DNA from: Bacteroidales bacterium
Lineage (GTDB): Bacteria; Bacteroidota; Bacteroidia; Bacteroidales; P3
Direction: 5' to 3'
Assembly: GCA_017645585.1 (NCBI GenBank)
Contig: JAGCOF010000021.1
Location: 1-38,236 of the forward strand
DNA length: 38,236 bases
Part shown: in pieces, positions 1-38,236 of the stretch
Position numbering within the stretch: position 1 is the stretch's first letter
How the letters are laid out: each line of letters opens with the position of its first letter
Notes under the pieces: model-generated
Told to the model about the DNA's origin: nothing
The model's database searches: none
What the model saw: only the letters and a program-made list of their open reading frames with translations
Position numbers and translations under genes: made by a program

Positions 1-606
1 ATCTACGAGCTCGCCAACAAGTACGACGCCATGGTGATGGTCGACGAGAGCCACTCCGCCGGCGTGGTCGGCAAGACCGGCCGCGGCGTCACCGAGCGCT
101 ACAACCTGCGCGGCAAGATTGAAATCCTCACCGGCACCCTCGGAAAAGCCTTCGGCGGCGCCATGGGCGGCTTCACCACCGGTAAGAAGGAAATCATCGA
201 CATGCTGCGTCAGCGCAGCCGTCCCTACCTCTTCTCCAACAGCATGGCCCCCGGCCTCGTGGCCGCCGGCATCCGCATGTTCGAGCTCATGAGCGAGACC
301 AACGCCCTGCAGGACAAGCTGCACGAGAACACCGACTACTTCCTGCGCCGCATGAAGGAGGAAGGCTTCGACTGCAAGCCCTCGGAGAGCGCCATCTGCG
401 CCGTCATGATCTACGACGCCGCCAAGAGCCAGCAGTATGCCGCCAAGATGCAGGAAGAGGGCATCTTCGTCACCGGCTTCTACTATCCCGTGGTGCCGAA
501 AGGCCAGGCCCGTATCCGCGTGCAAATCAGCGCCGCCCACGAACACGAGCACCTCGACAAGTGCATCGAGGCCTTCAAGAAAGTCCGCGCCGAAATCGAG
601 AAGTAA
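1..606 (+). CDS. kbl: Glycine C-acetyltransferase (2-amino-3-ketobutyrate CoA ligase), 3' part
   Basis: Only the C-terminal 201 codons are present; the frame is open from base 1, so the start lies outside the window. This PLP enzyme cleaves 2-amino-3-ketobutyrate with CoA to glycine and acetyl-CoA, the second step of threonine breakdown. Visible family marks are the cofactor-binding stretch VMVDESHSAG near the left edge and the PLP-lysine motif TGTLGKAFGG, with the lysine codon at 145-147. The C-terminal domain (FYYPVVPKGQARIRVQISAAH) fits the alpha-oxoamine synthase fold. The serine palmitoyltransferase at 34886 is a paralogous family member, but this copy has the GTLGKA motif typical of Kbl rather than the GTFSKS of SPT. 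Its pathway partner tdh lies 7 kb downstream at 7616. The next gene starts 3 bases after the stop. Confidence 0.93.
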   Translation: MYELANKYDAMVMVDESHSAGVVGKTGRGVTERYNLRGKIEILTGTLGKAFGGAMGGFTTGKKEIIDMLRQRSRPYLFSNSMAPGLVAAGIRMFELMSETNALQDKLHENTDYFLRRMKEEGFDCKPSESAICAVMIYDAAKSQQYAAKMQEEGIFVTGFYYPVVPKGQARIRVQISAAHEHEHLDKCIEAFKKVRAEIEK

Positions 607-609
607 GAC

Positions 610-1407
610 ATGAAAAAGTCACTCATCATAATAGTGCTGCTGCTCCTTGGCGGCAGCACCTTTGCGCAATACTACTACGTGCCCTTGTGGCAGGGTCCCA
701 CGCGCGGCTACATCGCCGGCGGTTACGTGCAACGCTCGGGGGTGCCCGACTTCAAGGAGTATGGCGGCGACGCGCTCAAACCCGACCAATTCGCCGCCAC
801 CCCGGGCTTCATGGCCTCGCTGGGCGTCGACCTCGAGACGAGCAGCACGGGCCTGGCCTTCGGCCCCTATGTCCACCTCGACTACTTCACCGACGGCTGG
901 ACGGCCCGCTTCAACAGCGAGCTGCCGAGCGACGACCCCTTCGTCACAGGCCATACCTATAGCCACCTCAACGACTATGAGTACATCATGAGCTGCAGCT
1001 ACATCGGCGGCACCTTCGGCGCGGCGGCCTACTACCACATCGGCTCCCTGCTCGAGGTCGGCTTGGGCGTCGGCATCTTCCTGACGCACGCCCTCGGCAC
1101 CACCTACAGCGCCAACACCTACCTCCACGCCACCGGAGAACAGCTTGACTACCACGACGCAGCGCCCTTCATCCTGGAGAGCACCGCCGTGTCCAATCCC
1201 GTGCACGTGGGCCTCGAGGGACGCTTCGACATCAGCTACTTCGTCAACGAAAACCTCTACATCGGCCTGCAGGCACGCTACGACGCCGCCATGCTCCACT
1301 GCTCCATCGACGAGTCGCCCAACACCATCGGCTCGAGCATGCAATGCTCCGACAACGACCGTCCCCGCATCGTGGCCCTGCTCACCATCGGCTCCTACTT
1401 CCACTAA
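610..1407 (+). CDS. Secreted, probably outer-membrane protein of unknown function
   Basis: 265 residues starting with a clear signal peptide (MKKS, hydrophobic residues 5-14, GGSTFAQ; likely cut near residue 20). The mature part is rich in Tyr, Gly and alternating polar/hydrophobic stretches and ends with an aromatic residue pattern (LLTIGSYFH), which suggests a small outer-membrane beta-barrel. This is inferred from composition only; I do not recognise a named family. It begins 3 bases after kbl and is followed by a strong terminator at 1434, so it is probably co-transcribed with kbl, although no functional link to threonine breakdown is visible. Confidence 0.75.
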   Translation: MKKSLIIIVLLLLGGSTFAQYYYVPLWQGPTRGYIAGGYVQRSGVPDFKEYGGDALKPDQFAATPGFMASLGVDLETSSTGLAFGPYVHLDYFTDGWTARFNSELPSDDPFVTGHTYSHLNDYEYIMSCSYIGGTFGAAAYYHIGSLLEVGLGVGIFLTHALGTTYSANTYLHATGEQLDYHDAAPFILESTAVSNPVHVGLEGRFDISYFVNENLYIGLQARYDAAMLHCSIDESPNTIGSSMQCSDNDRPRIVALLTIGSYFH

Positions 1408-1433
1408 AGCCGCACACACCATCCACATACCAT

Positions 1434-1468
1434 CGAGGGCGCCCACAATGGGCGCCCTCGTCTTTTTG
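1434..1468 (+). terminator. Rho-independent terminator after the kbl operon
   Basis: A perfect 12-bp stem (CGAGGGCGCCCA / TGGGCGCCCTCG) with a CAA loop is followed by TCTTTTTG. It ends the kbl and outer-membrane-protein transcript. Confidence 0.92.
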
Positions 1469-1688
1469 TCCAAAAAATGAAAAAAAGCTCCCCCAAAGGC
1501 CGCTTTCCCCTCGCTCCTACTCCGCTGATACACAGCAATAACACCGCATCCTCTTCTTCTTCTCTTCTTATCAACGCTAACCCAACACATACTAAACCCT
1601 AAACATTCGCGTTATCAATACCGAGAAATGTAAGAGAAGGTTTAGTGAAGAATAGGTGATGATTGGAATAAAATAAGAGGAAAGTATT

Positions 1689-2465
1689 ATGTCACTCAGT
1701 TACAATGGTTTCATGGGGCCGGTGATTGGCCGGTTGGGGCCTATGGTGGGTTACCTCTGGCGCGGGCGGCCCGTCTTCCGCGCCTATGTGCCCCATATAC
1801 GCTACCCCAACACCCCCGGCCAGCAGGCCGAGCGCGAGTGGTTCGTCAGCATGGTGCGCTTCGCCGCCGAAGCCCGGCCCGCCTTGCTGCTGGGCATGAG
1901 GGAGTTGGCCGTGCGCGAGCGCATGACCGAGGGCAACACCTTCGTCAAGCGCAACAAGCAGCACTTCCGCCGTCAGGCCGCCGGCGACGCCCCTCTCGCC
2001 GACTATTCGCGCCTTGCCCTCTCCGCGGGGCCTGTGGCGCCCGTGACGCCCACCTCGGCCGATATCGCCGCCGACGGCATCCTCACCGTCATCTTCAACA
2101 AGAACAGCGCCATGCACCGCGCCAAGGGCATCGACAGCGTCCACCTCTACGTCTACGACGCCACCGAGCGGCGCGGCCTCCTGGCCGCCGCCGTCCACCG
2201 CTGCGCCGGCCGTGTGGCACTCCGTCTCCCCAACGCCTGGCAGCACCACGACCTCCACTGCTACCTCTTCGCCACCGACCTCCACGCCCTCGCCTCACCC
2301 ACCAGCTACATCGCCCCAGCCCTACAAGAGACGCAACCAACTGACATAGAGGGAAATACAAACACCTCAACACCTCACAACAAAAATACATACAGTCAAT
2401 TCTCCGCAGAGCCCACCCTCACCCTCTCCCCAATCAACCCCCACCCCAGAGGGAAACCTTCATAA
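1689..2465 (+). CDS. DUF6266 family protein
   Basis: 258 residues. The N-terminus (NGFMGPVIGRLGPMVGYLWRGRPVFRA) matches my recollection of the Bacteroidetes DUF6266 family, whose members open with a G-x-GPVVGY-W-G-R pattern and are about 210 residues long. No catalytic residues or signal peptide are seen, and the role is unknown. A purine-rich stretch (AAGAGGAAAG) precedes the ATG. The last 45 or so residues, after SPTSYIAPALQ, change to a Thr/Asn/Pro-rich composition read from AT-rich, spacer-like DNA, so the C-terminus may be a read-through extension past a lost stop codon. Confidence 0.75.
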   Translation: MSLSYNGFMGPVIGRLGPMVGYLWRGRPVFRAYVPHIRYPNTPGQQAEREWFVSMVRFAAEARPALLLGMRELAVRERMTEGNTFVKRNKQHFRRQAAGDAPLADYSRLALSAGPVAPVTPTSADIAADGILTVIFNKNSAMHRAKGIDSVHLYVYDATERRGLLAAAVHRCAGRVALRLPNAWQHHDLHCYLFATDLHALASPTSYIAPALQETQPTDIEGNTNTSTPHNKNTYSQFSAEPTLTLSPINPHPRGKPS

Positions 2466-2508
2466 GCACCCCGAAGCACATTTATTTTCACACGTCAGAA
2501 AAAAACTG

Positions 2509-2516
2509 TATCTTTG
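2509..2516 (+). promoter_or_regulatory. -7 promoter box of the helicase gene
   Basis: TATCTTTG matches the Bacteroidetes -7 consensus TAnnTTTG. It lies 27 bases before the ATG at 2544, which supports that start over the TTG at 2514 inside the box. Confidence 0.6.
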
Positions 2517-2543
2517 CAGATAGATTTTAGTAGGCATTATTTT

Positions 2544-4619
2544 ATGAATAACAGATACTTCTACTACTCTACTATTTCCTCTTTTCTCAACGAAAGCATT
2601 GATTCCATTTTTGGGAAAATGTCTCGCTGTGACGAGTGGGACACTATGGCAACACAAAAGTTTGCGTGGGAAACGGAGATTATACTATTAAAGAGTGTCC
2701 TCTCAGAATACCAAGAGGAGGAAGGATGGGTGGTTTTTGAATACACCATTCCTCGCTTAGGGAAACGTATCGATGCGGTGGTACTACTCAGAGAACGTGT
2801 GTTTGTTTTGGAATTCAAAGCAGGGGAAGAAAAATACAATCGACAAGATGTTGACCAAGTGCTTGACTATGCACTTGACCTAAAGAACTTCCATCAAGGC
2901 AGTGCCGACCGTGTGATTGTGCCCATATTAATTGCAACCAATAGTAAAGAAAGCTCAAAACTATACAAATTATCTCATTACAGTGACAATGTTTGCGAAC
3001 CGCTACTGACAAACAGCGACGACCTTAGTTCTATTCTTAACATGGCAATAAACGAACCATTGCCCAATACTACCCACGGTGTGGCATTGTCTGATTGGAT
3101 ACGTAGTCGCTATGCGCCAACACCAACTATCATTGAGGCTGCAAGCGCATTATACACTCAACATTCTGTAGCTGACATTACACGCCATGAAGCTGATGGT
3201 GCACAATTGGAACGTACTACTGCCTATATCCTGCACGTAATTGAAGAGACTAAAGCCCGAAGAGGTAAGAGTATATGCTTTGTTACAGGTGTCCCTGGTG
3301 CAGGTAAAACTTTGGTGGGTCTAAATGTTGCCATACGACAATCAGAGCAAGACAACAACGGCAAAAAGGACCTCGCGGTATATTTGTCAGGTAACGGCCC
3401 CTTGGTAAAAGTACTCACGGAAGCCCTTGCCCGCGACAAGAAGAGGCAGGAGAACGAGAAAGGCAATCGTTACAATATCTCTGATGCAAGACGTGAAGTT
3501 GGTCAATTCATCCAGATTATCCACCGCTATCGCGACCAAATGTTGCAGAAACTACGTACGCCTATTCGAGATGGAAAGATTGAGATTGACCCTGCAAAAG
3601 AAATAGCAGACCAACATGCGGGATATGCCGAAGTAGAGAATATAGCCATTTATGATGAAGCCCAACGGTCTTGGGACCAAGACCATATCTCCTCATGGTT
3701 GGCACGCAAAAAGGGAGTAAACAACTTTCCGATGTCGGAAGGCGAATTTCTGATATGGTCACTTGACCAACGTAAAGATTGGGCAGTAATTATCTGCCTT
3801 GTAGGAGGAGGACAAGAAATCAACACGGGTGAAGCAGGTATTGGAGAATGGGTTCGAGCAGTCAATGAGTCCTTCCCCCATTGGGATGTATTTATCTCAA
3901 AACAATTAACGGATAAAGAATACGCGGAAGGACGAGTTGAGGACTTGCTTGCTGATAATAATCGAGTAACATTTACCGAGGACTTGCATCTTGCAGTGTC
4001 CATGCGCTCTTTCCGCGCAGAAAGTCTTTCAAATATGGTACATCAGCTGCTGGATGGCAATGCAGCGGCGGCACGTCAAACATACCAAACAATCAAAGAC
4101 CGCTACCCTATCATACTAACTCGCAATTTGGATACTGCCAAACAATGGTTGCGAGAAAGGGCCCGAGGTTCGGAACGATATGGCTTATTAGCATCTTCCA
4201 AAGCCTATCGTCTTAAACCGTTAGCCATTGATATGCGATGCCAGCCCGATACAGTGCATTGGTTTCTTGATGATATAGATGATATACGTTCATCTCTTTT
4301 CCTCGAAGATGCAGCCAGCGAGTTTGACGTACAGGGCCTTGAGCTTGATTGGACCTGCCTTGTATGGGACGGGGATTTACGTAGAGTTCAAGACCAATGG
4401 GAGTACTATGAGTTCAATGGAGGAAACAAATGGAACCACATTAACAAAATAGAACGGCAAGCATACCAAATAAACGCCTATCGTGTGCTTCTCACCCGTG
4501 CACGTCAAGGCATGATAATCTGCATCCCAGAAGGAAATCCTGACGACAAAACAAGGCTGCCTGAATATTATGATAGTACCTACGAATACCTGAAATCAAT
4601 TGGATTATCCATAATATAG
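2544..4619 (+). CDS. PD-(D/E)xK nuclease-like plus DUF2075/Schlafen-like helicase protein
   Basis: 691 residues from the ATG at 2544; an in-frame TTG at 2514 lies inside the promoter box and is unlikely to be used. Residues about 60-130 carry a nuclease-like core with D77 (RIDAVV) and E90-x-K92 (VLEFKAGE). The helicase part follows: Walker A GVPGAGKT at 249-256, Walker B-like IYDEAQ with D371-E372, a late DVQGLELDW motif, and motif VI-like RVLLTRARQG near 645. This order matches DUF2075 (Schlafen group 3-like DNA/RNA helicase) proteins, which are often found in defence or mobile contexts. The gene is clearly more AT-rich than kbl, tdh and other flanking genes, which suggests acquisition by transfer. 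The nearest downstream gene is the AT-rich fic gene, 172 bases on. A defence role is an inference; no substrate is visible. Confidence 0.85.
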   Translation: MNNRYFYYSTISSFLNESIDSIFGKMSRCDEWDTMATQKFAWETEIILLKSVLSEYQEEEGWVVFEYTIPRLGKRIDAVVLLRERVFVLEFKAGEEKYNRQDVDQVLDYALDLKNFHQGSADRVIVPILIATNSKESSKLYKLSHYSDNVCEPLLTNSDDLSSILNMAINEPLPNTTHGVALSDWIRSRYAPTPTIIEAASALYTQHSVADITRHEADGAQLERTTAYILHVIEETKARRGKSICFVTGVPGAGKTLVGLNVAIRQSEQDNNGKKDLAVYLSGNGPLVKVLTEALARDKKRQENEKGNRYNISDARREVGQFIQIIHRYRDQMLQKLRTPIRDGKIEIDPAKEIADQHAGYAEVENIAIYDEAQRSWDQDHISSWLARKKGVNNFPMSEGEFLIWSLDQRKDWAVIICLVGGGQEINTGEAGIGEWVRAVNESFPHWDVFISKQLTDKEYAEGRVEDLLADNNRVTFTEDLHLAVSMRSFRAESLSNMVHQLLDGNAAAARQTYQTIKDRYPIILTRNLDTAKQWLRERARGSERYGLLASSKAYRLKPLAIDMRCQPDTVHWFLDDIDDIRSSLFLEDAASEFDVQGLELDWTCLVWDGDLRRVQDQWEYYEFNGGNKWNHINKIERQAYQINAYRVLLTRARQGMIICIPEGNPDDKTRLPEYYDSTYEYLKSIGLSII

Positions 4620-4791
4620 CCTTTGCCGATAGCGGCCGAAGGCAAAGCCGGTTATGGGGAGCAGCGGCACTTCTGTACCATCCTGTGAAAAAGTTATGCA
4701 AAAGCAAGATAATCATAGACGAATAATAAAAGCACGAAGAACCCGTTATTGACAAAAAGCACGCAGTTATTTAACAAGACACTTGATAAAT

Positions 4792-5949
4792 ATGGAATAC
4801 TATATTATACCGGCGCTACCGTTGTCTTATGACTTGGAAACAAAAGAGATTCTCAAACAAGTCAACCGTGCCACACGAAAATTAGCGGAATTAAAAGGTG
4901 TTGCACAGACTATTCCCAATGAGCAAATCCTAATCAGTAGTCTTACCCTCCAAGAGGCAAGGGATAGTTCCATGGTGGAAAGTATTGTTACCACACATGA
5001 TGAACTCTATCGTGCAGAGTTAGATCCGAATATTCCTCCTGTCAATGCTGCCACAAAAGAGGTTCTCCATTATAGAGAGGCTATAACGACAGGATTCCGT
5101 TTGGTCAGAGGGAAGAATATTCTCACATTAAATGATATCAAACACATTCAGGAAGTTTTAGAGGGAAATACAGCTGGTTTTCGTACAAACCCTGGCACAA
5201 AATTGAAGAGGTCGGATGATGTTGTAGTTTATGTGCCTCCACAAGATGGGCAAGATGTTCTTAGGTACATGACGAACCTTGAGCAATTTATTAATGAAGA
5301 TGGATTGTGTTCGCTTGACCCACTAATCAAAATGGCCATTATCCACCATCAGTTTGAAAGCATACACCCATTCTACGATGGTAATGGGCGAACAGGTCGT
5401 ATTCTCAACATTCTATACCTTGTTATCAATAGATTGTTAGATTTACCAATACTTTATCTTAGTCGGTATATCACTCATAACAAAGGGGAGTATTATCGTT
5501 TGTTGCAGGCCATCAGGGACAAAAACACCGATAATGCAAAGGAATGGGAAGATTGGGTGTTATTTATTCTCAAAGGGGTAGAATCTACTGCGGAAGACAC
5601 GATTACTCTTGTAAAAAGTATTGGCTCCATGATGGATGAGTACAAGAGAATCCTTCGCCCTGCATTCGGCAAAAAATATAGCCACGATCTAATCAATGGG
5701 TTATTCTATCATCCTTACACCAAAATTGAGCATGTTGAGAAAAACTTGCAACTGTCTCGACAAACTGCAGCAAAGTATCTTGATAAAATTGTGGCGCTTG
5801 GTTTGTTGCACAAGGAAAAGATTGGAAAGGAAAACTACTATATTAACACCAAGTTGATGGACTTGTTTGTCTCGTTTGGCGAATTTAACCCATCAGAATC
5901 GACAGACAGCATAGAGTCGGTTCATGTTAAAGAAAACGAAAAAGCATAA
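4792..5949 (+). CDS. Fic-domain protein (probable AMP transferase)
   Basis: 385 residues from the ATG at 4792; a TTG at 4783 is a less likely start. Fic enzymes typically transfer AMP from ATP to a hydroxyl of a target protein. The active-site loop HPFYDGNGRTGR lies at 192-203, with catalytic H192, D196 and R203, and fits HxFx(D/E)GNGRxxR fully. An N-terminal inhibitory helix motif lies at 59-64 as SSMVES, a variant of (S/T)xxxE(G/N) with the glutamate kept, so the enzyme is probably self-inhibited. A C-terminal winged-helix segment follows (about residues 300-365, with QLSRQTAAKYLDKIVALGLL). The gene is AT-rich like the helicase upstream. Its stop codon lies within a 12-bp perfect inverted repeat (5918-5958). 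The target protein cannot be told from the sequence. Confidence 0.92.
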   Translation: MEYYIIPALPLSYDLETKEILKQVNRATRKLAELKGVAQTIPNEQILISSLTLQEARDSSMVESIVTTHDELYRAELDPNIPPVNAATKEVLHYREAITTGFRLVRGKNILTLNDIKHIQEVLEGNTAGFRTNPGTKLKRSDDVVVYVPPQDGQDVLRYMTNLEQFINEDGLCSLDPLIKMAIIHHQFESIHPFYDGNGRTGRILNILYLVINRLLDLPILYLSRYITHNKGEYYRLLQAIRDKNTDNAKEWEDWVLFILKGVESTAEDTITLVKSIGSMMDEYKRILRPAFGKKYSHDLINGLFYHPYTKIEHVEKNLQLSRQTAAKYLDKIVALGLLHKEKIGKENYYINTKLMDLFVSFGEFNPSESTDSIESVHVKENEKA

Positions 5950-6035
5950 CATGAACCGTGAAACGTGTTAAGAAATTTCATTTTTTTTAACACGTTATTG
6001 CAGTCACGTTAAACTTTTTGAAAAAAGTTAACACG
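5918..6035. promoter_or_regulatory. Cluster of three inverted repeats with TTAACACG motifs after fic
   Basis: First: CGGTTCATGTTA (5918-5929) with TAACATGAACCG (5947-5958), perfect over 12 bp and overlapping the fic stop. Second: AACGTGTTAA (5962-5971) with TTAACACGTT (5987-5996), perfect over 10 bp. Third: AACTTTTT (6012-6019) with AAAAAGTT (6022-6029). The octamer TTAACACG or its complement occurs at 5964-5971, 5987-5994 and 6028-6035, with a one-base variant at 6005-6012. The cluster could be a terminator region, or an operator ahead of vsr (start 6082). Confidence 0.5.
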
Positions 6036-6081
6036 AGATTATCCAATTTGAGCATCTCCAAGCAAAACGGAAAGACCTTTT

Positions 6082-6636
6082 ATGACCGACACGATGACAC
6101 CGGAGCAGCGGCATAGGTGTATGTCACAGATTCACAGCAAAGGGACGAAGCCGGAGATGAAGGTGCGGCGTTGGCTGTGGGCACACGGGTATCGATATCG
6201 GCTGAACGTGAAAAGTGTGCCTGGGAAGCCGGATATCGTGCTGCGGCCCTACAGGACGGCCATTTTTATCAACGGCTGTTTCTGGCATGGGCACGGGGTG
6301 ACGGAGTCACCAGTTAAGAATGATGAATTAAGGGTTAAGAGTGACTTGGAGAGTTCGGCATGCTGCAAAATTCCGACGACGAACAGGGAGTTCTGGGTGG
6401 AGAAGATACGGCGCAACCGGGAGCGCGACCAGGAGAACTACCGTGTGCTACAGGAGAACGGCTGGCAGGTCATCGTCGTCTGGGAGTGCCAGTTGACGCC
6501 CAAACGCCTCGAACACACCATGCGCGAGGTGGAGGTGCTGCTGAACGGAAACATGCTCTCGCTCTACAAGAAGCACCGGCCCATCCCCTACACGACAGAG
6601 GATGAGCCCTTGCCGATGGCGGCTGAAATGGATTGA
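6082..6636 (+). CDS. vsr: Vsr-type DNA mismatch endonuclease with an in-frame insertion
   Basis: 184 residues. Vsr nicks DNA 5' of T:G mismatches that arise by deamination of 5-methylcytosine. D51 (GKPDIVL), the GCFWHGH motif with C66, H69 and H71, and the late IVVWEC motif with C136 line up with E. coli Vsr residues D51, C66, H69, H71 and C117. Between H71 and the TNREFWVEKI motif there are about 19 extra residues (roughly 73-92), read from DNA (6312-6345) that looks like the simple AAGAATGA/TTAAG repeats of Bacteroidales spacers. The fourth zinc ligand (C73 in E. coli) has no exact counterpart, though C94-C95 lie nearby, so activity is uncertain. No C5-cytosine methyltransferase gene, the usual partner, is in the window. 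Confidence 0.88.
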   Translation: MTDTMTPEQRHRCMSQIHSKGTKPEMKVRRWLWAHGYRYRLNVKSVPGKPDIVLRPYRTAIFINGCFWHGHGVTESPVKNDELRVKSDLESSACCKIPTTNREFWVEKIRRNRERDQENYRVLQENGWQVIVVWECQLTPKRLEHTMREVEVLLNGNMLSLYKKHRPIPYTTEDEPLPMAAEMD

Positions 6637-6655
6637 ATATTAAAACTTAATAACA

Positions 6656-7483
6656 ATGAAACGATTACTACTGATTTTGGTATTGGCGTTGCCGCTGTGG
6701 ACGGCGGCGCAGGAGATGAAAATCATCTCGTTCAATGTGCGCTACAACTCCGCCTGGGAGGACGACGGCGAGAACCGCTGGGAGAACCGCCGCGAGGCGG
6801 CAGCACAGATGATTATGGACGAACGGCCCGCCGCCATAGGCCTGCAGGAGGCGCTGATTGACCAACTGCATTTCCTTGACAGCCGTTTGGACGGATACAT
6901 CCGCGTGGGTGTGGGACGCGACAACGGCGAGGAGGAGGGCGAGTTCATGGCCATCTACTACGACAAGGAACAACTCGAGCTTGTCAAATACGAAACGCAA
7001 TGGCTCAGCGAAACTCCCGAGAAGCCGTCGAAGGGATGGGATGCCGCCTGCCGCCGCACCGTCACCGTGGCGTTGTTCCGTGACCTCAAGTCTGATATGT
7101 TTTTCTGCTACCTCAACACGCACCTCGACCATGTGGGCAAGATGGCGCGAGCCGAGGGTACGAAACAAATCGCCTCGATTGTACGCAACCTATATGACAA
7201 AGCCATTCCCGTGATTGTGGGCGGCGACATGAATTCGACCATCAAGGACCCCATTTTCCGCAACTTCTATGACGAAGGGCTGCAGGTGGCGCGCGATATG
7301 ACCGAAGAAAGCAGCAATGCCATCACCTACAACGCGTTCGGCAAGGGCAAGGGTTCGGTCATCGACCACTTCTTTGTGCGCAACATGAAGGTGATGCGCT
7401 TCCTCACCCTCGACGGCAACTACGGCGTGCCTTACATCTCCGACCACTACCCCATCGAGGTGGTTGTCGAACTTCAGAATTAA
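6656..7483 (+). CDS. Secreted endonuclease/exonuclease/phosphatase (EEP) family protein
   Basis: 275 residues with a signal peptide (MKRLLLILVLALPLWTAAQ, cut near residue 19). The EEP fold motifs are present: ISFNVRY with N27, an LQEAL motif with E65 (metal site), GGDMNST (Asp/Asn pair) and the closing SDHYPI with the catalytic His. The family includes secreted phosphodiesterases, nucleases and sphingomyelinase-like enzymes, and the substrate cannot be read from the sequence. It starts 19 bases after vsr, so read-through is possible, but its GC-rich codon use resembles the core genes rather than the AT-rich helicase and fic genes. Confidence 0.87.
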   Translation: MKRLLLILVLALPLWTAAQEMKIISFNVRYNSAWEDDGENRWENRREAAAQMIMDERPAAIGLQEALIDQLHFLDSRLDGYIRVGVGRDNGEEEGEFMAIYYDKEQLELVKYETQWLSETPEKPSKGWDAACRRTVTVALFRDLKSDMFFCYLNTHLDHVGKMARAEGTKQIASIVRNLYDKAIPVIVGGDMNSTIKDPIFRNFYDEGLQVARDMTEESSNAITYNAFGKGKGSVIDHFFVRNMKVMRFLTLDGNYGVPYISDHYPIEVVVELQN

Positions 7484-7492
7484 TAAAATATC

Positions 7493-7524
7493 TTGCACTT
7501 TTTTGGAATTATTTCGTATTTTTG
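7493..7524 (+). promoter_or_regulatory. Promoter of tdh
   Basis: TTG at 7493-7495 and TATTTTTG at 7517-7524 fit the Bacteroidetes -33/-7 pattern with 21 bp between. This implies a 5' leader of about 85 nt before the ATG at 7616. Confidence 0.55.
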
Positions 7525-7615
7525 TAATCTCCAAGCATAGAAAATCACATGCACAAGAACATGATTTATTGTGCATTATATGATACAGAGAAGTAATTAA
7601 AAAAGGCTAATAACA

Positions 7616-8563
7616 ATGAAAAAAATTCTTATCGTCGGTGCCGGCGGCCAGATTGGCAGTGAGCTGACACGTAATTTGAGAGACATCTATGGCGACAGCA
7701 ACGTGGTGTGCAGCGACCTGCGTCCGCTGAAGGGCGACCCCTATGAGCGCGGTCCTGTGGAGCGCATCGACTCGACCCAGATTATGCAGATTGCCACCGC
7801 CGTGAAGCAGTACAACATCGACACCATCTACAACCTGGCGGCTATCCTGAGCGCCACCGCCGAACTGAACCCCATGTTGGGTTGGAATGTCGGCATCGGC
7901 TCGCTGGTGAACTGCCTCGAGGTGGCCCGTCTCTTCGGCTGCGCCGTCTTCACACCCTCGAGCATCGGCGCCTTCGGCCCCTCGACGCCGCACGACAATA
8001 CGCCGCAGGACACCATCCAGCGCCCCAACACCATCTATGGCGTCACCAAGGTGACCGGCGAGCTGCTGAGCGACTACTACTTCACTCGCTTCGGCGTGGA
8101 CACCCGCTCGGTGCGCTTCCCCGGCCTCATCAGCTGGCAGACCCTGCCGGGCGGCGGCACCACCGACTATGCCGTCGAGATCTACTACGCTGCCGTCAAG
8201 GGCGAGAAATTTGTCTGCCCGCTGAAGAAAGGCACCTACATGGACATGATGTACATGCCTGACGCCCAGAAGGCCATGATTGACATCATGGAGGCCGACC
8301 CCAGCAAGCTGGTGCACCGCAACAGCTTCAACGTCACCAGCATGAGCTTCGACCCCGAGATTATCTATGCCGCCATCAAGAAGCACTATCCGCAGTTCGA
8401 GATGATTTATGAGCCCGAGCCCATCAAGCAGGCCATCGCCGACAGCTGGCCCGACAAGATGGATGACAGTTGCGCCCGCAACGAGTGGGGTTGGAACCCG
8501 CAGTATGACCTCGACCGCATGACCGAGGACATGATTCTCAACCTGAAGAAAAAGCTGCTCTAA
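7616..8563 (+). CDS. tdh: L-threonine 3-dehydrogenase, NAD-dependent epimerase-like (extended SDR) type
   Basis: 315 residues. It oxidises L-threonine with NAD to 2-amino-3-ketobutyrate, the substrate of Kbl. The Rossmann motif GAGGQIG is at 8-14, and the catalytic Tyr-x3-Lys pair is Y141/K145 in TIYGVTK. The fixed stretches NLAAILSATAE, FPGLISW and the GGGTTDYAVEIYY region are characteristic of the short-chain threonine dehydrogenases, distinct from zinc-dependent Tdh, as is the length. It has its own promoter and a terminator at 8600. In related genomes tdh and kbl are often close together; here they are 7 kb apart with kbl first. Confidence 0.92.
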   Translation: MKKILIVGAGGQIGSELTRNLRDIYGDSNVVCSDLRPLKGDPYERGPVERIDSTQIMQIATAVKQYNIDTIYNLAAILSATAELNPMLGWNVGIGSLVNCLEVARLFGCAVFTPSSIGAFGPSTPHDNTPQDTIQRPNTIYGVTKVTGELLSDYYFTRFGVDTRSVRFPGLISWQTLPGGGTTDYAVEIYYAAVKGEKFVCPLKKGTYMDMMYMPDAQKAMIDIMEADPSKLVHRNSFNVTSMSFDPEIIYAAIKKHYPQFEMIYEPEPIKQAIADSWPDKMDDSCARNEWGWNPQYDLDRMTEDMILNLKKKLL

Positions 8564-8565
8564 TA

Positions 8566-8599
8566 GTTAAGTAGACAGTAGATAAAGTAGATAGTAGAA
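8566..8599 (+). repeat. Short AGTAGA-type simple repeat
   Basis: Degenerate tandem AGTAGA/AGTAGATA units lie between the tdh stop and its terminator. They are the same kind of simple spacer repeat seen elsewhere in the window. Confidence 0.5.
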
Positions 8600-8641
8600 A
8601 GGAGCACAAGAAGAACTATTGTCTTGTACTCCTTTTTTTTA
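8600..8641 (+). terminator. Rho-independent terminator of tdh
   Basis: AGGAGCACAAGA (8600-8611) pairs with TCTTGTACTCCT (8622-8633) over 12 bp with one mismatch, followed by a run of eight T. Confidence 0.9.
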
Positions 8642-8661
8642 CACAATAATTATTCCTGAAT

Positions 8662-10344
8662 ATGAAACGGTTTGTCGCAATCCTTGCCATTTTCACCTTT
8701 CCCCTTTTACCTATCACCTCTCACGCCTGCACCAACCTGATTGTGAGCCGTGGCGCCTCGGCCGACGGCAGCACCTTCATCACCTATGCCGCCGACAGCC
8801 ACACGCGCTACGGCCAGCTGCGCTTCTGCCCCGCCGCCGACCACCAACCCGGCGAGACGCTGAAGCTCTACAACTACGGCAGCCTCAAGTTCCAGATTGA
8901 GATACCGCAGCCGGCACACACCTACCAGGTGGTGGGCTTCATCAACGAGCACCAGCTGGCGATGGGCGAGACCACGTGGGGCGGCATCAGCCCGCTCGAC
9001 AAGGGCAACGCCGAGGGCATCGACTACGGCAACCTCATCTACTTGGCCCTGCAGCGCGCCCGCAACTGCCGCGAGGCCATCAAGGTGATGCACGAGCTGG
9101 TCTCCACCTACGGCTACAGCGACGGCGGCGAGAGCTTCTCCATTGCCGACCCCAACGAGGTGTGGATATTCGAAATCACCAGCAAGGGCACCTTCGAGAA
9201 GGGTGCCGTGTGGGTGGCGCGCCGCGTGCCCGACGGCTACATCAGCGGCCACGCCAACCAGGCCCGCATCACCACCTTCCCGCAGGAGCCGCTGAAGTGG
9301 AAGAAGAAAGGCCCGCACCCCGCCATCAGCAGCAAGCATATCGACCACATATTCGAGCCCGAGGTGGAGTGTGTCTACAGCGAGGATGTGGCCTCGTTCG
9401 CCCGCAAAAACGGATGGTTCAACGGAAAAGACGAGGAGTTCTCCTTCGCCGACACCTACAACCCCTTGACCTTCTCGGGTCTCCGTGCCTGCGAGGCTCG
9501 CGTGTACGCGATGTTTAATCGCTGTGCCAACGGCATGCAGCGCTACGAGTCTTTCGCTATGGGCGATCCCATCGCCGAGCGCCTGCCGCTGTGGGTCAAG
9601 CCCAACCGCAAGCTCGGCGTGCAGGACGTGATGGCCCTCATGCGCGACCACTTCGAAGGCACGCCGATGGACATGACCAACGACGTGGGCGCAGGCCCCT
9701 TCCACTGCCCCTACCGCTGGCGCCCGATGGACTTCGAGGTCGACGGCAAGCAGTATGTCCACGAGCGCGCCATCAGCACGCAGCAGACGGGCTTCAGCTT
9801 CGTGGCCCAATGCCGCAGCTGGCTGCCCAACAGGGTGGGTGGCATCCTCTGGTTCGGCGTCGACGACACCTACAGCACCTGCTACTGCCCCATGTTCTGC
9901 TCCATCGACAGCGTCCCCCTCTGTTTCCGCGAGGGCAACGGCTCGATGAGCCAATACAGCGAGACCTCCGCCTTCTGGCTCTTCAACCGCGTGAGCAACT
10001 TCTGCTACCTGCGCTACGACTCGATGATTGTCGACGTGCGGCGCGTGCAGCAGGAGCTGGAGAGCGCATGGGTTCGCCAGGTGGGGCAAATCGCGGAGAA
10101 TGCCGACAACCATACCCTCACCTCGTTCAGCCACCGCCGCGCCAACGAGATGATGAGCCGCTGGCGTGAGCTCGACCAGCTGCTGCTGATGAAATACATC
10201 GACGGCAACATCAAAACCGTCGAGAACGGTCGCATCAAGACCACCCCGACGGGCGTCGTCACCGGCATCAAGCAGCCGCCCTATCCCGCGTGGTTCTACC
10301 GCCAGATAGTCAACGACAAAGGCGAGGTGTTGCGGGTAAAATAA
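8662..10344 (+). CDS. C69-family dipeptidase
   Basis: 560 residues. The signal-like segment is residues 1-22 (MKRF, a hydrophobic core, TSHA), and C23 opens the motif CTNLIVSRGAS. In peptidase family C69 (PepD/U34) the catalytic cysteine becomes the N-terminal nucleophile after the leader is removed, which fits exactly here. Further family stretches are GETTWGG, YGYSDGGESFSIADPNEVW and FNRVSNFCYLRYD. It likely cleaves dipeptides in the periplasm, feeding amino acids to the cell. SHAC is not a good lipobox, so lipoprotein anchoring is unlikely. The gene stands alone between the tdh terminator and a structured spacer. Confidence 0.92.
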   Translation: MKRFVAILAIFTFPLLPITSHACTNLIVSRGASADGSTFITYAADSHTRYGQLRFCPAADHQPGETLKLYNYGSLKFQIEIPQPAHTYQVVGFINEHQLAMGETTWGGISPLDKGNAEGIDYGNLIYLALQRARNCREAIKVMHELVSTYGYSDGGESFSIADPNEVWIFEITSKGTFEKGAVWVARRVPDGYISGHANQARITTFPQEPLKWKKKGPHPAISSKHIDHIFEPEVECVYSEDVASFARKNGWFNGKDEEFSFADTYNPLTFSGLRACEARVYAMFNRCANGMQRYESFAMGDPIAERLPLWVKPNRKLGVQDVMALMRDHFEGTPMDMTNDVGAGPFHCPYRWRPMDFEVDGKQYVHERAISTQQTGFSFVAQCRSWLPNRVGGILWFGVDDTYSTCYCPMFCSIDSVPLCFREGNGSMSQYSETSAFWLFNRVSNFCYLRYDSMIVDVRRVQQELESAWVRQVGQIAENADNHTLTSFSHRRANEMMSRWRELDQLLLMKYIDGNIKTVENGRIKTTPTGVVTGIKQPPYPAWFYRQIVNDKGEVLRVK

Positions 10345-10350
10345 AAAAAG

Positions 10351-10474
10351 GGAAACAGCGCCGTATCAAGTCTGATACAACTCCGACGGCCGTCGGACAA
10401 AACACGGTGTTCCCGTCTTGCATTTGGTTAAAAAAACTTAATTACGCACCCCGTTTGAGCCAAACGGGGTGCGT
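10351..10474. other. Stem-rich spacer downstream of the dipeptidase gene
   Basis: Three perfect stems lie in 124 bases: GTATCA/TGATAC (10363-10378, 4-nt loop), the 16-bp palindrome TCCGACGGCCGTCGGA (10382-10397), and ACGCACCCCGTTTG/CAAACGGGGTGCGT (10444-10474, 14 bp with AGC loop). GGGAAACA near 10350 could close around TGTTCCC near 10408. Only the last stem has a T tract, and on the minus-strand side (AAAAAAA at 10431-10437), so rightward termination is not obvious. It may be a terminator region or a structured RNA. Confidence 0.5.
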
Positions 10475-10576
10475 TGTTCGTCTATAGGGCGGTTGTCATA
10501 AAAAATGTTAAAATGCAGCATTCTGGTAATCCTATTATTTTTTTTCGGGTTACTATATATGCGTAAGGCTTGAATA

Positions 10577-11074
10577 ATGTCCGAACACGACAATACACGG
10601 TATATCAACTTCGACAGGTTGATGGCGCGCCACCGGGGGCTGATCAAGCGGCTCTGCTGGTGGTACGCCGGAGGCAAGGCTGACGCCGTAGCCGACCTGA
10701 TGCAGGAGGTGATGCTCCACCTCTGGCGTTACCGTCATACGTTGCGTGCCGACGCGAGCGAGTTGCAGGAGCGGGCGTGGATGTGGATTCGCTGCCGGAG
10801 TGTGTTCGAGCACCAGCGCCGCCGCCCGAAGGTGGATACCGTGCCGATGGAGGAGGCGCTGCATGTGGCCGCCGAGGACACCACGACACGCGACGCCATC
10901 GACCGCCTGGCAGCCAGCCTTACGGACCTTGAGCACAGCGTGTTGGAGCTGGTGCTCGACGGCTATACCGACGGCGAGATAACTGCGGTGCTGGCGGTGT
11001 CGGCTGCCGAAGCCCGTCGGCTGCACGCCACGGTGATAGAGAAGATGAAACAGAAAGCAGGAAATAAGGTTTGA
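10577..11074 (+). CDS. RNA polymerase sigma factor, ECF-like sigma-70 family
   Basis: 165 residues. The region 2-like part is residues about 12-55 (FDRLMARHRGLIKRLC to DLMQEVMLHLWRYR, with the usual acidic DLMQEV helix). The region 4-like helix-turn-helix is about residues 112-158 (LTDLEHSVLELVLDGYTDGEITAVLAVSAAEARRLH). The length fits an extracytoplasmic-function sigma factor that directs RNA polymerase to a small set of promoters. It heads a tight row of genes: a one-span membrane protein 12 bases on, another 2 bases after that, and the giant surface protein at 12010. Control of this row by the factor itself is a reasonable guess but is not shown. Confidence 0.88.
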   Translation: MSEHDNTRYINFDRLMARHRGLIKRLCWWYAGGKADAVADLMQEVMLHLWRYRHTLRADASELQERAWMWIRCRSVFEHQRRRPKVDTVPMEEALHVAAEDTTTRDAIDRLAASLTDLEHSVLELVLDGYTDGEITAVLAVSAAEARRLHATVIEKMKQKAGNKV

Positions 11075-11086
11075 AGTTTAAAGATT

Positions 11087-11416
11087 ATGGAAGAGAAAGA
11101 GATACTACAACTGATAGAGGCCGAGCAGGCGCGGCGCCGGACGGCCGATGCCGGGCATGTGCGGCGGCTGTCGCGCGAGGTGGGCGGCGACATGAGGGCC
11201 TGGTGCGCCGCGCGCCGTCACGCGATGCGGGCAGCGGCCATGGCGCTGCTGGTACTGCTGCCGGCCGGCTGGTATATGCTGCTGCCCCAGCGGACGGACG
11301 ACCGGCAGGTGCTCTGCAATGTGCGCGGCGATGAGGCGCTGGTGGTCAACCGCGTCTGCAGCGTCGTGGGCAACTGTGCCGAACGGCAGGTGGTCAATAT
11401 ACTGAACATGAGATAG
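11087..11416 (+). CDS. Single-span membrane protein, possible anti-sigma partner
   Basis: 109 residues. A charged N-terminal part (1-47, rich in Glu/Arg) precedes one transmembrane segment at about 48-66 (MRAAAMALLVLLPAGWYMLLP) and a short external part with three cysteines (LCNVRG, NRVCSVVGNC). The position directly after a sigma gene and the cytoplasm-membrane-outside layout resemble anti-sigma factors, but no anti-sigma family motif was recognised. The next gene starts 2 bases after its stop, so the two are likely translated from one message. Confidence 0.72.
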   Translation: MEEKEILQLIEAEQARRRTADAGHVRRLSREVGGDMRAWCAARRHAMRAAAMALLVLLPAGWYMLLPQRTDDRQVLCNVRGDEALVVNRVCSVVGNCAERQVVNILNMR

Positions 11417-11418
11417 CA

Positions 11419-11967
11419 ATGAAGAAACACGCGCTCATATACATCGGTGTCTTGCTGCTGCTGCTGGCGGCGGTGACGGCCTTCAAGGTTCGTCCCGTCG
11501 AGCCGGAGGGTAGCGAGCTGTATGAGCGCTGCAAAGATGTGCCAGGTGTGCGTGTGGGCTTCATCAAGGACTATCCCGTCAATGACAGCGTCACCTGCGA
11601 CGTCACCACCGTCGAGGCCTTGACCGACGAGGGCTGGGAGTGGATGCTGGACAGCTTGGGAGTGAGGAGTATGGCTGAGATGGATGCCTTCTTCGACTCC
11701 ATCTATCTCGCATCGGGAATGTCAGAGGAGGATTGCGCTAATACAATCGACTTATGGCAGAGCAAGCGCTTCCACCCCGAGGTGCAGGGAGACTCGAATA
11801 TGCTGGGCAACAGCGTGGACTGCAACCTAGCCTCGCCCCACTACCGCTGGTTGACGGTATACCATGCGACTTCAGATGAAGAATTGGATGCAGTCATCAA
11901 CTTCCATATAAAATATCAGATGGAGCATCCGATGACGGTGATGCCGACAAAGGGCAACACAATATAA
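11419..11967 (+). CDS. Membrane-anchored or secreted protein of unknown function
   Basis: 182 residues starting with a hydrophobic segment (residues 5-21, ALIYIGVLLLLLAAVTA) that could be an uncleaved anchor or a signal peptide. The rest is acidic with a few cysteines and contains a stretch with DEGWEWMLDSLGVRSMAEMDAFFDSIY. I recognise no family. It sits between the probable anti-sigma-like gene and the giant T9SS protein gene and is probably in the same operon, so it may serve the same envelope function. Confidence 0.7.
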   Translation: MKKHALIYIGVLLLLLAAVTAFKVRPVEPEGSELYERCKDVPGVRVGFIKDYPVNDSVTCDVTTVEALTDEGWEWMLDSLGVRSMAEMDAFFDSIYLASGMSEEDCANTIDLWQSKRFHPEVQGDSNMLGNSVDCNLASPHYRWLTVYHATSDEELDAVINFHIKYQMEHPMTVMPTKGNTI

Positions 11968-12009
11968 TTATAATAAACGCGTTATCATTAACAATAAGTA
12001 TTAATAGCA

Positions 12010-15000
12010 ATGAAAAAGATTTTACTTTCGGTCCTGATGGGTCTGATGGGTCTTTCGGGCCTGCGGGCGCAGCAATGCGACACGGTGCGCCTGTTCCCTT
12101 GGGACAACGACTTCTACAGCGACTTCGGCTGCTGGGAGCAGCTGGGCGACAGCTCGTCGCTGTGGCAGCCGAACGCCGATAATAACTATAATTTTGAGAA
12201 TGCCGCTTATATCACCGCCCCTTGTGACTCGGCGGCCGACGGATGTGTGCTGGTGTCGCCGGCACTGGCGCTGCCCGCCGACACGGCGGGCATGCGTCTG
12301 TCGTTCAAGACACGCCGCGTGGGTACCGCTGCGCAGCTGCGGGTGCTGGTGAGCACGGGACAGCGCGAGAACATGGCGGGATATGACACCCTGCTGAGCG
12401 TCACCCCTTCGGGCATCAACAGCTATGAGGTGAACCTCTCGGCCTACGCTGGACAGACCATCTATGTGGCTTTCAGCATAGTGAAGCCCACCCAGTCGTA
12501 CAACATGACCTTCTTTGGCGTGGGGAGCGTGAACATCCTCAGCGACCACATGCCGCAGGGCGAGTGGTTGATACAAAACATGGCGGCACGTACCGCCGAC
12601 ACGGTGGAGCATGAGTTCTACCTGACCCAAGGCATCGAGACGGACTCGAACGCCACCTTCCTGTGGCACAGCACGATGGTGGCGGCCGGACAGGCGACGC
12701 TGGTGGAGGTGGTGACGGACATGCTCTATGATTATGCCACCGAGCGGCTGCTTCCCCGCTCGATCTACCGTGTGGTGTACCACACGCCGGGCATCGACAC
12801 GGTGACGGTCGTGGTGAGTAACCTCTACGGCACCATTACGTCGCAGTCGGTGTCGCATGTCTACGACTGCGCGCCGATAGCGTCGTTCCCGTGGGAGATG
12901 GAGTTTGGCGACCTAGGCGTGTGCTGGTCTACTGATTACTCCATTCACAACAATGCCACCTACGGATTTACCGACGAGGACGGTGAGATATATTCCACCG
13001 ACTGCTATCTGCAATCGCCGAGCTACACGGAGAACTTCGTGGTGACCAACGCCATCGCCGTGCCTGCCGACGCCGCCCATCTGGCGTTGACGCTGCGCTG
13101 GCGCCTGGGTGTTGTCGAGGTGCGTGCCGCCCGTGTGGATCAGAATGATAATATGTGGGACTATTTGCTCGACACCACGCTCTTCACCGACCTGCTCTTC
13201 AATGAGTCGGCCACCTCTGTCCTCAATACCCGCAAGGTGAACCTTGCGGCCTATGCCGGCGACACCATCCGGTTGGCGGTGTTCCATAAGAGCAGCAATG
13301 TCATGTACCTGATGCCGCTGAGCATCGACTACGACACGCTGCCCAAGATAGCCTCGGTGCAGGTGCCCTCATTGGCGACGGTCGGCGATTCCGCGCTCTG
13401 CACCGCCTCGTTGCGCTATGGCGCCACCGACGGGCTGCACTACAGCTGGACGTCGGCCCAGGGCGGTGTGTTTGTCACCAACGCCTTGGGTGACAGCGCC
13501 TGGGTGACCTACCCGAGCGGGGTGGGCGAGAGGGACACCATCCGCGTGGTGGCCGAGAATGCCTATGGTGCCGACACGGTGGTGCGGAGCCTCCGCATCC
13601 TGGATTGCACACCGCAGCTGGTCCTGCCGTGGAAGGAGACCTTCAGCGACGGCATCACCTGCTGGTACAAGCCCGAGGGGAGCAACTGGACGACGGGCTC
13701 GTACTATGGATATGAACCCAAGACTATGGCGTCGAGTTGCAACAACAGCCCGGCACCGCACTGGATTATGTCGAAGGCTGTCGTGCTGCCGGCCGACACC
13801 GCGCTGGGAATGCGCCTCTTCTGGGATGCCGCCACGACCTATACTGCCTACCAGCAAAACTGCGGCGTCTATGTGACCACCAGCGAGGACTATACCGACA
13901 CGGCCAACTACACCCTGCTCTACCTCGACACGGCTTACCATACGGCCTATACCGCTTTCGACCACCTCAGCGTCCCGCTGACGGCATACGCCGGACAGAC
14001 CGTCCATGTGGCCTTCCGCAACATGCCTTACAACTTCAGCACATCGGCGACGCTGCATATCGACAATGTCACCATCCGGACGACCGTCGAGCCCATAGTG
14101 AGCCTGGCTGCCACCACGCAGGCTCTCAGCCATGAGCCGGTGACCCATACCGCCACCCTCACCGAAGGGTCGACGAACGGCCTGACGATTACATGGCATT
14201 CCACGCTGATGGATACGACTTGGGTGATGAATGGGTCGGATGGGGTGAATGGGCAGTTTGGGCTGGAGATGATGTATACCTTCGGCGGTAGAGACACCAT
14301 TACCGTCACCGCCTCGAACATCTACGGTTCCTCCTCCGCTTCGGCTGTGGTTATCGTGACCGACTGCAGTCCCATCGACTCCCTGCCATACGAGGAGACT
14401 TTCAATGGCGTGATCTCCGCAACTTACAACACCTCGTCGGGCGGAAATGTACCCTCTTGCTGGCACCGCTACTGGAATGGCAGCACCAACTACATGCCGC
14501 ACGTCATCAACAGCTACCTCAACCAGACGGCCATCCACACCTACGTCCAGTCCGACCGCGCCCTCGTGCTGATGGCCGGCGTCGACTCCGGCTGGGACAC
14601 TGTGGCCACGGTGGAGAGTCCGCTGTTCGAGGCTCCGCTGAACGAACAACTGCTGTCGTTCTACTATATGTACGAGAGTTCCAACCGAGGCGTCTTGAGC
14701 GTGGGCTACCTGCAGGACGGCGCCTTTGTGGAGGTCGCCTCCCTAGAGCCGCAGACCGCGGGTCGCACCGACACCGTGAGCCTCAGCGCCTTCCCCGCCG
14801 ACGTGCACCGCTTCGCCCTGCAATGGAAACAGAGCGTTAGCTCGTGGTACGGCGTTATTGTCGACAACATCCGTGTGTTTGCACCCGACACCCTGCCCTC
14901 GGTGCGCCTGACGGCTCCCGTCACAGCTTTCGTGGGCGACAGCGCCCACTTCTCGGCCACCCTCTCCAACGGCCTGCCTAACGGCCTCACATACACTTGG

Positions 15001-18000
15001 CACAGCACGATGCTGGGCAATTTGAATGGGTTTAATGGGCAATGTGGGGTGGTATACTCTGCCGAGGGCATTGACACCGTCACCGTCATTGCCACCAACG
15101 CCTACGGCAGCGATACGGCCTGGGCCGTGGTCACAGTGGGCAGCCATCCGTTGCCTCAGGTGACCCTCACGGCACCCGCCACGGTGGTAATGCCCGCCTC
15201 CGCCACCTATCTCATCGCCCTCAACGACTGCTCACAGAACGGCCTGACAGTCAGCTGGCACAGCACTATGCTGGGTGATTTGGATGGGTTTAGTGAGTTT
15301 AATGTGTTTAGTGGGCAATGTGTGGTGGTATATCCCGCCGAGGGCATTGACACCGTCACCGTCATTGTCGCCAACGCCTACGGTGCCGACACCGCTGTAG
15401 CGGTGGTGCAGGTCATCGATTGTAGCGGTGCTGCGGTGCCTTACTTCGAGGACTTCGAGGGTGTGACGGCCGAGGGTTGGAACAGTGCCTACGGCAACTT
15501 GCCTGAATGCTGGGGCAATATTGCCATTGGTGCATCACACAGACCCAAAGTCGTCGACAGCTACCAGTACATAAGCAACCTGCCCAACCAAGCGTTGCTG
15601 ATAATGGCAGGCACATATTCAGGCTACGCTGATGCAGCATACGTTCTGTTGCCGCTCTTCAGCGACTCGCTGCAGCGACTCTCGGTGGCATTTGACTACC
15701 GTTGTGAATCGGCCAGCTATGGCACCCTCACGGTGGGCTACTGGAACGACAGCCTGCTGACCTTCCACCCGGTGAGGAACCTCGCGTCTCATACCGGCCT
15801 CCTCTACGCTCGCGATACCGTCAGTTTTGCCGATGTTGCGTCGGTGCCGCATCCTACGCATACGCATATCGCTCTGAAGTGGTATTGCAACACTTCGTAC
15901 TACGGCGTAGCAGTTGACAACCTCGAGGTGTTCCGCGATGCTACCATGGACATCTCGGTCGACAGTGTGAGCGCCCATTGCGTCACCCTCAGCTGGCAGC
16001 CTGTCGACAGCGCTACGGCCTACCATGTGTCTGTCGCTGGAATAATCGATACCACCGTCGCTTCCACAGCAGTCACACTATGTGGACTGACCATTAATAG
16101 CCAGTACACAGCCAGTGTCGCCGCTATCGTGGGTGGCGATATAGGACAAGGAACTACTGTTGCCTTCAGCACTCCAAGCCTCAATCCAGCCATGCTGGAG
16201 GTCGATAGCGTCGGTAGCCGTTGTGTCGGCCTGTCGTGGAGCGCATGTTCGGGTGCTTTGGCTTACAATGTGGTAATTGACGGTGTGGTCGACACCGTTG
16301 TTGCCGACACCGCCGTTGTAATATGCGGCCTCGAGACACAAACGCAGTACACGGCCCGCGTCCGCGGCATCAATGGTACCGACACCGGCCTTTATGCCAC
16401 AGTACAGTTCTCCACTCCTTGTGTCATCGTCGACCTGCCGTGGTTCGAGGACTTCCAGGGCGGCAGTCCGTTGGCCTGCTGGAGCAAAAGGGGTATTGGC
16501 TACTACGGCATGCAGATTTGCACGGAATACTATTGGGAAGACTATTGCCACAGCGGCAGCCGCGGTTTGCAGATGTACAACTATACAGACGGCAACACCC
16601 TTGTGGTCTCCACGCCCGTCATAGAGGCTCCCGCCGACGAGCTGCTGGTCAGCTTCTGGGTTTGCAACCCCAACGAGGAGGGCGGGCTGCTCGAGGCAGG
16701 CGTCATTACTGACCCGACCGACAGCACCACCTTCGTGCCCCTTATGCAGTGTACGATGACCGACACACCCACCCGCTACGAGTTCGACACACGCAACGTG
16801 AATGTGTCTGGTAACGAGACACTTGCCTTCCGTACCACCGTCTACTGCACCGCTATGATTATCGACGATATCAACGTGGAACAAATCAGCACCTGCGCCC
16901 GCCTGCGCAGTGTGGGCAGCTATGCCCTCGACGCCCGCACCGCCGTGGTGGAGTGGCAGTACGACACAGCTTCGGCTATACCCAACACCGGGGCGCTGAT
17001 AACCCTCACCGACCTTACCAACAGCAGCATCGCGCCTTTTGTGACGGATGCTACCGGCAACAGCTACACCTTCGGCAATCTTACTCTCGGTCATCGCTAT
17101 CTGGCCAGTGTGCAGGCGTTGTGTACGGACGATACCTCTGTGGCACTCACCACCGAAGTGGTGCCCACAGGCAATCCCTGCGCCGAGGTCACTGGGCCCT
17201 ATAACTCCGGCTGGTTCCTGATGAACTGCGACCGCCCCTACTCCTATTCGCAGAGCCTCTATCCCGCCGTGCTGGCGGCCAGCATTGACACCCTCTTCGG
17301 CATCGCCTACCACCTCACCTCGTCCAGCGTGGAGCAGTATCCCAACAGCAACAACACCTACTCTTCCGGTCCCCGCCTGGTGGATGTCTATATCGGACAG
17401 ACCTCCAACACCACCCTTACCGCTCCCGTCAGCGCCACTTACCTCACCCTTGCGGTGCAGAACTACGAGCTGCCGGTCAGCGATACCGGATGGGTACATA
17501 TCAACTTCACCACACCGGTGCCGCTTGACGGTGTGAGCAACCTGATTGTCACCCTCGACGACAACACGGGAGCCATTTATGGCGATGTCGAGTTCGGCCA
17601 CCACACCTCCGACATCGGCACCTGCTTCCGCACCAGCACGTCGAGCTACAGCTACACCCAGACTTACGACCCCTACAACCCCGCCGGCTTCAGCCCAATG
17701 GCCGGTACGCAGATTCCCGACATTCAGCTGCTCGGCGGCTGTAGCAGCGACCGCTGTCTGCAACCTATCGCCACTGTCACCGACGAAAGCGAGCAAAGCG
17801 TCAGCCTCGGTTGGTATCAGCGTGGTAACGAGACACAATGGCAGGTGGAGTACCACATCGACGGCGACTCTACTTGGATTGTCGCAGGCATTACCAACGA
17901 TACCGTCTACACCGTCGTAGGCCTCAATGCCGCCACCGGCTACCGTCTGCGTGTGGCTTCGCTCTGCTCGGGCGGCACCATCTATGGCGACATCCTGAGC

Positions 18001-19878
18001 GCCCACACCCAGTGCGGCACCGTGAGCCTGCCCTACCACCAGACCTTCCGTAACTACGACATACCCAACAATCAGAGCAGCATCACCGAGGGCGGCACAC
18101 CCTGCTGGCAGACAGGCAACATCACTCTCCTCTCGCAGGGTCGCGGTCTTTGGAACACCCATCAGAACGGCGACTACATCATCTCGCCCGAGATAGGCAT
18201 CGACCTCAGCCTTGTGAGGGTCACCCTCTCGGCCTCCGGCTCCACCTTCTTCAACGCAGGCATCAAGGTGGGTGTGTGCGACAGCATGGGCGGCAACCTC
18301 GTCTGGCTCGACACTATCACCCTCAGCGACAACGCACAGGATTACATTGTACACTTGAACAGCTATACCGGCAGCGACCATCATCTTGCCATCGGCGGCA
18401 GCTATGAGTCGTGGTATCTCTACGATGTGCTCCTCGAACAGGCCGCCAGCTGCCTGCCCGTACACCACATCGCCCTCAGCCATCTCGACGACGAGAGCAT
18501 CTCGTTCTGTTGGCCGCCCATAGACGCCAGCCACAGCTGGGCCGTCTACCTCGACGGTACGCTCATCGGTACGACAAACAATACCTCCTATGCCTTGTCG
18601 GGACTCACGTCCAACACGGAATACCAACTCGGTGTACGCGAGGTATGCGGCGTCGGCGACACCTCTGAGTTTACCACACTCACTGTCTCCACACTCTGCA
18701 GCACCTCGCTGCCCTACAGCGAAAATTTCGAAAGCTACGTGTACAACTCGCTGCCCGACTGCTGGTACCTCGACGAGCGTCCCCACACCGGCAGCTCACA
18801 CAATGCCTGGATACTCAGCAGTGCCTCGACGGATGCCGAGCTGCGCATGGGTGACTACTACTCGCCCTACGAGGTAGAGGATACCCTGGCCAACTTCATC
18901 TGCTCCCCCATGCTGCAGGTGGCCAACCATTCCGTCAGCATCAGCTTTGTGGCAAGCAGCGTAACAATAAACTGGGGCACCTGTCAGGTAGGCATCATGA
19001 CCAATGCCGCCGACACCGACAGCTTTATCGCATTGGCCACTATCACACCCACCATCCACGACTCCATCTACCAGCTTAGTACCACCGGGATGTCTCTGCC
19101 CGCCAAATTTGCGCTGGCTTTCCGCTGGTATGGCTATACGTACTGCTCGGTCGACGATATTAACGTGACAATAGAACCTTCGTATTATACTATCGACCTT
19201 GCCGTCAACGACACCGCGATGGGTAGCGTCAGCGGTGCCGGCACCTTTGAGGATGGCTCCACCGTCACCGTCACGGCCACGCCGAACGAGGGCTATCGCT
19301 TCGTGATATGGAGCGACAGCGTGACAAGCACCACGCGCCAGATAACCCTCCGTAACAGTGATATCAGCCTCACAGCCTACTTCGAGCCTGTGCCGCAATA
19401 CACCGTCACGGTCAACGCCGTGATGAACGTAGGCCACTATGTCGGCCTTGCCGACATGGTGCATGGCGCCGGTACCTACATGGACGGCGACACCGTCACC
19501 CTCGAGGGCGAGGTGCACGGCTGTGCCGTTAGCTTCGTCTACTGGATTACCGCCGAAGGCGACACCCTCTACGACAACCCCCACAGCTTCGTCATCCACT
19601 CCGACGTCACCATAACGGCCGTCTTTGCACAGTTCAGCGGTATCGGGGAAATTGAAAATTCAACATTGAAAATTGATATTTACCCCAACCCGACGCATGG
19701 CGATGTGACCATCAGCGTCACGCAGCCCTCGACCTTCACTGTTCTTGACATGACTGGCCGTGTGGTGATAGCCCCGACTCCCATCATCTCCAGTCTCCGA
19801 CTTCCAACCACCGACCTTCCCGCCGGTGTCTATTTCGTGCGTGTGGGTAGAAGCGTGAGAAAACTGATAGTAAACTAA
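12010..19878 (+). CDS. Giant T9SS-secreted multi-domain surface protein
   Basis: 2622 residues. A signal peptide (1-21, MKKILLSVLMGLMGLSGLRAQ) is followed by repeated beta-sandwich modules that begin with LPW/LPY-x-E-x-F and contain a conserved C-W; they start near residues 25, 294, 538, 792, 1143, 1477, 2007 and 2234 and resemble choice-of-anchor J (MAM-like) domains. Three PKD/Ig-like modules lie between about 695 and 1135, each with TWHSTM and DTVTV-x-NAYG motifs. Two fibronectin-III-like modules lie at about 1314-1471, and two InlB B-repeat-like modules at about 2393-2542. A T9SS type A sorting domain closes the protein (about 2556-2622, IDIYPNPTHG to AGVYFVRVG). It is probably a surface adhesin or binding protein exported through the outer membrane and held at the surface. 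It lies behind the sigma-factor row. Several loops are coded by short G-rich repeats (see findings). Confidence 0.9.
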   Translation: MKKILLSVLMGLMGLSGLRAQQCDTVRLFPWDNDFYSDFGCWEQLGDSSSLWQPNADNNYNFENAAYITAPCDSAADGCVLVSPALALPADTAGMRLSFKTRRVGTAAQLRVLVSTGQRENMAGYDTLLSVTPSGINSYEVNLSAYAGQTIYVAFSIVKPTQSYNMTFFGVGSVNILSDHMPQGEWLIQNMAARTADTVEHEFYLTQGIETDSNATFLWHSTMVAAGQATLVEVVTDMLYDYATERLLPRSIYRVVYHTPGIDTVTVVVSNLYGTITSQSVSHVYDCAPIASFPWEMEFGDLGVCWSTDYSIHNNATYGFTDEDGEIYSTDCYLQSPSYTENFVVTNAIAVPADAAHLALTLRWRLGVVEVRAARVDQNDNMWDYLLDTTLFTDLLFNESATSVLNTRKVNLAAYAGDTIRLAVFHKSSNVMYLMPLSIDYDTLPKIASVQVPSLATVGDSALCTASLRYGATDGLHYSWTSAQGGVFVTNALGDSAWVTYPSGVGERDTIRVVAENAYGADTVVRSLRILDCTPQLVLPWKETFSDGITCWYKPEGSNWTTGSYYGYEPKTMASSCNNSPAPHWIMSKAVVLPADTALGMRLFWDAATTYTAYQQNCGVYVTTSEDYTDTANYTLLYLDTAYHTAYTAFDHLSVPLTAYAGQTVHVAFRNMPYNFSTSATLHIDNVTIRTTVEPIVSLAATTQALSHEPVTHTATLTEGSTNGLTITWHSTLMDTTWVMNGSDGVNGQFGLEMMYTFGGRDTITVTASNIYGSSSASAVVIVTDCSPIDSLPYEETFNGVISATYNTSSGGNVPSCWHRYWNGSTNYMPHVINSYLNQTAIHTYVQSDRALVLMAGVDSGWDTVATVESPLFEAPLNEQLLSFYYMYESSNRGVLSVGYLQDGAFVEVASLEPQTAGRTDTVSLSAFPADVHRFALQWKQSVSSWYGVIVDNIRVFAPDTLPSVRLTAPVTAFVGDSAHFSATLSNGLPNGLTYTWHSTMLGNLNGFNGQCGVVYSAEGIDTVTVIATNAYGSDTAWAVVTVGSHPLPQVTLTAPATVVMPASATYLIALNDCSQNGLTVSWHSTMLGDLDGFSEFNVFSGQCVVVYPAEGIDTVTVIVANAYGADTAVAVVQVIDCSGAAVPYFEDFEGVTAEGWNSAYGNLPECWGNIAIGASHRPKVVDSYQYISNLPNQALLIMAGTYSGYADAAYVLLPLFSDSLQRLSVAFDYRCESASYGTLTVGYWNDSLLTFHPVRNLASHTGLLYARDTVSFADVASVPHPTHTHIALKWYCNTSYYGVAVDNLEVFRDATMDISVDSVSAHCVTLSWQPVDSATAYHVSVAGIIDTTVASTAVTLCGLTINSQYTASVAAIVGGDIGQGTTVAFSTPSLNPAMLEVDSVGSRCVGLSWSACSGALAYNVVIDGVVDTVVADTAVVICGLETQTQYTARVRGINGTDTGLYATVQFSTPCVIVDLPWFEDFQGGSPLACWSKRGIGYYGMQICTEYYWEDYCHSGSRGLQMYNYTDGNTLVVSTPVIEAPADELLVSFWVCNPNEEGGLLEAGVITDPTDSTTFVPLMQCTMTDTPTRYEFDTRNVNVSGNETLAFRTTVYCTAMIIDDINVEQISTCARLRSVGSYALDARTAVVEWQYDTASAIPNTGALITLTDLTNSSIAPFVTDATGNSYTFGNLTLGHRYLASVQALCTDDTSVALTTEVVPTGNPCAEVTGPYNSGWFLMNCDRPYSYSQSLYPAVLAASIDTLFGIAYHLTSSSVEQYPNSNNTYSSGPRLVDVYIGQTSNTTLTAPVSATYLTLAVQNYELPVSDTGWVHINFTTPVPLDGVSNLIVTLDDNTGAIYGDVEFGHHTSDIGTCFRTSTSSYSYTQTYDPYNPAGFSPMAGTQIPDIQLLGGCSSDRCLQPIATVTDESEQSVSLGWYQRGNETQWQVEYHIDGDSTWIVAGITNDTVYTVVGLNAATGYRLRVASLCSGGTIYGDILSAHTQCGTVSLPYHQTFRNYDIPNNQSSITEGGTPCWQTGNITLLSQGRGLWNTHQNGDYIISPEIGIDLSLVRVTLSASGSTFFNAGIKVGVCDSMGGNLVWLDTITLSDNAQDYIVHLNSYTGSDHHLAIGGSYESWYLYDVLLEQAASCLPVHHIALSHLDDESISFCWPPIDASHSWAVYLDGTLIGTTNNTSYALSGLTSNTEYQLGVREVCGVGDTSEFTTLTVSTLCSTSLPYSENFESYVYNSLPDCWYLDERPHTGSSHNAWILSSASTDAELRMGDYYSPYEVEDTLANFICSPMLQVANHSVSISFVASSVTINWGTCQVGIMTNAADTDSFIALATITPTIHDSIYQLSTTGMSLPAKFALAFRWYGYTYCSVDDINVTIEPSYYTIDLAVNDTAMGSVSGAGTFEDGSTVTVTATPNEGYRFVIWSDSVTSTTRQITLRNSDISLTAYFEPVPQYTVTVNAVMNVGHYVGLADMVHGAGTYMDGDTVTLEGEVHGCAVSFVYWITAEGDTLYDNPHSFVIHSDVTITAVFAQFSGIGEIENSTLKIDIYPNPTHGDVTISVTQPSTFTVLDMTGRVVIAPTPIISSLRLPTTDLPAGVYFVRVGRSVRKLIVN

Positions 19879-19883
19879 AAGAG

Positions 19884-19907
19884 AAGGCCGCGCAGTTGCG
19901 CGGCCTT
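19884..19907. terminator. Bidirectional terminator hairpin between convergent genes
   Basis: AAGGCCGCGCA and TGCGCGGCCTT form a near-perfect stem with a tiny loop. It sits 6 bases after the giant gene's stop and just beyond the end of the minus-strand pyrF operon (19912). T-rich tracts lie on both sides, weakly. Confidence 0.8.
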
Positions 19908-19911
19908 CTTA

Positions 19912-20364
19912 TTATTCTTGTTCTTGTCCCTCCTGTGGAGGTTCCGGCGAGTTGGCTGTCAGCTGACGCAGAAGGAGGTAGTAGACGACGATAAAGAGGA
20001 GGGCCATCATGATGTCGCCGACGCCCACAAAGCCTTTGCCGATGAAGAGCAGCGGCAACAGGAGGAGCAGCAGGCGCGCCAAGGTGTAGCAGTGGAAGCC
20101 CGTCCAACGGAGACGCCACATGAAGGCGGCACCGAGCACTTCGAGGCCGTAGAGCAGGCCGGCGCCCACGTAGTAGCCGCGCGGTATCTCGAAGAGGCGA
20201 TGGATCATAACGGTGAACTCCTCAGGCATCATGCTCGGGGTTTGTTCGTAGATGGTGCGCATGGAGGGCATCAGGAGCCCCATCATCAGGTAGGCGAAGC
20301 AACTGAGGCCTGCCCACACCATGGTGAGGACTAGCAGGACATGCAGGAGGGTGCGGTTGTTCAT
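19912..20364 (-). CDS. Four-span membrane protein of unknown function
   Basis: 150 residues from the ATG at 20364; a longer frame starting at 20505 would overlap pyrF by 145 bases and gives an unlikely Arg/His-rich N-terminus. The ATG shares ATGA with the pyrF stop, which decides the start. Predicted transmembrane segments are about 8-30, 65-84, 91-110 and 114-134, with a polar C-terminal tail of Pro, Gln and Glu. No family was recognised. It is the last gene of the amidase-ABC-pyrF operon. Confidence 0.75.
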
Positions 20365-21178
20365 AGTACGGCGGCCATTTGCTGTTGCAGTTTCATGGCT
20401 TCGCGTGCAGCCGCTTCGGCAAAGTCCTCGCCGTTGGAGGCATAGATGATGCCGCGCGAGGAGTTGACCAACAGGCCGCAGTCTTTGGTAAGACCATACT
20501 TGCATACCTCTTCGAGGCTGCCACCCTGGGCACCCACGCCAGGCACCAGCAGGAAGCTGCCGGGCACGATGCGGCGCACGTCCATGAGCATCTCGGCCTT
20601 GGTGGCGCCCACCACATACATCATGTTCTCTTCGTTACCCCACTGCTTCGAGGTCTCAAGCACACGTTGATAGAGCGGCGTGCCGTTCTTGTCCTCGGTG
20701 AGCTGGAAGTCGAAAGCGCCCTTGTTGGAGGTGAGGGCCAGCAGGATGACCCATTTGCCGTCGTAGACAGTGAAGGGTTGCACACTGTCGGCACCCATAT
20801 AGGGGGCCACGGTGATGGCGTCGAAGTTGAAGTCGCCCTGCGGGTCGAGGAAGGCGCGAGCATAGCGTTCGCTGGTGTTGCCGATATCGCCGCGTTTGGC
20901 GTCGGCGATGGTGAAGACGGGTTTGCCGAGGCCGTGGAGGTAATCCATGGTGAGCTTCAGCTGACGCAGTCCTTCGATGCCGAGGGCCTCATAGAAGGCC
21001 AGATTAGGCTTGTAGGCCACACAGTGGTCGATGGTGGCGTCGATGATGGCGCGATTGAAGAGGAAGATGCCGTCTTTCTGATCGCGCAGGTGGGCGGGCA
21101 TCTTGGCGGGGTCGGTGTCGAGGCCGACACAAAGGAACGAACGGCGCTCACGGATGAGGCTGATTAACTCTTGGCGGG

Positions 21179-21182
<4 letters not shown>
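20361..21182 (-). CDS. pyrF: Orotidine 5'-phosphate decarboxylase
   Basis: 273 residues. It makes UMP from OMP, the last step of de novo pyrimidine synthesis. The longer bacterial type (about 270 residues) fits. Visible marks are LCVGLDTDP near residue 17, the catalytic DAKRGDI motif at 94-100 (D94, K96, D99), and the phosphate-binding [11 protein letters not shown] and [10 protein letters not shown] stretches near the C-terminus. Its start overlaps the stop of the ABC ATPase gene by ATGA, and its stop overlaps the start of the membrane protein in the same way, so translation is probably coupled. Confidence 0.95.
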
Positions 21183-21870
<688 letters not shown>

Positions 21871-21874
<4 letters not shown>

Positions 21875-23331
21875 TTCTTGTTCTTTTCTATCTGTGCCGC
21901 ACGTTCCAGCGTGATACGTTCGCCGCGGTAGATGGCGATGACGAATGCGTCGCGGAACGAGGTGGTTTCCTTGATTTTCTTGCAGCGCTGACGAGCTTCC
22001 TGCACCGAGGAGTAGTCGCCTGCGGAGTAGACGTAGTATTTGCCGTTTTGCACAACGTGGATGTCCCTAACGCCCTGCAGGTCGGGGTCGCCCGCCTTCA
22101 TCTGGCGCTGAGCCGTGCAGAACTGCACACGGTAGATAACGCCGGCATTGCTCTGTGTCTTGGTGGCGGGTTTAGACTCCTGCTTGGGTTGCTGTTGCGC
22201 AGGTTTGGTTTCGGGTTGGGGTTTGGGGGCCGGGGTGGCTTCCTGCTGAGGTTTGGGCGCAGGCTTGGCCTCTTCCTTGGGGGCGGACTCCTGGGGCTGC
22301 TGCACGGCGGGCAACTCCACGGCGGGCGTCGGTTTCTCGGTGGGTACTGCCACCGGTGCCACCACTTCGGCCACCACTGTATCAGGGGCAGCCACCTGTT
22401 GCGGCTCGGTAACAGGTTCGGGTTGCGGCGCAGGCTGCTGCTTTTCGGCTACGGGCTCCGGTTCGGGTTTGGGGGCCTCTTTCTTTGTCTCTTCGGCCTT
22501 GGGGGCTACGTTCCAGCCCTTGAGGTTGATGACAGGATTGGCAATGCGGTTGGTGCCCTCTTCGGCCGACTTGTAGTTCATGAAGGCGTTGAAGAGGCAC
22601 ACCGCAATCTTGGCCTGTCCTTCGTCGCTGAGCATAAAGGACTCCTCGGTGGGGTTGCTGATGAAGCCTATCTCGGTGAGCACCGAGGGGCAGGTAGTCT
22701 TGTAGAGCACATAGAGCTCGGCCTGCTTCACACCGCGGTTGATGGTGCGCAGGTTCTGGCGGTATTGATTCTGTATGGCTTGCGCCAGGTTGAGGCTCTT
22801 GTCGATGAAGGCGTTCTGGAACATGGTGAGCATCACGTAGGACTCCGGCGCGTTGGGGTCGAAGCCGCTGTAGTCGGCATTGTCCTTATAGCCAGCCTCC
22901 AGCAGTATATCGGCGTTCTCCTTTTTGGCCACCTCCAGGTTGGCGCGGCTCTCGGAGAGGCCCATCACGAAGGTCTCCACACCGGTGGGCGCGCTGGTGG
23001 GGTGTGAGTTGGCGTGCACAGAAATGAAGAGGTCGGCCTTGTTGCGATTGGCGATATGGGCACGCTCGGCCAGCGAGACATCCACGTCGGTGGTGCGGGT
23101 ATAGAGGACTTTCACGTCAGGATAGTTGTCCTCGATGAGCTTGCCGAATTTCTTGGCCACCGAGAGGGTGATGTCCTTCTCCCACGAGCGGCTGCCCTGG
23201 GCGCCCGGTTTGGCGCCTCCGTGCCCTGGGTCAATGACTACCGTACGTACGTGATAGGTGTCTTTTTTTTGCGAGAAAACGGCCCCGCAGGGTAAAAGCA
23301 ACACAATAATTATCGCAAATAATCGTTTCAT
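21871..23331 (-). CDS. N-acetylmuramoyl-L-alanine amidase with C-terminal SPOR-like domain
   Basis: 486 residues from the ATG at 23331; the in-frame TTG at 23337 is less likely. A signal peptide (MKRLFAIIIVLLLPCGAVFSQ) precedes an Amidase_3 domain (about 28-250) with zinc ligands H37 (DPGHGG), E51 and H106 (ISVHAN). It cuts the bond between MurNAc and the stem peptide in peptidoglycan, typically at cell separation. A long Pro/Glu/Gln/Ala-rich linker (about 270-395) leads to a SPOR-like end (IYRVQFCTAQ, KYYVYSAGDYSSVQEARQRCKKI), which would bind denuded septal glycan. It is the first gene of a four-gene operon. Confidence 0.92.
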
Positions 23332-23377
23332 AGCCAAAACAATAACTTTTTTGTTTTACAGTTTGCATAAATAGTTT

Positions 23378-23385
23378 TATCTTTG
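23378..23385 (+). promoter_or_regulatory. -7 promoter box for lptD
   Basis: TATCTTTG reads rightward, 53 bases before the lptD TTG start. It faces the leftward amidase box at 23398-23405, only 12 bases apart. Confidence 0.6.
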
Positions 23386-23397
23386 CAAACTGAAATG

Positions 23398-23405
23398 CAA
23401 AGATA
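23398..23405 (-). promoter_or_regulatory. -7 promoter box for the amidase operon
   Basis: TATCTTTG on the minus strand, 67 bases before the amidase ATG. Its upstream half would fall within the leader of lptD. Confidence 0.6.
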
Positions 23406-23438
23406 CGAACATTTTTTGAATATTGAAAATTTAATAAT

Positions 23439-25994
23439 TTGAGGGTAAACGGAGGACACTTGCTGAGGGCGCTGCTGCTGCCGCTAATGGTGGCGGTGGG
23501 GTTGTCGGCGTCGGCGCAGAGCGACATTGACACCCTGGCACACGTCTCCTCCAACGCCATCAAAAGCACCATCAAATACAAGGCCAAGGACTCGGTGGCC
23601 ATCAATCTCGACACGCGTCACGCATTCCTCTACACCGACGGCAGCATCGACTACGACAAGATGATCCTGCAGGCCGACCGTGTGGATGTGGACTTTGAGA
23701 ACCAGATTCTCCATGCCCACGGCACCACCGACACCGCCGGCAACATTGCCGGACGCCCCTACTTCAAGCAAGACGACGCTGAATATCACGCCGACACCAT
23801 CACCTTCAACTACAACACCCAGAAAGGTATCATCCAGAGCGTCATCACCCAGGAGGGCGACGGTTTCCTGCATGGCAACAAGGTGAAGAAACTCAACGAC
23901 AGCGTCATGTATCTCAGTGGCGGCAGCTATACCACCTGCAACTACGCCCACCCCCACTTTGCCATCAACTTCACCAAGTCCAAGCTCATCACCAACGACA
24001 AAATCGTCACCGGCCCCGCCTGGCTCACCGTCGAGGACGCCCCTACCCCTGTTGCGCTCCCCTTCGCCTTCTTCCCGTTGAACAAGAACCGCCAAAGCGG
24101 CGTGCTCATCCCCTCCTACGGCTGGATGAACTACCGCGGCTACTACCTCAGGGATGGCGGCTACTACTTCGCCTTCAACGACTTCATCGACCTGGCCCTC
24201 ACCGCCGAACTCTACACCAACCTCAGCTGGGCCCTTGAAGCCAAAAGCAACTACTACAAGCGCTACAAATACAAGGGCGCCGTCGACCTGCGCTTCGGAC
24301 AGACCTTTGAGGGTATCCGCGGCGACAGCAACACTTTCAGCGCCTTCGATGACTTCAAGTTCACCTGGCGCCACGACCAGGACCCCAAGGCCAACCCCTA
24401 CAGCCGTTTCTCGGCCAACGTCAACCTGCAGAGCCGCAACTACAACAAAAACACCACCAACCGCAACGACTACTTCAACTCCACCACCACCTCCTCCATC
24501 AGCTACACCACCAAGATAGGTTCCTATCTCAACCTCACCGCTTCGGCTCGTGAGTCGTTCAACGCCCAAACCGGCGTGATGAACATCAAACTCCCCTCCG
24601 TGTCGCTCTCCTCCATCACCGTCTACCCCCTGCGCCGCCGCAACCCCTCGGGCGCCTACCGCTGGTGGGAAAACATCTCGCTCTCCTATGTCCTCAACGC
24701 CGAGAACAACCTCACCACCCAGGACACCGACCTCTTCAAGACCCAGACACTCGGCCTGATGCAGTACGGCATCCAGCACCAGATACCCCTCTCCAGCACC
24801 GTCAAAGTGCTCAAATTCTTCAATTGGACCAATTCCGTCAGCTACAACGAGCGCTGGCACTGGAGCACCATCCGCCAAAACTACGACAACCAAACCGGCA
24901 TCACCACTACCGACACCGTCTTCGGCTTCAAAAGCAACCGCGACTTCACCCTCACCTCCTCGCTCTCCACTCGCATCTACGGTATGTTCCAATTCAAGGT
25001 CGGCCCACTGAAGGCACTGCGCCATGTTATCAACCCCAGCATCGGCTTCAGCTACCACCCCGACTTCGGTGACGAACGCTACGGCTGGTGGCAGCAATAC
25101 ACCGACACCACAGGTTACGTCCACCGCTACTCCATCTTCCAGCAAAGCCTCTACGGAGGACCCCCCGACGGTAAGAGCGGAAGCCTGCGTCTCGGCCTCG
25201 GAAACAACCTCGAAATCAAAGTTCAGAACCCCTTCGACACCACCGCCGAAGTCATCAAGGTGCCCCTCATCGAAAGCCTCAACCTCAATATGAGCTACGA
25301 TATGGCCAAAGACTCGCTGCGTCTCTCCAACCTCGCCGTCAGCGGCCGCACCACCCTCTTCAAGGCCCTTGTGCTCAACTACAGCGGCTCCTTCTGCCCC
25401 TACGTCATCGACACCCTCGGCCTCGTCCACAACAAACTGCTCATTAACGAGGAAGGACGTCTTTTCCGCATGGACAACTCCACCTGGAGCGCCCAACTCT
25501 CCTACAGCCTCAACAACAACACCTTCAAGGGCGACAAAGACACCAAGAGCGAGGGACGTCCCACCCGCACCGTCATCCAGACGCCGCTGGGATACAACAG
25601 CTCGCTCCTCACGGGCGGCTATGTCGACTTCAGCGTCCCCTGGAACGTCAGCTTCAGCTACACCTACAGCCATGTTGACCGCTATGTGGCGCGCGAGATG
25701 AACTTCAAGAGCGAAACCATCCAGAGCATCACCCTCTCGGCCAACGTCAGCCTCACTAAGAATTGGCGCCTCGCCATGAGTACCGGCTACGACATCGCCA
25801 ACCACGGCATGAGCTACACCACCGTCGACATCTATCGCGACCTGCATTGCTGGGAGATGCGCTTCAGTTGGGTCCCCTTCGGCTACTACCAGAGCTGGTT
25901 CTTCCAAATCAACATCAAGGCCGACGCCCTGCGCGACGTCAAGTACGAGAAGCGCAAGACCTACCTCGAGAACCAGAGCTATTATTCGTATTAA
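23439..25994 (+). CDS. lptD: LPS-assembly protein LptD/OstA family, Bacteroidetes type
   Basis: 851 residues from TTG at 23439. No ATG occurs between the upstream in-frame stop (23424) and codon 17, so a TTG start is needed; a second TTG at 23460, just after GGAGG, is also possible. The signal peptide ends near ASAQ (residue 27). An OstA-like periplasmic part (about 50-190) contains the repeated IxAxRVDVDFENQILHA and GIIQSVITQEGDGFLHG patterns. A long beta-barrel part follows, with PFAFFPLNKNRQSGVLIPSYGW and YYFAFNDFIDLALTAELYTN and many aromatic beta strands up to the end. It would insert lipopolysaccharide into the outer membrane. MerR-like 26011 starts 16 bases after it. Confidence 0.85.
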   Translation: MRVNGGHLLRALLLPLMVAVGLSASAQSDIDTLAHVSSNAIKSTIKYKAKDSVAINLDTRHAFLYTDGSIDYDKMILQADRVDVDFENQILHAHGTTDTAGNIAGRPYFKQDDAEYHADTITFNYNTQKGIIQSVITQEGDGFLHGNKVKKLNDSVMYLSGGSYTTCNYAHPHFAINFTKSKLITNDKIVTGPAWLTVEDAPTPVALPFAFFPLNKNRQSGVLIPSYGWMNYRGYYLRDGGYYFAFNDFIDLALTAELYTNLSWALEAKSNYYKRYKYKGAVDLRFGQTFEGIRGDSNTFSAFDDFKFTWRHDQDPKANPYSRFSANVNLQSRNYNKNTTNRNDYFNSTTTSSISYTTKIGSYLNLTASARESFNAQTGVMNIKLPSVSLSSITVYPLRRRNPSGAYRWWENISLSYVLNAENNLTTQDTDLFKTQTLGLMQYGIQHQIPLSSTVKVLKFFNWTNSVSYNERWHWSTIRQNYDNQTGITTTDTVFGFKSNRDFTLTSSLSTRIYGMFQFKVGPLKALRHVINPSIGFSYHPDFGDERYGWWQQYTDTTGYVHRYSIFQQSLYGGPPDGKSGSLRLGLGNNLEIKVQNPFDTTAEVIKVPLIESLNLNMSYDMAKDSLRLSNLAVSGRTTLFKALVLNYSGSFCPYVIDTLGLVHNKLLINEEGRLFRMDNSTWSAQLSYSLNNNTFKGDKDTKSEGRPTRTVIQTPLGYNSSLLTGGYVDFSVPWNVSFSYTYSHVDRYVAREMNFKSETIQSITLSANVSLTKNWRLAMSTGYDIANHGMSYTTVDIYRDLHCWEMRFSWVPFGYYQSWFFQINIKADALRDVKYEKRKTYLENQSYYSY

Positions 25995-26010
25995 TCAAAA
26001 ACACAAGTAT

Positions 26011-26328
26011 ATGGAAAACAAGAAACTCTACTACAGCATCCGCGAAGTCTCCGACGAGCTCGGCGAACCCGCCTCGGTACTCCGCTTCTGGGAGACGGAG
26101 TTCGACTGCCTAAAGCCCGTCAAAAACCGCCGTGGAGTGCGCAACTATACCGAGCACGACATCGACCTGCTGCGTCGCATACAGTACCTCACCCGCCAAT
26201 GCGGCTACACCCTCGAGGGCGCCCGCGAGCAGATGCGCACCCGTCCGCTCGACGACCCCAAGCAGACGGTCATCAACAACCTCACCGAACTCCGCCGCAC
26301 CCTCGTGGCCCTCAAAGAGACCCTCTAA
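26011..26328 (+). CDS. MerR-family transcriptional regulator
   Basis: 105 residues. The MerR helix-turn-helix and wing are at the N-terminus (YYSIREVSDELGEPASVLRFWETEF, then RRGVRNYTEHDIDLLRRIQYLTRQCGYTLEGAREQM). The short C-terminal helix (NNLTELRRTLVALKETL) suits dimer formation and leaves no room for a large effector domain. It follows lptD by 16 bases and may be co-transcribed. Its stop overlaps the stop of the convergent RluA-type gene (CTAA). Confidence 0.88.
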   Translation: MENKKLYYSIREVSDELGEPASVLRFWETEFDCLKPVKNRRGVRNYTEHDIDLLRRIQYLTRQCGYTLEGAREQMRTRPLDDPKQTVINNLTELRRTLVALKETL

Positions 26329-27194
26329 AGCTCCATCAGCTTCAGGAACGACGCAGGGACGGGTGTCTCAAACTTCAGGCGCTTACCGGTGACGGGATGC
26401 GTGAAACAGAGGCGGTAGGCATGCAGACACAGCCGATTGACCGGCGAGAGATCCTCCTTGTAACCATACATCGGATCGTGCACCACAGGGTGCTGCAAAT
26501 CGCGCAGATGGACACGTATCTGGTTCCTTCTTCCGGTATCGAGTTTTAATTCCACCAATGAATAGCGGCGGCTCGTCTGCTTCACCTCGTAGTGCGTCAC
26601 CGCCAGCTTGCCGCCGTTGTCCACAGGCGACGACAGGACGCAGTATTCACCGTCGGTGAACCAACTCTTCACCTCGCCCTTCGGTGGCTCGATCTTGCCC
26701 CAAGCCACCGCCACATAGCGGCGATCGAACACCATCCCCTTCCAATCCTCCTCGAATTTCTGGCTCACCTCCTTGCTCTTGCTCACCACCATCAAGCCGC
26801 TGGTGTCGCGGTCGAGACGGTGCACGATGTGGGCGTGACAGCGCTGGTGCGATGCCTCCAGATATTGGTTCAACACCGTGATGACAGTTTTGTCATTGGG
26901 GTATTTGCTGTAGCTCAGCAGCCCTTCGTGTTTGTTGACCACCAGCAGGTGCTGGTCTTCGTAGACGATATCCAGGTCGCGCGGCCGCAGACGGTCCTTT
27001 CCGCTAACCTTCTCGATGCTCACCTTCATCCCCTTTTGCAGGGGGAAGTTGAACTGCGACGTGCGCCGCCCGTTGACATAAACATTGTGTGCCAGCAGCT
27101 CCTTCACCTTCGTGCGACTGCTGTCGGGCATTATTTCCTGCAAGAACGTGAGCAGCTCCTTAGGCTCACTGACGATGTATTCATTCTGTTTCAT
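26325..27194 (-). CDS. RluA-family RNA pseudouridine synthase
   Basis: 289 residues. An S4-like RNA-binding part (about 12-62) is followed by the pseudouridine synthase domain with the catalytic motif HRLDRDTSG (H125-G133, catalytic D128) and the RRNQIRVHL motif near residue 226. It converts uridines of rRNA or tRNA to pseudouridine; the exact site (RluA, RluC, RluD or TruC type) cannot be set from the sequence alone. Its own -7 box lies at 27203-27210. Confidence 0.92.
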   Translation of the reverse strand: MKQNEYIVSEPKELLTFLQEIMPDSSRTKVKELLAHNVYVNGRRTSQFNFPLQKGMKVSIEKVSGKDRLRPRDLDIVYEDQHLLVVNKHEGLLSYSKYPNDKTVITVLNQYLEASHQRCHAHIVHRLDRDTSGLMVVSKSKEVSQKFEEDWKGMVFDRRYVAVAWGKIEPPKGEVKSWFTDGEYCVLSSPVDNGGKLAVTHYEVKQTSRRYSLVELKLDTGRRNQIRVHLRDLQHPVVHDPMYGYKEDLSPVNRLCLHAYRLCFTHPVTGKRLKFETPVPASFLKLMEL

Positions 27195-27202
27195 TTCGGC
27201 TG

Positions 27203-27210
27203 CAAAAATA
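27203..27210 (-). promoter_or_regulatory. -7 promoter box of the pseudouridine synthase gene
   Basis: TATTTTTG on the minus strand, 9 bases before the start codon at 27194. The leader would be very short or absent. Confidence 0.5.
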
Positions 27211-27238
27211 CGACATTTTTTTCATTCGGCGAAACACC

Positions 27239-28033
27239 TCATTGGCCCTTGGCGTTGAAGCTGTCCCAAATCATCAGCTCCAGCTTGTTGGGCAGCAGCT
27301 TTATCAGCACCGGCAGGCAGTAGTTCATCACGCCGGGTTTCACCACATGGCGCCTGCGCAACATGCCGCGCAGGGCCCGTTTCACCAGCCATTGCGGCGT
27401 GCGGATAAGGCCTATGGCGACACCCAGCTTCATCAGGCGCGGTTGAATGTGGTAGAGCGGCGTGGCCACTGCAGCGGGCAACACGGTGGTTACCCCGACG
27501 CCATAGGGCGCCATCTCGAAATACAACGACTTGGAGAAACTCTTCAGATAGGCCTTCGTGGCCGAATACATCGTTATCCCGGGGGTCGGCAGCTTCGCCG
27601 TCATCGACGACATATTGACGATATATCCCCGGCGCCGCTCCTTCATGGCCTCGCCGAAGAGCATCATCAGCCGCGTGGGGGTGACGACATGCAGGCGCAT
27701 CATCGTAAGGGCCTTCTCCTGCGTCGCCCTGTCGAGCTCATGGAAGAAGAACATGCCGGCATTGTTGACGAGTATGTCGACCTCGAGGTGCCGCTCCTGG
27801 CAGTAGTTCCACACCTCGTCGGCCGCCGACTCCTGCGAGAGGTCCGCATAGAGGCCCCACGACTGCACGCCATACTGCTCTGTCAGCGTCTGCGGCAGTG
27901 TTTCGAGCAACTCCCGTTGGACAGACACCATCAGCACATTGCAGCCCTTGGCGGCCAGCTGCCGACAGTACTCCCACCCCATGCCCGACGTGCCACCGGT
28001 AACCAAAGCATTATATCCCTTGATATCTTTCAT
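27239..28033 (-). CDS. Short-chain dehydrogenase/reductase (SDR)
   Basis: 264 residues of the classical SDR type. The cofactor motif TGGTSGMG is at 12-19 (NADPH-style), NNAG at 90-93, a catalytic serine at 142-143 (NMSSM), and Y156-x3-K160 (YSATK). The hydrophobic C-terminal region (LMKLGVAIGLIRTPQWLVKRALRGML) resembles the membrane-associated SDRs of lipid metabolism such as 3-ketoacyl or 3-ketosphinganine reductases. The substrate is not determined. Its -7 box lies at 28068. Confidence 0.85.
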   Translation of the reverse strand: MKDIKGYNALVTGGTSGMGWEYCRQLAAKGCNVLMVSVQRELLETLPQTLTEQYGVQSWGLYADLSQESAADEVWNYCQERHLEVDILVNNAGMFFFHELDRATQEKALTMMRLHVVTPTRLMMLFGEAMKERRRGYIVNMSSMTAKLPTPGITMYSATKAYLKSFSKSLYFEMAPYGVGVTTVLPAAVATPLYHIQPRLMKLGVAIGLIRTPQWLVKRALRGMLRRRHVVKPGVMNYCLPVLIKLLPNKLELMIWDSFNAKGQ

Positions 28034-28067
28034 TCCAGATTAAAAAAACAACCAAAGTTCTGTAATG

Positions 28068-28075
28068 CAAAAATA
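28068..28075 (-). promoter_or_regulatory. -7 promoter box of the SDR gene
   Basis: TATTTTTG on the minus strand, 35 bases before the start at 28033. Confidence 0.5.
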
Positions 28076-28099
28076 CAAACTTTTTCCAGAATGGAAACA

Positions 28100-28125
28100 A
28101 AAAAGTGCCCTTGAGGGCACTTTTT
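28100..28125 (-). terminator. Rho-independent terminator of the BspA-like gene
   Basis: AAAAAGTGCCC and GGGCACTTTTT form a perfect 11-bp stem with loop TTGA. It sits 23 bases beyond the stop of the minus-strand gene ending at 28148, and a T-rich tract follows on that strand. Confidence 0.92.
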
Positions 28126-28147
28126 AACATTAAACATGATAGAATAA

Positions 28148-29293
28148 TCATCTCACCACCACCACGCGGCGCGCCGGATGGTTTCCGACCTTGATCAGGT
28201 AGGTGCCTGCGGCGGGCACATCGAACCGCAGCGCCGAGTAGTCGTCCTGCCGCGTGGCCAGCAGACGCCCCACAGCGTCATACAGCCACACGGTGTTGCC
28301 CTCTGCACCCTCCACCACAATCTGCCCGTTGTTGATATACACCTTGGCGTCCAGCGCCACCACGCCCTCTATACCCTCGGTGCTGTCAGGGGTAAAGTAG
28401 GCGACGATAGATATATCTTCTATCACAGTGACGGTGAGCGGATTGTCGGTGACAATGTTTTGGTAGCCAGGGGTAATGCTCCAACCCTCGAAGTGGTAGC
28501 CCTCGTTAGCGGTGGCAAGCAGCTCGGCTTGAGGATTGTTGCAGGTGGGTTCGCTGATAACCTCGATGCTACCATGTTCCTCGTTTGATGCCGTAACATC
28601 AAGAACATATCCCAGCTCCTCGATGAATGTGGAAAAATGCTGACTCCATTCCTGTACTGACGTGTAAGAGGCCGTGCTACCGCATGGGATGTATATTTTG
28701 GCTGTGTCGGGAATGTCCCACAGGGCACGGTAGCCGACACTGGGTGCTACATTGTTAAGCAAATGCATTTCCATCAGTGCCTGGCAAAAAAGGAATGCAT
28801 CTGAGAAGATGTTCGTGACGCATCGGCCCAAGGTGATTTGTGGCAGCGAAATACAACCCTTGAATGCCATATTTGGAATATACGTTATGCTGTCCGGCAG
28901 ATGGACAGAGACAAGCGAAGAGCAGTAAGCGAAAGAGTATTCTCCCATGTATCTCACACTGTTCGGCACATAAATTGATGTCAGCGTCTTGCAGTTGAAG
29001 AAAGCGCCAATCATAAAGTCATGGGTCTTAAGCTCGGTTACCGTGTAGGTGGTCCCGCAATAGGACACCGTCTCAGGGATGATTAGGTCGCCGGAGACAT
29101 AGTTGCTGTCGCTGCTTCTCGTATAAGGACTAACCACGCTGACCTGGGTTGAGTCGTAGATTTTGTAGTAGAGAGTCTGCCCGCTCGGAGCGGCGGCGGA
29201 AAAGTCGTAGGCATAATACTGTCCATAAACATTTGTCGTTCCCATCAGCACTGCGAAGAGTGCTGCGATGATTTTAGTGCTGTGTTGTTTCAT
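28148..29293 (-). CDS. BspA-like leucine-rich-repeat surface protein with T9SS-type C-terminus
   Basis: 381 residues. A signal peptide (1-24, ending TTNVYG) is followed by leucine-rich LRR_5/BspA-type repeats at about 65-205 (CKTLTSIYVPNSVRYMGEYSF, CSSLVSVHLPDSITYIPNMAF). An InlB B-repeat-like module spans about 230-303 (GYHFEGWSITPGYQN), and a C-terminal T9SS-like sorting domain spans about 315-381 (VWLYDAVGRLLATRQ, AAGTYLIKVG, ARRVVVVR). It is probably a surface-exposed binding protein. The strong structured element at 29399-29561 lies about 105 bases ahead of the start and may control it. No TAnnTTTG box was found directly upstream. Confidence 0.87.
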   Translation of the reverse strand: MKQHSTKIIAALFAVLMGTTNVYGQYYAYDFSAAAPSGQTLYYKIYDSTQVSVVSPYTRSSDSNYVSGDLIIPETVSYCGTTYTVTELKTHDFMIGAFFNCKTLTSIYVPNSVRYMGEYSFAYCSSLVSVHLPDSITYIPNMAFKGCISLPQITLGRCVTNIFSDAFLFCQALMEMHLLNNVAPSVGYRALWDIPDTAKIYIPCGSTASYTSVQEWSQHFSTFIEELGYVLDVTASNEEHGSIEVISEPTCNNPQAELLATANEGYHFEGWSITPGYQNIVTDNPLTVTVIEDISIVAYFTPDSTEGIEGVVALDAKVYINNGQIVVEGAEGNTVWLYDAVGRLLATRQDDYSALRFDVPAAGTYLIKVGNHPARRVVVVR

Positions 29294-29609
29294 TGTATTG
29301 TTGTTTTTGTTGGATTAAACAAAAATGCCCTATTATAATACGCATTTCTCGGGTCAAATCTTACAGGCATGAATATTTTTTTAGCGAACCTTATAGATAA
29401 AAAAGGCGTTGAATTATTCTTTTGTTGCTCCTTATTGGCTGCAAGGCTCTGGACTGCCTATCCTATCAATAAGTTGCGAATAATTCACGCCCTGGCGTGA
29501 ACTACCCCCGAGCTTATTCTCATAGGAAGAAGAATTGTCCAGATTCTTGCAGCGAGAATAATGGGCGGTTAGCTCAATATGTTTTTTGTCTTTTTTACAT
29601 TGCTGTTTT
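29294..29609. other. 316-base spacer holding a structured RNA candidate
   Basis: No gene is seen here. The middle (29399-29561) is dominated by paired stems described separately. The 29294-29395 part is AT-rich leader to the BspA-like gene. 29562-29609 holds GGGCGGTTAGCTCA, which looks like the first 14 bases of a tRNA, and two T runs. Confidence 0.6.
29399..29561 (-). ncRNA. Candidate structured RNA with kissing loops and terminator-like stem
   Basis: P1: 29405-29419 pairs with 29478-29491 over 14 bp with one bulged T. P2: CTTATTG (29431-29437) pairs with CAATAAG (29467-29473) and encloses AGGC/GCCT (29444-29447/29456-29459) with an 8-nt loop. P3: TTATTCTC (29514-29521) pairs with GAGAATAA (29554-29561) and encloses AAGAAT/ATTCTT with a 7-nt loop. 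The two loops are complementary over 6 nt (CTGGAC 29449-29454 with GTCCAG 29537-29542). On the minus strand P1 is followed at once by six T (29404-29399). A rival hairpin (29484-29491 with 29494-29501) uses half of P1. The strand is inferred. It could be a leader of the BspA-like gene or the 3' end of the DUF4160-DUF2442 transcript. Confidence 0.5.
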
Positions 29610-29864
29610 TTAGTTAATAATACCTTTGTATAGTTGTTCTATCGGAAAGATTAAGTCCCAATTACGGCCCCAAACAATATTGCCACCGTCGAGAGTGAAG
29701 GTGCTGAACTTCTTGGGGTCAAGGTATTTGTTGTACTGCGGATGCGGATGCCGACGGATGTAGTCGCCGACATCAACCGTGCTGTCGGTACCGTCGCTGA
29801 ACACCAGCCGCACCTTCAGCCCGCCCAGGTCGTATGCATCTGTTATATATAGTCTTTCGCTCAT
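29610..29864 (-). CDS. DUF2442 domain protein
   Basis: 84 residues from the ATG at 29864; the frame continues upstream to 29924 but that part overlaps the DUF4160 gene. The ATGA overlap with the upstream gene's stop fixes the start. The sequence DAYDLGGLKVRLVFSDGTDSTVDVGDYI followed by KKFSTFTLDGGNIVWGRNWDLIFPIEQLY fits the small DUF2442 family. Its function is unknown; members are commonly paired with DUF4160, as here, and the pair has been proposed to act as a toxin-antitoxin-like module. Confidence 0.85.
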   Translation of the reverse strand: MSERLYITDAYDLGGLKVRLVFSDGTDSTVDVGDYIRRHPHPQYNKYLDPKKFSTFTLDGGNIVWGRNWDLIFPIEQLYKGIIN

Positions 29865-30163
29865 ATTTTCGTCTTGATATTGGTGCTTCTCACCTGTTGC
29901 TTCATCACAAAGAAACGCACCCACTTGTCGATGATATTTTTGCTGTATTTGCGAATAAACGCTTCTGCCACACGTTTGTCCTTGGCCGTCAAAGGAGGCT
30001 CTCCATGCTTCTCCCGTATATTGATGTTGCTCAACTCACCATTCATCATAATCAACTCAAAAATACTCTCACAATCACCGTGTTTCACATGCACATGTAT
30101 CGGCTCGTGTTCGTTGGAGTAGAAGTAGAAGATAAAACCGAAGTATTCGTATATTTTTGGCAT
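29861..30163 (-). CDS. DUF4160 domain protein
   Basis: 100 residues from the ATG at 30163; a longer frame to 30217 would run over the promoter box at 30188. The motif YFGFIFYFYSNEHEPIHVHV is the DUF4160 hallmark (E-H-x-P-x-H-x-H), and the C-terminal half (LTAKDKRVAEAFIRKYSKNIIDKWVRFF) is helical. It is the first gene of a two-gene unit with DUF2442. The histidine-rich motif could bind metal, but no activity can be asserted. Confidence 0.87.
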   Translation of the reverse strand: MPKIYEYFGFIFYFYSNEHEPIHVHVKHGDCESIFELIMMNGELSNINIREKHGEPPLTAKDKRVAEAFIRKYSKNIIDKWVRFFVMKQQVRSTNIKTKI

Positions 30164-30187
30164 TTTATTTATTGTTGTTTCCGACTG

Positions 30188-30195
30188 CAAAGATA
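30188..30195 (-). promoter_or_regulatory. -7 promoter box of the DUF4160-DUF2442 pair
   Basis: TATCTTTG on the minus strand, 25 bases before the ATG at 30163. Confidence 0.6.
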
Positions 30196-30248
30196 CAAAG
30201 ATTATTTCATCTGGCAAAATTTATTTCTCCCGCTGTGGTTTCAGTCTC

Positions 30249-30306
30249 CCCGCCTGGCGGCGGTAATCTATAAATCCTTGGATTATTGGATTACGCCGCA
30301 GGCGGG
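30249..30306. repeat. Imperfect inverted repeat, 18 bp with two bulges
   Basis: CCCGCCTG-CGGCG-TAATC (30249-30268, with single extra G at 30257 and 30263) pairs with 30289-30306. The preceding context GGCAAAAT...CTCCCGCTG recurs at 30484-30499 with a shorter element (to about 30562) that keeps TAATCC, GGATTA and GGCGGGGAG. Confidence 0.6.
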
Positions 30307-30356
30307 AGATAAATGGGTGATCGGTAATCGGTATTATTTCGGGATGACATCGGGTT

Positions 30357-30438
30357 AACCTCGGGTTAACCTGCTATTGACCTGCTATTAACCTGCCTCT
30401 AACCTGCCTTTGACCTTCACTTGACCTTCATTGAACCT
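30357..30438. repeat. 11-bp-period tandem repeat, eight units
   Basis: The pentamer RACCT occurs at 30357, 30368, 30379, 30390, 30401, 30412, 30423 and 30434, exactly 11 bases apart. Typical units read TTAACCTGCCT or TTGACCTTCAC. Confidence 0.85.
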
Positions 30439-30579
30439 TGGGTAAAAATGGACAACAGCAAAACACAAACAATAATTGGAATGGCAAAATCTCCCGCTGC
30501 GCGTAATCCATATATCCAGAAAAAATGATAAGATTAACAGGATTACCGCCAAGGGCGGGGAGGTTATAAAAAGGAATTT

Positions 30580-30595
30580 ATGTCGTGCACGACAT
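30580..30595. promoter_or_regulatory. 16-bp perfect palindrome
   Basis: ATGTCGTGCACGACAT is fully palindromic. Its core TCGTGCACGA recurs at 30860-30869. It looks like a site for a dimeric DNA-binding protein; the factor is unknown. Confidence 0.5.
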
Positions 30596-30604
30596 ATCCG
30601 TAAG

Positions 30605-30690
30605 TGCACCGTAGATGCACCGTCTTTTCTCCGACCGCAGTCGGACTTCAGTCGGAGTTGACTCGGACTTGAGTCGGACCAGAGTCGGAG
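30605..30690. repeat. Two further 11-bp-period repeat blocks
   Basis: TGCACCGT occurs at 30605 and 30616. Then TCGGA occurs at 30641, 30652, 30663, 30674 and 30685, again exactly 11 bases apart (units such as AGTCGGACTTC). Confidence 0.8.
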
Positions 30691-30820
30691 GGGGTCCGTA
30701 GTGACACTGATGGCAAAACGGCATTTAATTAGCTTATAACATGATTATTAGTAACGACAATTGCCGCCTTTGCCTGTTTTTGTCCAACAAAGGAGCTTTC
30801 TGGGGGTGGATTGAAGGTCG

Positions 30821-30853
30821 AACTGACAACTGACAACTAACAACTGACAACTA
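30821..30853. repeat. 7-bp tandem repeat AACTGAC
   Basis: Units AACTGAC, AACTGAC, AACTAAC, AACTGAC and a partial AACTA follow each other without gaps. Confidence 0.85.
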
Positions 30854-30891
30854 TTTACATCGTGCACGACCTAATTTTTCTGTCCGAAAAA

Positions 30892-30907
30892 GGTTTCACG
30901 TGAAACA
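30892..30907. other. parS: parS-like centromere site
   Basis: GGTTTCACGTGAAACA matches the widely conserved parS consensus TGTTNCACGTGAAACA at 15 of 16 positions, and its inner 14 bases are a perfect palindrome. parS is bound by ParB for chromosome segregation and usually lies near oriC. No parA or parB gene is in the window. Confidence 0.8.
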
Positions 30908-30925
30908 TTGGTTTTTGTTGGGTTA

Positions 30926-31429
30926 TCAACAATTCGGGTCGTATAAATCAACAACCTCGTGGGGGTTGCCGATCCCGTGGATGAACTTCAACATGTCGTC
31001 GCGGGTTATCACCAGCGAGGCGCGGTTGTCGTTGGGGTGAAAGCTGACTTTCTGGGCGTTCAGGAGGTTCCTGTCCACGAAGAGTGTCACCTCGTGGTTC
31101 GCGTCGTTTACAAGTGTAAACAGCGACACGCTGCCGGGCCGCACGCCGAGGTAGCGCATCATGCGCTCAGGGCTGGCAAAGCTGAGTTTCCCCTGATGCA
31201 GGCGGTGCTCCATATCGTGGATGTCCATCGGGAAGCGGCTGTCCATGATGACGAGGTAGTGGCGGTTGCCCTTGTGGTTGCGGAAGAAGAGGTTCTTGCA
31301 GAGCGTGGTGCCCTCGCCGCGGTAGAATTGCGCGGCAATCTCGATGGTGGGTGCCTCGGGGTGCTCGTAGTAGTCGAAGGGGATGCCCATGCGGCTGAGG
31401 GCATCATATACTTGGGGTTGTCCTATCAT
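30926..31429 (-). CDS. Prolyl-tRNA deacylase, ProX/PrdX (YbaK-like) family
   Basis: 167 residues. It hydrolyses mischarged Ala-tRNA(Pro) in trans. Visible marks are the N-terminal YEHPEAPTIEIAAQ, the substrate-site lysine K45 in CKNLFFRNHKGNRHYLVIMD, LSFASPERMMRYLGVRPGSVSLFTLVND, and the closing NDNRASLVITRDDMLKFI, all in the order known for stand-alone PrdX proteins. The length is normal. It has its own minus-strand promoter, and its stop overlaps a DnaA-box-like nonamer (30923-30931). Confidence 0.9.
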   Translation of the reverse strand: MIGQPQVYDALSRMGIPFDYYEHPEAPTIEIAAQFYRGEGTTLCKNLFFRNHKGNRHYLVIMDSRFPMDIHDMEHRLHQGKLSFASPERMMRYLGVRPGSVSLFTLVNDANHEVTLFVDRNLLNAQKVSFHPNDNRASLVITRDDMLKFIHGIGNPHEVVDLYDPNC

Positions 31430-31449
31430 AGTCGTATTGTTTCGAACTG

Positions 31450-31457
31450 CAAAATTA
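31450..31457 (-). promoter_or_regulatory. -7 promoter box of the prolyl-tRNA deacylase gene
   Basis: TAATTTTG on the minus strand, 21 bases before the ATG at 31429. Confidence 0.55.
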
Positions 31458-31489
31458 CGAATATTTATTCACATGTCGGAGAATTTATG

Positions 31490-31497
31490 TATTTTTG
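31490..31497 (+). promoter_or_regulatory. -7 promoter box of the gene at 31521
   Basis: TATTTTTG, 24 bases before the ATG at 31521. It argues against the longer upstream reading frame as the true protein start. Confidence 0.55.
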
Positions 31498-31520
31498 CAA
31501 TCCGATTACAGCAGACACCT

Positions 31521-32186
31521 ATGAAGACAATGATACACGACTGCCCTGAGTTGATGGAGACCATCGAGCGCATCGGCTTCCTGCCGCTCCTCGCGGGCAC
31601 CATACCCGGTTTCTCGGCCGACGAGATGATGGCGCCGGAATGTCGCTACAAGCTGCTGGACGACGGCAGCTGGGACTGGCCGCTGTGGGATTGGAAAGGA
31701 CCCGTCGTCACCGAAGGTCATTTTGCCTACGGCAAGTTCTTCGACGGCAAGGCGGGGTTCGTCACGCTGGAGTGGTGGCCCGATCTGTGCAATTGGCGCC
31801 GCAGCCGCCATCCGCTGCCCGACGAGGAGTCGGTGGAGGGCGCCATCCTGTCGGTGCTGCAGGTGAACGGCAGCATGATTACACGCGATTTGCGCGCCGC
31901 CTGCGGTTTTACGGGTGCCAAGATGCGCAGCCGCTTCGACAGCTATGTGACCCGCCTGCAGATGGCCTGCCGCGTGGTGACCGAAGACTTTGTCTATCCC
32001 CACGACAAACACGGCAACCGTTACGGCTGGGGTTGGGCGCTGCTGAATGTCCCCGAACACCTGTTCAGCCGCGATACATACCTCTGCGACCGCAGCCCCG
32101 AGGAAAGCCGCGAACGGCTGCTGACTCATTTCCGCTCCCTATTGCCCAAAGCTACCGCGAAGCAATTGGAGCGGCTGATTGGATAA
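31521..32186 (+). CDS. Conserved protein, possible winged-helix/AlkZ-related type
   Basis: 221 residues from the ATG at 31521; the frame is open from 31383 but a promoter box lies at 31490. The N-terminus (LMETIERIGFLPLLAGTIPGFSADEMM) and a Trp-rich stretch (DGSWDWPLWDWKG, LEWWPDLCNWRR) are followed by a helical part that could form a winged helix (ESVEGAILSVLQVNGSMITRDLRAACGFTGAKMRSRFDSYVTRLQMACRVV). The pattern recalls proteins annotated as AlkZ-related in Bacteroidetes, but I am not certain. It is convergent with nadA, 12 bases apart. Confidence 0.7.
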   Translation: MKTMIHDCPELMETIERIGFLPLLAGTIPGFSADEMMAPECRYKLLDDGSWDWPLWDWKGPVVTEGHFAYGKFFDGKAGFVTLEWWPDLCNWRRSRHPLPDEESVEGAILSVLQVNGSMITRDLRAACGFTGAKMRSRFDSYVTRLQMACRVVTEDFVYPHDKHGNRYGWGWALLNVPEHLFSRDTYLCDRSPEESRERLLTHFRSLLPKATAKQLERLIG

Positions 32187-32198
32187 GATTGTTCCGCC

Positions 32199-33146
32199 TT
32201 ATTTGATGATGCCGAGTTGGCGGCTCATGTCGAGCATGCGGACGATGGGGCGCTTGGCGGCCTCGATCATCTCGGGGCTCATCAGTATCTCAGGTTGCTC
32301 GTCGCGCAGGCATTTATACAGTTTCTCCAGCGTGTTGAGCTTCATGTAGGCGCAGTCGTCACAGGCGCAGCTCTTGTTGTCGCGCAGGGTGATGAACTCC
32401 TTGTCGGGATTTTCGCGCTTCATCTCGTAGAGGATGCCCGTCTCGGTGGCCACAATGAACTGCTTGGCGGCAGAGGCCTTGATGTAGTTGAGCATCGCCT
32501 TGGTGGAGCCGATGAAGTCGGCCACCTTGAGCAGCGCGGGGTTACATTCGGGGTGGGCAATGACGGGGGCGTCGGGGTGCTCGGCCTTGAGCTGCAGCAC
32601 CGCCTCGGCCTGCATGGCGTCGTGCACGGTGCAGACGCCGTTCCAGAGCAGCATCCGGCGACCGGTGACCTGATTGATGTAGCCGCCCAGGTTGCGGTCG
32701 GGCGCGAAGATGATTTTCTGCTCTTTGGGTAGTGCGCGCACCAGCTTCTCGGCGTTGCCGCTGGTGCAGATAAGGTCACTGAGGGCTTTGATTTCGGCGG
32801 AGCAGTTGACATAGCTGATGACCATGTGGTCGGGGTGCTCGGCCTTGAACTTGGCGAAGTCCTCGGCCTTGCAGCTTTCGGCCAATGAGCAGCTGGCTTC
32901 CATATCGGGCAGCAGCACCTTGCGCTGAGGATTGAGGATTTTGGCGGTTTCGGCCATGAAATGCACTCCACAGAAGACGATGATGTCTGCCGTTGCCTCC
33001 TGGGCCTTCTGAGCCAATGCCAAGCTGTCGCCCACATAGTCGGACAGTTCCTGTATTTCGTGCCGCTGGTAATAATGACCTAATATGACGGCGTTCTTTT
33101 CTTTCTTCAGGCGCAGTATTTCCTGCTTCAATTCATTGTCGGTCAT
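32199..33146 (-). CDS. nadA: Quinolinate synthase
   Basis: 315 residues. It condenses iminoaspartate with dihydroxyacetone phosphate to quinolinate in NAD synthesis, using a [4Fe-4S] cluster. The probable cluster cysteines are C86 (ASCSLAESC), C172 (GVCTVHDA) and C265 or C262 (CACDDCAYMKLN). ILGHYYQRHEIQELSDYVGDSL at the N-terminus and HPECNPAL at about 198-205 are further family marks. nadB and nadC are not in the window. The promoter lies at 33174. Confidence 0.95.
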   Translation of the reverse strand: MTDNELKQEILRLKKEKNAVILGHYYQRHEIQELSDYVGDSLALAQKAQEATADIIVFCGVHFMAETAKILNPQRKVLLPDMEASCSLAESCKAEDFAKFKAEHPDHMVISYVNCSAEIKALSDLICTSGNAEKLVRALPKEQKIIFAPDRNLGGYINQVTGRRMLLWNGVCTVHDAMQAEAVLQLKAEHPDAPVIAHPECNPALLKVADFIGSTKAMLNYIKASAAKQFIVATETGILYEMKRENPDKEFITLRDNKSCACDDCAYMKLNTLEKLYKCLRDEQPEILMSPEMIEAAKRPIVRMLDMSRQLGIIK

Positions 33147-33173
33147 AGTGACTTATCCTTTGATTTCAAAGTG

Positions 33174-33181
33174 CAAAGATA
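33174..33181 (-). promoter_or_regulatory. -7 promoter box of nadA
   Basis: TATCTTTG on the minus strand, 28 bases before the ATG at 33146. Confidence 0.6.
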
Positions 33182-33184
33182 CGA

Positions 33185-33608
33185 CTTTTTCACCGTTTAA
33201 AGATTATTTCTTTTAAATTCATTTTAATTTTGTTTATTTTTTATGGCTGTTAGTTTGGTTGATAACTATGCTAACTGCATCTTGGCAGATAAAGTTATCA
33301 GAGAACTATTCACACAGTTTTCATCAGTTTTATTTCTTTGATTTCAGCTATTTGTGATTTTTATCAACGTGTTGTTAATACGGTGTTCAAACAGTTAAAA
33401 GTTTATATCCCGAAACAGCAGTTACGAAAGGATGGTTTTGTTGAAAAGGGGCTGAAAAAAAGGGTTGTTCTCAACACAGAAAACTTATCAACCACGTTGC
33501 TCACAGGAATTAACACGACGATTAACAAACGGTGTTAAGAAGGGTGTGTGGTCATAAGATGTTGAAAAATTGGGAAGGGGGAACTATGTGGGAGTGAAAT
33601 AATTGTCG
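33185..33608. other. Candidate replication origin (oriC-like spacer)
   Basis: This is a gene-free, AT-rich stretch between divergent nadA and rpiB. DnaA-box-like nonamers (consensus TTATCCACA) are TTATCAACC at 33485-33493 and inverted at 33257-33265, TTATCAACG at 33361-33369, TTCTCAACA at 33468-33476 and CTATTCACA at 33306-33314. A very AT-rich part at 33190-33245 includes GATTATTTCTTTT (33202-33214), similar to the E. coli 13-mers, and could be the unwinding element. An inverted repeat TTAACA/TGTTAA lies at 33522-33538. A parS-like site is 2.3 kb away. Strand-skew proof is lacking. Confidence 0.45.
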
Positions 33609-33616
33609 TATCTTTG
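33609..33616 (+). promoter_or_regulatory. -7 promoter box of rpiB-deoC
   Basis: TATCTTTG, 18 bases before the ATG at 33635. The TTG inside this box is not the start. Confidence 0.6.
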
Positions 33617-33634
33617 CAAAAAATATTCCGTACT

Positions 33635-34075
33635 ATGAAGGAAATCATCCCTATTGCCTGCGACCACGCGGGTTACGAACTGAAACTGAAAGTGATTGAG
33701 CACCTCAAGGCACGTGATTTGGAGGTGAAAGACTTCGGCACCCACTCGACCGAGAGCTGCGACTACCCCGATTTCGCCCACCAGGTAGGCTCAGCACTCA
33801 ACAAAGGCGAATACAAACGAGGCATCGTGATTTGCGGCAGCGGCAACGGTGTGCAGATGACGGTCAACAAATATCCCCATGTGCGCTGCGCTCTCTGCTG
33901 GACGCCCGAGATCGCCCACCTGGGACGTCAACACAACGACTGCAACTGCATCTCCATCCCCGCCCGCTTCATCGACGAAGCCACCGCTCTGCAGATTGTC
34001 GACGAATACCTCGACACCCCCTTCGAAGGCGGCCGTCACCAGCGCCGTGTGGAGAAAATTAGCCAGCTGCTCTGA
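33635..34075 (+). CDS. rpiB: Ribose-5-phosphate isomerase B
   Basis: 146 residues from the ATG at 33635. It interconverts ribose 5-phosphate and ribulose 5-phosphate in the pentose phosphate pathway. Family marks are IACDHAGYELK at 7-17, the DYPDFAHQV stretch, the catalytic cysteine C67 in ICGSGNGVQM, and the closing EGGRHQRRVEKI. Its stop (TGA) and the deoC start share one base (TGATG), so the two are translated together. The pairing makes sense, since deoC links deoxyribose 5-phosphate to central carbon metabolism. Confidence 0.95.
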   Translation: MKEIIPIACDHAGYELKLKVIEHLKARDLEVKDFGTHSTESCDYPDFAHQVGSALNKGEYKRGIVICGSGNGVQMTVNKYPHVRCALCWTPEIAHLGRQHNDCNCISIPARFIDEATALQIVDEYLDTPFEGGRHQRRVEKISQLL

Positions 34076-34827
34076 TGGACAGGGACCTTGCCAAGAGGGT
34101 GTTCTCCTGCATCGACAACACCACTCTTAACGCTATCGACAACGTACAGTCGGTGGCCGACTTCTGCCGTCGCACCCTCGCGATGCGCCTTTCCGATGGC
34201 ACCACCGTGGCTGCCGTGTGCGTTTATCCCCGTTTTGTTTCCGTAGCCAGGCAGGTGCTGGCTGGCAGCGGCATCCGTGTGGCCAGCGTGGCCGGCGCCT
34301 TCCCGCATGGGCAGCTGCCTCTCGACCTGAGGGTAGAAGAGGTGCGGCGTGCCGTGGACGACGGCGCCGACGAGGTGGACATCGTCATCAGCCGCGGCCT
34401 CCTGCTGGCCGGCGAAGACGACGCTGTGCGCGACGAGGTGGCCGCCATGAAGGCCGCCTGCGGCACCCACACGCTGAAGGTCATCCTCGAAACCGGTGAA
34501 CTCCCCTCCCCCACCCTCATTGCCAAGGCTGCACGCCTGGCCATCGACGGCGGCGCCGACTTCATCAAGACTTCCACCGGCAAGATTGCCACCGGCGCCA
34601 CCCCCGAGGCAGCCGAGGTGATGTTAAATGTAGTTAAAGAAAACGTTAATTTTAACAAAAAAGCAATCGGTTTCAAGGCCGCCGGAGGTATTCGTGAGCC
34701 CCTGGAGGCCCTCTCCTATGCCGAGATGGCAAAAAAAATAATGGGTGATGAATATATTAATAAACAGACGTTTAGGATAGGCGTCAGCCGTCTGACGGAG
34801 AGCCTCTATTCACTTTTAACATTTTAA
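34075..34827 (+). CDS. deoC: Deoxyribose-phosphate aldolase
   Basis: 250 residues. It splits 2-deoxyribose 5-phosphate into glyceraldehyde 3-phosphate and acetaldehyde. The active-site residues are in the usual places: D102 (DEVDIVI), Schiff-base K165 (DFIKTSTGK) and K201 (GFKAAGGI), the same or nearly the same numbers as in E. coli DeoC (D102, K167, K201). It overlaps rpiB by one base. A local AT-rich run of codons (about 34620-34670, and again near the 3' end) stands out from the GC-rich remainder, without breaking the frame. Confidence 0.95.
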   Translation: MDRDLAKRVFSCIDNTTLNAIDNVQSVADFCRRTLAMRLSDGTTVAAVCVYPRFVSVARQVLAGSGIRVASVAGAFPHGQLPLDLRVEEVRRAVDDGADEVDIVISRGLLLAGEDDAVRDEVAAMKAACGTHTLKVILETGELPSPTLIAKAARLAIDGGADFIKTSTGKIATGATPEAAEVMLNVVKENVNFNKKAIGFKAAGGIREPLEALSYAEMAKKIMGDEYINKQTFRIGVSRLTESLYSLLTF

Positions 34828-34861
34828 TTTGCCCATTATTCGGAAATTTTTTGTTTCTTTG
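34828..34861 (+). promoter_or_regulatory. Weak promoter of the serine palmitoyltransferase gene
   Basis: TTTG at 34828-34831 and TTTCTTTG at 34854-34861 resemble the -33/-7 pair, with T in place of the consensus A. The position favours the ATG at 34886 over 34874. Confidence 0.4.
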
Positions 34862-34885
34862 CACTTTCATTAAATGTTAAAAACT

Positions 34886-36076
34886 ATGAAGCCGCTACAG
34901 CAAAAGTTAGCACAATACACCTACCCCCAGGAGATGAGAGCCCTGGGTATTTATCCTTACTTCACTCCCATCTGCAGCGAGCAGAACACCGAAGTGTATG
35001 TCACCGGGCACGACCATCCCATCCTTATGTTCGGCTCGAACAGCTACTTGGGCCTCACCAACGACCCGCGTCTGAAAGAGGCCGCCAAACGCGCCATCGA
35101 CAAGTACGGCACCGGTTGCGCCGGCTCGCCCTTCCTCAACGGCACGCTCGACATTCACATACAGCTGCAGGACGAGTTGGCCGAGTTCCTCGGCAAGGAC
35201 GGCGTGATGCTCTTCTCGGCCGGTTTCCTGGCCAACAGCGGCGTCATCCCCAACGTGTGCAGCCGTGGCGACTACCTCTTCTATGACGAGCGCGTGCACG
35301 CCAGCATCATGGAGGGCCGTCTCATCACCATTGCTTCCACGCAGAAATACCGCCACAACGATATGGCCGACCTTGAGCGTGTCCTGGCCAAGGTGCCCGT
35401 CGAGGCCTCCAAGTTGGTGGTCACCGATGGCGTCTTCTCCATGGAGGGCGATGTGGCGCAGGTGGACAAGATGGTGGACATCTGCAACAAATACGGCGCC
35501 ACCCTGATGGTCGACGAGGCCCACGGCCTCGGCGTCTTCGGCCGCGAAGGACGTGGCACCTGCGACCACTTCGGCAAGCTCAACGACGTGGAGCTCGTCA
35601 TGGGCACCTTCAGCAAGAGCCTCGCCTCGGTGGGTGGCTTCATCGCCGCCGACAAGGACACCATCAATTGGATGAAACACTCGGTACGCCCCTATATCTT
35701 CACCGCCAGCATCACTCCTGCCAGCACCGCTTCGGTGCTTGAAGCCCTGCACATCATGCGCAGCGAACCTGAGCGCAACGCCGCCCTCTGGGACAACCAG
35801 CGCTATGCTTTCAAGGCTTTCAAGGACCTGGGCTTCGAGATAGGCAACACCCAGACGCCCATCATCCCGCTCTTCATCCGCGACAACGTGAAGACCTTCA
35901 CCATCACCCACGACCTGCTGGTCGACGGCGTCTTTGTGACCCCCGTCATCTCGCCCGCCGTGCCGAGCGACGAGACCCTCATCCGCTTCGCCCTCATGGC
36001 CACCCACACCCACGAGCAGATCGACATCGGAGTGGAGAAGATTTACAAAGCTTTCAAGAAACAAGAAGTACTTTAG
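34886..36076 (+). CDS. spt: Serine palmitoyltransferase (alpha-oxoamine synthase)
   Basis: 396 residues from the ATG at 34886 (34874 is an alternative giving 400). It condenses serine with a fatty acyl-CoA to 3-ketosphinganine, the first step of sphingolipid synthesis, a trait of Bacteroidales. The sequence closely follows Bacteroides SPT as I recall it: ILMFGSNSYLGLT, GTGCAGSPFLNGTLD, VVTDGVFSMEGD, MVDEAHGLGVFG (D210, H213) and the PLP lysine K244 in GTFSKSLASVGGF; H139 would stack on the cofactor. Kbl, its relative at the left edge, has a GTLGKA motif instead. A GNAT-like gene follows after 79 bases of simple repeats. Confidence 0.88.
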   Translation: MKPLQQKLAQYTYPQEMRALGIYPYFTPICSEQNTEVYVTGHDHPILMFGSNSYLGLTNDPRLKEAAKRAIDKYGTGCAGSPFLNGTLDIHIQLQDELAEFLGKDGVMLFSAGFLANSGVIPNVCSRGDYLFYDERVHASIMEGRLITIASTQKYRHNDMADLERVLAKVPVEASKLVVTDGVFSMEGDVAQVDKMVDICNKYGATLMVDEAHGLGVFGREGRGTCDHFGKLNDVELVMGTFSKSLASVGGFIAADKDTINWMKHSVRPYIFTASITPASTASVLEALHIMRSEPERNAALWDNQRYAFKAFKDLGFEIGNTQTPIIPLFIRDNVKTFTITHDLLVDGVFVTPVISPAVPSDETLIRFALMATHTHEQIDIGVEKIYKAFKKQEVL

Positions 36077-36084
36077 AAGCTGCG

Positions 36085-36150
36085 AGCCGTAAGCTGTGAG
36101 TTTTAAGTGGTGCTTGCCACTTAAAGCTTAAAACTCAAAACTTAAAACTC
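36085..36150. repeat. Simple repeats and hairpin between spt and the GNAT-like gene
   Basis: TTTAAGTGG (36102-36110) pairs with CCACTTAAA (36117-36125) around a 6-nt loop. GAGTTTTAAG (36098-36107) can instead pair with CTTAAAACTC (36127-36136), which is repeated at 36141-36150. There is no T tract, so it is more likely a repeat or attenuator than a terminator. Confidence 0.55.
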
Positions 36151-36155
36151 TCAAA

Positions 36156-37271
36156 ATGATTACTATCCGTACCGTTAAAAGCCGCCGCGATTTGCGGCGC
36201 TTTATCGCCTTCCCCAACAAGCTCTTCAAGGATGTGCCGAGCTATATTCCAGCGCTCGACTTCGACGAGGTCAACCTCCTCACCGACCGAAACCCCTCGC
36301 TGGAGCACTGCTCGCGCGAGCTCTTCCTCGCCTACCGCGACGGCAAGGTGGTGGGTCGTGTGGCCGCCATCATCAACCGCACCGTCAACGAGCATTGGAA
36401 CAAGAAGGCCGTCCGCTTCGGCTGGTTCGACTTCATCGAGGACTACGACGTCTTCACCGCCCTGCTCGACAAGGTGGCCGAATACGGCCGCGCCCACGGC
36501 ATGAACGAGATCGAAGGCCCCTTCGGCTTCACCGATATGGACAAGGAGTGCTGGGCCATCGACAACTTCGACGCCCGCCAGAACACCTCCACCCTCTACA
36601 ACCCCGAGTACTACGTGCGCTTCATCGAGCGCGCCGGCTACGAAATCAAGTGCCGCTGGCAGCAGTACTCCATGCAGGCCAACCAACCTGTGCCCGACAA
36701 GGTGGCCCGACTCAACAAAATCATCATGGAGAAATACCACCTGCACCTCGTCAAAGTCAAGAGCCGCAAGGAGATATATCCCCATGCCTGGAAGTTCTTC
36801 CACTCCATCAACGAGAGCTTCAAGGACCTCTACGACTTCGTGCCCATGACCGAGAAGGAGATCGGCGTCTACATCAAGGAGTACATCCCCTTCGTCAACC
36901 TCGACTTCGTGCAGTTTGTCGAGGATGAGAACGACAACCTTGTCGCCTTCGGCCTCAGCATCCCCGACCTCACCAAGGCCTACAAAAAGGCCAATGGCAA
37001 GCTTTTCCCCTTCGGCTGGTACCACATCCTGCGCGCCCTGCACAAGTTCGACACCATCGACCTGCTGCTCAACGGCGTGCTGCCTGAGTGGCAGAAACGC
37101 GGCGTGCACAGCATCTACTACAGCGACATGAACGAGGCCGCCATCCGCTTCGGTGTGCACACTGCCTACACCAACCCCCAGATCATCGGCAACGAAGCCG
37201 TGAAGATTTGGGAGACACAGTACCACACCAAGCCCCTGATGCAGCGCGCCGTCTTCGCCAAAGCGCTGTAA
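36156..37271 (+). CDS. GNAT-like acyltransferase, possible ceramide synthase candidate
   Basis: 371 residues. The N-terminal half (RRFIAFPNKLFKDVPSYIPAL, ELFLAYRDGKVVGRVAAIINRTVNEHW, VRFGWFDFIEDYDVFTALLDKVAEYGRAHGMNEIEGPFGFTDMD) and the C-terminal half (FVQFVEDENDNLVAFGLSIPDL) both show GNAT-fold features. Such large GNAT-like proteins are common in Bacteroidetes. Its position right after spt suggests it acts on a sphingoid base. Bacterial ceramide synthases described in Caulobacter are acyl-CoA-dependent, GNAT-like enzymes, so an N-acyltransferase role is a reasonable guess that needs proof. Confidence 0.78.
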   Translation: MITIRTVKSRRDLRRFIAFPNKLFKDVPSYIPALDFDEVNLLTDRNPSLEHCSRELFLAYRDGKVVGRVAAIINRTVNEHWNKKAVRFGWFDFIEDYDVFTALLDKVAEYGRAHGMNEIEGPFGFTDMDKECWAIDNFDARQNTSTLYNPEYYVRFIERAGYEIKCRWQQYSMQANQPVPDKVARLNKIIMEKYHLHLVKVKSRKEIYPHAWKFFHSINESFKDLYDFVPMTEKEIGVYIKEYIPFVNLDFVQFVEDENDNLVAFGLSIPDLTKAYKKANGKLFPFGWYHILRALHKFDTIDLLLNGVLPEWQKRGVHSIYYSDMNEAAIRFGVHTAYTNPQIIGNEAVKIWETQYHTKPLMQRAVFAKAL

Positions 37272-37281
37272 ATAACTTTAA

Positions 37282-37355
37282 TCAGCTCTTATAGTAGTCT
37301 CGCAGGAATAATGTCAGGTTGACATTATTGCTCAACTTTTGTAGTAGTCTCGCAA
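37282..37355. repeat. Duplicated SDR gene tail flanking a hairpin
   Basis: A 24-base unit at 37332-37355 (the last seven codons and stop of the SDR gene) recurs at 37282-37305 with 20 of 24 bases the same. Both copies read LRDYYKS-stop on the minus strand. Between them AATAATGTCA (37307-37316) and TGACATTATT (37320-37329) form a perfect 10-bp hairpin with loop GGT. Confidence 0.8.
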
Positions 37356-38135
37356 AATGCCGACCATCTGGTTGCCGGTGAGGATGCGCTTGATGACCAC
37401 CGAGAGCCACTGCTCCAGGTTGGCCACCACGTTGCGCAGCGGCGGGTTCTTCTTCTCCACCAGCTTGGCGATGCGGCGGGCCAGCACCGCCGGCTGCAGG
37501 CCGCCGTTCTCCTCCTTCTCGATGATGGCCAGCGAGCGCTTGAAGACGGGCCCGTAGTCGGGGTCGTCGAGCGACGCCTGGCTGTTCTTGCGGCTGCCCG
37601 TGAAGCCTGTGGCAAAATCGCCCGGCTCCACCATGCACACCCTGATGCCGAAGCGGCGCACTTCGGCGCTCAAAGCCTCGCTGAAGCCCTCGATGGCGAA
37701 CTTCGAAGCCGAGTAGAAGCCCTGGTAGGGCAAGCCCATCACGCCTCCAATGGAGCTCAGGTTGATGATTTTGCCCGCGCGCGCCTTGCGCATGTAGGGC
37801 AGCACGGCCTGGCACATGTTGACGCACCCCATGAAGTTGGTCCCCATCTGCAGGTCTATCTCCTCCTCGGTGGCCAGCTCCAGGGCGCCGCCGATGCCCA
37901 TGCCGGCATTGTTGATGAGGACGTCCACCCTACCCTGCTCGGCAACAATCTGCTCCACGACAGAACGTATGTTTTCGCGGTTGCGCACGTCGCATTGGCG
38001 GTATTTTATCTGCGTGTCCTCCATCGCGCGGCGGCAGAGGCCGTAGACGGTGTGACCTTTCTGTGACAATAGTTCGGCGGTGGCCTTGCCGAAGCCCGAC
38101 GAGGCGCCTGTGATGATGATAACCTGTGTGTCCAT
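37332..38135 (-). CDS. Short-chain dehydrogenase/reductase (SDR)
   Basis: 267 residues of the classical SDR type: TGASSGFG at 9-16, NNAG at 75-78, serine at 127-128 (LSSIGG), Y141-x3-K145 (YSASK), then VEPGDFATGF. CRRA after the second beta strand suggests NADPH use. It lies convergent to the spt and GNAT-like genes, with only the tail duplication between. A role as 3-ketosphinganine reductase would complete the route from serine to ceramide, but Bacteroidales carry many SDRs, and another candidate lies at 27239. A -7 box lies at 38155. Confidence 0.88.
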   Translation of the reverse strand: MDTQVIIITGASSGFGKATAELLSQKGHTVYGLCRRAMEDTQIKYRQCDVRNRENIRSVVEQIVAEQGRVDVLINNAGMGIGGALELATEEEIDLQMGTNFMGCVNMCQAVLPYMRKARAGKIINLSSIGGVMGLPYQGFYSASKFAIEGFSEALSAEVRRFGIRVCMVEPGDFATGFTGSRKNSQASLDDPDYGPVFKRSLAIIEKEENGGLQPAVLARRIAKLVEKKNPPLRNVVANLEQWLSVVIKRILTGNQMVGILRDYYKS

Positions 38136-38154
38136 AGTTGCTCTAATTTGGGTG

Positions 38155-38162
38155 CAAAGATA
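38155..38162 (-). promoter_or_regulatory. -7 promoter box of the SDR gene
   Basis: TATCTTTG on the minus strand, 20 bases before the ATG at 38135. The 7-bp repeats at 38169-38203 occupy the place of its -33 region. Confidence 0.6.
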
Positions 38163-38168
38163 CGAAAA

Positions 38169-38203
38169 AGTTAAAAGTTAAAAGTTAAAAGTTCAAAATT
38201 AAA
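38169..38203. repeat. 7-bp tandem repeat AGTTAAA
   Basis: Three exact AGTTAAA units followed by AGTTCAA and AATTAAA, directly upstream of the SDR -7 box. Confidence 0.85.
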
Positions 38204-38236
38204 AGCAAAGCATTGGTTTTCACCTTTCCCCTCTCA

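Follow-up and report, generated by a model that had tools for sequence, protein, structure and literature searches.

Introduction

Transcription attenuators with alternative terminator and antiterminator folds are known from the trp and his leaders, T-box RNAs and riboswitches. The bar minigene of phage lambda reads AUG AUA UAA. Integron attC sites carry the boxes R' GTTRRRY and R'' RYYYAAC. In Bacteroidota, leader elements are represented in Rfam by DUF805b (RF02914) and DUF805 (RF03081), both of type Cis-reg and clan CL00115. Another minigene, that of axe-txe, is found in the consulted part of PMC8708949. Flavo-1 (RF01705) is described in excerpts of PMC2864571 as a Bacteroidota motif of unknown role, and excerpts of PMC9723704 report its matches in sense and antisense of transcribed regions. 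Finally, PMC8040213 presents palindromic Bacteroidetes candidates with predicted terminators, for example HMP2_4205 and HMP2_1032.

Here, one intergenic element in a 38,236-nt contig of a Bacteroidales bacterium (JAGCOF010000021.1; the whole contig is called the window) was compared with these systems by computational analysis. Its best reading is a new family of putative transcription-attenuating leader RNA ahead of diverse accessory genes.

Results

Position and extent of the element

On the minus strand, positions 29578 to 29399 of the window hold a structured RNA of about 180 nt, which corresponds to positions 1-180 of a covariance model (R1) built from the 36 copies of alignment A2. The window copy, which is itself in the source set of the model, matched R1 with an E-value of 1.2e-37 and scored 182.5 bits on the minus strand against 34.9 bits on the plus strand. 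Therefore, the RNA strand is taken to be the minus strand. The RNA lies between a DUF4160-DUF2442 gene pair and a gene for a BspA-type LRR protein, all encoded on the minus strand. The upstream pair is composed of a DUF4160 gene (29861..30217, Pfam E 3.4e-12) and a DUF2442-like gene (29610..29924, 18.9 bits, below the Pfam cut-off of 23.9). The downstream gene (28148..29293) had been called a BspA-like gene of the T9SS; the LRR assignment was borne out by LRR_5 (E 8.5e-21), and the T9SS tail gave a sub-threshold match (TIGR04183, 16.8 bits against a cut-off of 23).

The original prediction placed the element at 29399..29561. Its parts were found at that place, but the upper limit proved too short because the conserved element extends to about 29600 and includes a start-stop minimal ORF, ATG TAA (29595..29600), located 9 nt past the DUF2442 stop codon. 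Between the terminator and the BspA start, a further 105 nt (29294-29398) hold GCC...GAGAAATGCGTATTATAATAGGGC, which by eye looks like a worn DUF805b and is without an Rfam match.

Two alternative folds

Folding of both strands had been suggested as a check. The minus strand from 29390 to 29570 folded at -61.7 kcal/mol, against -39.3 +/- 4.1 kcal/mol for 200 shuffled sequences (z -5.5, none equal), and the plus strand gave a z-score of -3.5. The minimum-energy fold of the minus strand is one long hairpin with the nested helices P1, P2, P3 and P4 and the apical hairpin P5. Its 5' half is composed of segment (i) CCATTATTCTC (29554..29564), the P1 arm GCTGCAAG (29546..29553), the P2 arm TCTGGAC (29537..29543), the P3 arm TCCTAT (29522..29527), segment (ii) GAGAATAAG (29513..29521) and the 5' arm of P5, the antiterminator hairpin, AGTTCACGCC (29494..29503). 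The 3' half follows with GGGCGTGAATTATTC (29478..29492), which includes the 3' arm of P5, segment (iii) ACTTATT (29468..29474), the P3 arm ATAGGA (29461..29466), the P2 arm GTCCAGA (29448..29454), the P1 arm CTTGCAGC (29438..29445) and segment (iv) AATAAGG (29430..29436). In this nested fold, segment (i) pairs with (iv) and (ii) with (iii), and the complementary 7-mers, TCTGGAC (29543-29537) and GTCCAGA (29454-29448), form a continuous helix.

Separate stems joined by kissing loops had been proposed instead. The minimum-energy structure is a single nested hairpin, but the separate stems are available to the same RNA as a second fold. Here segment (i) pairs with (ii) and (iii) with (iv), which gives two hairpins with CTGGAC in one loop and GTCCAG in the other; GAATAATTCAACGCC (29405..29419) takes up the 3' side of P5, and the two form an intrinsic terminator. 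The long stem named P1 in the original prediction is this terminator: GGGCGTGAATTATTC (29492-29478) with GAATAATTCAACGCC (29419-29405), followed by TTTTTT (29404-29399). The rival hairpin placed at 29484-29501 also exists, as P5, with 29503-29495 paired to 29490-29482 in the present model.

The computed energy of the antiterminated minus the terminated state was -3.8 +/- 6.5 kcal/mol on average. The antiterminated state was the lower one in 102 of 141 copies, and the gap was within 5 kcal/mol in 70 of 141. These calculations, which ignore pseudoknots and kinetics, give two states about as close as would be expected of a switch.

Covariation in related copies

The 36 copies of A2 were aligned with MAFFT, independently of structure and with the near-duplicates L030 and L036 excluded. 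Compensatory changes, the proposed test in homologous spacers, were abundant for both folds. In the nested fold, 91.1% of the cells were paired and 208 cells carried double changes, against 64.3 +/- 7.1 after shuffling and at most 54 with slid partners. The terminator fold gave 62 double-change cells (18.6 +/- 3.5 shuffled, at most 23 slid) and 89.9% paired cells, a value that includes a two-pair closing stem set one column off (47.2% of cells; one pair never forms). The signal extended to 56 diverse copies (A6), where 539 double-change cells were counted for the nested fold against 160.4 shuffled; this alignment was fitted to the nested fold and leans towards it.

At the level of single helices, double changes were seen in all seven pairs of P1, in five of seven pairs of P2 and in all five counted pairs of P3, and the 3' arms of these helices covary accordingly within the nested fold. 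The covariation of P1 and P3 speaks for the nested fold. The 5' arm of P5 was paired in 97.5% of cells. Segment (ii) covaries in both folds and segment (iv) in the terminator fold, where the columns of segment (iii) (118-123/161-166 of A2) were paired in 98.1% of cells. The pair 123/161 is UA in 22 copies and CG in 10, while the rival pair 68/123 is broken in 13 of 36; this favours the inner helix of the terminator fold. Both terminator arms, GGGCGTGAATTATTC and GAATAATTCAACGCC, are backed by covariation and by the arm-pairing scan described below. Segment (i) is the weakest part of both folds (82.0% and 82.5% of cells paired).

P2 was paired in 98.4% of cells and is common to both folds, so its pairing alone is no proof of a kissing contact. 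For the stems that close the local hairpins, the scores were 3.91 against 3.67 +/- 0.10 for partner-swapped controls (swapped maximum 3.96) and 3.59 against 3.65. Since these values are not clearly above the controls, they do not establish the kissing form in preference to the nested helix. The CTGGAC/GTCCAG complementarity is thus present and compatible with the predicted kissing loop, but it is inseparable from the helix of the nested fold.

The terminator in other copies

The 180 raw copies were reduced to 143 distinct cores. A T tract was recognised in 141 of them and in the other two none was recognised. In 140 of the 141 copies with a T tract, the terminator 3' arm paired best over the 3' side of P5. 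The pairing reached at least 10 bp in 136, and in 129 it ranked in the top 2% relative to 50 arm shuffles. The terminator/antiterminator layout noticed in the window therefore recurs in these copies. Two features expected of an attenuator are found: a hairpin with a U tract ahead of a gene (140 of 141, and a co-directional ORF in 132 of 141), and a mutually exclusive antiterminator backed by covariation (both folds in A2, and A6).

The start-stop ORF and the promoter box

The 45 nt ending 10 nt ahead of the core were scanned for minimal ORFs, with copies of at least 118 bits counted as close; one of the 143 copies, having less than 60 nt of upstream sequence, was excluded. An ATG-stop or ATG-NNN-stop was present in 79 of 85 close copies, against 21.0 +/- 3.5 in dinucleotide shuffles (maximum 31 in 300). 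These ORFs have 15 spellings, ATG ATA TAA in five copies among them, and every close copy with any ATG in this region (79 of 79) carries one. The spacer between ATG and the stop triplet was 0 nt in 26 copies and 3 nt in 59, and it was 1, 2, 4 and 5 nt in 13, 2, 14 and 2 copies, respectively; the excess of 0 and 3 nt indicates codons. A 10-nt spacer was also frequent (30 copies), owing to a TAG further along the same conserved stretch. The mini-ORF was found in 20 of 57 more distant copies (6.8 shuffled) and in 7 of 23 class-level copies (2.4 +/- 1.4 in mononucleotide shuffles, maximum 7 in 500). All shuffle comparisons overstate significance because the copies are related. Judged by these sequences, the mini-ORF is strongly conserved near the window and fades with distance, and so is dispensable for the RNA in general. 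The conserved ORF has no or one sense codon and stops before the core, unlike the ORF of a leader-peptide attenuator, which overlaps the switch and abounds in codons for the regulatory amino acid.

The Bacteroidota -7 box, TAnnTTTG, was present upstream of 48 of 85 close copies (4.4 in shuffles), upstream of 31 of the 57 others (3.4 in shuffles) and within 110 nt upstream of 16 of 23 class-level copies (1.7 in shuffles). An exact TAnnTTTG is lacking within 110 nt of the window copy, which may therefore be read from the promoter of DUF4160-DUF2442.

Distribution

A DNA search matched 32 of 99 related genomes, and the only two outside the genus were weak (E 0.004 and 0.008). With R1 at E <= 1e-3, matches were obtained in 109 of the 119 genomes scanned in the genus, in 74 of 101 at family level and in 48 of 198 at order level. 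A second model, R2, was built from 56 diverse copies; at E <= 1e-4 it matched 72 of 295 genomes at class level and 23 of 198 at phylum level, six of the latter matches lying outside the class. The E-values of both models are rough. Up to 11 scored matches occurred in one genome in the genus scan, and the genome of the window itself has at least 11 copies at 11 places. These copy numbers are lower bounds, since 9 to 26 candidates were scored per genome, and a palindromic copy may count once per strand, as the window copy did in the order-level scan. In a specificity check, R1 matched 87 of the 90 stretches returned by an exact pattern scan. The three unmatched stretches (L074, L134 and L153) were the three with titles outside Bacteroidota, namely Enterobacter, Pantoea and Arenibacterium. 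According to their labels, the named matches were mostly uncultured Bacteroidales of ruminant guts, some of them titled Paludibacteraceae. Phage and plasmid records gave no matches, and neither did IMG/VR with two exact patterns.

Neighbouring genes

ORFs were called with a simple, crude caller, and two of the 143 copies were without a downstream ORF. In 132 of the remaining 141, the nearest downstream ORF was co-directional, at a median distance of 66 nt; 21 of these begin -1 to +4 nt from the RNA end and six lie more than 300 nt away. In the other nine it was on the opposite strand. Downstream of the ten other copies in the genome of the window, where the forward strand was scanned, an ORF of at least 60 aa begins 6-94 nt past the RNA. 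The upstream ORF was on the same strand in 82 of 133 copies and on the other in 51. Upstream genes vary widely: one upstream gene can accompany different cargo, and one kind of cargo different upstream genes. The original prediction left a choice between a cis-regulatory RNA and an odd 3' end of the DUF4160-DUF2442 transcript. The co-directional downstream ORFs together with the varying upstream gene favour the former.

The downstream proteins are diverse. Removal of six short or duplicate entries from 125 downstream ORFs left 119 proteins, in which 62 Pfam families were found; LRR_5 occurred in 18, and DNA methylases, a type III restriction subunit and a UvrD helicase occurred singly. Such diversity does not suggest a ligand or pathway. 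A leader of defence genes as a general rule was rejected, because the 25 PADLOC families listed, of 134, had one or two members each among the 119 proteins (cut to 300 aa). By eye, the upstream genes of L001, L023-L025, L033, L038, L098 and L115 are often toxin-antitoxin-like (PIN-, RelE-, HEPN/MNT-like, DUF4160-DUF2442).

A small XRE-like HTH protein adjoins 12 of 143 copies. These are distant copies (L116, L133, L146, L156, L108, L111, L083, L093, L082, L192, L193 and L194) in which an HTH protein of about 70 aa follows the RNA. Its start lies -1 to +1 nt from the RNA end in nine, and five of the 12 have the same membrane-protein-like family upstream. The HTH protein had no match in the genome of the window and was found at E <= 1e-3 in 10 of 41 genomes searched. 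Therefore, it was dropped as a universal regulator. A weak RNA match lay nearby at 3 of 12 XRE-like HTH loci.

Known RNA families

The original prediction recognised no known riboswitch class, and Rfam 15 agrees: no family reached its gathering cut-off over the core in the window or the other loci scanned. With E-values up to 10, only chance-level matches appeared nearby in the window, for example DdR6 (15.3 bits against 90). DUF805b or DUF805 elements lie 3' of the RNA in the same leader in several copies, over the Rfam cut-off in some. A DUF805b text pattern follows the RNA in 22 of 143 copies; in L005, DUF805b occupies 1731-1765 and the RNA core 1503-1683. In the genome of the window, DUF805b had no match at E <= 1e-3. 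Conversely, R2 found the RNA at 16 of 30 DUF805b loci (one with only 28.5 bits; 30 of 42 DUF805b matches were examined) and at 0 of 30 DUF805 loci. Identity of the RNA with DUF805b or DUF805 was rejected on these grounds, the matches lying 3' of the core. Tandem DUF805 or DUF805b elements, some below the Rfam cut-off, were seen in L301 and L303 (G423:C69 and G459:C15), and those of L301 stand before consecutive ORFs in an array that looks like an operon. Downstream of the terminator, a text pattern found another recurrent leader motif, around AACTGAAGAGGCAACAGGATAAAAC, in six of 143 copies (L036, L037, L071, L085, L102 and L182). It was without an Rfam match in the four loci scanned (L036, L182, L037 and L102).

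Discussion

The overall result supports the main idea of the original prediction, a structured terminator/antiterminator RNA, and the element is larger than first noted. Both folds, the terminator, the position before genes and the mini-ORF are supported by comparative data, as are the mutual exclusion of the structures and the strand. From these we infer termination in vivo, its regulatory use, the order of events and a factor that tips the balance. The RNA probably acts in cis by transcription attenuation, with zipped halves in the antiterminated state and separate hairpins plus terminator in the other. Besides covariation and the terminator, this reading draws on the similar computed energies, the co-directional ORFs, the -7 boxes and the DUF805b elements of shared leaders. 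Against it stand the lack of an exact box at the window copy, the diversity of downstream genes, the incomplete pairing of segment (i), the near-palindromic sequence, and the nine nearest ORFs on the opposite strand with the six beyond 300 nt. In this mechanism, polymerase would transcribe the start-stop mini-ORF and next the 5' half, in which segments (i)-(ii) can close a first hairpin. P5 would then form, and the 3' half would emerge. If the halves zip through P1, P2 and P3, possibly with the CTGGAC/GTCCAG loop pair as nucleus, P5 would be locked and polymerase would read through. If instead they remain separate, in two hairpins that perhaps touch by kissing loops only, the 3' arm would capture the 3' side of P5, and the resulting terminator would stop transcription at the U tract, ahead of the downstream gene. 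The balance might be tipped by a ribosome at the start-stop codon, a protein or the speed of polymerase. Ribosome initiation would be a natural candidate because of the start-stop ORF.

A wider version of this mechanism can be put forward tentatively, and taken as a whole it is rather doubtful. The RNA would be a phylum-wide Bacteroidota switch, a portable expression gate ahead of a varying set of accessory genes (for surface LRR proteins, lipoproteins or restriction-modification). At least in Bacteroidales, a ribosome that initiates on AUG-(NNN)-stop and terminates immediately would bias the choice between zipping, kissing loops first, and the terminator. An RNA with covariation this strong that occurs in most sampled genomes of one genus, is scattered over the phylum and falls outside all Rfam families would amount to a large regulon that has gone unrecognised. 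Such a regulon could account for how Bacteroidota gate accessory and surface-protein genes after transcription start. Also, the conserved ORF of one or two codons offers a direct and simple test of start-stop codons as bacterial regulatory sensors.

Other explanations were considered. An orphan metabolite riboswitch, whose nested fold would bind a small molecule that controls the terminator, would agree with a two-state fold on a terminator platform and with the many copies and broad taxonomic range. However, most conserved columns of A2 read as helical, with few in an unpaired pocket, and the target genes are without a common pathway. A riboswitch is unlikely.

The element could also be a stand-alone small RNA that ends at the U tract and works in trans or on proteins; the downstream genes would then be incidental. 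Promoter boxes near about half of the copies and the strong terminator fit such an RNA, as does a region of a distant genome (L302, G423:C1, 1285-2426) with three RNA copies in 1.2 kb and no intervening ORF of at least 60 aa. Nevertheless, the antiterminator would be superfluous for a free RNA, and 132 of 141 nearest ORFs are co-directional (median distance 66 nt), with 21 starts at -1 to +4 nt relative to the RNA end. Thus the small RNA has a poor chance of being correct.

An equally poor chance is given to a DNA element, whether a mobile palindrome or a site of recombination (attC-like or MITE/REP-like), with accessory genes as its cargo. The sequence is close to a palindrome, with both strands of several copies scoring, and some role at the DNA level is conceivable; the varied combinations of upstream gene and cargo point the same way. 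L005 looks recombinant: its 5' half is nearest to L124 (0.94) and its 3' half to L110 and L122 (0.98 and 0.96), with which it shares cargo. The same copy (G022:C33, 1503-1683) pairs only 5/7, 6/7 and 3/5 in P1, P2 and P3; an exchange of cargo by way of the RNA, or a chimeric MAG, could account for it. The T tract, promoter box, mini-ORF and gene orientation are, however, strand-specific. A systematic screen for half-swaps with a stricter threshold (identity difference above 0.3) flagged none of 3655 pairs, and the phage, plasmid and IMG/VR searches described above were negative. Read by eye for the attC boxes, the window holds GTTGAAT on the plus strand (29408-29414), and several A2 copies differ there (for example ATTCCACG and ATTTGCG). 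Six regions were scanned for tandem arrays, with ORFs listed for two, and established no cassette system.

A mere 3' terminator of the upstream DUF4160-DUF2442 operon would suit the 9-nt distance from that operon to the mini-ORF in the window and the same-strand upstream ORF in 82 of 133 copies, but it is most improbable. The upstream neighbour varies widely and lies on the opposite strand in 51 of 133 copies, and plain termination would require neither the mini-ORF nor the long covarying 5' half.

The preferred reading, cis-acting attenuation, can be set against the described systems. DUF805b and DUF805 are likewise Bacteroidota leader elements, but they have only 35 and 68 positions and cover only the part after the terminator of the RNA. 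Flavo-1, as described in the consulted parts of its sources, is a multi-copy Bacteroidota motif like the RNA, and it had no match in the window or the loci scanned. The candidates of PMC8040213, by their description, resemble the RNA in being palindromic Bacteroidetes elements with predicted terminators. In the open-licence literature covered, no description was recognised as this RNA. The minigenes of lambda bar and axe-txe (the latter from the consulted part of PMC8708949) share ORFs of one or two codons with it; unlike them as described there, the mini-ORF here goes with a conserved attenuator-like RNA that is found in many genomes. With the trp and his leaders, T-box RNAs and riboswitches, the RNA shares a 3' arm that would choose between an antiterminator hairpin and an intrinsic terminator. 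It differs from them in that its upstream ORF has no or one sense codon, a leader peptide with regulatory codons is lacking, no Rfam T-box or riboswitch family matches over the core, and the downstream genes are without a common pathway. An attenuator leader is a known kind of regulator; what looks new is the family, its layout as a zipper of two halves and the conservation of a start-stop ORF.
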